Source: an uncultured Acidimicrobiales bacterium (lineage in GTDB: Bacteria > Actinomycetota > Acidimicrobiia > Acidimicrobiales > SHLQ01). Taken from it: a stretch of 53,460 nt of DNA. The notes below the pieces were generated by a model. That model made no database searches, had not been told where the DNA came from, and saw only the letters and a list, made by a program, of their open reading frames with translations. Positions within the stretch are counted from its first letter, which is position 1, and each line of letters starts with the position of its first letter. This document shows positions 1 to 53,460 of this stretch, in pieces. Position numbers and translations under genes: made by a program. Where the stretch lies: positions 1 to 53,460 of the forward strand of contig CALHTB010000026.1 in assembly GCA_938038785.1 (NCBI GenBank), read 5' to 3'.

Positions 1-1
1 G

Positions 2-469
2 CGCCGTCGGGGCAAGGACTATGCGTGCTCGCTGCTGGTGCTCGATCAGGTCCACAACCCGTCGAACGTGGGGATGATCTTGCGCTCGGCAACCGCTGCG
101 GGCATCGATGGCGTTGTCATCCCCCACAAGGGCACCGCCGAAATTGGATCGGTGGCCATCAAGGCTTCCGCTGGTGTGGCCTTTCGCGCCACCATTCTGC
201 GCGCCGACGACATCACCGAGGCAATCGCCATCCTCGAGCAGCACCGTTTCGAGTTGTTCGGCCTCGATGGCGACGGCGCGAGCCTGTTCGACGCCGACTT
301 GCCCGAGCGGGCGGCATACATCATCGGCAATGAGTCGGCGGGTCTGTCGGCCAACGTGCGAGCTGCGTGCGATGGGTTGCTCGCGCTGCCGCTCTCGAAC
401 AATGTCGAATCGTTGAATGCCGCGGTGGCCGCATCCCTGGTCAGTTACGAAGTAGCCCGACGGCGCTAG
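2..469 (+). CDS. SpoU/TrmH-family RNA 2'-O-ribose methyltransferase, C-terminal part (5' end outside window)
   Basis: The open frame is already running at base 2, so the gene starts upstream of the window; about 155 C-terminal residues are visible. The visible part is the SPOUT methyltransferase domain. It shows motif 1 (LVLDQVHNPSNVGMILRSA), motif 2 around IIGNESAGLS, and motif 3 around ALPLSNNVESLNAAVAASL, which together form the knotted SAM site of the family. Such enzymes methylate a ribose 2'-OH in rRNA or tRNA, using SAM, in the cytoplasm. The N-terminal substrate-binding domain is not visible, so the exact target (for example 23S G2251 as in RlmB, or another site) cannot be assigned. 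The stop overlaps the end of a convergent gene by four bases. Confidence 0.9.
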   Translation, partial: RRRGKDYACSLLVLDQVHNPSNVGMILRSATAAGIDGVVIPHKGTAEIGSVAIKASAGVAFRATILRADDITEAIAILEQHRFELFGLDGDGASLFDADLPERAAYIIGNESAGLSANVRAACDGLLALPLSNNVESLNAAVAASLVSYEVARRR

Positions 470-834
470 CCGTTCGACAAAAGCCAGTCTCGTTCGTCGG
501 TATTCGTAGCGTCGAGATCCAGGAACGCCTCGACCTTCTCGTCGAATCCGTCTGAGCTGTCCACGTCGATCCAGTTCGCTTCATCCTCGATGGTCGGCTC
601 AATGAGTGAGATGACCGTAGGCGGGGTTGCGTCGATTTCGATGTCGATGTCGCGCTCGGCGTACTCCAGGAGCGCACGAAGATGAGCCGCGGCCCGCTTC
701 TTTGTGGCTTGGATGGCCACTCGGGCCGCAGTCGAATTGGAAAGGCGAGGCATAGGTGTTGAGTCGGCGCTGACGACGTCGACGTAAGCGAACCCCCCAA
801 ATGACCACCGAAATAGATAGGCCGTTTGACCCAT
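466..834 (-). CDS. Hypothetical protein, 122 aa
   Basis: I do not recognise a family. The protein is acidic in its second half, with many Asp and Glu. It has a short basic stretch near residues 45-55 (QATKKRAAAHLR) and no obvious signal peptide or membrane segment. It lies 16 bp downstream of the 103-aa ORF, which itself overlaps the YbaK-like gene, so the three are probably one transcript (1647 to 466). The start is an ATG. Its 3' end overlaps the tail of the convergent methyltransferase gene by four bases. Codon use resembles neighbouring genes, which supports a real gene, but the function is unknown. Confidence 0.6.
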   Translation of the reverse strand: MGQTAYLFRWSFGGFAYVDVVSADSTPMPRLSNSTAARVAIQATKKRAAAHLRALLEYAERDIDIEIDATPPTVISLIEPTIEDEANWIDVDSSDGFDEKVEAFLDLDATNTDERDWLLSNG

Positions 835-850
835 GTCAACGAACCCCCAC

Positions 851-1162
851 TCAGCGTGGGATCGAGCGTTCGATTAGCACTCGTTCGCCGGTTACTGGGT
901 CGGCCAACCATACGGTTGACCCTTTGAGCTCACGTCGTATTGCGTGGGCAATTTTGTACCCCTGGCCAATGAACTCGGCAACGACGTCGCGGTCGCTCAT
1001 CGCTCCGCCAACGTCGTCATAGAACGCGGTCCAATCCTCGAGCGCGATGAGCACCCGAGGGGACAGCGGCAGCGAGTCGGGCACGACGTTGTCTCCATCG
1101 GGAGTCCACAACGGAAAGGCGCCAACCTCTGCCTCGAGGATCAATTCGATCCGAGTGTTCAC
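851..1162 (-). CDS. Hypothetical protein, 103 aa
   Basis: This small soluble protein has no family I recognise. It starts with GTG, and that GTG overlaps the stop codon of the upstream YbaK-like gene (GTGA), a typical translational-coupling arrangement that fixes the start. The sequence is mixed alpha/beta in character. A central segment, SPRVLIALEDWTAFYDDV, is followed by a predicted helix around residues 60-75. The tight coupling suggests co-expression with the deacylase-like gene and with the 122-aa gene downstream. No functional link can be shown. Confidence 0.6.
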   Translation of the reverse strand: MNTRIELILEAEVGAFPLWTPDGDNVVPDSLPLSPRVLIALEDWTAFYDDVGGAMSDRDVVAEFIGQGYKIAHAIRRELKGSTVWLADPVTGERVLIERSIPR

Positions 1163-1647
1163 GTAGAACTCGGCTTGGCAAGGCCCGCAACAACCTCGGC
1201 GCCTGGGTGACCGGCCAGGGTTGCGGGCGGCACGAGGAGCTTGCGATCTCGGCTCCCGCCGCCAATGATCAGCTTCTCCCGCTCCATCACCCGACTGTCA
1301 ATCCACAAGCGCAGCGGCGTAGTGGTACCAAACGGCGTTACGCCACCGATCTGCATCCCGGTGAGTTCGACCGTCTGCTCAGCAGACGCAAAACTGCATT
1401 TGCGGGCCTCAAGTTTCTTACGCACCACCTTGTTCACATCGAGGCGACTGTCGGCAAGCACTAGGCACATTGCGAATGTTGGCGGGTCACTCTTGCCAAC
1501 GACCACGATCGCATTGGCTGATTCGTCTACCGAGTACCCGTAGGCCTCGCAAAACGCAGCCGTGTCTGCGAGGTCTGGATCGCACTCGACAAGCTCGTAC
1601 TCAAGGCCAAGCTCGGCCAGCTGTGCAAGGACAAGGTCTTCGGTCAT
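1159..1647 (-). CDS. YbaK/ProX-type aminoacyl-tRNA deacylase-like protein
   Basis: About 162 residues resembling the YbaK/EbsC/ProX family, which hydrolyses mischarged aminoacyl-tRNAs such as Cys-tRNA-Pro in the cytoplasm. Family hallmarks are seen: the conserved lysine context VNKVVRKKLEARKCSFAS, the strand-turn GMQIGGVTPFG characteristic of YbaK proteins, and a C-terminal IIGGGSRDRKLLV segment. The frame stays open to base 1935, but the extra N-terminus overlaps the divergent MOSC gene and has no family character. I therefore place the start at the ATG at 1647 (MTEDLVLAQLAELGLEYE). It is the first gene of a probable three-gene transcript. Substrate specificity is unknown. Confidence 0.8.
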   Translation of the reverse strand: MTEDLVLAQLAELGLEYELVECDPDLADTAAFCEAYGYSVDESANAIVVVGKSDPPTFAMCLVLADSRLDVNKVVRKKLEARKCSFASAEQTVELTGMQIGGVTPFGTTTPLRLWIDSRVMEREKLIIGGGSRDRKLLVPPATLAGHPGAEVVAGLAKPSST

Positions 1648-1722
1648 GACATCGACGCTAGTCAGCCACCGGTGACCAATGACCACTTCCGTTGGTCGAA
1701 CTTGCCCAACTAGGTTTCTCAC

Positions 1723-2301
1723 ATGGCCCATCTCACCGTGCAGGAACTCGATAGACGTGTTAGCGACCTGCCGGCGGCGCCTACCGACTTGGGCACCGTG
1801 AAGTTTCTCGTGTTGCGACCCGAGACCAACGCACGCAAGGCCGTCGACACGATCCATGTCATTCCCGGTGAAGGAATTGTCGGTGACAACTATGTGGCGA
1901 GAGGGTCGAGTAGAACTCCGGACGGGAAAGCCCACCCCGAGGCCCAGATTTGCGTGATGAACGCAAACGTCCTCGATGTCATTGCCGATGGCGACAAAGA
2001 CCGTTGGGAACTCGCTGGCGATCAGATTCTCGTCGACTTCGATCTGAGCACTACCAACGTTCCGGCCGGCTCCCGGTTCTCAATCGGCACCGCCACCTTC
2101 GAGGTATCGAACAAGCCTCACAACGGTTGCGCGAAATTCGCCGATCGGTTCGGCATGGATGCAGCGCGCTTCGCCAACTCCGATGAGGTTCAGCGGTACC
2201 GAGGCATCAACGTGATGGTGGTGGCCGAAGGCGATGTCTCCGTCGGCGACAGCATCACCAAGCTCACCGAGATGGGCACAGGTTCGTATCCGCCGGCCTA
2301 G
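1723..2301 (+). CDS. MOSC-domain protein
   Basis: 192 residues with a MOSC (molybdenum cofactor sulfurase C-terminal) domain. The N-terminal part has the beta-barrel start VKFLVLRPETNARKAVD, followed by the IPGEGIVGDNY loop that is typical of MOSC proteins (GxxGD). The segment FEVSNKPHNGCAKFADRFG contains the conserved Cys. MOSC proteins bind sulfur or molybdenum-cofactor chemistry and often act in detoxification or sulfur transfer; the substrate here is unknown. The gene is divergent from the YbaK-like gene, with only about 75 bp between the starts. No good ribosome-binding site is visible before the ATG. Confidence 0.8.
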   Translation: MAHLTVQELDRRVSDLPAAPTDLGTVKFLVLRPETNARKAVDTIHVIPGEGIVGDNYVARGSSRTPDGKAHPEAQICVMNANVLDVIADGDKDRWELAGDQILVDFDLSTTNVPAGSRFSIGTATFEVSNKPHNGCAKFADRFGMDAARFANSDEVQRYRGINVMVVAEGDVSVGDSITKLTEMGTGSYPPA

Positions 2302-2319
2302 GCATTGCTTCTCACCGGA

Positions 2320-4383
2320 TTACACACACGAGGTGATGATGCGAAGCCGGTCGACGTTCGTCCAAATACGAGCCGTTCCTTCAAGGGTGTTCCCGTCAAC
2401 GCGAACCTCGTCGGTGTTCTCAAACCCGTTACGGATGCCGTAGTCGACACCGTCAATATCGAATTGCGAAACGCTGCCAGCATCTCGACCAGGGATGGTC
2501 AACCCGAGAATCTCGCCCGCAAACTCGATGCTGAAGTCGGAGCGACTGCGCCCGTCCCAGATCGGGTCGTAGTGATAGACGTAGCTGCACGCAATGGTTC
2601 CCTGCTCGATCGTCGAGACACTGAACTGATTTGCCGGCGACGACGTGGCGTCGAATTGCATCACTTCGATCGAGCTATCCAAAACCAGCGGACCGGACTC
2701 GACAAACAACGATGCCTCGCGGTGCTCGAAGGACCCGGCAGCGAGAGAATCGCCAGCCTGAATCAGTCGAATCACCGGATCGCGCTGGAGGAACGGTCCC
2801 CCAACAAGTGGGTTCACCGTTGGTGTTGGTGGCGTACTCGGCAGCGTTGTTGTCGTCGTCGTAGTTGTCGTAGTTGTTGTTGTCGTCGTGAACGGCACCC
2901 TTGTCGTAAGCGGAAGAACTAACGTTCCACTGGTGACCAAGGGCGGCTTCCTCACAATCGGCTGAACGGCCGTTGTCGTCGTCAGCGCTGGCCCTGTCGA
3001 CTGAGGCGGGTTTACAGCGATGCTGGACAGCGGCGGCTTTCTCACCGCGACCGTGGTAGTTGTGGTGGTGGTCAACGGTTCCTCTACGACCACCGGCTGA
3101 ACAACTGCAGTTGTAGTGGTCGTGGACGTTGTTGTGGAACTCGATGCCGGAGCGGTAGTGGAGACCACAGAGCTCGTGGTCTCAATCACTGGCTCTACGA
3201 GCAAGTCTGGTTCGGCAACAAGCGGCGTTGTTGGCACAGACGAAGTCGAGCCCTCATCTACTACAACTTCGGCTACTTCCTCGAAGGCCAATGGCTCAGG
3301 AGGCGGAGTGGGGGACACTGCGAACGTTGCTGAGGTAGCTGCGACCACAGCAACGGCGGTAGTAGCCACCGTTGCTGGCACTGTCGCCACCGTTACCGGA
3401 ATCGTTGCCGCAGCGGTCGATAGCTGGATGATCTGCGGCAGTTCAAAGAGCCACCCCAAACCACCTACGCGACGTTCGGATCGGACCCCTGCCTGCAAGA
3501 ACGCGCGTACGACAGCCGGGTCGAATTGGCCTCCCGAACAACGGGTGAGCTCATTGCGAGCAAAGTCCTCCTCTTGCTTCTCTTTGTACGACCGTTTCGA
3601 CGTCATCACGTCATATGCATCGGCCACCGAACAGATTCGGCCAGCGAGGCTTATCTCGGTACCCTTCTTGCCTGCCGGGTAGCCACCTCCGTCCCAACGC
3701 TCGTGATGGTCTGCTGCTGCGCCAATCCACGGACCTAGGAAGTCAGCGAGCGGTTCGAGCATCTGTAGACCATCGGCTGGGTGCTTGCGCAACACTTCCC
3801 ACTCGTCGTCGGTTGGCTTTCCGTCCTTCTGCAAGATCCTCGCTGGCACGCGCAACTTGCCGACATCGTGCAGCAACGTGCCCCAACGAAGTCCGTTGAG
3901 GTCATTGTCACTGAGGCCCATTTCCTTTCCGATTATCTCGGCGTGTGCTCGCACCCGTTCCATGTGGCCGCGCGTCATGCGGTCGTGAGCGTTCATACGC
4001 GTCACCAGTTCGAGCGCCTGGCGGGCGGCCTCTCCCGCATCGCTCGACAGAACCAGCGATTGCTCCTTCAGCTTCTTCGTCGAACCAGCGCGAAGCGCGA
4101 GGCCAAAACGCGACGGAGCTTCGTCGGGAAAGAGAAGCGTGAGCGACAGCAGCCCCGGAAGTGGCAGGAATCGCTTGACCAGTAGTCCCGCGGCCCAGGA
4201 CACCACGAGCGATACGACAAGCGCCTGGCTGATCCACACGGGGATTTGCACCCAGCCCGCAGCCTGGTAGAAGAACGATGATGTCAAGGCAACAGCGATC
4301 CACGCTGCGACCGCTGGCGCGGCAAACAGCGCAAACCGCACGAGCCGCGCAATCCAGGGACGCGGTTTCCAAGCCGTTGACAT
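2320..4383 (-). CDS. Membrane HD-GYP phosphodiesterase-like protein with Thr-rich extracellular stalk
   Basis: 687 residues. Two N-terminal membrane helices (about 11-35 and 50-70) are followed by a cytoplasmic HD-GYP domain (about 120-300) with intact metal and signature motifs: HDVGK at 172-176, HHERWDGGGYP at 226-236, and the ADAYDVMTS segment. HD-GYP domains hydrolyse cyclic di-GMP or related dinucleotides. A third hydrophobic segment (about 317-355) should place the rest outside. The outer part is a long Pro/Thr/Ser/Val linker with repeated VRKPPL boxes and a run of 15 threonines at 499-513. It ends in a beta-rich domain (about 525-687) that I cannot assign. The domain order suggests a surface-exposed part tethered to a second-messenger enzyme. 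What it binds is unknown. Confidence 0.85.
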   Translation of the reverse strand: MSTAWKPRPWIARLVRFALFAAPAVAAWIAVALTSSFFYQAAGWVQIPVWISQALVVSLVVSWAAGLLVKRFLPLPGLLSLTLLFPDEAPSRFGLALRAGSTKKLKEQSLVLSSDAGEAARQALELVTRMNAHDRMTRGHMERVRAHAEIIGKEMGLSDNDLNGLRWGTLLHDVGKLRVPARILQKDGKPTDDEWEVLRKHPADGLQMLEPLADFLGPWIGAAADHHERWDGGGYPAGKKGTEISLAGRICSVADAYDVMTSKRSYKEKQEEDFARNELTRCSGGQFDPAVVRAFLQAGVRSERRVGGLGWLFELPQIIQLSTAAATIPVTVATVPATVATTAVAVVAATSATFAVSPTPPPEPLAFEEVAEVVVDEGSTSSVPTTPLVAEPDLLVEPVIETTSSVVSTTAPASSSTTTSTTTTTAVVQPVVVEEPLTTTTTTTVAVRKPPLSSIAVNPPQSTGPALTTTTAVQPIVRKPPLVTSGTLVLPLTTRVPFTTTTTTTTTTTTTTTLPSTPPTPTVNPLVGGPFLQRDPVIRLIQAGDSLAAGSFEHREASLFVESGPLVLDSSIEVMQFDATSSPANQFSVSTIEQGTIACSYVYHYDPIWDGRSRSDFSIEFAGEILGLTIPGRDAGSVSQFDIDGVDYGIRNGFENTDEVRVDGNTLEGTARIWTNVDRLRIITSCV
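2845..2889 (-). repeat. Trinucleotide tract encoding 15 consecutive threonines
   Basis: Fifteen successive ACN codons (a mix of ACA, ACG and ACT) inside the HD-GYP gene. On the plus strand it reads as a GTT/GTC-like trinucleotide tract. Because codons vary, the tract seems selected at protein level, but it remains prone to in-frame length change. Shorter Thr runs occur elsewhere in the same linker (around 3045-3125). Confidence 0.9.
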
Positions 4384-4554
4384 CCCACAGGTATCGGCAC
4401 CTGTATGGGGCCTTCGTTAGCAAATTTTGCAGAATCAGCGGCACAATCCGGAACGTGGCACCACGGATCACCACCCGCGAACGCGTCCTACTCGATGCTG
4501 GGGCCGGAACGATCCGGTTCGGCGACTAGCTTGACCATCCGCAAGACGGTCGAT

Positions 4555-5775
4555 TCACGTCGATATGGCGACGGGCACGATCACCACGAATCTCGCCCCA
4601 CCGAGGGGGCTGTCCTCGATGTGCACCGATCCTCCCGCATGGAGAATCTGGGCGCGCGCAATCGCAAGGCCAAGCCCTGCACCTCCGCCATCCCTGTTCC
4701 GATCGTGATCCGGACGGTAGAAGCGGCGAAAGACCAGCTCCCGCTCGGGCGGTGGCACCCCCGGTCCATCGTCGTCAATTGTGAAACACACAGCGTCGTC
4801 GTTTGCATCAACACTCACCTGCACACGCTCCCGACGGTAACGCCGGGCATTCGACACGATGTTGCTGATAGAACTTGAGATGTTTGCTACGGCCATCGCG
4901 GCGACATGCTCGGGAAGGTCCGCTACGAAGTCGATCGCACTCGCGTTTTCCAGTACTTGCTGAATCGTCACCACTTCGTCTGGGCTGACATCGGCCTCGT
5001 CGAGCGAAGCAAGCATCAACAGATCATCGACGAGAGACGCCAGTCTGCTCGTTTGATCCAAGACGCTCGATGCAAGCTCGATCGACCCAGGGTCTGATGC
5101 TTGTTGGTTCGCGAACTCTGCGTCTGCCTGCAGCACCATCAGCGGCGTTCGTAGCTCATGGGAGGCATCGGAGACGAACCTTCGACGATCATCGTCCGCG
5201 TTTCGGAGTCGGCTGAGCATCGTGTTGAAGGTGGTGGCGAGCGCGGAAATCTCGTCGTCGGAGTCCTCGACTTCAAGCGGCGCCAACGCCCCTGACGCCA
5301 TGTTCTCTTCGGCTTGTCGGGTAAGTCGGCGAACAGGTGACAGCGAGCGATCGACAACCACCCACGCGACCACGCCAACGATGAGTCCAATCACCAAAAC
5401 CGAAGTCCAGAGCGCCCATCGAATCGTCTCGAGGGTTTCGTCAATTCGCTTGGTGTCAACTACTCCGACGATCGCCCGAATTTGCGGGTCGTCGCTCGTG
5501 CGGATCACTTGCAGCGTTTCGGGCTGCTGCGGCGGCAGCTCGCTTCCAGCCCGGATCACTCGCAAACTGCTGTCGACCTGGCGACGGCCGACGAGCTGAC
5601 CATCGTTGCCCGTCAGCAACTGCTCAAACTCGTCGAGGCGTTCGTTGAGCAACTGAATCTGTGACTGGCGGGTTGCGTCGACTAACGCCCGATATCCGAG
5701 CGCGCCGACAAGACTGAGCAAACACACCGTGGCGATTGCTGCGGTGACCGCTACCCGGAACCGGATTCCGTCCAT
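4555..5775 (-). CDS. Sensor histidine kinase
   Basis: 406 residues. It has an N-terminal membrane helix (about 8-30), an extracytoplasmic sensor of roughly 90 residues, a second helix (about 122-142) and a HAMP linker. These are followed by a HisKA domain with the phospho-acceptor His206 in FVSDASHELRTPL, and an HATPase_c domain with the N box near Asn309, DDDGPG at 334-339 and GAGLGLAIA at 365-373. It autophosphorylates and passes phosphate to the response regulator encoded just upstream, whose stop codon is two bases from this ATG. The signal is unknown. The sensor has no Cys pair or PAS-like feature that I can see. Confidence 0.95.
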   Translation of the reverse strand: MDGIRFRVAVTAAIATVCLLSLVGALGYRALVDATRQSQIQLLNERLDEFEQLLTGNDGQLVGRRQVDSSLRVIRAGSELPPQQPETLQVIRTSDDPQIRAIVGVVDTKRIDETLETIRWALWTSVLVIGLIVGVVAWVVVDRSLSPVRRLTRQAEENMASGALAPLEVEDSDDEISALATTFNTMLSRLRNADDDRRRFVSDASHELRTPLMVLQADAEFANQQASDPGSIELASSVLDQTSRLASLVDDLLMLASLDEADVSPDEVVTIQQVLENASAIDFVADLPEHVAAMAVANISSSISNIVSNARRYRRERVQVSVDANDDAVCFTIDDDGPGVPPPERELVFRRFYRPDHDRNRDGGGAGLGLAIARAQILHAGGSVHIEDSPLGGARFVVIVPVAIST

Positions 5776-5777
5776 CG

Positions 5778-6434
5778 TCAGCCCGCGAGGTGGAAACCGA
5801 CGCCCCTCGTATTGACGATGGTCTCAGCCCCCAACTTCTTCCGGAGACGATTGATGTAGACATCGACGGAACCGTGGTCCCCCTCGAAGTCCAATCCCCA
5901 CGCAGCCTTGACGATCTCGTCGCGATTGACCGAGCCTCCGCCGGCTGCGACCAAGACATAGAGCACTGACGATTCCTTCTTGGTCAGCCCTACTTCAACG
6001 TCGTTGTACCAGCACCGATGACCTGACAGGTCGAATCGAATCGACCCGTGGGTGATCTCGTTGGTGGATGATCCCGATGCCCGCCGAACCGTGGCCCGGA
6101 TGCGTGCAGCGAGGATATTGATCGAGACGGGTTTGGTGAGAAAGTCGTCGGCGCCGAGCTCGAGAAGGTCGACCTGATCAAATTCACCGCTCTTGGCGGT
6201 GAGGACCACGACGGGAGTTTCGTTGTTCCGATCCCGCAGGGACTCACACACCTTGTACCCGCTCAGGCCGGGCAAGAGCAGATCAAGAACGATCGCATCG
6301 AAGCTTCCTTCCGTTGCGTGCCAGAGCCCATCGATGCCGTCATCGACCGCATCGACCAAGAACCCCTCGGCTTCCAGGCCGCGCGCAACCACCCTCGTGA
6401 CTTCCGGGTCGTCTTCGATCAGCAGGACTCGCAT
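5778..6434 (-). CDS. OmpR/PhoB-family response regulator
   Basis: 218 residues. The receiver domain has the acidic pair at Glu7-Asp9, phospho-acceptor Asp51 (IVLDLLLPG) and the conserved VLTAK lysine. The C-terminal winged-helix effector domain ends with DVYINRLRKKLG...VNTRGVGFHL, the standard recognition-helix and wing pattern. It forms an operon with the histidine kinase. It is divergent from the secreted-protein gene at 6592, which is a plausible target because a 10-bp-phased direct repeat lies in the shared upstream region. Confidence 0.95.
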   Translation of the reverse strand: MRVLLIEDDPEVTRVVARGLEAEGFLVDAVDDGIDGLWHATEGSFDAIVLDLLLPGLSGYKVCESLRDRNNETPVVVLTAKSGEFDQVDLLELGADDFLTKPVSINILAARIRATVRRASGSSTNEITHGSIRFDLSGHRCWYNDVEVGLTKKESSVLYVLVAAGGGSVNRDEIVKAAWGLDFEGDHGSVDVYINRLRKKLGAETIVNTRGVGFHLAG

Positions 6435-6529
6435 CCTTCGTCACCGTACTGGAGTGCCGTGAGGGCGGGAAGGGCGGTTGCTCGGCCCGGTTTAAGACTG
6501 GGTACAGGTCACTTCATGTTTCATACAGA

Positions 6530-6545
6530 CACGTTCGGTCACGTT
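6530..6545 (+). promoter_or_regulatory. Candidate response-regulator half-sites (direct repeat CACGTT)
   Basis: CACGTT occurs twice with starts 10 bp apart, between the divergent response-regulator and secreted-protein genes. Direct repeats one helical turn apart are the usual target form of OmpR/PhoB-type regulators. No clear -10/-35 pair was found, so this is a suggestion only. Confidence 0.3.
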
Positions 6546-6591
6546 GAGAGCGAGCCACCACCGGGTGGTTTCAATGTGAAGGAGAAACAAA

Positions 6592-7149
6592 ATGAGGAAA
6601 TCACTTAAAGGAGCTATCGCCGCCTGTGGCGTCACCGTTCCGCTCGTGCTCGGTGTGGCCTACACCGCTGGTGCTTCAGTTGGAGACATCACCGGACTGA
6701 TCTCGCACAACGAGGATCAGTGGATCATGAACGAGGGCGACAGCGGCGACTACACGCTCGATCGTGAAGAGATCGATGGCATCGTCACCCTCGAGGTCAT
6801 CGGCCCCGATGGCGAGGTAGTCGGGCCGGACGACTATCCGGCATTCGTTCAAGAAGCTGTCGCAGAGTTCGGAAGCTCCGATTGGGTTCCCGCCGATCTC
6901 GGCGTCTTTGCGATCATCGATGGCGTGCCCTGCTACCACGCTGGCATTGCGACCGAGGCTGCAGATGGCGATAGCAACTATGACGTCACCCAATCGGGCG
7001 ACGACGGCACGTTCGTGCTCGAGGCCACTGACGACGGATTCGACACGGCGTATTTCCAAGCTGCACTGAGCGACGACGAGGTCAATGCGTTGCGCGGCCA
7101 GTCACTTAGCCAGGCCCCTGGCGCTGAAGAGCTCAACCCCTGCCCATAG
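6592..7149 (+). CDS. Secreted acidic protein of unknown function
   Basis: 185 residues. It begins with a signal peptide (MRKSLKG, then a hydrophobic core to about residue 25, with AGAS as a plausible cleavage site). The mature part is strongly acidic and holds only two cysteines (in GVPCYHAG and near the C-terminus, NPCP), which could form one disulfide outside the cell. A strong Shine-Dalgarno sequence, AAGGAG, lies nine bases before the ATG and fixes the start. I recognise no domain. The gene is divergent from a two-component system and ends at a long hairpin, so it is probably a single-gene unit that may be controlled by that system. Confidence 0.75.
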   Translation: MRKSLKGAIAACGVTVPLVLGVAYTAGASVGDITGLISHNEDQWIMNEGDSGDYTLDREEIDGIVTLEVIGPDGEVVGPDDYPAFVQEAVAEFGSSDWVPADLGVFAIIDGVPCYHAGIATEAADGDSNYDVTQSGDDGTFVLEATDDGFDTAYFQAALSDDEVNALRGQSLSQAPGAEELNPCP

Positions 7150-7174
7150 GACCGTTACGGCGGTTAACCGGGTT

Positions 7175-7206
7175 CGGCCTAGGTGATCACACGATCACCT
7201 AGGCCG
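7175..7206 (+). terminator. Long perfect hairpin after the secreted-protein gene
   Basis: The arms CGGCCTAGGTGATC and GATCACCTAGGCCG pair over 14 bp around a four-base ACAC loop, 26 bp after the stop codon. There is no T-run, so it may end transcription weakly, act in both directions or protect the 3' end of the mRNA. Confidence 0.6.
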
Positions 7207-7262
7207 GCTCTCTGTCCAGGCACAATCGACTACGTTCATGCCATGTACGAAGTGAGCGTTCG

Positions 7263-8036
7263 ATGAGCATGTTCGGCGACTTCTTGAGAGGCTTTCTGAA
7301 CGCCGGCGGTGCCGTTGGCGGCAGGGTTACGGGACAGCCAACGTCAAGCAATCGAGCATCGTCGTTTCATCTGAGCTGGGACGTTCCCAACGAGCCGTTC
7401 GTCGAAGTATCAGCGGTATGTGAGGTGATCGAGCCGCCGACGGTGCCGATGCTTTACTTCTGGGCCATGCAGGTGAGCTTCATGAAGGGGCCATCTCGAA
7501 TCGGCGGCGCCCACTTTGGATTGCAGTTCCACCCTCAGTACCCGAACAACGGTGCGGTGAACTGGGGCGGGTACGAGGACGGAGCGGGCGAACTCGCGGG
7601 TTCGGTCTCGCAGCTTCCCTCAGCGCTCGACAACATCAACACTCGCACGTACCCCTGGCAACCCAATCGCCGCTACAAGCACCGCGTGTATCGCTCACCG
7701 GAAGGGGGCTGGCGTGGTTCGGTCACCGACCTCGAAACCGGCGTCGAGACGGTCGTGCGCGACCTTTGGGTCGATGCTGACTACCTGTCGAGCCCGATGG
7801 TATGGAGCGAGGTGTTCGCGCACTGCGATCACCCGTCAGCGGCTGTGCGTTGGTCGGATCTCACGGCGATAACCGCGTCAGGGCAGGTTGTCGGCGTTCG
7901 CTCTGTTGGGTTGAATTACCAAACCCACGAGGACGGTGGTTGTGCCAACACCAACACCTACGCCGATGGCAGCGGGTTCGTCCAACAGACGAACACGCGA
8001 CGAGTCAACCCCACCGGCTCACAGCTACACCTCTGA
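7263..8036 (+). CDS. Protein of unknown function, 257 aa
   Basis: No signal peptide or membrane helix is clear. After a Gly-rich N-terminus (about 1-30) the chain becomes beta-rich with many Trp, Tyr and aromatic-Gly motifs (IGGAHFGLQFHPQYP, AVNWGGYE, WQPNRRYKHRVYRS, GGWRGSVTD). This looks like a concanavalin-like or jelly-roll fold. Three cysteines occur. DUF3472-like proteins share this flavour, but I am not confident of that assignment. The gene stands alone between a hairpin and a convergent membrane-protein gene. Confidence 0.65.
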   Translation: MSMFGDFLRGFLNAGGAVGGRVTGQPTSSNRASSFHLSWDVPNEPFVEVSAVCEVIEPPTVPMLYFWAMQVSFMKGPSRIGGAHFGLQFHPQYPNNGAVNWGGYEDGAGELAGSVSQLPSALDNINTRTYPWQPNRRYKHRVYRSPEGGWRGSVTDLETGVETVVRDLWVDADYLSSPMVWSEVFAHCDHPSAAVRWSDLTAITASGQVVGVRSVGLNYQTHEDGGCANTNTYADGSGFVQQTNTRRVNPTGSQLHL

Positions 8037-8090
8037 CCAGGGACTGGCACGCTCAGAGTTCCTAGCAACTCGTGCTTAGGGCCAGTGCGT

Positions 8091-8549
8091 TTAGCCGTTA
8101 GGACCCTTCGATCCGGGCGGGCGAAATGGGACTCCCAATTCTCCGGCGAGCTTCGAGGTCCTGCCCACAAACTGGACGCTGGTTGAAGTCACGAACGTCC
8201 TGTCCCGGCGAATCGCCCAAATACGGTGGTCAGCCCCATCTCTCGTTCGAATGATCGCTACATTTCCAAGGGACTTTTCGTCGTTGAGCGCCGTCACGTA
8301 CAACACATCCGCAAGGTGAATGCGCCTAGGTCGCGTATTCCGGAGCACAAGGTAATCCTCGTAGACCGTCAACAAGGGCCACCATCCCGCAAGCGCAAGG
8401 CCCACACCGACCAAGCACGGCATCACTACGGCAGCGAGCGTGCTGCCTGTCGCAACGACGAACACAAGAACGAAAGCAGGGAACAAGATTCCGAGCACTC
8501 CGCCAAGGCGTTGAAAATGATCGGTTCGGTAGACCTTTCGAACAGACAT
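8091..8549 (-). CDS. Small membrane protein with PH-like domain character, 152 aa
   Basis: After about 14 residues come two hydrophobic segments (about 15-35 and 40-55; LGILFPAFVLVFVVATGSTLAAVV). They are followed by a beta-rich soluble part (ITVYEDYLVLRNTRPRRIHLADV..., then RTSKLAGELG). This order, two helices then a bacterial PH-like domain, is common in small membrane-associated proteins of unknown role. The frame is open further upstream to 9047, but that extension runs through the intergenic repeat and antisense to nrdB. The ATG at 8549 (MSVRKVYRTDHF) is therefore the likely start. No function assigned. Confidence 0.65.
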   Translation of the reverse strand: MSVRKVYRTDHFQRLGGVLGILFPAFVLVFVVATGSTLAAVVMPCLVGVGLALAGWWPLLTVYEDYLVLRNTRPRRIHLADVLYVTALNDEKSLGNVAIIRTRDGADHRIWAIRRDRTFVTSTSVQFVGRTSKLAGELGVPFRPPGSKGPNG

Positions 8550-8635
8550 ATCGAAACACAAGCCTAGAGGAGCCACACGGGTAGCCCGAAGCTTGCGAAG
8601 GTATCGACTCAGCCCTAGCGAGCTTCCCCGAACCC

Positions 8636-8660
8636 AAGTTTGTCGCTCCGCTCCAAACTT
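8636..8660 (+). other. Hairpin next to repeat copy A
   Basis: AAGTTTG (8636-8642) and CAAACTT (8654-8660) form a 7-bp stem with an 11-base loop. It is not present near repeat copy B. It may be a terminator for nrdB read-through or part of the local repeat debris. Confidence 0.4.
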
Positions 8661-8671
8661 GCCCAGCAGTG

Positions 8672-8766
8672 GTAGCCCCGAGCTGCGTAGCCGGTCGGGG
8701 CGGAAAGGGGCCTCTGGCCAGCAGCCGAGCATCGAGGAGGCGCTAGCCGACGGATTGCGACAGCTG
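8672..8766 (+). repeat. Intergenic repeat, copy A
   Basis: Matches copy B at 18580-18670 along most of its length, by eye. It contains a hairpin GCCCCGA/TCGGGGC (8675-8681 with 8695-8701), a small GGCC-N3-GGCC hairpin, and a 22-base block (8716-8737, including CAGCAGCCGAGCATCGAGG) identical in both copies. A truncated look-alike of the start may sit at 8581-8600 (GTAGCCCGAAGC...). It lies between nrdB and the small membrane-protein gene. Confidence 0.75.
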
Positions 8767-8788
8767 GAGGAGCGAAGCTCCGGGAAAA

Positions 8789-9874
8789 TTAAAAATCGTC
8801 GTCGAAGCCGACTTCGCCTTCGACACCTACTTGGTAGGCCGAGACGGTGCGCTCGAAGAAGTTGGTGAGTTCCTGGACGTCTTGGAGTTCCATGAAGTCG
8901 AACGGGTTCTTGACGCTGTACTGCGGCGAGTAGCCGAGCATGGCCAAGCGTTGGTCGGCGACATACTGGAGGTACACCTTGGTGTCGGCGAGGCTCATGC
9001 CCTGGACGCCTTCGGCGAGCACGTCGGCGGCGAACTGGTACTCGCATTCGATTGCTTCGTCGAGCATCTCACGGACGCGAGTTTCGAGGTCGGCGTCGAA
9101 GAGGTCTGGCTCTTCAGCGCGGACGGTGTTGATGACTTCGAGGGCGAAGTTCATATGGCAGCTCTCGTCGCGGAATACCCAGTTGGTTCCGGCGGCGAGG
9201 CCGTTGAGCAGGCCCTTGCTGCGAAGGAAGTAGACGTAGGCGAACGCGGCAAAGAAGAACAGGCCTTCGATGCAGGTGGCGAAGCAGATGAGGTTGAGGA
9301 GGAACGACTTGCGCTGTTCCTTGGTCTCGATGCGGTCGAGGCCCTCGATCGAGTTCATCCACTTGAAGCAGAACTCGGCCTTTTGCTTGATCGACGGGAT
9401 GGTCTCGACCGCAGCGAACGCCTCGGCGCGCTCGTCGTGGTCGGGGATGTAGTTATCGAGCAGTGTCAGGTAGAACTGGACGTGCAGCGCCTCTTCGTAG
9501 AGCTGGCGTGACAGGTACATGCGGGCTTCGGGTGCGTTGATGTGCTGGTACAGGTTGAGCACCAGGTTGTTGGCCACGATCGAGTCGCCCGTTGCAAAGA
9601 ACGCCACGAGCCGACGCACGAGGTGACGCTCGGCTGGCATGAGCTTGCGTTCGAGGTCGACCAGGTCGTCAGAGAAGTCGATTTCGTCGACGGTCCAGGT
9701 GTTCTTGATGGCGTCTTGGTACATGCCATAGAAGGTTGGATAGCGCATTGGTCGCAGCGTGAGATCAAACCCCGGGTCGAGGATGTTCTTTTGTCGTTGC
9801 GCGGTTTCGGCGGCGGCGTCAGTCTGAGGAACCTCGGAGAATTCCGGGTTCAGAGCGTCGTCAATCAAGGCCAT
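8789..9874 (-). CDS. nrdB: Ribonucleoside-diphosphate reductase, class Ia beta subunit
   Basis: 361 residues, the usual NrdB length. The diiron ligands are visible: Asp97, Glu128 and His131 (YEEALH), Glu203 (CIEGLFFF), and Glu237 and His240 (DESCH). Tyr135 lies four residues after His131 and fits the radical tyrosine, so this is a Tyr-radical class Ia-type enzyme. It supplies the radical used by NrdA to reduce ribonucleoside diphosphates to deoxyribonucleotides in the cytoplasm. It follows nrdA by 63 bp on the same strand and is probably co-transcribed with it. No clear Shine-Dalgarno sequence precedes the ATG. The C-terminus is acidic (FDDDF) and should dock on NrdA. Confidence 0.97.
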   Translation of the reverse strand: MALIDDALNPEFSEVPQTDAAAETAQRQKNILDPGFDLTLRPMRYPTFYGMYQDAIKNTWTVDEIDFSDDLVDLERKLMPAERHLVRRLVAFFATGDSIVANNLVLNLYQHINAPEARMYLSRQLYEEALHVQFYLTLLDNYIPDHDERAEAFAAVETIPSIKQKAEFCFKWMNSIEGLDRIETKEQRKSFLLNLICFATCIEGLFFFAAFAYVYFLRSKGLLNGLAAGTNWVFRDESCHMNFALEVINTVRAEEPDLFDADLETRVREMLDEAIECEYQFAADVLAEGVQGMSLADTKVYLQYVADQRLAMLGYSPQYSVKNPFDFMELQDVQELTNFFERTVSAYQVGVEGEVGFDDDF

Positions 9875-9937
9875 TTTAGGAGGGGCTTTCGTGTGTGTCG
9901 TGTGGAAGGGAAAGGTATGTCTAGGGGACGCGCGGGG

Positions 9938-12391
9938 TTAGTCGCAAGCCTCGCAGTGCTCGGGATTTTCGAGCGAGCAGGCCAAGGCCTCTTCGTCGGT
10001 AAATACCTTCGGCCCAGTGGGTGGGGCTGGTGTTGTTGGAGTGTTTGTTGTGGTTGTCGTCGTCTTGTTAATCCGGGTCGCTGGACGTGACCGCAGGTAG
10101 TACGTGGTCTTCAATCCGGACTTCCAGGCGTACATGTACATCGACGAGAGCTTGCCGATGTTCGGCGACTCCATGAACAGGTTGAGCGACTGGCTCTGGT
10201 CGATGTAGGCGCCACGATCGGCTGCCATATCGATAAGCGAACGCATCGGAATCTCCCACGCTGTGCGGTAGATCTCCTTGAGGTCCTCAGGAATGCGGTC
10301 GATGTGCTGCACCGATCCTTCGGACTGCTTGAGCTCGTTGATCATCTCGGCATCCCAAAGGTTGCGGCTCTGGAGCTCCTTGACGAGGTAGCGGTTGATC
10401 TGCAGGAACTCGCCCGAAAGAGTCTCTCGCTTGAACAGGTTGGACACCTGCGGCTCGATGCACTCATAGCAACCCGAGATCGACGCAATCGTTGCGGTTG
10501 GCGCGATAGCGATCATGAGCGAGTTGCGAAGGCCGTGCTTAGCAATGAGCTCGCGCACTTCGGTCCACCGCTCGGCCTGCGTTGGCTCGACGCCCCACAG
10601 ATCGAACTGCAGGTCACCCTGGGCGGCCCTGGTGCGGTCGTAGGTCTCGTGGGTACCGAACTCTTCAGCGAGCTTCGCAGACGCCGTCAGGGCGTTGAGG
10701 TAGATCTCCTCGGAGATACGAGCCGACAGCGCTCGGGCTTCGTCGGAATCGAAGGCCAAGCCCTTCTTGAAGAAGACGTCTTGGAGACCCATGAGCCCAA
10801 GACCAACTGGGCGCCACTTGTTGTTCGAGTGGCCCGCTTCGTCGGTTGGGTAGAAGTTGATGTCGATGACCCGATCGAGGTACGGCATGACATGGAGCAC
10901 CGTCTCGGCGAGGCGCTCGAAGTCGAACTCACCGTCGGGGTTCACAAACTCGCCCAAGTTCAGTGAGCCGAGGTTGCATACTGCGGTCTCGTCTTGGTTG
11001 GTGACCTCGATGATCTCGGTGCACAGGTTTGAGAGATGGACCACGTTGGCAGTGCCGTCATCGGAGGCCATGCCCGTCTGGTTGCACTTCTCGTTCGATG
11101 CGTCCTTGAAGGTCATCCAGCCGTTACCGGTCTGAGCGAGGCTACGCATCATGCGGCTGTACAGATCACGAGCTTTGATCTGACGCTCGTAGAGGCCAGC
11201 GGCTTCAGCTTCCTCGAAGGCAACGCGGAACTCTTCGCCGTAGAGGTCGGTGAGGTGTGGCACCTTCTTCGGGTCGAAGAGACTCCACTGCCAGTCCTTG
11301 TCGACGCGCTCCATGAACAGGTCTGGCACCCAGTTGGCCAGGTTCAGCTGATGCGCGCGGCGCATGTGGTCGCCGGTGTTCTCACGCAGGTCGAGGAACT
11401 CTTCGATGTCGGCGTGCCAGGTCTCGAGGTAGATGCAAGCCGCACCCTTACGACGGCCACCCTGGTTGACAGCAGCGACTGAGGAGTCGAGCGTCTTGAG
11501 CCAAGGGACGATGCCATTCGACAGGCCGTTGGTGCCCTGGATGAGCGAGCCCTTCGAGCGAACCCGGTGCCAGGCAACTCCGATGCCGCCAGCGAACTTC
11601 GAGAGCCGGGCGATGTCGGTGTAGCGCTTGTAAATACCCTCGAGGCTGTCCTCTGGTGAGTCGAGCAGGTAGCACGAGCTCATCTGGGCGTGACGGGTGC
11701 CCGAGTTGAACAGCGTTGGGCTCGATGGCAGGTACGCCAAGCTCGACATGAGGTCGTAGAAGCGGATCGCTTCGTCGGCGTCCTGGGAAAGACCGCAGGC
11801 GACGCGCAAGAAGAAATACTGCGGCGTCTCGGTTACTTGGCGGGTCTCGGGGTGACGAAGCAGGTAACGGTCGTACACGGTGCGCAGACCGAAGAATTCG
11901 AACTTGCGGTCGCGGTCGGTGTTGATAGCCGCGTTGAGTGCAGGCGCGTTAGCTTCGACGAATTCAGCAACCTCGTCGCCGATAAGGCCAACGGTGTGAC
12001 CCACTCGAATCGACTCGGAGAACCATGGGATGTTCTGGTTGCGAACTTCCTTGTCGATGTAGGTGGCGAGCAAACGCCCCGCGAGCTTGGAGTAGTTCGG
12101 CTCTTCGACCGTGAATCCTGCAGCGGTTCGAATCGAGAGCTCGTCGAGCTCCCGGGTTGTTGCGCCGTCAGCGAGAGCCGAAATAGTCCGCTGGGCAACT
12201 CGCATTGAGTCGACGTTGAGCAGACCCTCGGCACACCGTGCTACCGCATTTACAATTTTGTTGAGGTCGACGGGTTCGAGAGCTCCGTTACGCTTCTTGA
12301 CCCGCATACCAGTCGGTATCTCGGCCTCCGTACTCCCAAGCGCACCAGCCTCGCTGAGGGTCGTCGAACCGCGATCATCCATCAATGTCAT
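9938..12391 (-). CDS. nrdA: Ribonucleoside-diphosphate reductase, class Ia alpha subunit
   Basis: 817 residues. An N-terminal ATP-cone (about 28-115, MRVKKRNGALEPVDLNKI) should mediate allosteric activity control. The catalytic residues are present: Cys240 and Cys472 as the redox pair, the N-x-C-x-E motif at Asn455/Cys457/Glu459 (thiyl radical site), and two adjacent tyrosines (TTYYLRSRP) for radical transfer. A C-terminal swivelling pair, Cys813 and Cys816 (CEAC), takes electrons from thioredoxin or glutaredoxin. A Thr-rich linker (NKTTTTTTNTPTT) precedes the C-terminal tail. It reduces NDPs to dNDPs together with NrdB. The ATG at 12391 is used; a second Met three codons later is an alternative. 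Confidence 0.97.
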   Translation of the reverse strand: MTLMDDRGSTTLSEAGALGSTEAEIPTGMRVKKRNGALEPVDLNKIVNAVARCAEGLLNVDSMRVAQRTISALADGATTRELDELSIRTAAGFTVEEPNYSKLAGRLLATYIDKEVRNQNIPWFSESIRVGHTVGLIGDEVAEFVEANAPALNAAINTDRDRKFEFFGLRTVYDRYLLRHPETRQVTETPQYFFLRVACGLSQDADEAIRFYDLMSSLAYLPSSPTLFNSGTRHAQMSSCYLLDSPEDSLEGIYKRYTDIARLSKFAGGIGVAWHRVRSKGSLIQGTNGLSNGIVPWLKTLDSSVAAVNQGGRRKGAACIYLETWHADIEEFLDLRENTGDHMRRAHQLNLANWVPDLFMERVDKDWQWSLFDPKKVPHLTDLYGEEFRVAFEEAEAAGLYERQIKARDLYSRMMRSLAQTGNGWMTFKDASNEKCNQTGMASDDGTANVVHLSNLCTEIIEVTNQDETAVCNLGSLNLGEFVNPDGEFDFERLAETVLHVMPYLDRVIDINFYPTDEAGHSNNKWRPVGLGLMGLQDVFFKKGLAFDSDEARALSARISEEIYLNALTASAKLAEEFGTHETYDRTRAAQGDLQFDLWGVEPTQAERWTEVRELIAKHGLRNSLMIAIAPTATIASISGCYECIEPQVSNLFKRETLSGEFLQINRYLVKELQSRNLWDAEMINELKQSEGSVQHIDRIPEDLKEIYRTAWEIPMRSLIDMAADRGAYIDQSQSLNLFMESPNIGKLSSMYMYAWKSGLKTTYYLRSRPATRINKTTTTTTNTPTTPAPPTGPKVFTDEEALACSLENPEHCEACD

Positions 12392-12764
12392 TAGTACCTA
12401 GCCACCTACTGCTGCCAACCAGCCGTTTTCCGAGAAATGAGCCACCCCGGAAACAACAGGGCGGCTGGATGAGGTTACAAGGTTGTAATTACATCATTCA
12501 AGCCCTGCGACACTACCAATTTGACTCACCACAGAACGTGCTTGCGGGAGTGACCAACCGCGGTAAGTAACAACGGGGTAATTTGTCCACAAGGAAGAAC
12601 TGATACCACTTAGCGTGATTGTTACGATTTGGTTACGACGGGTTCTGTGACGCACATCACGGCCAATATCGACCCTCAGCGGTCGACTCATTCCCCACCC
12701 ACAACATCAGCAACACATTCCCCATGGGCAACATGTTGGGTGAGTTCGAGCGAAACTCACGCAA
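12392..12764. other. 373-bp intergenic region upstream of nrdA
   Basis: It holds the nrdAB promoter region and the 3' flank of the FAD-oxidoreductase gene. I see no ORF with coding character, no cobalamin riboswitch and no convincing NrdR box. Recognisable structures are the TTACAA-GG-TTGTAA palindrome at 12475-12488, a CAACATGTTG palindrome near 12730, and imperfectly matching CACCCACAACAT / ATGTTGGGTG arms near 12696-12742 that could end the oxidoreductase transcript. Confidence 0.6.
12475..12488 (-). promoter_or_regulatory. Palindrome upstream of nrdA (possible operator)
   Basis: TTACAA-GG-TTGTAA, two perfect 6-bp arms around a 2-bp centre, about 85 bp before the nrdA ATG. It does not match the NrdR box pattern I know. 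It could bind another repressor or be chance. Confidence 0.3.
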
Positions 12765-13997
12765 TCAGCGAGAATTGACATACTCCAACGCGGAGCGTGC
12801 TGCAGCGCGACCGGACTGAAGCGCGCCGTTTATCGACGGATTCTGCCGATGATCGCCCGCAACGAAAATATCGGTGTCCAAACGTGGCCTTGCCGGCACA
12901 TCTTCGCCGGGCAAATGTCGAGGCTGGGCATGCTCGATGACATCAGTCCGTAACAGTTCCCAATCAGCTACAGCACCGCCGAACCACCCCCGTAACTGTT
13001 GACCTACAGCTCGATCGACGGACTCGTCGTTACTGGTGCCGGGGAACGAAACAGCGGTCAGGTGCTTGCCTGCTGGAGCGTACCTTTTGGCCACGTTCGA
13101 CATCACCGCAATGTTGTTGATCGGCCCCTCACGGGTGCCATTCAAGAACAGCAGGGGCTCTTCATACGGCGGAGCGTCCGAGCTATACCAACGCGTAGTC
13201 ACGCTGTTCCAGCCGAAGTCGGGCGTATCGACCAAACCAGCCGAAGTGGTCATGTCGGTGGCGACGATGACCGCGTCAGCTTCGAGGGCTTCTCCCCCGG
13301 CGGTCATGACCGAGGTCGAGCTCACTGCAGACACCGGAGTCGACAAGCGGACGGCACCATCGGCCAACACGCCGGCGAGCTGGGTGCCGAGAGCGCCCAT
13401 GCCGTTTGCGGGGACTGCGCCGTAGCCCGAGCCGAGCATCCGGAATACAAACTCGGTGAACCGGCTGGTGACCTCGAGCTTTGGGTCGAGGGTGATGCCG
13501 CTGAACAGCGGGTTGAGGAACTGCTCGACGAAATCATCAGAGAACTTCAGGTCGGAGAAGCGCGTGTGCGTGGTGCACTCGGCCTTGCGCCACACATCGT
13601 CGACCGTGCCGGCCATTACGTCCTTGCGCCATGCCAACAAGCGGGCCTTGTCGACCACTGAACCGACTGGGGCGCGCACGGTGTCGAGCAGGTCGACCGG
13701 GCGCCGAAGTGGATCGCCCACCAACACGCGGCCAGAGTCGAGCTGTACAAACGAGCCCGCGTGGAACCGGCGAAGGTCGAGCGCCTCGTAGTCGAACACC
13801 CGCTCGGCGACGGGGTAGGCCGTGAGCAAGATCTGAAAGCCGCGGTCGAGCAGATAGCCGTCGACCGCGTCGGTGCGTACGCGCCCACCAACCCCGTCGG
13901 AGGCTTCGAGCACGGTGACTTCATGGCCCCGGTTCTGCAAAGTGCCTGCAGCAGCGAGCCCAGCGAGGCCAGCGCCAACAACAATGAAATTCGACAT
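12765..13997 (-). CDS. FAD-dependent amine oxidase/phytoene desaturase-like oxidoreductase
   Basis: 410 residues. The N-terminus is a classic dinucleotide-binding fold, VVGAGLAGLAAAGTLQNRGHEVTVLEA, followed by GGRVRTD. This places it in the NAD(P)-binding Rossmann/amine-oxidase superfamily that includes phytoene desaturases and protoporphyrinogen oxidase. The C-terminal motif FVAGDHRQNPSINGALQSGRAAA closes the FAD site. The substrate is unknown. No carotenoid genes are nearby, so desaturase activity should not be assumed. The ATG at 13997 (MSNFIVVGAG) is preferred to an in-frame GTG two codons upstream because the FAD motif starts immediately. Confidence 0.85.
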   Translation of the reverse strand: MSNFIVVGAGLAGLAAAGTLQNRGHEVTVLEASDGVGGRVRTDAVDGYLLDRGFQILLTAYPVAERVFDYEALDLRRFHAGSFVQLDSGRVLVGDPLRRPVDLLDTVRAPVGSVVDKARLLAWRKDVMAGTVDDVWRKAECTTHTRFSDLKFSDDFVEQFLNPLFSGITLDPKLEVTSRFTEFVFRMLGSGYGAVPANGMGALGTQLAGVLADGAVRLSTPVSAVSSTSVMTAGGEALEADAVIVATDMTTSAGLVDTPDFGWNSVTTRWYSSDAPPYEEPLLFLNGTREGPINNIAVMSNVAKRYAPAGKHLTAVSFPGTSNDESVDRAVGQQLRGWFGGAVADWELLRTDVIEHAQPRHLPGEDVPARPRLDTDIFVAGDHRQNPSINGALQSGRAAARSALEYVNSR

Positions 13998-14301
13998 CGG
14001 CACAGTCTAGAGCGGTGTGACCAACGCGCTCTTGTGCCGACTCGACGCACCCCGTACCTTGCTTCGTTGCTGCAGATGCACCAACCCATCGCCTCGTTTG
14101 AACACCTCGTTCAGCCGGGCCTACCGAACGGAACGGCATATGTCGTCACGCAAACCAACTGAACTCATCGGAGGTCGCTGCGCTAGCTACTAGCTGGCGT
14201 CCTTCGGTCCTGTGCCGGGCATCAAGCTCGGCCAACAACTCTCACATTTGGCCCCACCCGGCCTGCTCACCCGAACTACTTAGAAAGGAGGAACCACCAC
14301 A
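13998..14301. other. Intergenic region without recognisable gene
   Basis: No ORF here has convincing coding features. The only structures noticed are a short AGCTA-C-TAGCT palindrome at 14185-14195 and, at the right end, the strong ribosome-binding site (AAAGGAGG at 14284-14291) of the small ORF that follows. Confidence 0.5.
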
Positions 14302-14526
14302 ATGGTCGAGCAATCAGAACACCTAACCCCAAACGGTCGCGCTCGTCCCAGGTGGGCATGCAGGATCCACGATCTCGGCGACGACCTTCATTGGTCGATA
14401 TCGGCTTGGTGCGATTTCCCGCGCCCAGTCCGCCGCGCCACTGCAGCTGCCATCACCGCTGTTGGCGCCCGGGTTACCGGTGCAGACGACGCGATCATCT
14501 CGATCGTCACCACAATCGCCGAGTGA
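14302..14526 (+). CDS. Small ORF, 74 aa, unknown function
   Basis: A near-consensus Shine-Dalgarno sequence, AAAGGAGG, lies ten bases before the ATG, and a long hairpin starts inside the stop codon; this is better translation and termination context than many neighbouring genes have. The product carries a Trp/Cys/His-containing middle (RPRWACRIHDLGDDLHWS) and an Ala/Thr/Ile-rich C-terminal half that could be a weak helix. I recognise no family. It lies convergent to the ABC exporter operon. It may be a small regulatory or membrane-associated protein, or a short ORF of no function. Confidence 0.5.
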   Translation: MVEQSEHLTPNGRARPRWACRIHDLGDDLHWSISAWCDFPRPVRRATAAAITAVGARVTGADDAIISIVTTIAE

Positions 14527-14557
14527 TGTACTCCAGGGTCAGACCCCGGAGTACATC
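14525..14557. terminator. Bidirectional hairpin with GGGTCAGACCC core
   Basis: Perfect 10-bp outer arms, GATGTACTCC and GGAGTACATC, enclose GGGTC-A-GACCC. It sits between convergent genes, touching the stop codons of both. There is no T-run. The same core, GGGTCWGACCC, is found in the convergent hairpin at 23358-23391. Confidence 0.65.
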
Positions 14558-14558
14558 G

Positions 14559-15815
14559 CTAGCGATTCGCGGTGACGTGCCAAGCGGCGGGCAGCGCAAT
14601 GTAGCTGTCGCCTTCGGTGAGGGTTGGTGCCACCTGGATACTCATCGTCTTTGAGGAAATCACTTCTTCCCCGGAACGAAGGTCGGCCTTGAGGTTGTAA
14701 CGGCCAGCGGCCAAGGTGAGCAGGTTGATCACCGCCTCGAGTGAGCCAGCGCCCGTCTCGTCGAGTGCGTCCTTGTCGAGGGGGCCTGTCGTGTAGCCAA
14801 AGCCGGTCGGTGTGCCACCAGCGGCCAGCACTCGAATCTCGAGCGACGGGTCAGCCACAGCAGCTCCGGCGTTGATACCAATAGACAGCACTGCCGAAGC
14901 GCCAGCGACCAGCTCGCCGTTGTCGGGCCCGGTGAACTTGAGGGTCTCGAACCATACCGAGTTGGTGTCTTCGGCCGCGAGCGTTTCGGTAACCGCGGCC
15001 TGTTTGCGGCGGCGAGCCGCTGCCTTCGGGTTACCAACCTCGCCACCGATCATGCGACCGGATCGGTCGACGCCCGCGAGCGACTTGTACTCGTCGACGA
15101 CCTCTTTGGGGTCGCCCAAGCGTCGAACTTCTCCATGGTGCAGCCACAGCACCTGATCACAGCTCTTCTGCATCATCTGCAGGTTGTGGCTGACCTGCAC
15201 GATCGTTGTGCCCTTGTCGCGCAGTTCGTTCATGCGGCGGATGCCGTGCTCTTTGAACGCAATATCGCCTACAGCGGTGATCTCATCAGCCAAGAGAATT
15301 TCGGGCTGCATCTGTACTGAAACCGCGAACCCGAGACGGGCGCGCATGCCGCTCGAGTACGTCTCGATCGGTGCGTCGATGAACGAGCCAATGTCGGCCA
15401 TGTCGATGATCTCGTCCATGACGCTGTCCATGTGGTCACGGTCGAGGCCAACGACCGAGCCGTTCATGTAGACGTTCTCACGGCCGGTGAGCTCGGGATG
15501 GAAACCTGCACCAAGCTCGAGCAGCGCGGTGATGCGCCCTCGAACCGCGACCGACCCGGTTGTGGGCCGGTAGACGCCGCACAGCGTGCGCAGGAATGTC
15601 GACTTGCCCGAACCGTTGCGGCCAATGACTCCGAGCATCGAACCCTTGGGAACCTGGACCGACACGTCCTTGAACGCCCAGAACTCTTCTCGGTTCTTGT
15701 CGCTGAAGCCGGTGAGTCGATCTTTGAGGCTGGTGCTTCGACGACCCAGGAGGAACTTCTTCGAGATCGCTCTGGCTTCGATCGCGAGGTCGGAGGCGAG
15801 TTCGATGTTCGCCAT
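14559..15815 (-). CDS. ABC transporter ATP-binding protein, polysaccharide/teichoic-acid export type (Wzt-like)
   Basis: 418 residues from the ATG at 15815. The nucleotide-binding domain has Walker A GRNGSGKS (65-72), the signature SSGMRARL (154-161) and Walker B EILLADE (172-178), and follows the ABC-2 polysaccharide export pattern. From about residue 250 a linker leads into a beta-rich C-terminal domain like that of Wzt, which in O-antigen systems recognises the end of the finished polymer. The start overlaps the permease stop (TAATG). The frame is open for 63 further codons upstream inside the permease gene, but these lack family character. With the permease it should export a lipid-linked glycan across the membrane. 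Confidence 0.9.
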   Translation of the reverse strand: MANIELASDLAIEARAISKKFLLGRRSTSLKDRLTGFSDKNREEFWAFKDVSVQVPKGSMLGVIGRNGSGKSTFLRTLCGVYRPTTGSVAVRGRITALLELGAGFHPELTGRENVYMNGSVVGLDRDHMDSVMDEIIDMADIGSFIDAPIETYSSGMRARLGFAVSVQMQPEILLADEITAVGDIAFKEHGIRRMNELRDKGTTIVQVSHNLQMMQKSCDQVLWLHHGEVRRLGDPKEVVDEYKSLAGVDRSGRMIGGEVGNPKAAARRRKQAAVTETLAAEDTNSVWFETLKFTGPDNGELVAGASAVLSIGINAGAAVADPSLEIRVLAAGGTPTGFGYTTGPLDKDALDETGAGSLEAVINLLTLAAGRYNLKADLRSGEEVISSKTMSIQVAPTLTEGDSYIALPAAWHVTANR

Positions 15816-16720
15816 TACAAGCCCTCCGCCACGTCGGCCGATGAGCGGGCGAAGATCGTCCAGCCAACAAAGAGCGTGACGATCGAGAAGATCGACAGAT
15901 ACAACCAGGCACCCAGCGATGGCCACTGCTGATAGAGAATGCCGGATCGGCCGAACTCGATCATGGCGGCGAACGGGTTGTTGATGATCAGCGACTTTAG
16001 CCATCCAGCGGTGTCGCCGAAGCGCTGTTCTGCGGTCTGTATCGACCAGATAATCGGTAGCAGGTAGAAGGCCAGTCGGAGACCAATCGTGTACAGGTAG
16101 CTAATGTCGCGGTATTTGCTATTCGCCACCGACAACGCCAGGCCTACTCCAAGCCCCGAGGTAGCCGCGAAGACCGCTGCAGGCAACAACATCAAGGCGT
16201 GGATGGACAGATGGCCCCACGCAGCAAAGAACAGCGTCACGACCACCAACAGGATCGACGCCTCGACAAGCGTGCTTAGCGCTGTCGACAGCGCCGCAGC
16301 AACTGGCGGGAAGTACAGCTTTCGCCGCAATCGCACCGTGCCCATGAAGTTGCTCAAGACCTTGGACGACACCATTCGAAAGAAGCCCCACACGGCAATG
16401 CCACTCATCAAGAAGTGGGGAAACGAGCTGAACCCATTTGGCGCATCAGGAATATCTCGGTCGATTCCCAGCAGCACCCCAAACACGAGGCTGTAAATGG
16501 CTACCTCAGCAATGGGGTTGAGCAACGACCAGATCCAGCCGAGGTAGCTGCGCGTGTAGGTGGTGCGCAGCTCTCGCTTGGTCATGTACGAGATGAACCC
16601 GCGGAACTTCCATGCTTCCTTCGCAGACGCAGCAACGGTGGTGCTCGCCGAGTCCGAAGAGAAGATCGTGAGGTCGTCAGAACGATCCGTGGCCCCATCG
16701 GGACGTTCGGTCGCGGTCAT
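15815..16720 (-). CDS. ABC-2 type polysaccharide export permease (Wzm/TagG-like)
   Basis: 301 residues with about six membrane helices, preceded by a charged 40-residue cytoplasmic N-terminus and the amphipathic segment YMTKRELRTTYTRSYLGWIWSLLNPI that is typical of Wzm/TagG permeases. It should form the channel of an ABC exporter with the ATPase encoded immediately downstream (one-base overlap). Its ATG overlaps the stop of the asparaginase-family gene by four bases, so all three are translationally coupled. The substrate is presumably a cell-surface glycan. No glycosyltransferases are adjacent here; the EPS locus 18 kb away is the nearest candidate source. Confidence 0.9.
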   Translation of the reverse strand: MTATERPDGATDRSDDLTIFSSDSASTTVAASAKEAWKFRGFISYMTKRELRTTYTRSYLGWIWSLLNPIAEVAIYSLVFGVLLGIDRDIPDAPNGFSSFPHFLMSGIAVWGFFRMVSSKVLSNFMGTVRLRRKLYFPPVAAALSTALSTLVEASILLVVVTLFFAAWGHLSIHALMLLPAAVFAATSGLGVGLALSVANSKYRDISYLYTIGLRLAFYLLPIIWSIQTAEQRFGDTAGWLKSLIINNPFAAMIEFGRSGILYQQWPSLGAWLYLSIFSIVTLFVGWTIFARSSADVAEGL

Positions 16721-17679
16721 GAGCGTTGCACCTGCATGGCGCCCACGACCGTACCTGCCTTGTTGGTGATATCGGAGACACTCGCCGACTCAGGCACAAC
16801 GCCGAGCTCGGCGAGCACTGCGGCCACAGTCGCCTCAGCGGCGCGCTTGGCGCCGTCACGCACCTTCAACGCAATGCCCAAGCCTCGCTGCGGAAGTGCA
16901 GCCATGTACACCCCTTCAGCACCAGCTTTGATAACGAGAGGCTCGCTCGCCGCCTCGACAAGCAGCACCTCACAACGACCAGTTCCCGAAATCCAGAACG
17001 GGTTCGCCGCCAGGGAGCGGGTCACCCGTTGCGCAGCGTCGTCCTCAGACGTGACGAGGCGCGCCATCGACAGAGCCAGAGCGTGAAGCGGAATGGCAAA
17101 CGTCGGAATGCCGCAACCGTCGCGCCCGCTCGACAGCGAATGCACGTCGACGCCTGTGAACTCGGCGATGGCGTCGGTAACGAGCTGCTGCACTGGATGC
17201 TCACGATCGATGTAGCCCTGATGGTCGACGTCAAGGTGCTTGGCGATCGTGAGGAAGCCTGCGTGCTTGCCAGAACAACAATTGTGGATGGGCTCGAATG
17301 TTTCGCCGGCCTGCAACAACCGGTCAGCTTCAACCTGTGAGATCGGGCGGTCAGCACCACACTCAAGCGCTGAACGGTCGAGCCCGATTCGGGCCAGCCA
17401 GCTATCGACCGCTTCGACATGGGCAGTTTCGCCGCTGTGGCTTGCCGCCCCCAGCGTCAATTCCGTCTCGCTGACCGAAAACGCGTCAGCTGCGCCGCTG
17501 GAAATGAGCGGCAATACCTGGATCGGTTTGATCGACGACCGAGGAATCACCGCCCGATCGAGGTCTCCCCAACCGTGTTCGGTGCCTGAAAGCCCCGCCA
17601 CGCACACATCTACAACGTGTTCGCTTTCAACGGTATCTCTGCTCAATTGCACCTGAAAAGGCGCCGAAATCGCGGTCAC
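16717..17679 (-). CDS. L-asparaginase II family protein
   Basis: 320 residues matching the asparaginase II family (thermolabile, rhizobial-type asparaginases), which differs from the classical E. coli-type enzymes. Family segments are seen: RSSIKPIQVLPL with the conserved Ser-x-x-Lys, the ASHSGE segment, the NCCSGKHAGFL motif, and SSGRDGCGIPTFA. It would hydrolyse L-asparagine to aspartate and ammonia in the cytoplasm. The start is GTG at 17679. It overlaps the ABC exporter permease by four bases, an unusual partner. It is divergent from the Bax-inhibitor gene. Confidence 0.85.
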   Translation of the reverse strand: MTAISAPFQVQLSRDTVESEHVVDVCVAGLSGTEHGWGDLDRAVIPRSSIKPIQVLPLISSGAADAFSVSETELTLGAASHSGETAHVEAVDSWLARIGLDRSALECGADRPISQVEADRLLQAGETFEPIHNCCSGKHAGFLTIAKHLDVDHQGYIDREHPVQQLVTDAIAEFTGVDVHSLSSGRDGCGIPTFAIPLHALALSMARLVTSEDDAAQRVTRSLAANPFWISGTGRCEVLLVEAASEPLVIKAGAEGVYMAALPQRGLGIALKVRDGAKRAAEATVAAVLAELGVVPESASVSDITNKAGTVVGAMQVQRS

Positions 17680-17807
17680 CCCCTAAGTCTGGATGAAAAT
17701 CGACCTCTCCGGCGTTCATAGAGGGGAACAACCCGATTTCGGGTGCAGTACCATTGTGAGTAGGCGGGTTCTGTGAGTGCAGAAGCCCACCCCACCGAAA
17801 GGCCCCA

Positions 17808-18551
17808 ATGAGTTCCTTCCAACCCCAAGATCAACAGCGGGGAACCGGCACACTTCCATACGGAAACACCCCGGCCATCCACGCTCCCGAGACCGACCGA
17901 GCCACCTTTGTCGGCCTCGTCTACAAGCACATCGCAGCAGCCGTTGCGGCGTTCATTGCCTTCGAGGCCATCCTGTTCGTCACCGGCATCGCCGAGGCCA
18001 TGCAAGACTTCTTTTTCAGTGGCGGCGGAGTGCGCTGGCTGCTGCTCATGGGCGGCGTCATGGTCGCTCAGTCCTTCGCAGCTGCCGCGTCGGCCGATCT
18101 GGCAAACCCACCACGCCAGTACCTTGGCCTGTTCGGTTCAGCGTTTGCCCAGGCATTGATCTTCGCTCCGTTCCTGAGCTTCGTGTTCGACACCCAAGGT
18201 GGTTCCGGCACCGTTGCTCAGGCAGCTGTCCTTACCGCAGTGGCCTTCGCCATGCTCACCGGTATCGGCATGTTCACCAGCAAAGATCTGTCGTTCCTGC
18301 GCCCGATCGTCATGTGGGGCTTCGGTCTCGCACTAGTGGCCATCGTCGGCGCATTCATCTTCAACTTCGACCTCGGCCTCTGGTTCTCACTTGCAATGAT
18401 CGGCCTCTCGGGTGCATCGATCTTGTTCCAGACCCAGGGTGTCGTGAAGCGCTACCCCATCGGTAGCCACGTGGCTGCAGCAGTTGGCCTGTTCAACTCG
18501 CTCATGACCATGTTCTGGTACGTCCTGCGTGCCCTCATGCAGCGCGATTAG
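17808..18551 (+). CDS. Bax inhibitor-1/YccA family membrane protein
   Basis: 247 residues. After a short polar N-terminus (about 1-35), roughly seven hydrophobic helices follow in the BI-1/TMBIM pattern. Conserved parts include the second-helix region with FFFSGGG and the C-terminal GASILFQTQGVVKRYP...AVGLFNSLMTMFWYVLRAL. Bacterial members such as YetJ act as pH-gated calcium leak channels. The start ATG follows GAAAGG at a suitable distance. It is divergent from the asparaginase/exporter operon and is followed by repeat copy B. Confidence 0.9.
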   Translation: MSSFQPQDQQRGTGTLPYGNTPAIHAPETDRATFVGLVYKHIAAAVAAFIAFEAILFVTGIAEAMQDFFFSGGGVRWLLLMGGVMVAQSFAAAASADLANPPRQYLGLFGSAFAQALIFAPFLSFVFDTQGGSGTVAQAAVLTAVAFAMLTGIGMFTSKDLSFLRPIVMWGFGLALVAIVGAFIFNFDLGLWFSLAMIGLSGASILFQTQGVVKRYPIGSHVAAAVGLFNSLMTMFWYVLRALMQRD

Positions 18552-18579
18552 ACCAACGCGATTAGGTCTCTTCGCCAGC

Positions 18580-18670
18580 TAGCCCGAAGCTGCGAAGCCG
18601 GTTCGGGCGGACGCGGCCTCAGGCCAGCAGCCGAGCATCGAGGCCCGCTAGGGCCGGATTGCGACCGCTG
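18580..18670 (+). repeat. Intergenic repeat, copy B
   Basis: Second copy of the element at 8672-8766. Its main hairpin is GCCCGAA/TTCGGGC (18582-18588 with 18602-18608). Compared with copy A both arms differ in matching ways, so pairing is preserved. The 22-base identical block is at 18622-18643. It lies 28 bp after the Bax-inhibitor gene and 91 bp before ppa. Confidence 0.75.
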
Positions 18671-18761
18671 AAAAAATGGCGAGTGGTCGGCCCTTTGGGG
18701 TCGACCCCTCTAGTTTTGCTGTGGACGCTTTTACCGGCGCACCCCCTGCCGAAAGAACACC

Positions 18762-19337
18762 ATGCGTATCGATGCAATCCCGATCGGATCCGAGCCACCC
18801 GAGGACGTCAACGTCCTGATCGAAGTGTCGGTTGGCGGCGAACCAATTAAGTACGAGCTGGACAAGGACTCGGGAACCTTGTTCGTCGACCGCTTCTTGT
18901 ACACGCCGATGCGCTACCCCGGGAACTACGGCTTTGTGCCTCACACCCTGAGCGAGGACGGCGACCCGATCGACGTCCTGGTGTGCAACACCCGTGTCAT
19001 TGTTCCTGGAGCCGCCATCAACTGCCGCCCAATTGGTGTGCTCGTGATGGAAGACGATGGTGGCCAGGACGAGAAGGTTCTCGCCGTGCCATCTACCCAT
19101 GTATCGCGACGCTACGAATCGGTGGCCAATTTCTTCGACCTGCCAGCCATAACAATCGATCAGATCCAGCACTTCTTCGAGCACTACAAGGATCTCGAGC
19201 CCGACAAGTGGGTCAAGATCGACCATTGGGGTGACGCCAACGAGGCCAAGCAGCTCATCACCGAGGCCATCGAACGAGCCGAGCAGAATAAGGGCAAGCA
19301 GCAGGGCCGACGGATCGGCGACCGGCGTCAAAGTTGA
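18762..19337 (+). CDS. ppa: Inorganic pyrophosphatase (family I)
   Basis: 191 residues, slightly longer than the roughly 165-175 usual for this family because of a basic C-terminal tail ([12 protein letters not shown]). The signature DGDPIDV is at 66-72 and carries the metal-binding aspartates; [17 protein letters not shown] supplies the substrate-binding region. The enzyme hydrolyses pyrophosphate to two phosphates in the cytoplasm and so drives many biosynthetic reactions. It is 30 bp before the aminotransferase gene, so the two may share a transcript. Confidence 0.97.
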
Positions 19338-19367
19338 CCTAGCAATCACCTATGGCAGGATGGCGCC

Positions 19368-20750
19368 ATGACCGATACCCGCCCGTCCTCGCCACAAGAC
19401 GTTCGTGATTGGGACAACACGTTCAATATGCACCCGTGGGAGACCATGGGAACCAAGCCGCCTGATCGGCTGATCGCCGCCCGTGGCGAGGGCATCTATC
19501 TGTACGACCCCGAAGGCAATCGGTACATCGACGGCCCTGGTGGCATGTGGAACGTGCAGATTGGCTATGGCAACACCGAAGTGGCTCACGCCATGGCCGA
19601 CCAGGCAATAGCACTGCCGTTTAACAGCCCGTGGTACTTCGCGTCCGACCCGGCCTCGGTGCTGGCGAAGCGCCTCACCGAGATGTCACCGGGTGATCTG
19701 AATTGGGTGTTCTTCACCACCGGCGGCTCTTCGGCTGTGGACAGCGCGCTCCGGTTCTCGCATTTCTACAACAACATGCTCGGGCGACCCGAGAAGAAGA
19801 TCACCATCTCACGCGAGAAGGCGTATCACGGGTCTACCTACCTTGCCGCCACGATGTCGGGCAAAGAGCGCGACCGGACGTTCATGGACACCGCGACCGA
19901 GCTCGTCCGGTTCTTGCCCGACGTGAGCCCGCTACTTCGACCCGAGGGAATGAGCCTCGCTGACTGGTGCGATGCCAAAGTCGCCGATCTTGAGTCGCTC
20001 ATCGCAGAGGTCGGCGCCGACCACATCGGGTCGTTCATCGCCGAACCAATTCTGGCGAGCGGCGGCATGATCATCCCGCCGCCCGGCTACCACGAGCGCA
20101 CGCGGGCGATCTGCGCCGAACACGACATCTTGTACATCTCCGATGAGGTCGTCACCGGATTCGGACGCCTGGGCCATTGGTTCGCATCCGAACCCGTCTT
20201 TGGCATCGTGCCCGACATCATCACGTGCGCCAAGGGCATCACGTCTGGTTACGCGCCGCTGGGCGCGATGTTGGTCTCGGACCGGCTCGTCGATCAGCTC
20301 AAGGACGAGGACCGGGGCGACATTGCGTTCTCGAATGGCTTCACCAACTCGTCACACCCAGTGGCCTGCGCTGCTGCACTCGCGAACCTTGACGTAATGG
20401 AGCGCGACGGCATTCTCGAACACGTGCGCAATGTCACCCCACACTTCCAGCAGCGCCTCCAACAGCTCGAGCGGTTCGAAATCGTCGCCGAAGCCCGGGG
20501 TGTCGGTTTGGCTGGCTGCGTCGAAGGAGACATTGCCCCTCCCGAGGCAACCCAAGTCGAACGCCTGGCCATCGACTACCAGTTCGGTTCGCTCATGGAC
20601 GCTGCGTGCGAGAAGCGAGGGCTCATCGTGCGGCCATCGATCAACATGTGTGTCTTCTCGCCGCCGCTCATCATCACCATCGAGCAGATCGACGAGATGT
20701 TCGACATCCTCGAAGAAGCCCTCGAAGAGATCGTATCGGCTCAGCCCTGA
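19368..20750 (+). CDS. Class III aminotransferase, PLP-dependent
   Basis: 460 residues. The pyridoxal-phosphate lysine is Lys289 in [16 protein letters not shown], with the preceding [13 protein letters not shown] carrying the ring-contacting aspartate. [16 protein letters not shown] and [13 protein letters not shown] are also typical of the family. The sequence best fits the omega-amino acid:pyruvate / beta-alanine / polyamine transaminase group, which moves a terminal amino group to pyruvate or a similar acceptor. The exact substrate cannot be told from the sequence. It follows ppa by 30 bp and ends at a hairpin shared with the convergent citrate synthase gene. Confidence 0.9.
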
Positions 20751-20782
20751 GGGCTTCACCAACCTGTCGAATTTTGATTGAT

Positions 20783-20803
20783 GGTGGGCCGCTAACGCCC
20801 ACC
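20783..20803. terminator. Hairpin between convergent aminotransferase and citrate synthase genes
   Basis: GGTGGGC (20783-20789) pairs with GCCCACC (20797-20803) around a seven-base loop. It is flanked by AT-rich sequence on both sides, consistent with termination from either direction. Confidence 0.6.
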
Positions 20804-20826
20804 AAAAATCACAGATCGTCCGAGAA

Positions 20827-21924
20827 CTACACAGGCGATACGCCCGTGTAGTTGGCACTTGGGCGGATGATCTTGCCCTCGGCTGCTTGTTCGAGGATGT
20901 GGGCCGACCAACCAATCACCCGGCTTACCGCAAAGCTCGGGGTGAAGAGCTCGGGCGGAAGACCCGCGATGCCGAGTGACACCGCAGCCCAGTACTCGAC
21001 GTTGGTCACGATTGTTTGCCCGGGCTTCCATTCGGCGAGTTTGGTCAAGATCTCCTGCTCGATCCCGACCGCTGCCTTGGCCAAATCGCCGCCGATGTCC
21101 TCGGCTGCCTCGCGAAGCACGATGCCCCGAGGGTCTTCGGCACGGTAGACGGCGTGACCAAATCCCATGATCTTCTCACCGGCGTCGAGTTTGGCTTCGA
21201 CCCATGCGCGGGCCTGATCGGGCGAGCCGATCTCTTCGATCATCGACAGCGCACGACCTGGTGCGCCGCCATGAAGCGGCCCACTGAGGGCGCCGAGACC
21301 AGCGACGATTGAGCTCGCCACCGATGCACCCGTGCTGGCCACGACTCGAGACGTGAACGTGGAGGCGTTGAAGCCATGGTCGATCGTGGCGACGAGGTAC
21401 TTCTCTACCGCTTTGGCATTTAGCGCGTCGGGAACCTCGCCGGTGGCCATCTGGAGGTAGTCAGCGGCATGCTCGAGCTCGGGGTTCGGGTCGATCGGTT
21501 CAAGCTGGTTTCGACGTCGATAGTGACGAGCGACAATCGTCGGAACTACCGCCATCAATCGAATGGCGTCTTCACGGCGCTGCTTCTCGTCGATATCGAG
21601 CACCGGTTGGTGACCCTCGATGTCAGCTACAGCGAGCAGAGCGGCTCGAATGACCGAGAGAGAGTCAGCGGTGAACTCTGACATCACGTCGACAAGGTTG
21701 GCCACCTCGACTGGGAGCGAACGATATGGCCCCAAGTTGATCGGTTCGACCTCGGGCGGCAGAGCCCCATCGATCAGTAGGGTCACCACGTCGTCAACCG
21801 AGTGGGTGCGAGCCAGGTTTGCGGCGTTGTACTGGCGGTAGTGGTAGAAGCCTTCAGCACCGCGCACCGCCCCGATGGTCGTGTCGGCGACTGCAACGCC
21901 CTTTAGCCCCGGTGGCACCTGCAT
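20827..21924 (-). CDS. Citrate synthase (CitA-type)
   Basis: 365 residues from the ATG at 21924, which has GAGGAG eight bases upstream; an in-frame TTG five codons earlier is unlikely. The family's catalytic histidines are His218 (GPLHGG) and His257 (GFGHAVY), and SRVIGWSAHILEQ is intact. At the position of the usual catalytic aspartate (NVDFY in most citrate synthases) it has Glu310 (NVEYW). This occurs, to my recollection, in some actinobacterial CitA-type proteins. It condenses oxaloacetate and acetyl-CoA (or perhaps propionyl-CoA). It faces a second citrate synthase gene across a palindrome-rich promoter region. Confidence 0.9.
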   Translation of the reverse strand: MQVPPGLKGVAVADTTIGAVRGAEGFYHYRQYNAANLARTHSVDDVVTLLIDGALPPEVEPINLGPYRSLPVEVANLVDVMSEFTADSLSVIRAALLAVADIEGHQPVLDIDEKQRREDAIRLMAVVPTIVARHYRRRNQLEPIDPNPELEHAADYLQMATGEVPDALNAKAVEKYLVATIDHGFNASTFTSRVVASTGASVASSIVAGLGALSGPLHGGAPGRALSMIEEIGSPDQARAWVEAKLDAGEKIMGFGHAVYRAEDPRGIVLREAAEDIGGDLAKAAVGIEQEILTKLAEWKPGQTIVTNVEYWAAVSLGIAGLPPELFTPSFAVSRVIGWSAHILEQAAEGKIIRPSANYTGVSPV

Positions 21925-21980
21925 ATGAAAGCTCCTCAACTGCGAACGGTTCGCTCTCCCACTGTCGGTGTTCTCCAGTA

Positions 21981-22101
21981 CATTGACAACATTGATGACA
22001 TCAACATTGATCGAGTCAATCTAAGGAACCAGGTTCCTTTTGAGTGTTAGGTACCAGGTTCCTTTCACCCAAAAGGAGCGTGGTACCTCTCGAGTGTCAG
22101 G
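21981..22101. promoter_or_regulatory. Operator-rich divergent promoter region of the two citrate synthase genes
   Basis: Contains: palindrome TTGATG-A-CATCAA (21992-22004); direct repeats CAACATTGAT at 21987 and 22002; outer arms ATTGAC (21982-21987) and GTCAAT (22015-22020); perfect palindrome AAGGAACC-A-GGTTCCTT (22023-22039); a one-mismatch copy, GGTACC-A-GGTTCC (22050-22062), 25 bp further on; and GAGTGTYAGG twice (22042-22051 and 22092-22101). The ATTGAC/GTCAAT arms include TTGACA and TTGACT, which could be -35 elements facing each other. Regulators binding several of these sites would control both genes. Confidence 0.6.
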
Positions 22102-22107
22102 AGTGAG

Positions 22108-23349
22108 ATGAACGAGTGGGTTGATACGCGGGTGCTGCTGCCTCGGCCTTCGGAGCGTTTGAGCACCGAGGAGACCGCATCACGACTTGGGGTCAAGAAA
22201 GAGACCGTCTACGCCTATGTGTCACGCGGCATTCTCTCTCGCCAGAAGGCTGTAGACGGGCGAGCGTCGACCTTCGACGCTGACGAGGTCGACCGGCTGC
22301 GCCGCCAGCGAGCGGGCGGCCACCCCGGACGGCTTGAAGCACCGGTTACCACCAGCATCACCGATGTACGAGATGGCTATGTCGCCTACCGGGGCACTCC
22401 TATCGACGAGCTCGCCCGAAGCGACGTGGGGTTCGAACAAGTTGCCAGCATCCTGTGGGACATACCTGCCGACCAGTGGACCGCCCCGCCGGAACTCATC
22501 GAGGCGATTACCGCAGCTACCCACCAGCTCGGACCGTCGGCCAACCTGATCGATCAACTCCTCGCTGGCACCGTCATGGCCAGCACGCACGATCCGTTTC
22601 GACACGACCGCGACCCGGCGAGTGCCACGACCTCGGTCCGTCACCTCGTCGCGGCCACCGTCGACTCTCTGCCTCTTCAGAAGACAGTGAAACTCGCCAA
22701 CGGGGCATCGATCGCCGAACGTCTGTGGCCCCGACTCACCACAGCAGCAAGAACCAACGCTCGCGTCCTCGACCAGACCCTGATGTTGCTCGCGGACCAC
22801 GGCATCGCGTCATCGACGCTCGCCGCCCGGGTCGCAGCCAGCACTCGGGGCGGCCCGCACGCGTCCATCATCGCCGGGCTCGGCGCCCTGAACGGGCCCT
22901 TGCACGGCGCTGCAGGGCAGGCCGTCCATCACCTCTTGCTCGACGCAGAATCTCACGGGGTCGAAAGCGCAATCGCCGAGGTGCTCCGCACGAACGGAAA
23001 AGTACCGGGCATCGGCCACTTCATCCATCGAACGTCAGACCCACGCTTCGAGATCATGATGCGCTCGCTCGACGAATCGACCCTCTCCCCGGCCCGCATT
23101 GCTGTAGTCCACGAGCTTCTTGGTCAAACCCGAGAGCGAATCACCGCACCGCACAACATCGACTTCTCGCTCGGGAGCTTCACCTTTGCAGCGGGAATGG
23201 CACCCGACGCGGGCGAGCTCATCTTCGCTCTCGCGCGGATTGTCGGGTGGATCGCGCACGCCATCGAAGAGCACGAACAAGCTCCATTGCGATTCCGTCC
23301 TATCGGGCGGTACGACGCCCTACGCCCCCGCCCAGCACCCCCTGCCTGA
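22108..23349 (+). CDS. Citrate synthase-family protein with N-terminal helix-turn-helix domain
   Basis: 413 residues. Residues about 18-68 form a MerR/excisionase-like DNA-binding domain (LSTEETASRLGVKKETVYAY, then a basic wing and DADEVDRLRRQR). From about residue 82 to the end is a citrate synthase domain with all three catalytic positions in place: His266 (GPLHGA), His304 (GIGHFIHR) and Asp352 (NIDFSLG). So it may be an enzyme, a metabolite-sensing regulator, or both. It is divergent from the ordinary citrate synthase gene, with palindromes and direct repeats in between, which suggests local control. Start ATG follows AGGAG at proper spacing. HTH-citrate synthase fusions are known from annotated actinobacterial genomes. 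I know of no proven role. Confidence 0.85.
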   Translation: MNEWVDTRVLLPRPSERLSTEETASRLGVKKETVYAYVSRGILSRQKAVDGRASTFDADEVDRLRRQRAGGHPGRLEAPVTTSITDVRDGYVAYRGTPIDELARSDVGFEQVASILWDIPADQWTAPPELIEAITAATHQLGPSANLIDQLLAGTVMASTHDPFRHDRDPASATTSVRHLVAATVDSLPLQKTVKLANGASIAERLWPRLTTAARTNARVLDQTLMLLADHGIASSTLAARVAASTRGGPHASIIAGLGALNGPLHGAAGQAVHHLLLDAESHGVESAIAEVLRTNGKVPGIGHFIHRTSDPRFEIMMRSLDESTLSPARIAVVHELLGQTRERITAPHNIDFSLGSFTFAAGMAPDAGELIFALARIVGWIAHAIEEHEQAPLRFRPIGRYDALRPRPAPPA

Positions 23350-23357
23350 ACAGCGCT

Positions 23358-23391
23358 CCAACGGTTTGAGGGTCTGACCCAAAACTGTTGG
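23358..23391. terminator. Bidirectional hairpin with GGGTCTGACCC core
   Basis: Arms CCAACGGTTT (23358-23367) and AAAACTGTTGG (23381-23391) pair with one G-T wobble and enclose GGGTC-T-GACCC (23370-23380). It lies 9 bp after the HTH-citrate synthase stop and ends 4 bp before the pyc stop, serving two convergent genes. Confidence 0.65.
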
Positions 23392-23394
23392 GGG

Positions 23395-26300
23395 CTAGGC
23401 GCCGATGTCGGTTTCGGGACTAGCCGAGAGGCCAACCGGTCGAATCTCGAGAATGAGGTCGCCACCCTCAAGTGATGAACCGAGTGCGGCCACGATGCGC
23501 TCGACCGTGCCATCGATCGGCGCAGAGATCGACGACTCCATCTTCATCGCCTCGATCACCGCTACGGAGTCTCCGGCGGCGACTTCGTCACCAACGGCGA
23601 CGGCGACGTTCACCACCCCACGGAACGGCGCACCGACATGCCCGGGACGGGACGGGTCAACCCGCTCAGACTCGGTGTGACTCGACGAAACGGAACGATC
23701 GCGGGTGTCGATATCTCGGGTTTGGCCATTGACCACAAAGCTCACGCGACGAATCCCATCGTCGTTGGCCTCGCCAACCGACCGCAGTCCGAGCAGCAGA
23801 CGTACGCCTCGACCAAGGCCAACCGATGCTTCCTCGGCCTGCGGGTCGAGCCCGTACCAAAACAGCGGCGACGGAAGCACCGAGAGGTCGCCGTAGCGGG
23901 CTCGCTTCTCGGCTTGATCGGCTGATGGTCCGGGGAACAGCAGCCGGTTGAGGGTTGCACGGCGATCATCGCCAGCGAGCCCTGCTTCATCGGCTGGAGC
24001 GAGTTCTTCGCGGTGCGGCTCCCAGGTACGTCCTTCGATGGCTTTCGAACGGAACGGTTCTGGGAAACCTCCGGGCGGAGTGCCGAGCTCGCCGTGCAGG
24101 AAGCCAACTACCGAGTCAGGCAGGTCGACGGTTTCGGGCTCGTTGAGGAGCTGCTCGGGGGTAACGCCCGATGCGACTAGATGGAGCGCAAGGTCGCCGA
24201 CCACCTTCGAGGATGGCGTGACTTTGATTGGTCGCCCGAGTAGCTCGTTGCATGCCGCATAGAGATCTTCGACCTCTTCAAAGCGATGGCCCAGACCTAG
24301 CGCACGAGCTTGCGAGCGCAGGTTCGACAGCTGTCCACCCGGAATTTCGTGGCGATACACAGTGCTCGTCGGCGATTGAAGGCCGGCCTCGAACGGGGCG
24401 TAAACCTGGCGCACCGCTTCCCAATACGGCTCGAGGTCGCCGATAGCGTCGAGGCGCACGCCGCTGGCGCGTTCGGTGTTGTCGGTCATCGAGACTACGG
24501 CGCCCATAGAAGGTTGCGACGTCATGCCCGAGAGTGGAGGCGATGCTGCATCGATAGCGTCGACGCCCGCGTCGATCGCTGCCAGATACGTCGCCACCTG
24601 ACCCCCGGAGGTGTCATGGGTGTGAAGGTGCACTGGTGCATCAAACCGCTCGCGCAATGCCGAGACCAAGGTCTTGGCAGCATCAGCGCGAAGCAGACCG
24701 GCCATGTCCTTCACACAAAGGATGTGCACTCCGGCATCGATCAGCTCTTCGGCCACGCCGAGGTAATAGTCGAGGGTGTAGAGGTCTTCGCCAGGATTCG
24801 AAAGGTCACCCGAGTAACAAATCGTGCCTTCGGCAACTGCACCAACCTCGAGCACGGCCTCGATCGCTGGCCGCATCTGGTCGAGGCTGTTGAAGGCATC
24901 GAACACCCGGAAAATATCCATGCCACTTTCGGCCGCTTCGGCAACGAAGCTCTTGGCGACCGTGTCGGGGTATGGCGAGTAGCCAACGGTGTTGCGCCCA
25001 CGCAACAACATCTGGGTGCAGATGTTGGGCGCGGCTTCACGCAACCGCTCGAGCCGCTCCCACGGGTCTTCGTGCAGGAACCGCAGGGCCACGTCGAAGG
25101 TGGCGCCTCCCCAACATTCCAGGCTGAATAGCTCGGGCATCGTGTGAGCGATCTGCCGCGCGCCAGCGACGAGATCGATCGAACGGACTCGGGTCGCAAG
25201 GATCGACTGGTGGGCGTCGCGCAACGTTGTATCGGTGATACCGATCGCCGTTTGCGCACGGAGTTCGGCCGCGAACTTCTCTGGTCCGAGCTCTAGCAGG
25301 CGCTGCCGCGAACCCGCTGGCGGTTCGACCGTGGGACGTGGTGCAAGTTTGGACGACGGGTCGATTCGGGTCGGGGCCGGGCCGTGTGGCTGGTTCACCG
25401 TGATGTCGGCCAAATACCGCAAGAGCCGAGTGGCGCGATTGGCCCCAACCGATGCAGCGGTGAGCTCGGGTCGTTGGTCGATGAAATTCGTCGTGACCGC
25501 TCCGCTGATGAACTGTTCGTCGGCGAGGATCGCCCGGAGGAACGGCTGGTTTGTTGCAACGCCACGCACTCGGTACTCGGCAAGGGTGCGCTGAAGCCGG
25601 CGAATGACCGTTGGAAAGTCGCGTCCCCGACAGGTGATCTTCTCGATCATCGAATCGAAGTACGGGGTGATCTCGACGCCTTGGTACACGCAACCATCGA
25701 GGCGAACACCGGGCCCTGTCGCAGGCCGATACGCAAGAATCCGTCCGGTGTCCGGGCGGAAATCATTTGCCGGGTCTTCGGCGGTCACTCGACACTGCAT
25801 GGCGTAGCCACGAACTTCGATGGTGTCCTGGCTGAGCCCGAGGTCGGTGAGGCTCTCTCCCGAGGCGATCCGTAGCTGTGATTCGACCAGGTCGACGTCG
25901 GTCACCTCCTCGGTCACCGTGTGCTCCACCTGGATTCGAGGGTTCATCTCGATGAAGACATGTCGCCCCGACTTATCGACAAGGAACTCCACCGTGCCGG
26001 CGTTCGCGTAGTCGATCGAACGAGCAAAGCGAACTGCGCCATCGAGCAGTTCGCTACGCACGCCGGCGTCGAGGTGCGGCGCGGGTGCGAGCTCGACCAC
26101 CTTCTGGAACCGGCGCTGTACCGAACAGTCGCGTTCAAAGAGATGCACAACATCGCCGTGCTTGTCGGCCAAGACCTGCGCCTCGATGTGGCGCACGTCG
26201 GTCATGGCTTCTTCGAGGAACACCGTGGAGTCGCCAAAGGCGCTCTCGGCTTCGCGTCGAGCAGCATCTACAGCCGCGACGAGGTCGGCGGGGTCTTCGA

Positions 26301-26811
26301 TGCGACGAAGCCCGCGGCCACCGCCACCGGCCGCTGCTTTGACGAAGATCGGAAAGCCGATGTCGTTCGCCAAGCTCAAAGCTTCGGACGCGTCCTCGAT
26401 GGGAGGCGACTGTTGCAAGACCGGAAGGTTGGCGGCTTCGGCGGCTTCGCGTGCCCGCATCTTGTTGCCAGTCAGTTCGAGGACGCCAGACGATGGGCCG
26501 ACGAAGATGATGCCAGCGGCCTCGCACGCCTCGGCCAGATCTGGGCTTTCCGAGAGGAAGCCATAGCCGGGGTAGATGGCATCTGCACCAGCGCTGAGCG
26601 CAGTCTGCACGATGAGGTTGTGGTCGAGGTACGCCCGAACGGGATGACCGCGCTCGCCGATCTCGTAGGCCTCGTCAGCCTTGATGCGATGCAGACCCGC
26701 GCGGTCTTCATACGGGTGCACCGCCACTGTCGAAATGCCGAGCTGTGTTGCGGCCCGGAACGCACGAATAGCGATCTCACCGCGGTTTGCCACCAACACC
26801 TTTTTGATCAT
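23395..26811 (-). CDS. pyc: Pyruvate carboxylase
   Basis: 1138 residues, full length for the single-chain enzyme. Domains in order: biotin carboxylase (about 1-450; KVLVANRGEIAIR start, GGGGRGLR ATP-binding loop, EMNPRIQVEHTVTEE catalytic segment); carboxyltransferase (about 525-900; DTTLRDAHQSILATRVR metal-site motif); and a C-terminal biotin carboxyl carrier domain with Lys1090 in EAMKMESS as the biotinylated residue. It converts pyruvate, bicarbonate and ATP to oxaloacetate, refilling the TCA cycle. The neighbouring citrate synthases use its product. The start is ATG with AGGTGA upstream. Confidence 0.97.
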   Translation of the reverse strand: MIKKVLVANRGEIAIRAFRAATQLGISTVAVHPYEDRAGLHRIKADEAYEIGERGHPVRAYLDHNLIVQTALSAGADAIYPGYGFLSESPDLAEACEAAGIIFVGPSSGVLELTGNKMRAREAAEAANLPVLQQSPPIEDASEALSLANDIGFPIFVKAAAGGGGRGLRRIEDPADLVAAVDAARREAESAFGDSTVFLEEAMTDVRHIEAQVLADKHGDVVHLFERDCSVQRRFQKVVELAPAPHLDAGVRSELLDGAVRFARSIDYANAGTVEFLVDKSGRHVFIEMNPRIQVEHTVTEEVTDVDLVESQLRIASGESLTDLGLSQDTIEVRGYAMQCRVTAEDPANDFRPDTGRILAYRPATGPGVRLDGCVYQGVEITPYFDSMIEKITCRGRDFPTVIRRLQRTLAEYRVRGVATNQPFLRAILADEQFISGAVTTNFIDQRPELTAASVGANRATRLLRYLADITVNQPHGPAPTRIDPSSKLAPRPTVEPPAGSRQRLLELGPEKFAAELRAQTAIGITDTTLRDAHQSILATRVRSIDLVAGARQIAHTMPELFSLECWGGATFDVALRFLHEDPWERLERLREAAPNICTQMLLRGRNTVGYSPYPDTVAKSFVAEAAESGMDIFRVFDAFNSLDQMRPAIEAVLEVGAVAEGTICYSGDLSNPGEDLYTLDYYLGVAEELIDAGVHILCVKDMAGLLRADAAKTLVSALRERFDAPVHLHTHDTSGGQVATYLAAIDAGVDAIDAASPPLSGMTSQPSMGAVVSMTDNTERASGVRLDAIGDLEPYWEAVRQVYAPFEAGLQSPTSTVYRHEIPGGQLSNLRSQARALGLGHRFEEVEDLYAACNELLGRPIKVTPSSKVVGDLALHLVASGVTPEQLLNEPETVDLPDSVVGFLHGELGTPPGGFPEPFRSKAIEGRTWEPHREELAPADEAGLAGDDRRATLNRLLFPGPSADQAEKRARYGDLSVLPSPLFWYGLDPQAEEASVGLGRGVRLLLGLRSVGEANDDGIRRVSFVVNGQTRDIDTRDRSVSSSHTESERVDPSRPGHVGAPFRGVVNVAVAVGDEVAAGDSVAVIEAMKMESSISAPIDGTVERIVAALGSSLEGGDLILEIRPVGLSASPETDIGA

Positions 26812-26930
26812 CGTTCACCTCTCCCGGTCCGATCGTAGTTCGTGTTCCATCGGTCCTAAGTCGACGATCGTCAAGCTCAACCGAGAGCGTCGGGAGATGC
26901 GGGAAGTCTGGACGTGCGCGAGACTTCGCT

Positions 26931-27902
26931 ATGCGCGCAATCCAAGTGTCAGAAGTTGGTGGGCCCGACACCCTCAAGCTGGTAGACCTCGATCGACCCG
27001 AACCTGGTGCCGGCGAGGTGGTCGTCGACGTCGCCGCCGTCGGCGTCAACTTCATCGACACTTACCAACGCGGTGGCCTGTACCCCATGGAGCTGCCTCT
27101 CATCCCCGGGCCCGAGTGTTCAGGAACCGTCTCGGCTGTCGGAGCCGAAGTCACCGACTTCGCCGTCGGCGATCGGGTGGCCGTGGCGGCTGGAAGCGGA
27201 AGTTATGCCGAAGCTCGAGTTGCTCCAGCTGCCCAATGCGTGGCCGTTCCCGAAGCCATGTCGCTCGAGAACGCAGCGGCTGCTTATCTCCAGGGGATGA
27301 CCGCCCACTACCTGGCGATCGACACCTACCCGTTGCGGGACGGAGATCGCTGCCTGATCCACGCCGGGGCGGGCGGCACTGGCCGCCTGCTCATTCAGCT
27401 GGCCAAGCATGCTGGCGCCGAAGTGTTCACGACGGTGGGTACGCCCGCCAAAGCCGAGATCGCAGCATCTGCGGGTGCCGACCACGTCATCAACTACACC
27501 GAGCACAACTTTGCTGACGAGGTCCGACGCATTTCTGGCGAGGACAAGCCGCTCGATGTCGTATACGACGGCGTTGGCGCGTCGGTGTTCGACGACAGCC
27601 TCGGCCTGTTACGCAAGCGCGGGCTTATGGCGACCTTCGGGAACGCATCGGGCCCGGTGCCACCAATAGCACCGTTGACCCTGTCGCAAGCGGGTTCGTT
27701 GTTCTTGACGCGCCCGACGTTGTTTGACTACGTGGCCACCCGAGACGAGCTCGTCGCCCGAGCCACCGATGTGTTCGAACGAATCGCAGCCGGAACTCTC
27801 GATGTCTCGATAGGTCAAACCTACGCACTCGAAGACGCAGCCCAAGCCCACATCGATCTCGAAGGCCGTAAGACCAGCGGAAAGCTCCTCATCATCCCGT
27901 AA
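26931..27902 (+). CDS. Quinone oxidoreductase (zinc-independent MDR superfamily)
   Basis: 323 residues, MDR fold. It shows VGVNFIDTYQRGGLYP, typical of the NADPH:quinone oxidoreductase branch, and the cofactor loop HAGAGGTGRLLIQLAKHAGAEV; no structural zinc cysteines are present. It likely reduces quinones or enones with NADPH in the cytoplasm. It is divergent from pyc with a 119-bp gap, and convergent with the SDR gene. The ATG at 26931 directly precedes the family's RAIQVSEVGGPD start. Confidence 0.9.
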   Translation: MRAIQVSEVGGPDTLKLVDLDRPEPGAGEVVVDVAAVGVNFIDTYQRGGLYPMELPLIPGPECSGTVSAVGAEVTDFAVGDRVAVAAGSGSYAEARVAPAAQCVAVPEAMSLENAAAAYLQGMTAHYLAIDTYPLRDGDRCLIHAGAGGTGRLLIQLAKHAGAEVFTTVGTPAKAEIAASAGADHVINYTEHNFADEVRRISGEDKPLDVVYDGVGASVFDDSLGLLRKRGLMATFGNASGPVPPIAPLTLSQAGSLFLTRPTLFDYVATRDELVARATDVFERIAAGTLDVSIGQTYALEDAAQAHIDLEGRKTSGKLLIIP

Positions 27903-27957
27903 CACCGGCGTTTTTCTGAGCACTACCCACCCATACCGTGCACCAAACTCAGAAGAA

Positions 27958-28707
27958 CTATCGGCCGCCTGCGACATCGATGAGAGCGCCGCTTACGTAG
28001 CTGGCCTCGTCACTTGAGAGCCACAGGATCATGTTGGCCACCTCTGCAGGCTCTCCGCCGCGACCCATCGGAATCGCTGGTGCCACTCGGTCGATGCGGT
28101 TCGGCTCTCCGCCAGATGCATGAATATCGGTGTGAATCGGCCCAGGTCGAACACAGTTGACCCGCACGCCAACCGGGCCAAGTTCCTTGGCAAGGCCAAT
28201 TGTTGCCGAATCAACGGCACCCTTTGTTGCGGCGTAGTCGACGTATTCGAACGGTGAGCCCAATGTCGATGCCTTCGACGAGACGTTCACGATCGAACCG
28301 CCCGCGCCGCCGCGGTCGGTGCTCATTCGACGGGCCGCTTCGCGCATGCACAACAGCGCTCCGGTGACGTTCACATCAACCACCCAGGCAATACGTTCGG
28401 CGGTGAAATCGACCAGCTTGCCTTGTTGACCCAGCACACCGACGTTGTTGACGAGCGCAACCGGCACCCCGAGTTCCTTCTCGCAGGTGTCGAACATGGC
28501 CAGCACATCATCTTCGGAGGACACGTCGGCTTTCGCGGTCACGACCTTCGCTCCATGGGACTCACAGCTGGCCTTTACGAGGTCGGCTGCCCCGGGATTT
28601 GAGACGTACGAAAAGCAGATGTCGTAGCCGGACCTTGCGGCCTGTTCGGCGCACGCAGCGCCAATTCCACGAGAACCACCGGTGATCAAAATGACTGGTC
28701 GCGACAT
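27958..28707 (-). CDS. Short-chain dehydrogenase/reductase
   Basis: 249 residues, classical SDR length. The cofactor motif TGGSRGIGAA lies at about 9-18, the NNVG motif near residue 90, the catalytic Ser in NVSSKAS, and the Tyr-x-x-x-Lys pair in DYAATKGAV. It oxidises or reduces an unknown alcohol/ketone with NAD(P)(H). The frame is open 29 codons further upstream, but the ATG at 28707 (MSRPVILITGGSRG) gives the normal family N-terminus and avoids overlap with the upstream permease gene. Nothing in the context narrows the substrate. Confidence 0.92.
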   Translation of the reverse strand: MSRPVILITGGSRGIGAACAEQAARSGYDICFSYVSNPGAADLVKASCESHGAKVVTAKADVSSEDDVLAMFDTCEKELGVPVALVNNVGVLGQQGKLVDFTAERIAWVVDVNVTGALLCMREAARRMSTDRGGAGGSIVNVSSKASTLGSPFEYVDYAATKGAVDSATIGLAKELGPVGVRVNCVRPGPIHTDIHASGGEPNRIDRVAPAIPMGRGGEPAEVANMILWLSSDEASYVSGALIDVAGGR

Positions 28708-28738
28708 ATTCCTCGACCCTACTTCGCGGCTACGCCAA

Positions 28739-29475
28739 CTAGAGCAACTTGACGACGAGCGAAATGGCCGAGCATCCCAGCAATACAAGGACAATTCGTT
28801 CGAACGCCTCGAGCGAGACCCGTTCGCGCAACGTCTTGCCCAACGGAAAGATTAGGTAGCTCATGGGGATCAGCGCCACGCTGAGGAGGAACAGCGTCAT
28901 GGTGAACAGCCCTTGGGCCGCGAGAACCACAATCTGCACCAGCCCGCTCAGCGCGAACACGGTTGCGATCGAGAAGATGTAGGCATCTCGGCCGATGCCG
29001 ACGCTGAGAAACCACGGCGACACGATTGGGCCGGAGATCCCAGCTGCACCTTGGAAACCTCCGGCCACAACTCCCACCGGTGCGGCGAGTCGTCGGCTCT
29101 GGGATTCGGAGAGGTCGGCGGACCCTGGGCGGAGTCGGTTGATGAGGAACAGCACGATGGCAACGACGAGCACAATCCGCAACGAGCGGTCGGGAAGGAT
29201 TGGCAATAGCAGCGTGCCGATGGCCGCGCCGACGACGGTGCCTCCCAAAAAGGCAGGAAGTGTGCGGGCTTCGGACTGATGATCACGCATCGACAACATC
29301 AGCTTGCCGTTCAACATAAAGTTCGATGGGGCGACGATGACGATTGCTTCGGCCACATCGATGAACAGCACGAGTACCGGCAAGAGCACGAGCGGGTAGC
29401 CATGCCGGTGGTGCTCTTGACGAGCGCGGCGATGGCACCGACCGCGAGGACGACGGCGATTTCTCCGTTACTCAT
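28739..29475 (-). pseudogene. TauE/SafE-family sulfite exporter-like permease, broken by a single-base frameshift
   Basis: The ATG at 29475 opens a frame giving MSNGEIAVVLAVGAIAALVK and then STTGM, a normal TauE first helix. At 29401-29403 the frame is lost, and the family sequence continues one frame over as GYPLVLLPVLVLFIDVAEA. One missing G in the ATGGGC context explains this exactly; repaired, the product is about 245 residues with some seven to eight helices, normal for TauE/SafE. The remaining frame can also be opened by GTG at 29389, giving a protein that lacks the first helix. It lies 18 bp downstream of the LysR gene. It may be a recent mutation, a sequencing error, or programmed frameshifting (less likely). 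Confidence 0.75.
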
Positions 29476-29493
29476 GTGAGGTGTTCATGGGGG

Positions 29494-30381
29494 CTATTCG
29501 ATCGTCGCTGCGCTTACCAGCATGGCAATGAACCGCTCCAATGCCGCAGACGGTGGGCGATCGTTTCGTTGGGCCAGCATGAGCACGCGTTCTGCGAGCG
29601 GTGTTGCGAACGCGGGCTTCAATGCGTGGGGTTCACGTTCAGCATCGGCGGTGACCAGAACGGTCCAACCCATGCCCAGGCGGACCATCTCGCGAAGCAC
29701 GGTTGGCTGCGAGCTCTCGGCCACCACGTCATAGTTCGCACCCCGCTCACGCAAGGCCCGTCCGATCAACTCGCGGGTTCGCGATGATTCTGGGAAGGCC
29801 ACCCACGGCCCCCACTCCCCCGCCTGCTTTGGCCGAACCCCAGGAGGCGCATAGATGTTCAGAGGCTCAGCCACGACGGGGCGCATAGCGAGGTCCTGTG
29901 CCTCGTCGGGCGCCACCGCGATCACTACGTCAAGGTCACCAGATCGGAGCATCGCAAAGAGCTCTGTCGAAGGCCGAACGGTGAGATGCACCGCCAGGTC
30001 GGGGTGCAGCGATCGGAAGCGCACAAGAGCGTCGCCAAAGTGATGCACCGCCGCGGTGTCGATCATTCCCGCCCGGATCGTACCTACATCACCGCTCTGG
30101 CTCAGCGTGGCCCAACGTTCAAGTGCGCCAAGCTCATCGAGAATTCGGCGGGCATGGCCAACTGCGATAGACGCTTCAGCGGTCGGTACCCGACGCCGCC
30201 CCTCTTTGGCGAACAAGACGACCCCTAAACGACGTTCGAGCTCGGCGATGCCCTGCGTGAACGCTGAGGTCGTGATGTTCAGTTCTTTGGCTGCGTCGGT
30301 CCAACTGCCGTGCTCGACGGCCGCGGCCAGGTAGCGAAGCTGCTTTGGGCTTGGGGGATCTGGTCGCATCGTCTCGGTCAC
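29494..30381 (-). CDS. LysR-family transcriptional regulator
   Basis: 295 residues. An N-terminal winged HTH (about 14-73; LRYLAAAVEHGSWTDAAKEL) is followed by a periplasmic-binding-protein-like effector domain. It is co-oriented with the broken TauE/SafE gene, 18 bp ahead of it, which is a common regulator-permease pair, and is divergent from the inositol-phosphate synthase gene with 90 bp between starts. The start may be GTG at 30381 or ATG at 30369. The inducer is unknown. Confidence 0.92.
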   Translation of the reverse strand: MTETMRPDPPSPKQLRYLAAAVEHGSWTDAAKELNITTSAFTQGIAELERRLGVVLFAKEGRRRVPTAEASIAVGHARRILDELGALERWATLSQSGDVGTIRAGMIDTAAVHHFGDALVRFRSLHPDLAVHLTVRPSTELFAMLRSGDLDVVIAVAPDEAQDLAMRPVVAEPLNIYAPPGVRPKQAGEWGPWVAFPESSRTRELIGRALRERGANYDVVAESSQPTVLREMVRLGMGWTVLVTADAEREPHALKPAFATPLAERVLMLAQRNDRPPSAALERFIAMLVSAATIE

Positions 30382-30471
30382 CGGGCCGTCTCTTTCACAC
30401 TACTGGCAATAGCTTAAGAGTTGCTTATGTATTATAGAACTCACCGAAGCAGTTCCGTAGTGTCCACTACC

Positions 30472-31776
30472 ATGACTGAACCTCGAACTATTGCCCCCGC
30501 CTCCGGCAAGCTCGGCTTGCTGATGCCCGGACTTGGCGCCGTTGCCTCGACCCTCATTGCTGGTGTACTTCACTCCCGCCAGACCGGTGAGGCTCCACTC
30601 GGCTCGGTATCGCAAATGGCCCACATTCGTTTGGGCAAGCGCGAAGAGAACCGCAACCCACTTATCAACGAGTTCGTTCCACTCGCCGACCTCAACGACC
30701 TCGTCTTTGGTGGTTGGGATCCGCTCTCGCCAAACGCACTCGAAGCTGCTCGCCATGCTGGCGTAATGAAAGACGCAGACCTCGCCGCGATCTCTGGCGA
30801 GCTCGAAGGCGTCGTGGCCATGGATGCCGTCTTCGACCAGAAGTGGGTCAGCCGCATCGAAGGTGTTCGGGTCAAGAAAGAGACCAACATGTGGGAGCAG
30901 GCCGAGGCCCTCATTGCTGACATCGAGCGCTTCCGCACCGAAAACGACTGCGAACGCCTCGTCATGGTGTGGTGCGGGTCGACCGAAGCCTTCCAAGAAC
31001 CGTCCGATGTTCACGCTTCGATCGATGCCTTCGAAGCAGGCCTCAAGGTCAACGACGACAACATCTCGCCCAGTCAGATCTACGCCTACGCCGCACTCCA
31101 GTCGGGCGTACCATTCGCCAACGGCGCCCCAAACCTGACTACCGATCTTCCCTGCATCGTTGAACTCGCCGAGCGCGAAGGCGTGCCAATCGCTGGCAAG
31201 GACTTCAAGACCGGCCAGACCCTCATCAAGACGCTGATCGCCCCCGGCCTCAAGAGCCGCATGCTCGGTATCCGCGGTTGGTACTCAACGAACATCCTCG
31301 GCAACCGTGACGGAGAGGTGCTCGACGCACCAGAGAACTTCCAAACCAAGGAAAACTCGAAGCTGGGCGTGCTCGACACGATCCTGCAGCCCGAGGTCTA
31401 CCCGTCGTTGTACGGCAACATCGACCACAAGGTTCGGATCGACTACTACCCACCCCGCGGCGACGAGAAAGAGGGCTGGGACAACATCGACATCTTCGGC
31501 TGGCTCGGCTACCCCATGCAGATCAAGATCAATCTGCTCGCCCGCGACTCGATCCTGGCCGCACCGATCGTCCTCGACCTCGCCTTGTTCATGGACCTTG
31601 CGTCACGCGCTGGAGAGTCCGGCGTGCAGGAATGGCTGAGCTTCTACTTCAAGGCTCCGCAGTCGGCCACGGTCAACGACCCCGAGCACGACATCTTTAT
31701 CCAGCAGACCAAGCTGAAGAACACGCTGCGCGAATGGATGGGCGAAGTCCCAGTTACCCACTCAGAGGCCGGCTGA
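30472..31776 (+). CDS. ino1: Inositol-1-phosphate synthase
   Basis: 434 residues from the ATG at 30472 (the frame is open earlier, but the family starts near here). The cofactor segment LLMPGLGAVASTLIAGV and the strongly conserved stretch GKDFKTGQTLIKT...MLGIRGWYSTNILGN are diagnostic. It converts glucose 6-phosphate to 1D-myo-inositol 3-phosphate with NAD+ as cofactor. In Actinobacteria this feeds mycothiol, phosphatidylinositol and related glycolipids. It stands alone downstream of a divergent LysR gene and precedes the TauD-family gene on the same strand. Confidence 0.95.
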   Translation: MTEPRTIAPASGKLGLLMPGLGAVASTLIAGVLHSRQTGEAPLGSVSQMAHIRLGKREENRNPLINEFVPLADLNDLVFGGWDPLSPNALEAARHAGVMKDADLAAISGELEGVVAMDAVFDQKWVSRIEGVRVKKETNMWEQAEALIADIERFRTENDCERLVMVWCGSTEAFQEPSDVHASIDAFEAGLKVNDDNISPSQIYAYAALQSGVPFANGAPNLTTDLPCIVELAEREGVPIAGKDFKTGQTLIKTLIAPGLKSRMLGIRGWYSTNILGNRDGEVLDAPENFQTKENSKLGVLDTILQPEVYPSLYGNIDHKVRIDYYPPRGDEKEGWDNIDIFGWLGYPMQIKINLLARDSILAAPIVLDLALFMDLASRAGESGVQEWLSFYFKAPQSATVNDPEHDIFIQQTKLKNTLREWMGEVPVTHSEAG

Positions 31777-31858
31777 TGCTCGTCTCCGGCATCTCCTGAC
31801 CCGACAACGCGAAAGACTCGGCTGTTACCCTCATCGTTAGAACTCGGGGGAGGCCTTG

Positions 31859-32917
31859 ATGACATTTGACCAGCGAGTCGATCACCCATCGGCGTGGCGG
31901 GGCGCGGACTTCGACTCTGTTGACGACGTGAGTATTACGCTCACACCGGCGCATCTTGACGCACTCGACACGGCGCTTCGGTCGGTGCAAAAGGCCGGTC
32001 TCACCGTTGACACCGTCGAGCGCGAGCACTTCAACCTCTCGGGCATCGCCAACGACGTGGCCGATATCGAACACCAGATCTTGCACGGCAAGGGCATCGT
32101 CATCCTTCGTGGATTTCCGGTCACCGAGTACTCGCTCGAAGAGATAGAGCTCATGTACTGGGGCCTCGGATGCCATTTCGGAACCGGCGAATCTCAGTCG
32201 ACGCTCGGAGACAGGGTTGGCCGTGTGGAGGACGTGTCGGGCAAGGACCGGAACCAGCGGGCCTATCGCAACAGCGTCGATCTGCTGATGCACACCGACC
32301 TCACCGACATCATCGGCATGCTCTCGATACGCAAGGCCGCGAGTGGTGGACTGAGCACCTATGTCAGCGCCGCATCCATCCATAACGAGATCGTTCGCAC
32401 CCGTCCCGAGTTGCTCGAGACGCTCCAACGCGGCTTTCACTATCACCGATTTGGCGCCGAACCGGCCGGGGAGTCCCCGGTAACACCACATCGCATCCCC
32501 GTACTCTCGGAACGGGACGGATTTCTGAGCGCACGAATTGTTCCGGACTACGTGTACATGGCCGCCGAGGAACTTGGGGTGCCACTCACCGAGCTCGAAC
32601 TTGAGGCGCTCGACTACTTCAACGAACTCGCCATTCGGCCAGACCTGCGCTTCGACGTGATGCTCCAGCCCGGAGACCTCAGCTTCATCAATAACTTCAC
32701 GGTGTTGCACACACGGGATGCCTTCTACGACGGCCCAGCCCCTGAGGAGAAGCGACTCTTGCTACGGCTGTGGTTGTCTTCGGACTATGAGCGCCCGGTC
32801 GTCGATTCGCTGGAGATGTTCACGAAAGCTGGCATCGAGCACGACGCCGGACGCGATACCTACTACACCGGCCCGACCGATCCGCTGTCGCAACTCGGGC
32901 CAAATCGCCGCAGCTAG
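31859..32917 (+). CDS. TauD/TfdA-family Fe(II)/2-oxoglutarate dioxygenase
   Basis: 352 residues from the ATG at 31859, which is preceded by GGGGAGG at five bases; a TTG one codon upstream is less likely. The facial triad is visible: His145 and Asp147 (LLMHTDLTD) and His284 (VLHTRDAF), with an arginine-rich KRLLLRLWLS after it for 2-oxoglutarate. Such enzymes oxidise a C-H bond with O2 and 2-oxoglutarate. The substrate is unknown. It is followed by a convergent methyltransferase gene only five bases away. Confidence 0.85.
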   Translation: MTFDQRVDHPSAWRGADFDSVDDVSITLTPAHLDALDTALRSVQKAGLTVDTVEREHFNLSGIANDVADIEHQILHGKGIVILRGFPVTEYSLEEIELMYWGLGCHFGTGESQSTLGDRVGRVEDVSGKDRNQRAYRNSVDLLMHTDLTDIIGMLSIRKAASGGLSTYVSAASIHNEIVRTRPELLETLQRGFHYHRFGAEPAGESPVTPHRIPVLSERDGFLSARIVPDYVYMAAEELGVPLTELELEALDYFNELAIRPDLRFDVMLQPGDLSFINNFTVLHTRDAFYDGPAPEEKRLLLRLWLSSDYERPVVDSLEMFTKAGIEHDAGRDTYYTGPTDPLSQLGPNRRS

Positions 32918-32922
32918 CCCGC

Positions 32923-34179
32923 CTACCAGTCGATTCGCAGTGGCATGTCCGACTGACCGTCGATGGTCTTGGTCGCCAGGATCTGCATCAACGTCAGCGC
33001 GTTCTCCTCGAACGCAACAGCTGACGCCGCCATGTATAGCCGCCACACCCGTGCCCGTCCGGGGGAGGTGAGGCGAACCGCCTCATCCCAATTCGCCTCC
33101 AGAGCATCGACCCAGATTCTCAAGGTCTTTGCGTAGTGCTCACGGAACGATTCCATATGTCGGACCTCGAACCCATTGGCGTTGATCGCTGAGACAACCT
33201 TGCCGGGCTCGAGCAATTCACCATCTGGAAAGACGTACCTCGAGATGAAGCCGTTCGGGTCCGTGTGTGATCGGCCGATGTCCACTCCCCAACTGATCGC
33301 ATGATTGAGCAGACGGCCACCAGGGCGCAACAGGTCCTCGATTTGTCCGAAGTACTCGGCAAGACGGTCCTCTCCAACATGTTCGAACATGCCAATGGAG
33401 GAAACCGCGTCGAATGGCCCATCAGCTATCTCGCGATAATCCTGAAGCCGAAGCTCGATTCGATCGGTCAAACCAGCGGCGGCGACCCGCTTCTCGGCGA
33501 GCTCCAATTGCTCTTTCGAGATCGTGACGCCCACCGCTTCGACCCCGTAGGTCTTTGCTGCGTGAATGACCATCTCGCCCCAACCGCAACCAATGTCGAG
33601 CAATCGCATCCCCGGCTCAAGTCCAAGTTTGCGACAGATCAAGTCGTACTTGTTGAGCTGTGCCTGTTCGAGGGTGTCGTCGTGCGAATCGAAGACCGCA
33701 CACGAATAGGTCATCGTCGGACCGAGAAACAGGCCGTAGAACTCGTTCGATACGTCGTAGTGCGACGAAATCGACTGCTTGTCGCGCTGGAGGGAGTGCA
33801 GAGCACCGGTGGGCCGAGCTTCCTCCTCGGGAATCGGCGGCCGGCGCTGACCCCGAAAATCACTGATCTTCTCGATACCCACGAGATTCGCGATGTCTTT
33901 GACAAGGTCACGGCTGAGCGAGATCTTGCTCGCCTGCTCACGAATCGATAGGGCGTTGTAGATGGGCCCGTCGATCTCGACATCACCGGCCACGAAAGCC
34001 CGAGAAAAGGCAAGCTCGCTGGCCCGACCTAACGCGAGGCGTCGAAAGAAGTCCGGTGAGGTTATTCGAATGACCGTCGACGCGTCTGCGCGCCCAACTG
34101 ACGATCCGTCGAAACACTCGACCCGAAAGCCCCCTGGGTCGTCACCAAAGACCTTACGCAAAACTCTCTCCGCAGACAT
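32923..34179 (-). CDS. Cyclopropane-fatty-acyl-phospholipid synthase-type SAM methyltransferase
   Basis: 418 residues. The N-terminal lipid-binding-like part (about 1-130; SPDFFRRLALGRASELAFSR) is followed by a SAM methyltransferase domain with LDIGCGWGEMVIHAA as motif I, GVTISKEQLELA as the CFA-type post-motif, and SIGMFEHVG. Such enzymes transfer a methylene or methyl from SAM to unsaturated acyl chains of membrane lipids. The ATG at 34179 (MSAERVLRKVFG) is preferred to one 15 codons upstream, because an 18-bp palindrome lies in between. It is on the same strand as the EPS operon but 110 bp after it. Confidence 0.9.
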   Translation of the reverse strand: MSAERVLRKVFGDDPGGFRVECFDGSSVGRADASTVIRITSPDFFRRLALGRASELAFSRAFVAGDVEIDGPIYNALSIREQASKISLSRDLVKDIANLVGIEKISDFRGQRRPPIPEEEARPTGALHSLQRDKQSISSHYDVSNEFYGLFLGPTMTYSCAVFDSHDDTLEQAQLNKYDLICRKLGLEPGMRLLDIGCGWGEMVIHAAKTYGVEAVGVTISKEQLELAEKRVAAAGLTDRIELRLQDYREIADGPFDAVSSIGMFEHVGEDRLAEYFGQIEDLLRPGGRLLNHAISWGVDIGRSHTDPNGFISRYVFPDGELLEPGKVVSAINANGFEVRHMESFREHYAKTLRIWVDALEANWDEAVRLTSPGRARVWRLYMAASAVAFEENALTLMQILATKTIDGQSDMPLRIDW

Positions 34180-34195
34180 ACTCACCCCGTCGCTA

Positions 34196-34213
34196 CGGTG
34201 CCCGCGGGCACCG
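34196..34213. promoter_or_regulatory. 18-bp perfect palindrome before the CFA-synthase-like gene
   Basis: CGGTGCCCG-CGGGCACCG, perfectly symmetric, 17-34 bp upstream of the ATG at 34179 and 77 bp after the sulfotransferase stop. Having no loop it suits a protein-bound operator better than a terminator, though a weak hairpin remains possible. Confidence 0.4.
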
Positions 34214-34289
34214 ATCTCTATCATCGCAAGTGAACAAACCCGGAGAAAAATCGTGTCATTCCATTCTTGGCGATTGACGATGCGTGTCG

Positions 34290-35174
34290 CTACAACCAGC
34301 TGATTGCGTTAGGGCCGAGGAGTTCTCGGAGACGAGCGTTGCTCTCTTCGAACACAGGGCCAAACTTGGCCCGGATCCCGGGATCGACCGGGTCGTACTC
34401 GCGCTTGTTGTACAGCGGGTAGTCGACGCCCGACATCGGTGGCAGACCAAGGAAGTCGGTTGCGACACGAACTGTTTCTTCGGGGCGCTCGGATAGGGCC
34501 GCCGAATCGAGCACGAGCACATTGTCTCGGCCGAAGAGGTCGAAATAGCGCTCGAGCTGTTCGGCGTATTGCCCACGCGACAGGTAGGCGTGGTGAATAT
34601 GAGGCTTGGAGACGTACGTCGGATCGGCGATCAACTTGTCGACCTCGCCGGCGAGACGACTCTCTTCGGCCTCGAACGCCGCTTCAAGCTCGAGGGTTTC
34701 GAAGCCGCGCTTCACCTCGTGGTTGTGATGAGAGATTGCTCGGTCGAGAGGTTCACGCAAAACGGCGATAATGCGAGCGTTTGGCGTGACCGAGTGGATT
34801 CGACCGGGCATGGTCGGACCAAAGAGGTAGTACGGTGCGCCTTCGCCAACCGCTGGTTCGGCTCCGTGCTCGGCGGCTTGTGCCTTCAGCGTGGCGCTCC
34901 GAGGAAAGTTACTCCGGTACCAGCTCACCGACTCGTGAAAGTTGGTGTCGTAGTAGTGGACTCCCTTTGCGCGCCGTGGTCCATGCACCAGCTCGTGGGC
35001 AAGGAGATAGATGAACAACGACGTGGTACCGCCGCGCTGGGTTCCAACCACGTAGAAGTTTGGAAGCGAACGTTGCCTCGGATCTAAACGACCAACGTTC
35101 CGGTTTAACCACACATAGGCGTCGCGAACGGGTTCTGGGAGTGCGGATTTACCGAGCGCTTTGCGACCGATCAT
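34290..35174 (-). CDS. Sulfotransferase
   Basis: 294 residues with a sulfotransferase domain. The 5'-phosphosulfate loop is VGTQRGGTTSLF (43-54) and the 3'-phosphate site is VLREPLDRAISHH, with Arg140 and Ser148. It transfers sulfate from PAPS to a hydroxyl, most likely on a glycan, in view of its operon. It is the last gene of the EPS operon, 13 bp after the APH-fold gene, and joins the fused sulfotransferase encoded upstream, giving the locus two sulfotransferase domains. No PAPS-synthesis genes are in the window. Confidence 0.9.
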   Translation of the reverse strand: MIGRKALGKSALPEPVRDAYVWLNRNVGRLDPRQRSLPNFYVVGTQRGGTTSLFIYLLAHELVHGPRRAKGVHYYDTNFHESVSWYRSNFPRSATLKAQAAEHGAEPAVGEGAPYYLFGPTMPGRIHSVTPNARIIAVLREPLDRAISHHNHEVKRGFETLELEAAFEAEESRLAGEVDKLIADPTYVSKPHIHHAYLSRGQYAEQLERYFDLFGRDNVLVLDSAALSERPEETVRVATDFLGLPPMSGVDYPLYNKREYDPVDPGIRAKFGPVFEESNARLRELLGPNAISWL

Positions 35175-35187
35175 CGAGGTCCAATCA

Positions 35188-36291
35188 TCAAGAATTCAGA
35201 GCGGCCAGGGTATCGACTACCTTCTCATGCCGCTCGCTGAGCAGTGCTTCCGCCTCGCAGTGTCGCGCACACAACTCGAACAGATACATGCGCTTCACGA
35301 TGTTGTGCTGATCTTCAGGCACTCCCATCGCATCGAGATCGGCGTCAGCGGCATCGAGCCCTTCGCCGTACTGATAGTGGAGGTGCAACACGTCAAGGCC
35401 GGTCGGAACGCCAACGGTCGTTCGCTCCCAATCCCAAATGCAGAGCTTGCCCGTTGGAGACCAGCCCATATTCCACGGCGACCAATCGCCGTGCCACGCT
35501 GACGTTCGCACCGCGTTGAACTTCTCGGACTCACTGAGCTGAGACATCATTGCCTGTACCGAGTCGAGCTTCGTGTCATTCATCCGAACGGGAAGCCGGT
35601 GCCACCATTGCGAGTCCTGCATCGAAACTCCCTCGGCGAACCGCTCCGAGAACTCCCGGGCAGTCGCAACGGGAACCTCATCAAAGTCGACTCCAAGGTC
35701 GGAGGTCAGATCGAGTGCACCCATAACCAACAACGCGCTGTTCCCGTAGTCGCCCAGGTGCATCAGCGGCGGCGTAACCACATTCTTCAACGGGTCAGCA
35801 GCCATTGCATCGAGCCAGCGGCCCTCGTTGCGGACCATCTCAGCGGTGTGATCGTCGGGGCCAAGCTTGGCCACGGCAAACATGCCATCTTCTCCATAGC
35901 AGCGAACGACTGGTTTGCGATTCGGGCGGGGCGGGCCCACCGCAATCGAGATTCGAAGATCGGTGTCGAGAACCTCGCAGAGGTGCTCGCGAAGTGTGTG
36001 GTCGAGCGTGCCCGAACTCACGCTCCAAAGGCCCTTCTTGCGGCGACTGATGACCTTCGGCGCTGCCTTGGAGAGCACACCTTGGACCTTGCCGTTGTCG
36101 GTCCGGCTCTGGATCATCCGGTCGCTGACATCCTGAATTGCCCGTGGCTCGTTCTTGTCAACAACGATTCGGGCCGAGGATCGATTCGGAAGAACGATGT
36201 ACTGCTCGTCGGAGTTGGGGTCGGTGAGGTTGCCCTTGGGACCAACCAGAACCTTCTTCCACCACGCGTCCGATGGTTCGAGCTGGCTCAT
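35188..36291 (-). CDS. APH/choline-kinase-fold phosphotransferase-like protein in EPS operon
   Basis: 367 residues. The C-terminal part (about 130-330) shows an aminoglycoside-phosphotransferase-like fold: HGDWSPWN at 267-274 (the Brenner HxD...N catalytic loop), Asp287 in IWDWER as the metal aspartate, and VAKLG with Lys142 as a possible ATP lysine. The N-terminal 120 residues are unassigned. Its ATG overlaps the stop of the polymerase gene by four bases, so it belongs to the EPS operon. It may phosphorylate a sugar or lipid-linked sugar, or have a structural role. Resistance is not implied by the context. Confidence 0.75.
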   Translation of the reverse strand: MSQLEPSDAWWKKVLVGPKGNLTDPNSDEQYIVLPNRSSARIVVDKNEPRAIQDVSDRMIQSRTDNGKVQGVLSKAAPKVISRRKKGLWSVSSGTLDHTLREHLCEVLDTDLRISIAVGPPRPNRKPVVRCYGEDGMFAVAKLGPDDHTAEMVRNEGRWLDAMAADPLKNVVTPPLMHLGDYGNSALLVMGALDLTSDLGVDFDEVPVATAREFSERFAEGVSMQDSQWWHRLPVRMNDTKLDSVQAMMSQLSESEKFNAVRTSAWHGDWSPWNMGWSPTGKLCIWDWERTTVGVPTGLDVLHLHYQYGEGLDAADADLDAMGVPEDQHNIVKRMYLFELCARHCEAEALLSERHEKVVDTLAALNS

Positions 36292-37631
36292 GCCGGTACA
36301 GCGGTCTGCGACATTGCCCGAGCGGTCTCCTCGTCGTTCACCCGCTGATCACGGAGAAACACCGCAGCGCAGATCATCATGACGGCGAGCGGTGCGGGAA
36401 GGTGGTCGTACACAAACATCGTCGGAATCGCAGACGCAACCGCTAAGTGCAGCAGCAGTTGCTCTTGGTTCTGGATTCTTCGGCCGGTTCGTATGGCCAT
36501 GCCCACCCAGAACGTCACATAGAGAATCACTCCCGGAATGCCCTGGCTAAAGAGCGCAGTCCAGAACATGCCGTGCGTACCGATTGCCGGGCGATTCGGA
36601 TCAGGGTTCGAGATTGGGGCGCCGTAGCCAAGAAGCGGTGACCCTGGGACACGTTCGAGCACATCGGAGTAGATATCGCCTCGGGCGTCGAAAGAGTGGC
36701 TACTGGTCGTGCGACCAGCTGCGACCTCACCCAACGGCGAAGCCAAAATCAGAGCGCCAGCGAAGAACAAGATGATGACCAGGCGAATGGCGAGGACAAG
36801 CTGTCCAGTTGAAGCACGGCGGATGGCAACGTAAATGACGCTTCCGACAAGGGCAATCCAAAGACCACGGTTTGCCGAGATCACCATGGGGATAAGAGCA
36901 GCCAAGGCAACGATCGGCAATACAGCACGGAAGCGCTTAGCTCGACCAGCCGCAGCGACAGCGGCGAATGTCGTCGGGACGAGGGCTGCGCCCCACATGT
37001 TGGTGAACGGGAACGGCATCGCTGGTCGGTTCAGGGCGAACCCAAGGAAGTCGTGGGTTTGAGCGAACGGCGGCCGAACCAAGTTGTTGACAAGAGGGTT
37101 TTCCAACAACGACCGCGGCATTACGAACGAAAGAGGCGTCTGCAGACGCACCTCGCCCAGGATCAGGCCGAGATACCCGCCAACGATGGCGGTGAATACG
37201 AAGATCGACGCGATCGACGCCAAGATTCGGCCGGTCGGAAGATACTTCTGCGGGACGTTGTAGACGTACAAGAACAGGTTCGTGGCGCCGATGTAGGTGA
37301 CCGCTCGAAACAGGAATGAGAGATAGCGGTTCACGGTTGGTTCGAGCGTGAACACCGAGGCCAGCATCCATCCGACGTATAGCAGCCAAGGAATAAGCAC
37401 GTTGGGGATGCGGATCGGCTTCATCATCAACAAGCCAATGCCAGTTGCCGCCCCAGCGATCGCGAACGTGAAGTAGCTCAATCCAAGAGCCCAAAAAAAC
37501 GGCAATGCTGGAATGACGTAGAACGGCAGGCCCGGATTGAAGATGCCCTTGAGCTCCGAACGGCTCCTCGCTAGACGCGGAAGATCCTTCGACCCCATAG
37601 AGGGAGGCGCCGGCGGTGCGGTGACCGCCAT
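36288..37631 (-). CDS. O-antigen ligase/polymerase-family membrane protein (Wzy-like)
   Basis: 447 residues with about ten to eleven hydrophobic helices. The family pattern is a long extracytoplasmic loop before the last helices, here about 310-375 with SHSFDARGDIYSDVLERVPGSPLLGYG, which fits the O-antigen ligase/polymerase domain. The protein would join polysaccharide repeat units on the outer face of the membrane. It overlaps the glycosyltransferase gene (TAATG) and the APH-fold gene (ATGA), so it is translated in one unit with them. No Wzx-type flippase is encoded in the window. Confidence 0.85.
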   Translation of the reverse strand: MAVTAPPAPPSMGSKDLPRLARSRSELKGIFNPGLPFYVIPALPFFWALGLSYFTFAIAGAATGIGLLMMKPIRIPNVLIPWLLYVGWMLASVFTLEPTVNRYLSFLFRAVTYIGATNLFLYVYNVPQKYLPTGRILASIASIFVFTAIVGGYLGLILGEVRLQTPLSFVMPRSLLENPLVNNLVRPPFAQTHDFLGFALNRPAMPFPFTNMWGAALVPTTFAAVAAAGRAKRFRAVLPIVALAALIPMVISANRGLWIALVGSVIYVAIRRASTGQLVLAIRLVIILFFAGALILASPLGEVAAGRTTSSHSFDARGDIYSDVLERVPGSPLLGYGAPISNPDPNRPAIGTHGMFWTALFSQGIPGVILYVTFWVGMAIRTGRRIQNQEQLLLHLAVASAIPTMFVYDHLPAPLAVMMICAAVFLRDQRVNDEETARAMSQTAVPA

Positions 37632-38539
37632 TAGATCGAGTTGCCCCGCTTTTGCAGCTGCGAGACGACCGTTGCCGACGGAACGCCAGCGGCAACAGCC
37701 ATGGCAAGCGCAGCGCGCCCTTCCTTCGGGTTCAACTTGAGGGTCTTCTTCGCAAGCTCGAGGGCACCCTTACGGTCGCCAAGAGAGGCCTTGGCGTACG
37801 CCATCTGTCCGGTGATTCGGGCCAAGCCAACCGGCTCGGTCTCGAACTCGGGATACAGATCGAGGATGTACTGCAAACCGTCGATACGCATTTGCCAGCG
37901 CTCGGCGTAGAACGACGCTGTGTGCCACCGCACCATGACGAGCGCGGCAGGCACGAGCAACATGTCGGTGTACCGGGTTGCGCGCAGCAGCCATTCGTAA
38001 TCTTCGCCGTACCCGCCGGGTACGTCTTCATCGATGAGCCCCATCTGATCGATGAGCTCAGCGCGTCGCATCAAAAACGTTGAAGGGTGAGCTTCGAAGA
38101 CGCGGCTTCGAAGAAAGTCACGGAACGTAATGCGAGGCTTTTCCCGAATGCGCTCGACGCTTTCACCCTCGTAGGTGACGGTGACGCCCGAGCCAACGAA
38201 GTGGACATCGGGATTCGAGTTGAGCACTTCGACTTGGCGCCGGATCTTGCTCGGCACCCACACGTCATCGTCGTCGCAGAACGCAACGAGATCGCTGGAG
38301 GTCGCGAGCATTCCGGTGTTGCGAGCACCCTGCAGACCCTGCACTCGGGAGTTCGGCACGATGATGACCGGACGGTTGCCGCCTTGGACTGCAAGCGACA
38401 TGTCAGGTTCGGTCTGGTCGAAAATGACGATCGTCGTGATCAGGCCTTCGTAGTCCTGAACCCTGATTGCCTCGAGCGTTTCGCGAAGCAACTCAGGCCG
38501 GTCTCGGGTGGCAACGATGGTGGCAACTGACGGAGCCAT
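37631..38539 (-). CDS. Family 2 glycosyltransferase with C-terminal helical repeat
   Basis: 302 residues from the ATG at 38539, which overlaps the preceding stop (TAATG); the frame is open upstream but inside another gene. The GT-A domain shows SVATIVATRDRPELLRETL, GARNTGMLA and CDDDD at 88-92 (the metal-binding acidic cluster), with GGYGEDYEWLLRA as the acceptor-side motif. The last ~60 residues (AYAKASLGDRKGALELAKKTL...) look like a TPR unit. It adds a sugar from a nucleotide donor to a lipid-linked acceptor at the cytoplasmic face. Donor unknown. Confidence 0.9.
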   Translation of the reverse strand: MAPSVATIVATRDRPELLRETLEAIRVQDYEGLITTIVIFDQTEPDMSLAVQGGNRPVIIVPNSRVQGLQGARNTGMLATSSDLVAFCDDDDVWVPSKIRRQVEVLNSNPDVHFVGSGVTVTYEGESVERIREKPRITFRDFLRSRVFEAHPSTFLMRRAELIDQMGLIDEDVPGGYGEDYEWLLRATRYTDMLLVPAALVMVRWHTASFYAERWQMRIDGLQYILDLYPEFETEPVGLARITGQMAYAKASLGDRKGALELAKKTLKLNPKEGRAALAMAVAAGVPSATVVSQLQKRGNSI

Positions 38540-40065
38540 TAGACGTCCTTGGAGTAGTGGTAGCGATCGAGCATCGGGCCGGTCACGCGACTCACGAGTG
38601 AACGCATTTTCGGATCGAGATCGCTGCGCCACTTTTCATCGACACGAAGCTCGACCGGCTTGCGGTCGAGGCGTCGCGGGTTACCAGAAACCGAATGGCC
38701 CTCCCCCAACATCAACGGCTCGTCGCCAAAAAGCTCGTCTCCAGTTGGTTCGACGCCAGCAAACTCGAATATCTGATCGAGCGTTTCGGCCGGGTTCGCA
38801 ACAAAATCCTCGTACCGGATCGTGGTGGTCGGAACACCCAACCGATCCATGTTCGCGAACGCAAAGTTAAACCAAAGCCAACGAAGACCAATGCGGCCGG
38901 GGTGTAGCGTATCCATTGCTCGGTTTTCGCCCTGGACTTCGGGGCGATCGATGACTTTCGACCACGAGTTAGCGACACCACGGGGGTCGCGCACTAGGTG
39001 CAGGACACGTAAATCAATGTCGGGAAGCTGGCGGAGCAAGAGCGCCGTCGACACGTGTTTGGACGTGTCAACAATGACCGTCTTGCCCGATACTTCGAGG
39101 ATCGCACGCAGGATGCGGCTCACGACCGCGCCGTACTGCACGGTACTCGTCGCCATGTAACGCGAGATGTTTGGAACGAGTAGGCGCGGGATGTGGCGGG
39201 TGCGGTCAGCGCGCATCTGCAAGGTGTGCATACGTTCGCCCGAGATGTGCTGCCATCCGCCAAAAGCGATCTCGCCGACCTTGCCCCAAAATACACAGTC
39301 CGAAAAACTCTGGCCGCAGCCGCACAGGTTGTTCTCGATAACGCCGCGCTCCCACAGGTGCACGAGCTCGCCAATATTGACCATGTGCGGGTTCTCGTTG
39401 AGCAGATCGGACAGGATCGTGCTCCCCGAGCGCGGTACCGAGCCAATGAACAGGACCGGGATCTTCTGCACATCGGAACGAATCGGCACCACATCTGCCA
39501 ACTCTTTTGAGCGGGTCTCAGCGCGGGGGCCGAGCAGTTCGACCATCTGGTCTTCGAACTTGATCAGCGAGACCGCTGCGTGACCGTCGTCGACGGCAAC
39601 CTCGGGAGCGCCACGCTCGACAGCCAAGTTGAGCAAGCGAAAAAACTCATCCTTTGTGCGAGCCATTTGGATCTCGCCGTGCGCGGCCAGACGTTCACAG
39701 AAGTCGACCTGGTGATCATTGACGTGTTCGTCGTACTTCTCTTCGCGAGGAACAACGATCGGCACGATGCCATTTGAACGGCACTCGAGGATCGTGGCTG
39801 GCCCGCCGTGACACACCACGACGGTTGCCTGCTGGAACTCTTCGACGAGCTGGGTGCGCTGCAGGTAGTCAACACTTTCGACATGTTCGGACTTCGCCGA
39901 CGTGCCGCGCTGAACGATTGCGCCCTGAACGTCTGGCTTTGTCGCCATCCACTCGTCGAGCCACCAGACCATCCGGTCGAACCGGTGATAGTCGGTGCCT
40001 ACGGTTACAAAGAGCCGCTCGATCCCGGAGGATTCCGAGAGCGGGGCGTCGGAAATATCGGTCAC
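38539..40065 (-). CDS. Fusion: Alg13/PssE-like glycosyltransferase + sulfotransferase
   Basis: 508 residues from a GTG at 40065, which overlaps the stop of the upstream Alg14-like gene (GTGA); the frame is open to 40152 but that extension lies inside the other gene. Residues about 16-178 form a GT28 C-terminal domain like Alg13/PssE (RLFVTVGTDYHRFDRMV; VVVCHGGPATILECRSNG at 82-99; VPIVVPREEKYDEHVNDHQ). After a linker, residues about 202-508 form a PAPS-dependent sulfotransferase (IPVLFIGSVPRSGSTILSD as the 5'-phosphosulfate loop, HLVRDPRGVANSWSK as the 3'-phosphate site). So one polypeptide should carry sugar transfer and sulfation. The fused order is unusual. It is paired with the Alg14-like subunit encoded immediately upstream. 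Confidence 0.9.
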   Translation of the reverse strand: MTDISDAPLSESSGIERLFVTVGTDYHRFDRMVWWLDEWMATKPDVQGAIVQRGTSAKSEHVESVDYLQRTQLVEEFQQATVVVCHGGPATILECRSNGIVPIVVPREEKYDEHVNDHQVDFCERLAAHGEIQMARTKDEFFRLLNLAVERGAPEVAVDDGHAAVSLIKFEDQMVELLGPRAETRSKELADVVPIRSDVQKIPVLFIGSVPRSGSTILSDLLNENPHMVNIGELVHLWERGVIENNLCGCGQSFSDCVFWGKVGEIAFGGWQHISGERMHTLQMRADRTRHIPRLLVPNISRYMATSTVQYGAVVSRILRAILEVSGKTVIVDTSKHVSTALLLRQLPDIDLRVLHLVRDPRGVANSWSKVIDRPEVQGENRAMDTLHPGRIGLRWLWFNFAFANMDRLGVPTTTIRYEDFVANPAETLDQIFEFAGVEPTGDELFGDEPLMLGEGHSVSGNPRRLDRKPVELRVDEKWRSDLDPKMRSLVSRVTGPMLDRYHYSKDV

Positions 40066-40562
40066 ATCAACCTGCCAATAAGCTCCGCCTTCGGATGGAA
40101 GACCAGTTGGTCTTCCCACTGAACGAGGAAACTGCTCGACAACGGCGCGCACAGACGTGCGGTGAGCGATGCATGGTCGATACGGTCGTAGACCTCGATG
40201 AATACGGTTTTGACACCCATGAGGCGTCCGAGCAAGAAGAACGGAAACGCGACTGCAGCACCCGTGCTAATCAGCACGTCGGGGCGCTCCCGGCGCAGCA
40301 CCTCCCACGCAAGGCCGAAGTTGCGGACGAGGTTCGGGATATTTCGAGTGGTTGGGTAGTGAGCCCAGTCGCAGCGCTCAGATTCGAGAAGATCGTGGCT
40401 ATCGGGCATGTCAAAGGTCACCCAAAAGCGGTCATGGTTTTCCCACCATGGCTGAAGGACCAGCAGGTGGGCCAGATGTCCACCAGACGAGCCAACGAGG
40501 CCAACGTTCAGCTGTTGACCATCCCCGAGAACGTCGCTTAGTGATTCTTCCTTCTTACTCAT
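40062..40562 (-). CDS. Alg14/PssD-like glycosyltransferase subunit
   Basis: 166 residues. It has the Alg14/PssD pattern: GLVGSSGGHLAHLLVL (21-36), DVLISTGAAVAFPFFLLGRLMG (95-116), and FIEVYDRIDHASLTARL. Alg14-type subunits anchor their Alg13 partner at the membrane and bind the acceptor; together they make one two-part glycosyltransferase. The partner is the fusion protein encoded directly downstream, sharing the GTGA overlap. The upstream BY-kinase gene overlaps this ATG by four bases. Confidence 0.9.
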   Translation of the reverse strand: MSKKEESLSDVLGDGQQLNVGLVGSSGGHLAHLLVLQPWWENHDRFWVTFDMPDSHDLLESERCDWAHYPTTRNIPNLVRNFGLAWEVLRRERPDVLISTGAAVAFPFFLLGRLMGVKTVFIEVYDRIDHASLTARLCAPLSSSFLVQWEDQLVFHPKAELIGRLM

Positions 40563-42310
40563 GCGCTCTCCTCGAGATCATCCGCGTTGGAGACCTCGGA
40601 AATGATGTCAGCGTCCTCGACGACCTCTAGGTCGGCGCTTGTCGCCGGGCTGGCCTGCGGTACCGAAGCTGAGCTCCGGGCACCAAAGGTATGGGCCTCG
40701 GTCGGCGCGGCGCTGGCGCCATTGCCAGGAACCCCGGTGGGGATAACTACGGATCCAACGTCGCCGTAACCGCCGGGCAGAAGGCTGAGGCGGCTGTTCC
40801 GGTTGATAATTGAGCCGACAACATCGGCCTGCACGTTGAGGAGCTGGATGCGGAGGTCGCTGAGTTCGCTGCGGCGGGTGCGGCCCACTGCAGCGACGAT
40901 GTACACGGCGTCGACAACGGCGGCGATCTGTAGGCCGTCGGCGTGGGTCAGTGCGGGCGGTGCGTCGAAGATGACGATCATGCTTCGTTCTTGCGCAACC
41001 GCTAGGAGTGCCGCTATGCCATTGTTCGACAGTGGCGATGTTGCACCGTTACCGGTTGGCATGACGGTGATTCCAAGGCGCTGCGGTGCCGCTGCTATGG
41101 CTGCTCGGGCGGCGTCGAGGTCGCCCTTGCTGCGCAGGTAATCGCTAAGTCCGGGTTCGGAACTCAGACCAAAGATCTGGTCGACAGCTTCGTTGCGGCG
41201 ATCAGCAGCGACGAGCATGACGCTGCGCCCGGTCTGCGAGATGGCTAGAGCCAAGTTGACCGCAGCCGTGGTACGACCTTCCCCGTCGGTAGCGCCCGTG
41301 ACGGCGATCGAGTCGACGACGAACCCGTTGCGCGGCGCGAGTGCGGCAGCGGCAAGGCGACGGAACGCCTCGGCCCCTTCGGCATGGGAGCTGACCGCGG
41401 TGACGAGCGCCGGGGCGCCTTCGGTGATGCGTGGAATATCGCCGAGCACAGGAACGCCGAGGTCGAGTTCGGTCTCGGCCGAACTTGAGACACGACGATC
41501 GAGACGATCGAGCAGGATTGCGGCGAGAGCACCGAGGAGGAGGCCCATCATGATTCCGGCGAGGATCGCGAACACTCGGGGCACACCTGATGCGTCAGCC
41601 GACGGCGTCGAAATGTTGCCTAGGACTGAACCCACATCGAGAGGGGTGCTCTGGAGGGTGTTGACCTGCGAACGAAGGTCGAGGCGTTCGGGCTCGATAC
41701 GACGGAGGCGAATCTCGGCGAGCGTGGCATCAACCGAGTCAGGTTCGGCGTTTTCGAGGATTGCTTCCTCGGTCTCGATTCGCAGATCGAGATCGTCGAG
41801 CTGACGGATGAGGCTGTCTTCAGTGTTGTCGCGAATGCCCGCAGCACGTTCGAGACGTTCCTCCAGATACGCGTCGATGGACGTCTGCAAGACAAACGCG
41901 GTCTTCTCTGGGCTGCTCGATCGGTACTTGAATTCGAGGATCTGGGTGTTGCAATCGTTCGTGACGATAAGGGCACTGGTGTTCAGGCACGCGGTGACCA
42001 GAAGTTCCTCGTCCCATCTCTCGAGCGTGATGGTGTGGGGGCTGTTGGTATTGACCTCGTTGACGACCTTGTCGCCAAGAGACTTCGCCACGATGGCCTC
42101 AGTGTCTTCGTTGATGGGGTCGTTGATGCGACCAACATCGCCCAGGCTTGGCACAAGGCGAACAGTCGCCTCTGATTCCCAGAAGTTCCGCTGCCCAGGC
42201 AGTAGGAAGAGCGAGATAGCGACCATGCCCAGTACGGACAGGGCAATGATCCACCAGCTACGACGGAAGATCCGTCCGTAGTGGCCTAGTTCTAGTTCGT
42301 CATCGTTCAT
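40559..42310 (-). CDS. Wzz/BY-kinase-like polysaccharide co-polymerase with degenerate P-loop
   Basis: 583 residues from ATG 42310. The N-terminal Wzz-type part has two membrane helices (about 18-38 and 245-270) bracketing a coiled-coil-rich extracytoplasmic stretch. The C-terminal part (about 315-500) is a CpsD/Wzc-like nucleotide-binding domain. Its Walker A, GATDGEGRTT (339-348), has Arg346 in place of the usual lysine; Walker A' reads VMLVAADRR, and Walker B is MIVIFDAPP with Asp449. No tyrosine cluster is seen at the C-terminus, which only has one Tyr in its last ~90 residues. So it likely controls polymer length but may not autophosphorylate as classical BY-kinases do. First gene of the EPS operon. 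Confidence 0.85.
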   Translation of the reverse strand: MNDDELELGHYGRIFRRSWWIIALSVLGMVAISLFLLPGQRNFWESEATVRLVPSLGDVGRINDPINEDTEAIVAKSLGDKVVNEVNTNSPHTITLERWDEELLVTACLNTSALIVTNDCNTQILEFKYRSSSPEKTAFVLQTSIDAYLEERLERAAGIRDNTEDSLIRQLDDLDLRIETEEAILENAEPDSVDATLAEIRLRRIEPERLDLRSQVNTLQSTPLDVGSVLGNISTPSADASGVPRVFAILAGIMMGLLLGALAAILLDRLDRRVSSSAETELDLGVPVLGDIPRITEGAPALVTAVSSHAEGAEAFRRLAAAALAPRNGFVVDSIAVTGATDGEGRTTAAVNLALAISQTGRSVMLVAADRRNEAVDQIFGLSSEPGLSDYLRSKGDLDAARAAIAAAPQRLGITVMPTGNGATSPLSNNGIAALLAVAQERSMIVIFDAPPALTHADGLQIAAVVDAVYIVAAVGRTRRSELSDLRIQLLNVQADVVGSIINRNSRLSLLPGGYGDVGSVVIPTGVPGNGASAAPTEAHTFGARSSASVPQASPATSADLEVVEDADIISEVSNADDLEESA

Positions 42311-42379
42311 ATGATATGTATCCCGTCCACGCGGCAAGAATAGTGACTTGCCAATCGGCAGGAGACACGCAGAATTAAA

Positions 42380-42412
42380 CGTCAGAACCGCTAGCGGACA
42401 TCAGTTCTGACG
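42380..42412. promoter_or_regulatory. Inverted repeat between EPS operon and GH26 genes
   Basis: Perfect 9-bp arms CGTCAGAAC (42380-42388) and GTTCTGACG (42404-42412), spaced by 15 bases that include the nested palindrome CCGCTAGCGG (42388-42397). It lies 70 bp upstream of the EPS operon start and about 200 bp before the GH26 lipoprotein gene. It could be a shared operator or a leader hairpin. Confidence 0.45.
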
Positions 42413-42608
42413 CTTGAAACGGCGAAAAGTCGCGTATTTCCACTACCAGGGCTCCGCGTGTCTGGGTTTTTGCCTTTCGAATGCTCAAATCGGCTCAGGC
42501 AGGTTCCTGCATGTACCGATGGAAAGAACGAGCGAGGTGCCGCCCGCGCCCATCAATCCGTGTTCTGCACCTACGCTTCTCCCGGAACCCCGTTAGAAAG
42601 CTGCGTCG

Positions 42609-43724
42609 ATGACGAAACAACACTACTCGTGGGTGAGACGACAATGGCGTCACCCGGGTGTTATATCCGTTGCATTCATCGGCCTTCTCCTTGCCGCCTG
42701 CACCTCACAGACGGGGACCTCGAGCGTCACCTCTGCAACAACCGATGCCCCTCCGACAACCGCTGCCCCCGTCGAGACAGCGGACACTCCAAATACCACC
42801 GAAACCACCACCCCAACGACCGGCGAGGTCGCAGTTCCACACCCACTGGACCTCATCGGACCGGACTTCGAAGGAGCGCTACTCGGCGTGTCGACCGGCC
42901 TCAGTAAGGCCGAACGTGCGCCTCGGTTTCGCCAGCTCGAAGCTGACGCTGGCCGCCAATACGACATTGGCCATGTATTCCATGCCTGGGACAAAGCCAT
43001 TCCGACTGAAGACGACCTCATGCATCTCGAGGATGGTCGCATCCTCATGATTTCTTGGAATGGCACCGACACGAAGGAAATTGCGTCTGGTTCCCATGAC
43101 GACTGGATTCGTCAGCAGGCACAATCTGTCAAGGACCTGGAGCAGCCGCTCCTGCTTCGCTGGTTCTGGGAGATGGACGGCAACCGCAAACGGGGCCTTG
43201 TTCATTCGGGGCCAGACTATGTTGCTGCCTGGATCCACGTCCGTTCGATCTTCGATGACGTCGGTGCCGACAACGCCCAGTTCGTGTGGTGCCCGAATGA
43301 GTTCTTGTTCTGGAATAACGGCGACCCAGAGCCTTGGTACCCAGGCGACGAACATGTCGATTGGCTGTGCGCGGATGGATACAACTGGGCTGATACGACC
43401 GCTAGCGACGAGTGGGTGCACTTCGACCACATGTTCGAAGACTTCATTGCCTGGGCCGGCCCCCGCAACAAGCCAATTGTGATTGGCGAGACGGGCTCGA
43501 ACGAGGCAGAAGAGGGAGAGAAGGGTGACTGGCTGCGATCTTTGCCACAGATTATTCAGAACGAGCTTCCCGAGGTCGATGCCGTTGTGTACTTCGACAA
43601 GGACTTCCGAAGTGCCGGCCACGCCGACTGGCGAGTCGACACCTCCGAGTCCACCTATCAAGGCTGGATCGACATGAGCAACGATCCGTACTTCAACCAG
43701 CTCGACAACCCAGCCCAACAATAA
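42609..43724 (+). CDS. Lipoprotein GH26-like glycoside hydrolase
   Basis: 371 residues. A lipoprotein signal (helix, then LLLAAC with Cys31) and a Thr/Pro-rich linker (about 38-75) put it on the outer face of the membrane. The catalytic domain has the GH26 pattern: acid/base Glu188 in RWFWEMDGN and nucleophile Glu294 in IVIGETGS, with HAWDKAIP and YNW motifs. GH26 enzymes are mostly beta-mannanases; other beta-glycan specificities occur. It is divergent from the EPS operon and six bases ahead of the next gene, a second GH26-like enzyme. A role in trimming or releasing the locus's polysaccharide is plausible but unproven. Confidence 0.85.
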   Translation: MTKQHYSWVRRQWRHPGVISVAFIGLLLAACTSQTGTSSVTSATTDAPPTTAAPVETADTPNTTETTTPTTGEVAVPHPLDLIGPDFEGALLGVSTGLSKAERAPRFRQLEADAGRQYDIGHVFHAWDKAIPTEDDLMHLEDGRILMISWNGTDTKEIASGSHDDWIRQQAQSVKDLEQPLLLRWFWEMDGNRKRGLVHSGPDYVAAWIHVRSIFDDVGADNAQFVWCPNEFLFWNNGDPEPWYPGDEHVDWLCADGYNWADTTASDEWVHFDHMFEDFIAWAGPRNKPIVIGETGSNEAEEGEKGDWLRSLPQIIQNELPEVDAVVYFDKDFRSAGHADWRVDTSESTYQGWIDMSNDPYFNQLDNPAQQ

Positions 43725-43730
43725 GGACAT

Positions 43731-45359
43731 ATGAGAAACCGCCTCCTCATAACCTGTGTAGTGCTTGCGGTCGCTGCGCTTACCGCATCATTGTTCACCG
43801 TCACTGCTCCCCCTGCGGAAGCACAAGGCACGCCGGGCCCCACGTTGGGCGCGTATGCACAGCCCATTGGCAACGAAAGCAACATCGACGCCTTTGTCAA
43901 GCTCGAGGCCCAGCTCGGAACCACGCTGCCGATGATTCGGGCGTTCGCTGAGTGGGACGACGCAATCGGTGCCGACAAACCACTGCACATGTGGGCCCAC
44001 AACGGCGATCGCGATCTTTTCGTGTCGGTGAAGCCACAGCGGTCGGATGGTTCGATCATCACGTGGCGCCAGGTCGCCAACGCCCAACCCGGCAGCCGGA
44101 TCTATGGCGAAATGCAAGCCTTAGCCGACGGTGCCCGCCGCTATCCCGGGCAAATGATCCTTGGCTTTCACCACGAGCCCGAACGTTCGTCGAACCTGAA
44201 CTTTGGCGACAGCGACGACTACCAGGCCGCACATCGCAAGCTCCACGCGGTATTCGCCGCCGAGGGAGTATCCAACGTCCAGTGGACCTGGATCATGACC
44301 GAATGGTCCTTTGAAGTGGAGACGATCCGCCCCAACGACCGTCGCGTTGCCGACAAGTGGTATCCAGGTGACGCCTTCGTCGACATCATTACCTCCGATC
44401 CGTACAACTGGAACAACTGTCGCGGCGATGGTAACGACCCGTGGAACACCATGGAAGACGAACTTGCTCCGCTCTTGCGCTTTGCGGCAAAGCACCCCGG
44501 AAAGCAATTGGCGCTCGCCGAGTTTGCTTCCGACGAAGGAACGTCGGGCCGTAAGGCTCAATGGATCAACGAGGCCCGAGCGTTGTTCAAAACGGCTCCT
44601 TACCGTGACTCGTTCGTTGCCCTGATGTACTTCCACGATGACGGCGCCGCCGACGGCTTTCCGAATTGTGATTGGTGGCTCGACTCGTCGCCTTCTTCGA
44701 TAAACGCTGCTGCGAACTGGTTCCAAGACCCCGTATTCCGGTCTCGCCTTGGCGCAACAACGCAAACACCCAGTGCGCCTGTGTTTTGCAACAATCAACT
44801 CGTAACGGTCAACCTTGCCGAGGGCGAACGACCAACCGGTGGAGACGACATCATTCGCGGCACGAACGGCAACGACACAATCAGTGGCCTCGGCGGCAAT
44901 GACATCATCTGCGCACTCGGCGGCAACGACACGGTTCACGGTGGTGACGGGTTCGACAAGGTCTTCGCTGGCGCAGGAAACGACACGCTCATCGGAGGTG
45001 CGGGAAACGACTTGCTCATCGGTGGCCCCGGCATTGACGAGATCTCAGGCGGCAACGGCAACGACCGCATCCAAGGCGGCGACGGCACGGACACGCTGAA
45101 CGGCAACAATGGCGTCGATCGCATTAGCGGCGGCAACGGCAACGACATCTTGCGCGGCGGTGCATCGTCCGACACGCTCTTTGGCAACCTTGGCAACGAT
45201 CAGCTGTTTGGTGAAGCTGGAAACGACGTCCTACGGGGCGGAGCCTGGCGGGATTCCATGAACGGTGGCGCGGGAACGAACGACGGTTGCACCCTTACCG
45301 ACCCGGCTGGCCTCACTGAAACTCGTATCCAATGTGAATCTGGCGTCTTTAACCGCTAG
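43731..45359 (+). CDS. Secreted GH26-like glycoside hydrolase with RTX calcium-binding repeats
   Basis: 542 residues. A Sec-type signal peptide (about 1-32, cleavage near PAEAQG) is followed by a GH26-like domain: acid/base Glu149 in GFHHEPER, nucleophile Glu264 in ALAEFASDEG, and YNW in DPYNWNN. From about residue 366 to 525 come RTX nonapeptide repeats (GGNDxI/L, GGxGxD), which bind calcium and usually act in secreted proteins. It lies six bases after the first GH26 gene with AAGGA as ribosome-binding site, so both are probably co-expressed. The stop codon overlaps the stop of the convergent permease gene by two bases. Confidence 0.88.
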   Translation: MRNRLLITCVVLAVAALTASLFTVTAPPAEAQGTPGPTLGAYAQPIGNESNIDAFVKLEAQLGTTLPMIRAFAEWDDAIGADKPLHMWAHNGDRDLFVSVKPQRSDGSIITWRQVANAQPGSRIYGEMQALADGARRYPGQMILGFHHEPERSSNLNFGDSDDYQAAHRKLHAVFAAEGVSNVQWTWIMTEWSFEVETIRPNDRRVADKWYPGDAFVDIITSDPYNWNNCRGDGNDPWNTMEDELAPLLRFAAKHPGKQLALAEFASDEGTSGRKAQWINEARALFKTAPYRDSFVALMYFHDDGAADGFPNCDWWLDSSPSSINAAANWFQDPVFRSRLGATTQTPSAPVFCNNQLVTVNLAEGERPTGGDDIIRGTNGNDTISGLGGNDIICALGGNDTVHGGDGFDKVFAGAGNDTLIGGAGNDLLIGGPGIDEISGGNGNDRIQGGDGTDTLNGNNGVDRISGGNGNDILRGGASSDTLFGNLGNDQLFGEAGNDVLRGGAWRDSMNGGAGTNDGCTLTDPAGLTETRIQCESGVFNR

Positions 45360-47116
45360 CCGAGAATTGTCACCATTGAGGTAATCACGCAGACCGCCAA
45401 TAACGACAGCGGGACGCCGAGCCGTAGGTAGTCACTGAAGCGATAGCCGCCCGGCCCATAGACCATCATGTTCGTTTGATAGCCAACCGGCGTGAGGAAC
45501 GACGCTGAACCGGCAACTGCCGCTCCCATTATGAGGGCTCTCGGATCGAGGTTTGATCGTTCGGCGATGTCGATCGCAATCGGGAAGATGAGCACAACCG
45601 CTGCCGCATTAGTGACCAGTTCGGTGAGGATCATCGTGGCAACGATCACCCCGGCGATTGCACCAACCGTTCCCGCCCAGCCAAGTGAGGCAAGCAATCC
45701 GTTCGCCACTGTCTCGGCAAGCCCTGATCCCGACACCGCTGCACCCAGTCCGAATGCGCCGCCGATCATGAGGACGACGTTCACATCCACCGCATCGCGA
45801 GCCTCGCGGGGCCTGAGCACGCCAGTGGCTACGACGATCAACGCCGCAAGGATCGTGGCCCGACTTACCGACAGAAAACCGACGAGCGGGAGTACGACAA
45901 TGAGTGAAAGCGCAGCGAGCGCTATCGGCGAATGACGGGTGGGTGCAGGCATGGCAGCATCGAGACGAGAAACGAGAAGAAACTCGCCGGTGTCTTTCCA
46001 CCGAACCCGAAATCCGCGTTCGGCGATCACGAGCAACGTATCTCCCGCACGGAACCGCTCGCTTCCGAGCGCTGTCTCGACGGCGCGCCCACTGCGGTGA
46101 ATGGCAAGAATGGCCCCGCTGTAGCGCTGGCGAAAGTTCAACTCGGCCGCGGTGCGACCCACCAATGGTGAGCTTGGCCCAAGGACAACCTCGAAGAACC
46201 CCGTGCTGTCTCGATCGACCAGCACTTCACTCGCTCCATCAGCGGTACTCACCAACCCGTCGATTCCTTGGAGATCGACAATTTCGTCCACCACACCCGC
46301 AAAGACGAGCTGATCACCACCGCGAAGCGTTTGTTCGGGCGGAACTGGGGCAATAGCTCGGTCACCCCGAAGAACTTCAGCGAGGTAGAGGCCTGAGAGG
46401 TCTCGCAGACCTGCCTCGGCTGCTGACACTCCATCAACCGGTCCGCCACGTTCGACCAACATCGACACGGTGAAGGACCTTCCAGCCTCGGCAGCGCGCG
46501 GCCTGCGGCGGGTGGGCAACACCAATGGGGCGAGCAGCACGATCATGGCGAGTCCGAGAACAACGAGCGGTGCCGCGATCGGGGCAAGTTCGAACAGGCC
46601 AAGAGCCTCGTCGCCGTGCTCGACGAGCAAGCCCGAAGCCACCAGGTTGGTCGATGTGCCTATCGCGGTGATCGAGCCACCGAGGATCGTTGCGTAGGAC
46701 AGCGGGATGAGAAAGGTCGACGCTGATCGATTCGTGGCGTCTGCCCATCGGGTGACCGCTGGCGTGAGCATCGCAACGATTGGGGTATTGGCCAGAAAGG
46801 CGCTGCCTCCAGCTGCGGGCAGTGCCAACCGGGCTAGGTCGGCCCGGACTCCCCGTGGCTCGGCGAGGAGCCTGGACACGATGGGCTGAAGCGCACCGGT
46901 TCGATCGATAGCGCCTGCCACAACATACAGTCCGGCCACGGTGATCGGCGCAGTGTTCGAGAACCCAGAGAACGCTTCCTTGGCAGTTGTAACGCCCAAC
47001 ACATAGAGCAAGGCTGACGCGCCAATAACCCCCGCCGGCGGCGAGATCTTGCCGCGCACAAGCCCGGCAACCATGGCGCACAACACGCCGAGCGTTATCC
47101 ACGCGTCCAAACTCAC
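45356..47116 (-). CDS. SLC13/DASS-like permease with two central TrkA-C (RCK_C) domains
   Basis: 586 residues. Hydrophobic helices at the N-terminus (about 1-200) and C-terminus (about 390-586) bracket two soluble regulatory domains (about 215-385) that look like tandem RCK_C/TrkA-C. This is the architecture of many bacterial SLC13 (ArsB/NhaD superfamily) carriers. Conserved re-entrant motifs are SAFLANTPIVAMLTP and SAFLTPVGYQTNMM-like segments with GTSTNLVASG. The likely substrate is a dicarboxylate, sulfate or similar anion; the exact one cannot be told. The start is GTG at 47116 after TAGGAA. It is convergent with the GH26-RTX gene and downstream of rpoC on the same strand. Confidence 0.85.
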   Translation of the reverse strand: MSLDAWITLGVLCAMVAGLVRGKISPPAGVIGASALLYVLGVTTAKEAFSGFSNTAPITVAGLYVVAGAIDRTGALQPIVSRLLAEPRGVRADLARLALPAAGGSAFLANTPIVAMLTPAVTRWADATNRSASTFLIPLSYATILGGSITAIGTSTNLVASGLLVEHGDEALGLFELAPIAAPLVVLGLAMIVLLAPLVLPTRRRPRAAEAGRSFTVSMLVERGGPVDGVSAAEAGLRDLSGLYLAEVLRGDRAIAPVPPEQTLRGGDQLVFAGVVDEIVDLQGIDGLVSTADGASEVLVDRDSTGFFEVVLGPSSPLVGRTAAELNFRQRYSGAILAIHRSGRAVETALGSERFRAGDTLLVIAERGFRVRWKDTGEFLLVSRLDAAMPAPTRHSPIALAALSLIVVLPLVGFLSVSRATILAALIVVATGVLRPREARDAVDVNVVLMIGGAFGLGAAVSGSGLAETVANGLLASLGWAGTVGAIAGVIVATMILTELVTNAAAVVLIFPIAIDIAERSNLDPRALIMGAAVAGSASFLTPVGYQTNMMVYGPGGYRFSDYLRLGVPLSLLAVCVITSMVTILG

Positions 47117-47230
47117 GAAGTTCCTATCGGCATAGAGCCACCGATGTTCACGAAAACGGAATCTAGAGGCTGTAGCCCACGCCTGACGTAGGCCTCAGCC
47201 TTCAGAATTCCTTGGCGCACGAAAAACGAA

Positions 47231-47260
47231 GAAGCCCCCGGCCTTTCGACCGGGGGCTTC
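47231..47260 (-). terminator. Intrinsic terminator of rpoC
   Basis: Arms GAAGCCCCCGG (47231-47241) and CCGGGGGCTTC (47250-47260) pair over 11 bp around an eight-base loop. Read on the minus strand, the hairpin is followed by TTCGTTTTTC, a good U-rich tail, about a dozen bases after the rpoC stop codon. Confidence 0.93.
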
Positions 47261-47271
47261 ATTCTTACGTC

Positions 47272-50200
47272 CTATTCCTTCGGCTTCTCACCGAGGAGGC
47301 CTACCGCATCGCTGCGGTTTGCCAGCCAGTCGGCGAGGTCTTCGTCCTCGTCGGCCGAGCTGTAGAACTCCATTGGGGTGTAGTCCGGAGCATGCGGTGT
47401 CACCTTGCGGTACTCGGCAATGCCGGTACCAGCAGGGATGAGCTTTCCGATGATGATGTTCTCTTTGAGACCGATCAAACCATCGCTCTTGGATTCGATT
47501 GCGGCCTCGGTGAGGACACGGGTCGTTTCCTGGAACGAGGCAGCCGACAGCCACGAATCGGTGGAAAGCGATGCCTTGGTAATACCCATCAACAATGGGC
47601 GACCTTCGGCAGGACGCTTTCCTTCCTGAACGAGCTGACGGTTCGCGTCGGCGTACACCTTGTTGTCGACGTTCTCGCCAGGCAAGAAGTCGGAGTCACC
47701 AGGCTCGGAAACAGCGATACGACGGGTCATCTGACGAACGATGAGCTCGATGTGCTTATCGTGGATCGATACACCCTGATCGCGGTAGACCTTCTGGACT
47801 TCCTCAACGAGGTAGCGCTGAGTCTCGCGCACACCCTTGATGTCCATGAGCTCCTTAGGGTCACGTGGACCCTCGACGATGGCGTCACCTGCGGTGATTT
47901 CATCTCCGTCGTTGACCTCAAGACGGGCCAAGGATGGAACGGTGTAGACGTCTTCGGTGCCGTCGTCTCCAATGATGAGGATCGTGCGACCCTTGCCATC
48001 GTCTTCGCCGACTCGGACGATGCCCGAGGTCGATGCAAGCGTTGCCTTGCCCTTTGGTGAGCGAGCTTCGAAGAGCTCGACCACTCGTGGGAGACCGCCG
48101 GCGATATCGCCGCCGCCTGCAACACCACCGGTGTGGAACGTACGCATCGTGAGCTGCGTGCCAGGCTCGCCGATCGACTGAGCTGCGATAACGCCAACAG
48201 CTTCACCAGGCTCGATCGTCTTGCCGGTCGCAAGCGACGTGCCGTAGCAGTGAGCCGACACTCCACGATCGGACTCGTCGGTCAGCGGCGAAAGCACACG
48301 CACACGGTTGATCGAATCATCATCGCGAATCGCGATCATGATGTCTTCGGTGACCTCGGTGCCAGCGTCATACTTCGTGCCGTCGGCAAGCTTGATGTCG
48401 TCGGCGAGCACACGGCTAAGGAGACGGGTCTCAAGGTAGGTGCGCTTGCCAGCCGAGTCAGGCATGACGTCTTCGAGCCAGATGCCACGAACGGTGCCAC
48501 CAGCTTCGAATGGGTCTTCCATGTTGACGATGAGCTCCTGAGCAACGTCGACGAGTCGACGGGTCAGGTAGCCAGAGTCAGCAGTACGGAGCGCCGTATC
48601 AACGAGGCCCTTACGAGCACCCGGCGTAGCAATGTAGTACTCGAGCATCGCGAGGCCCTCGCGGAAGTTGCTCTTGATCGGACGTGGAATCATGTCGCCA
48701 CGAGGGTTCGCAACAAGACCACGCATACCCGCGATCTGTCGAACCTGCATCATGTTTCCTCGAGCGCCAGAGGTAACCATCATGTCGATCGGGTTGAAGT
48801 GTTCGGCCTTGAGGCCCTTCTCCATCTCGTTCTTGACTTGCTCGGTTGCCTCAGACCAGATCTCGACCTCTTTCTGACGACGCTCACCGTCGGTGATGAT
48901 GCCGCGTCGGAACTGGGTCTCGACCTTCTCTGCGTCCTTCTCGTGTGCATCGAGAATGCCACGCTTGGACTCGGGAGTCTTCACGTCGTCGATCGACACC
49001 GTGAGCCCCGACTGGCTTGCATAGCGGTAGCAAATGTTCTTGATGCCATCGAGCGATGTTGAAACAACAGCCTTGGGGTACTCGCGAGCGAGCGTGTCCA
49101 CGATGTCGCCCATCGTGCCCTTGGCGACGGGCTCGTTGATGTAGCGGAAGTCGTCCGGCAGCACCGAGTTGAACAAGATGCGTCCAACAGTCGTTGGGGT
49201 ATACACCGCAGCAACACCATTAGCTGGTGTCTCGAGCAAAGCTGGATGGCGGTAGGTGACCTCAGCGTGGAGGTTCACATCGCCGAGCTCGTATGCCATC
49301 AGGACTTCGTCGAGGTTGCGGAATGTCCGACCCTCGCCCGCGACCTTCGGGACGTGCTGGCTCAGGTAGAACGCACCGATGATCATGTCCTGGGTAGGCG
49401 TGACGAGCGGACGGCCATTGGCCGGGCTCAGCACGTTGTTTGCCGAGAGCATAAGCACACGGGCCTCAGCCTGCGCTTCAGCTGAAAGCGGCAAGTGGAC
49501 TGCCATCTGGTCGCCGTCGAAGTCAGCGTTGAAGGCGGTGCAGACCAGCGGGTGAAGCTGGATTGCCTTGCCTTCGACGAGGACAGGCTCGAAGGCCTGA
49601 ATGCCGAGACGGTGAAGGGTTGGTGCACGGTTGAGGAGCACTGGGTGCTCCTTGATGACGTCGTCGAGAACGTCCCAAACCTGTGGCTTGCGGCGCTCGA
49701 CCATGCGCTTGGCCGACTTGATGTTCTGGGCAATGTCGCCATCGACCAGACGCTTCATGACGAACGGCTTGAACAGCTCGAGCGCCATGAGCTTCGGCAG
49801 ACCACATTGGTGCAGCTGCAGCTTCGGCCCGACCACGATGACCGAACGGCCCGAGTAGTCGACGCGCTTACCGAGCAAGTTCTGACGGAAACGACCCTGC
49901 TTACCCTTCAACATGTCCGAGAGGGACTTGAGAGGGCGGTTACCAGGACCGGTTACCGGACGGCCACGACGGCCGTTGTCGAACAATGCGTCGACTGCTT
50001 CTTGAAGCATGCGCTTCTCGTTGTTCACGATGATCTCGGGAGCACCGAGATCGAGAAGACGCTTGAGACGGTTGTTGCGGTTGATCACACGACGGTAAAG
50101 GTCGTTGAGATCCGACGTCGCGAAGCGGCCACCGTCGAGCTGCACCATCGGGCGCAGTTCTGGTGGGATCACTGGGACGACGTCGAGGATCATCGCGCGT

Positions 50201-51183
50201 GGATCGTTGATGCGGTTCTCGCGCTCGTCGCGGCGGTTGAACGCAGCAACGATCTTGAGACGCTTGATGGCCTTTTGCTTACGCTGCGCCGACAGGCCCT
50301 TCACGCCTTCAGGCGGATCGATCTGAGCACGAAGCTTGACCTCTTCGTCGTCGAAGTCGATGCGAGCGATCAGTGCAGCGAGTGCGCCTGCGCCCATGCC
50401 GCCTTCGAAGTAGTCGGCGTAGCGGATGTGCATCTCGCGCCACAGCATCTCATCTTCGATGATCTGGCGGGCGAAGAGGCTCTTGAACTCGTCGTAGCTG
50501 CGAGTGAGGACGTCGATTTCCATCTCGTAGCGTTCACGAACCGAAGCTAGGTCCTTGTCAACGGCGCGCTGGCGTGCCTTGATCTCGGTGTCCTTGGCCT
50601 TGTCCTTCTCCATCTGAGCGACTTCAGCTTCGAGATCTTCATGGACCCGAGCAAGCTCGAGTTCCATTTCCTTCTCGAGCTCGTCCTTCTCAGCGAGCAT
50701 TTCCTGCTCAAGGTTTGGAAGGTCTTCGTCGCGACGCTCTTCGTCAACCCAGGTGACCAGGTTGGCTGCGAAGTAGATGACCTTCTCGAGCTGCTTTGCT
50801 TTCAACTCTTCTTTGGCCTCGGTACCCATAAGCAGGTACGCAAGCCACGAGCGGGTCCCGCGGAGGTACCAGATGTGGACCACGGGAGCGGCAAGCTCGA
50901 TGTGGGCCATGCGCTCACGGCGAACCTTCGAGCGCGTCACCTCAACGCCGCAGCGCTCGCAGATGATGCCCTTGAAGCGCACGCGCTTGTACTTGCCGCA
51001 GTAGCACTCCCAGTCCTTAGTAGGACCGAAGATCTTCTCGCAGAAGAGGCCGTCTTTCTCGGGCTTCAGCGTGCGGTAGTTAATGGTCTCTGGCTTCTTG
51101 ACCTCACCGTTCGACCACATACGGATGGAATCCGCAGTCGCCAAACCAATTCGAATCTGATCAAAGTCGTTTACATCAAGCAT
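47272..51183 (-). CDS. rpoC: DNA-directed RNA polymerase beta' subunit
   Basis: 1303 residues, normal for actinobacterial RpoC. The zinc ribbon has Cys60, Cys62, Cys75 and Cys78; the active-site motif [12 protein letters not shown] starts at Asn552, with Asp554, Asp556 and Asp558 chelating the catalytic magnesium. VITPSRDL-like trigger/bridge segments and the jaw region are complete. It forms the catalytic cleft of RNA polymerase with RpoB. It follows rpoB by 21 bp and ends at a strong intrinsic terminator. Confidence 0.99.
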
Positions 51184-51204
51184 GTTTGTCCTTGTCTCAG
51201 TTCT

Positions 51205-53460
51205 CTAGTTGCCTGCGAACCGAGCTGCACGCTCAGCCTCGCGTCGGGCGTCTTCTTCATCGGATCCACGTTCTGGGCGGGACAGGTCGATACCGAGCTG
51301 CTCTGCCGTGCGGTAGATCTCGTCGTCGATCTCGCGGAGTTCGACGTCGGCACCCTGCTTGTCGAGGACCTCGACGTTGAGGCAGAGGGCCTGCATTTCT
51401 TTGATGAGAACCTTGAAGCTCTCGGGGATACCGGGTTCGGGGATGTTCTCGCCCTTGACGATGGCTTCGTAGACCTTCACTCGGCCCAGAACATCGTCGG
51501 ACTTGATGGTGAGCAGCTCCTGCAAGCAGTACGCCGCGCCGTAGGCCTCGAGGGCCCACACTTCCATCTCACCAAAGCGCTGACCACCAAACTGGGCCTT
51601 ACCACCGAGCGGCTGCTGGGTGATCATGGAGTACGGACCGGTGGAACGTGCGTGGATCTTGTCGTCGACCAAGTGAGCGAGCTTCAAGATGTACATGAAG
51701 CCAACCGTGATTGGATTGTCGTACTTCTCGCCGGTGCGGCCGTCGTACACGACCTGCTTGCCGTCATCTTGAACCATGCGGCGACCGTCGGTGCGCTCGG
51801 GGTTCATGTTGCGGAAGATTTCCTGGATGGTCGGGTGCTTGCCAGCGAGTTCTACCTCGTCCCACTTCGCACCGTCGAACGATGGTGTTGCTACCAACGT
51901 CGAAGGGCGGGTGGTCGGACGGGTTTTGAGTTCGGTGCCGTAAATCGGATCAAGTCCAACCTTTTGCCCGTCGATCTCCCAGCCCCAGCGTGCCGCGTAA
52001 CCCAGGTGCGTTTCGAGCACCTGGCCAACGTTCATTCGAGAAGGAACGCCGAGCGGGTTGAGGATGATGTCGACCGGGGTGCCGTCAGCGAGGTGAGGCA
52101 TGTCTTCGACAGGGAGAATCTTGGAGATAACACCCTTGTTGCCGTGACGACCAGCGAGCTTGTCGCCAACGCTGATCTTGCGCTTCTGGCCCACGTAGAC
52201 ACGAACCAGCTGGTTTACGCCCGGCGGCAGCTCGTGAGCGTCGTCTCGGCTGAACACCTTGACGTCGATAACCTTGCCGGTCTCGCCGTGTGGAACCTTC
52301 AGCGACGTGTCGCGAACCTCACGGGCCTTCTCGCCGAAGATGGCACGAAGGAGACGCTCTTCTGGAGTGAGCTCGGTTTCACCCTTCGGGGTGACCTTGC
52401 CAACAAGCACATCGCCTGGGTGCACATCGGCGCCCACACGAATAATGCCGCGCTCGTCAAGGTCGGCGAGGATGTCGTCGGAGAGGTTCGGGATGTCCCG
52501 GGTGATCTCTTCGGCGCCAAGCTTGGTGTCACGAGCGTCGATTTCGTGCTCGTGAATGTGGATTGAGGTGAGCACATCGTCTCGGACCAAACGCTCCGAG
52601 AGGATGATTGCATCCTCAAAGTTGTAACCCTCCCAGGTCATGAAGGCGACGAGGAGGTTCTTGCCGAGTGCGAGCTCGCCATGATCGGTCGATGGACCGT
52701 CAGCGAGGATCGTGCCCTTCTTAACGGCCTGACCTTCGACCACACGAGGCTTCTGGTTGATCGAGGTGTCCTGGTTCGAACGCTCGAACTTAAGCAGGCG
52801 GTAAACCACCTTGCCCAGCTTCTTGTATTCGAGGGTCATCGTGCGGCCGTCGAGTTCGGTGACTACACCGTCGTCTTCAGCAATGACCATGTTCGCGGCG
52901 TCGCGGGCTGCTCGAGCCTCGACGCCGGTTCCGATGTACGGAGCCTCAGCGCAGATGAGCGGTACAGCCTGGCGCTGCATGTTGGCGCCCATGAGCGCAC
53001 GGTTTGCATCGTCGTGCTCGACGAATGGAATGAGCGCCGTAGCGATCGAGATGATCTGCTTTGGCGAAACGTCCATGAGCTGGACTTCGTCTGGCGGAAC
53101 AGCCGAGATCTCGGTGGTTGCACCGAAGAAGACGTCCTGTTCGAGCTGGAGACGAAGGTCCTGGAGCGAGGCAGCCTGCGGCGAGCGGCGCACGAGCACA
53201 CGATCAGCAATAAGCGTGCCCTTGTCGTCGACCTTTGCGTTTGCCTGCGCTACGACGTACTCCTCTTCCTCATCAGCTGCGAGGTAGACGATCTCGTTGG
53301 TTACGCGGCCCTTGACGACCTTGCGGTACGGCGACTCGATAAAGCCGAACGGGTTCACGCGGCCGTAGGTCGCGAGCGCACCGATCAGACCGATGTTCGG
53401 GCCCTCCGGAGTTTCGATTGGGCACATGCGGCCGTAGTGGGAGAAGTGAACGTCTCGCAC
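51205..53460 (-). CDS. rpoB: DNA-directed RNA polymerase beta subunit, C-terminal part (5' end outside window)
   Basis: About 751 residues, running off the right edge, so the N-terminus is not in this window. It begins at [25 protein letters not shown], a conserved block just after the rifampicin-binding region. Key parts seen are the [15 protein letters not shown] motif, the [19 protein letters not shown] segment and the C-terminal [13 protein letters not shown] block that contacts RpoC. The rifampicin-resistance cluster would lie upstream, outside. The frame is open at the last base and the apparent first Met is only the GTG valine codon at the edge. Confidence 0.98.

Follow-up and report, generated by a model that had tools for sequence, protein, structure and literature searches.

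Bacterial sulfated polysaccharides are known mainly from cyanobacteria and from some marine proteobacteria, according to the available excerpts of three reports (PMC8205485, PMC11641403, PMC11766843), and an actinomycete product of this kind has so far only been inferred, as stated in the accessible part of the paper on the wps-1 cluster of Actinoplanes missouriensis (PMC13390465). One of the described systems is the synechan xss cluster of Synechocystis, which is of the Wzx/Wzy type, carries two sulfotransferases and makes a sulfated polysaccharide. The locus reported here is likewise a Wzy-type cluster with two sulfotransferases, probably for a sulfated polysaccharide; xss, in contrast, is cyanobacterial and has eight glycosyltransferases, with no glycosyltransferase-sulfotransferase fusion in the portion of its description at hand (PMC8205485). 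Joining of an Alg13 domain to an unrelated C-terminal enzyme domain has a parallel in human ALG13 isoform 1, which carries an OTU deubiquitinase. That protein is, however, eukaryotic, its extension is not a sulfotransferase, and the consulted part of the source reports that it forms no complex with ALG14 (PMC9527342). The latter observation implies that a C-terminal fusion could harm pairing with Alg14.

The window, that is, the whole stretch of 53,460 nucleotides analyzed here, comes from an uncultured actinobacterium of the order Acidimicrobiales and contains a gene in which an Alg13-like domain is followed by a PAPS-dependent sulfotransferase domain (ST1). The features of the locus are collected in Table 1. 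In the portions of open-access PMC text retrieved we found no description of an Alg13-sulfotransferase fusion or of any other glycosyltransferase-sulfotransferase fusion, in agreement with an earlier note on this DNA, which knew of no described example. Within that scope the fusion is apparently undescribed; the component enzyme families are already known.

Table 1. Coordinates of the fusion gene, its parts and its neighbors in the window
Feature	Position	Strand	Evidence or remarks
Alg13-sulfotransferase fusion gene	38539..40065	−	508 aa, GTG start, TAA stop; Pfam and NCBIfam matches
Alg13/PssE-like half (GT28 C-terminal, GT-B C-domain), residues about 14-180	39526..40026	−	Pfam, NCBIfam below cut-off, AF2, structure profiles
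HGGPAT loop, residues 86-91	39793..39810	−	H86, G88 invariant in 21 rows of alignment A4
EHVNDHQ motif, residues 113-119	39709..39729	−	E, V, H, Q invariant in A4
Linker, residues 181-199	39469..39525	−	AF2 block means 59 and 62; <50 at 188-191
PAPS-sulfotransferase half ST1, residues 200-508	38542..39468	−	Sulfotransfer_3/1, Foldseek, structure profile
RSGST, residues 212-216	39418..39432	−	G, T invariant; R, S at least 90% in 37 rows of A3
VDTSK, residues 332-336	39058..39072	−	K invariant in A3
VRDPRGVANS, residues 358-367	38965..38994	−	R359, S367 invariant in A3
Alg14/PssD partner gene, 166 aa	40062..40562	−	Pfam Alg14 3.8e-10; NCBIfam PssD over cut-off
GTGA stop/start overlap, Alg14 with fusion	40062..40065	−	Sequence
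Wzc/Wzz-like co-polymerase with ATPase domain, just upstream of Alg14	40559..42337	−	All profile matches under cut-off
GT2 glycosyltransferase, 302 aa	37631..38539	−	One-base overlap with fusion stop; profile-scanned from 38536
Wzy/O-antigen ligase-like polymerase	36288..37631	−	Pfam Wzy_C 4.1e-9
APH/kinase-like protein	35188..36291	−	Pfam APH 7.6e-6, 26.3 bits vs 23.2
Second sulfotransferase ST2	34290..35174	−	Sulfotransfer_1 1.3e-11
GH26-like protein, divergent neighbor	42609..43724	+	Pfam GH26 1.2e-4, 22.0 bits vs 20.2
GH26-like domain with RTX repeats, divergent neighbor	43731..45359	+	HemolysinCabind 1e-36; GH26 0.0041, under cut-off

The fusion is a real, single gene. Its only stop codon stands at the end of the 508-codon frame; the domain pair, coordinates and residue split given in the earlier note proved correct, and the stop codon between 39480 and 39560 that would betray an assembly error is absent. 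When the halves were scanned as separate pieces, each kept its Pfam match (4.7e-12 and 1.6e-13), thus ruling out chance domain calls. The AlphaFold model (mean pLDDT 90.3) consists of two well-predicted domains with a weak linker between them. Fragmentation of the source genome (134 contigs, 73% complete) and the existence of an unfused arrangement in other genomes might suggest that two separate genes were merged by an assembly or sequencing error. This idea is refuted by 13 other genomes of the family, each of which has the fusion at full length, continuous and stop-free, and we consider its probability negligible.

In the N-terminal half, Glyco_tran_28_C of Pfam matches residues 52-128 well above its cut-off (E 3.5e-11, 43.9 bits vs 22). 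The NCBIfam model for PssE matches residues 19-146 (3.6e-18) with 65.9 bits, below the equivalog cut-off of 120 bits, and we therefore call this half PssE-like, not PssE. Profile comparison with solved structures retrieved MurG (4e-6) and yeast ALG13 (0.002), and GT-B C-domains were matched in a structure search with the fusion model. AF2 block means for this half are mostly above 85, falling to 69-71 at residues 151-170. Both the HGGPAT loop, which we take to be the probable nucleotide-sugar binding loop, and the EHxxDHQ motif are conserved among the relatives that we collected for comparison (A4, with its 21 rows, leaves out decayed rows, L045 and L092). The Alg14 gene exceeds both profile cut-offs (Alg14, 40.4 vs 27 bits; PssD, 112.7 vs 110 bits), and GGHL and further residues are invariant across 26 rows. 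Solved structures gave no match to Alg14, either with query P0002 (E up to 1) or with profile A2 (E up to 0.1). The GTGA junction pointed out in the earlier note is present, stop and start overlapping, and each of the 14 fused loci listed would allow a 4-base overlap between Alg14 and the fusion. An Alg13/Alg14-type pair, as claimed, is thus supported by profiles and by the adjoining, intact Alg14/PssD gene.

The C-terminal half has the profiles and the predicted fold of a PAPS sulfotransferase, again as proposed. Sulfotransfer_3 (6e-13) and Sulfotransfer_1 (9e-10), both over their Pfam cut-offs, match within residues 205-443; Foldseek retrieved the CurM sulfotransferase and tyrosylprotein sulfotransferases (prob 1.00), and profile comparison with solved structures retrieved 4gox (5e-16). 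RSGST and RDPRGVANS are present, the former being presumably the 5'-phosphosulfate-binding loop and the latter lying in what we assume to be the 3'-phosphate-binding motif, VRDPRGVANS. Motifs of both halves, whose integrity had also been claimed, are intact in nine rows of the genus, with exceptions in G003 (H86 to Q) and in G001 (T216 to S; this locus, L046, lies outside A3 and has RSGSS instead of RSGST). Both halves are under strong purifying selection in the window's genus, with dN/dS values of 0.02-0.09 (4 pairs, dS mostly above 1, among 9 chosen pairs in all).

The gene order of the operon is Wzc-like, Alg14, Alg13-ST1, GT2, Wzy, kinase-like and ST2, and this make-up is largely conserved among relatives. 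Presence in one cluster of a Wzy polymerase, a co-polymerase (with matches under the cut-offs), glycosyltransferases and two sulfotransferases supports the polysaccharide-operon setting and suggests that the product is probably a sulfated surface polysaccharide. The scan of the operon genes revealed neither a flippase nor an initiating transferase; matches to families of these kinds came from other parts of the genome, with those to the flippase-type Polysacc_synt lying on other contigs. The two GH26-like neighbors occur together in seven of the eight other g1 loci, and the eighth (L040) ends too early. The ten other genomes of the genus all have APS kinase, which makes PAPS; none was found in the assembly that contains the window (73% complete). 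In a related cluster of Nonomuraea, ST1 is immediately preceded by CysQ-like, CysD and CysN frames.

One may ask whether ST1 acts on the repeat unit of this operon or on another substrate such as a glycolipid, a small metabolite or a protein. Acceptor specificity is not readable from sequence, among relatives of known structure tyrosylprotein and polyketide-pathway sulfotransferases match best, and 34 of 62 ST1 rows, mostly distant, have no GT2 relative directly beside ST1 on its strand. In the window's family, however, GT2 directly follows in 15 of 16 ST1 rows (in the sixteenth the contig ends there), inside a polysaccharide operon, and wps-1, which has two sulfotransferases, is needed for normal sporangium formation according to the excerpt consulted (PMC13390465). 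On these grounds we view a different substrate as improbable.

The fusion was found as a single continuous, stop-free match in 14 of the 397 genomes of the order, so that the domain pair noted earlier does recur. It is present in 9 of 11 genomes of the genus, including that of the window; in the family, 16 genomes bear the operon and 14 of them have the fusion. Unfused genomes of other families carry Alg14, Alg13 and ST1 as separate neighbors in that order, often with 4-base overlaps, and the unfused state is therefore probably ancestral and the fused state derived. Of 10 unfused loci, 8 would allow a 4-base overlap of the Alg13 stop with the ST1 start, at which a small indel could join the genes. 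Together with the independent decay of the halves described below, these observations agree with an incidental fusion, in which co-transcribed neighbors were joined by a small frameshift and the halves work as before, without mechanistic coupling. Against this stand retention of the fusion in most operon-bearing genomes of the family, its probable origin on at least two occasions, and the joining of related sulfotransferases to GT2 and GT4 domains as well. A merely incidental fusion thus seems rather doubtful, if by no means far-fetched.

The evidence for repeated origin comes from AU tests, whose groups were named after the tree had been seen: a single origin is rejected for the window's family (f1) with G518 (p 0.00027) and for all three fusion groups together (p 0.0105), and is not rejected for f1 with f90 (p 0.124). 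In the Alg13 tree, 12 of 31 inner branches are starred, and these are compatible with a single origin of the fusion. Placement of g4 and g5 away from g1 speaks against a single fusion within f1; perhaps, the decayed halves of g4 and g5 form long branches that are misplaced. Alignment A1 holds 68 of 78 available rows (L041 and L048 are among those left out). Beyond the family, fusions are present in L090, L091 and L092; none of these three has GT2 adjoining the fusion on its strand, and no Wzy match was found in the fetched stretches of L090 and L091. In a plasmid collection, 124 of 72,556 records matched at 1e-5, none of them covering 80% of the query.

Other fusions involve related sulfotransferases. 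Among six scanned long frames without an Alg13 match, L098 and L109 are fused to GT2, and L072, L078, L101 and L105 contain a sulfotransferase only. Among 15 loci with long frames around other sulfotransferase matches, L117 and L118 are fused to GT4, and the frames scanned in L112, L122 and L126 contain a sulfotransferase only; the remaining long frames were judged by eye to be read-through of other frames. A tentative idea, which we put forward as conceivable rather than probable, is that actinobacteria possess a recurrent class of proteins in which related sulfotransferases are welded, at either end, to the glycosyltransferase (Alg13-type, GT2 or GT4) that lays down the acceptor sugar. Such proteins would be glycosylate-then-sulfate modules acting on lipid-linked intermediates, with the glycosyltransferase half reduced to a scaffold in two sister genera.

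The sister genera show how the halves behave when one of them is lost. The fused Alg13 half of g4 and g5 has lost both the donor loop and EHxxDHQ, and GSSGGHL of Alg14 is absent in g4 and degraded in g5; in g2 and g6, ST1 is kept without Alg13 or Alg14. Alg13 and Alg14 thus lose their motifs, or vanish, jointly, and ST1 stays intact. The reverse is seen in G639, a distant fusion with a degenerate sulfotransferase and conserved Alg13/Alg14 motifs. From this pattern, Alg13 plus Alg14 looks like one working unit and the sulfotransferase like another. In g2, g6 and Nonomuraea, GT2 follows ST1 with no Alg13 at hand, and hence the sugar added by Alg13 need not be the acceptor of ST1.

Decay also raises the possibility that the Alg13 half is a pseudo-glycosyltransferase that merely anchors or stabilizes the sulfotransferase. 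This is likely for g4 and g5, as the g4 half has lost its motifs yet retains the predicted fold (L047, whole-protein mean pLDDT 90.1) and shows dN/dS values of 0.08-0.26 (three pairs). The genus of the window, on the contrary, keeps the motifs, the Alg14 partner and a low dN/dS, and for its fusion such a role is unlikely, to the point that we give it very little weight.

The reading that we favor, with reasonable though not high confidence, is that the fusion is a two-enzyme subunit encoded in a Wzy-type operon whose product is probably a sulfated polysaccharide, with the lipid-linked repeat unit as shared substrate. The Alg13 half would bind the donor as one part of a split GT-B glycosyltransferase; the adjoining Alg14/PssD would supply the other part and recruit the Alg13 half to the membrane, on the cytoplasmic face. 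The pair would add one sugar to the undecaprenyl-diphosphate-linked repeat unit, and the sulfotransferase half would sulfate the same unit, on this or on a neighboring sugar, before export and polymerization. The earlier proposal that a sugar is added and sulfated in one step is not supported: there are two domains with their own motifs, the linker is predicted with low confidence, and the halves are lost independently. Two reactions at two sites would take place instead, and the covalent link would hold both enzymes at one place and in equal amounts. The most likely benefit of the fusion is therefore co-localization of two enzymes that have the same lipid-linked repeat unit as substrate.

Linkage of a cytoplasmic-face glycosyltransferase subunit to a PAPS sulfotransferase suggests that sulfation may occur on the lipid-linked unit, prior to export, and offers a single protein on which its timing can be tested. 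In addition, separate genes, fusion, fusion with a degenerate glycosyltransferase, fusion with a degenerate sulfotransferase and sulfotransferase alone make up a natural series of variants, suited to ask what fusing pathway neighbors is worth.

Comparison with known systems places the locus as follows. As in PssE/PssD, EpsF/EpsE and Alg13/Alg14, there are two overlapping genes whose products match PssE (below cut-off) and PssD (over cut-off); unlike in those pairs, the Alg13 half carries a C-terminal sulfotransferase. The beta-1,4-glucuronosyltransferase WelK is matched by Alg14 in its first half and by the Alg13 half in its second, both far under cut-off. By these match coordinates WelK is one chain, Alg14-like plus Alg13-like, whereas in the window Alg14 is free and Alg13 is joined to a sulfotransferase. 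The wps-1 cluster, in the part of its description available, differs in having GT26 (WpsC) as second glycosyltransferase and its own Wzx and methyltransferase, and includes neither Alg13/Alg14 nor a fusion. It has a sulfate-activation gene beside it and, when domain lists rather than sequences are compared, shares GT2, two sulfotransferases, GH26, a kinase-like protein, Wzy and Wzz (PMC13390465). By its published domain list, wps-1 is thus a cluster that the operon of the window resembles.

The fusion gene reads as one minus-strand frame (40065..38539) of 508 residues with no internal stop, as the earlier note had proposed. In the Pfam scan, Glyco_tran_28_C matched residues 52-128 and two sulfotransferase models matched within residues 205-443, all above cut-off; each half was also supported when scanned apart, with scores as good as in the whole protein. 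The nearest NCBIfam models of the first half are PssE and WelK, both under cut-off, and the gene upstream lies above the PssD cut-off. The GTGA overlap between this Alg14/PssD gene and the fusion start, read in the earlier note as translational coupling, is present, and a one-base overlap links the stop of the fusion to the following gene, a GT2 glycosyltransferase. The motifs described as intact in the earlier note are indeed so: the window has every residue found invariant in 21 Alg13 sequences (H86, G88, E113, V115, H118 and Q119; decayed sequences excluded) and in 37 sulfotransferase sequences (G and T of RSGST, K of VDTSK, R and S of RDPRGVANS). In this family, RSGST and RDPRGVANS would serve as the motifs for the 5' and the 3' phosphate of PAPS, respectively. 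Within the genus, H86 is replaced by Q in G003 and the T of RSGST by S in G001.

Structure prediction with AlphaFold2 (68-row alignment; mean pLDDT 90.3, pTM 0.75) yielded two well-predicted domains, approximately 14-180 and 200-508, joined by a weakly predicted linker in which confidence falls further at 188-191. In Foldseek, the second domain resembled CurM and tyrosylprotein sulfotransferases, while GT-B glycosyltransferases, including isolated C-terminal (UDP-sugar-binding) domains, matched the first domain lower in the list. Whole-query TM-scores were low (≤0.38 among the rows shown) because each match spans one domain. Profile searches agree for both domains: the profile of ST1 (the sulfotransferase half or its homologue) matched 4gox at 5e-16, and that of the Alg13 half matched MurG at 4e-6 and yeast ALG13 at 0.002.

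Features of the window and of the compared loci
Feature	Location	Strand	Genome	Remark
Kinase-like (APH) protein	35188-36291	-	window	recurs with the operon in relatives
Two GH26-like proteins	42609-45359	+	window	RTX calcium-binding repeats in one of them; pair divergent from the operon; in 7/8 other loci of the window's genus
Motif-decayed Alg13 half and Alg14	L047		G013	frames open
Motif-decayed Alg13 half and Alg14	L048		G017	frames open
Motif-decayed Alg13 half and Alg14	L049		G014	frames open
Motif-decayed Alg13 half and Alg14	L050		G018	frames open
Motif-decayed Alg13 half and Alg14	L051		G016	frames open
ST-GT2	L098 924-3755		G649	long open frame, start codon not fixed
GT2-ST	L109 7272-9686		G138	long open frame, start codon not fixed
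GT4-ST	L117 2-2749		G036	long open frame, start codon not fixed
ST-GT4	L118 2565-5459		G074	long open frame, start codon not fixed

The fusion is real and conserved. The same domain pair was found at full length in 14 of 397 genomes of the order and in 9/11 genomes of the genus, that of the window included; a search of 396 genomes of the phylum gave full-length matches in G000, G629 and G518, and one up to residue 435 in G639. Among 19 genomes of the family, the operon Wzy is present in 16, of which 14 have the fusion and two (G011 and G015, of genera g2 and g6) have ST1 alone. In the other three (G002, G009 and G012; completeness 67-85%), matches to both fusion and Wzy are absent.

As judged by phmmer with the window's proteins as queries on the ORFs of 40 loci, some of them cut by contig ends, the order in the family is Wzc-like, Alg14, Alg13-ST1, GT2, Wzy, kinase-like and ST2, a second sulfotransferase. 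One exception is L045 of G003, where Wzy and the kinase-like gene have changed places and several kilobases separate the Wzc-like gene from the rest; this variant is also the one with glutamine for the Alg13 loop histidine. The others are g2 and g6, whose operons lack Alg14 and Alg13. The GH26-like pair perhaps trims or binds the polymer.

Alg14, Alg13 and ST1 are separate adjoining genes in seven loci of family f3, in G328 (f7) and, in other families, in G446 and G578; in G649 Alg13 adjoins the sulfotransferase, and no Alg14 match was found in the short stretch before them. In 8/10 unfused loci, the Alg13 stop and the sulfotransferase start could overlap by 4 bases, and so could the stop of Alg14 and the start of the fusion at each of the 14 fused loci listed. 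Most simply read, the genes began as separate neighbours and were fused later. In family f18 (G226, G315 and G361), ST2 and ST1 lie side by side, away from Alg14-Alg13-GT2 (L063, L065 and L070 with L064, L066 and L071); this arrangement suggests that both sulfotransferases move together.

Fusion probably occurred more than once. In a tree of 62 ST1 sequences, the 16 from the window's family (f1) cluster weakly (93/62); the pair from family f90 (G629 and G639) and G518 fall outside, the latter among unfused neighbours with firm support (100/97). When groups chosen after inspection of the tree were subjected to the AU test, a single clade of f1 and G518 was rejected (p 0.00027), and one of f1 and f90 was not (p 0.124). 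The setting is also different, since no fusion outside f1 has an adjacent GT2 gene on its own strand, and no Wzy match was found within the stretches fetched for L090 and L091. In the Alg13 tree, genera g4 and g5 are not placed beside the window's genus. Related sulfotransferases are also fused to GT2 and GT4 domains, in either order. In the ST1 tree, that of the G649 ST-GT2 frame is close to the operon ST1s, and that of G138 is more distant; the sulfotransferases of G036 and G074 are weak matches outside its 62 rows.

Decay of the halves was also detected. Neither the HGGPAT loop nor EHxxDHQ survives in the fused Alg13 half of g4 (G013, G016, G017 and G018) or g5 (G014), and the Alg14 motif GSSGGHL is lost in g4 and degraded in g5; the motifs of the sulfotransferase half are kept. 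The fused Alg13 half and neighbouring Alg14 of these loci are probably a pseudo-glycosyltransferase. In g2 and g6, ST1 directly follows the Wzc-like gene; both genera are nested inside the g4/g5 group of the ST1 tree (100/96), and on this evidence loss of Alg14 and Alg13 most likely followed fusion. The reverse is seen in G639 (L091:6899-8428), with intact Alg13 and Alg14 motifs and a sulfotransferase that has a changed C-terminal part and lacks the conserved lysine and the 3' motif; both halves are intact in its sister G629. G518 is ambiguous, with T91 replaced by I and Alg14 motifs intact. Hence, in lineages with decay, the status of Alg13 tracks that of Alg14 and not that of the sulfotransferase, despite the covalent tie, as observed in few independent events.

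Rough dN/dS values (Nei-Gojobori, nine chosen pairs; dS mostly >1 in genus and g4 pairs) were 0.021-0.075 for the Alg13 half and 0.023-0.091 for the sulfotransferase half in four pairs of the window's genus, and 0.08-0.26 and 0.02-0.09, respectively, in three g4 pairs. Higher values without the g4 contrast between halves were found in the f90 pair G629/G639 (0.40 and 0.42) and in an unfused f3 pair (0.52 and 0.42). Absolute dN/dS is therefore no marker of decay, and the G639 sulfotransferase is not outstanding by this measure; the useful signal is the contrast within the g4 gene only. As the g4 fusion of L047 still folds in silico (AlphaFold2, mean pLDDT 90.1, pTM 0.69), it likely holds a retained pseudo-glycosyltransferase.

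Most likely, fusion and Alg14 would together make up a single membrane-sited split glycosyltransferase that carries the sulfotransferase along, and a lipid-linked repeat unit would be extended and sulfated by one complex. The earlier suggestion that a sugar is added and sulfated in "one step" exceeds the evidence; two reactions are more likely. The sugar added by GT2 may be as good a candidate acceptor of the sulfate, because ST1 adjoins GT2 in loci without Alg13/Alg14 (g2, g6, Nonomuraea). Of 62 ST1 rows, 27 have GT2 directly after ST1, one has it before ST1 and 34 have none adjacent on that strand; within the family, GT2 directly follows in 15/16, and the contig of the sixteenth ends there.

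APS kinase was not found in the window's assembly (73% complete), the one exception among 20 genomes searched; it is present in 10/10 other genomes of the genus. In Nonomuraea gerenzanensis, frames for CysQ-like (under model cut-off), CysD and CysN proteins directly precede ST1 and GT2, with ST2, kinase-like, Wzy, Wzc-like and GH26-like matches nearby; no Alg13/Alg14 match was found in the stretch around ST1. Matches to flippase and initiating-transferase families lie elsewhere in the window's genome.

The earlier note knew of no described example of the fusion, and in the portions of the open-access literature consulted we found none either, nor any other bacterial glycosyltransferase-sulfotransferase fusion; the parts seen of PMC4483657, PMC13171606 and PMC10117803 hold no sulfotransferase fusions. 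As far as searched, the fusion is thus undescribed. Split and fused Alg13/Alg14 are discussed in PMC4973528, and human ALG13 isoform 1 is reported to form no complex with ALG14 (PMC9527342). The component enzyme families and the kind of pathway are all known. Synechan, a sulfated polysaccharide of Synechocystis, is an experimentally shown cyanobacterial case (PMC8205485), and ABC transporters are predicted for the sulfated capsules of Vibrio (PMC11641403) and Cobetia (PMC11766843). The wps-1 cluster of Actinoplanes missouriensis (PMC13390465) has the same kinds of genes as the window's operon; its deletion disturbs sporangia, and its sulfated product was inferred, not demonstrated, by the authors. 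The likeness extends to WpsI of Actinoplanes, which has a kinase-like domain, as does the APH protein of the window.
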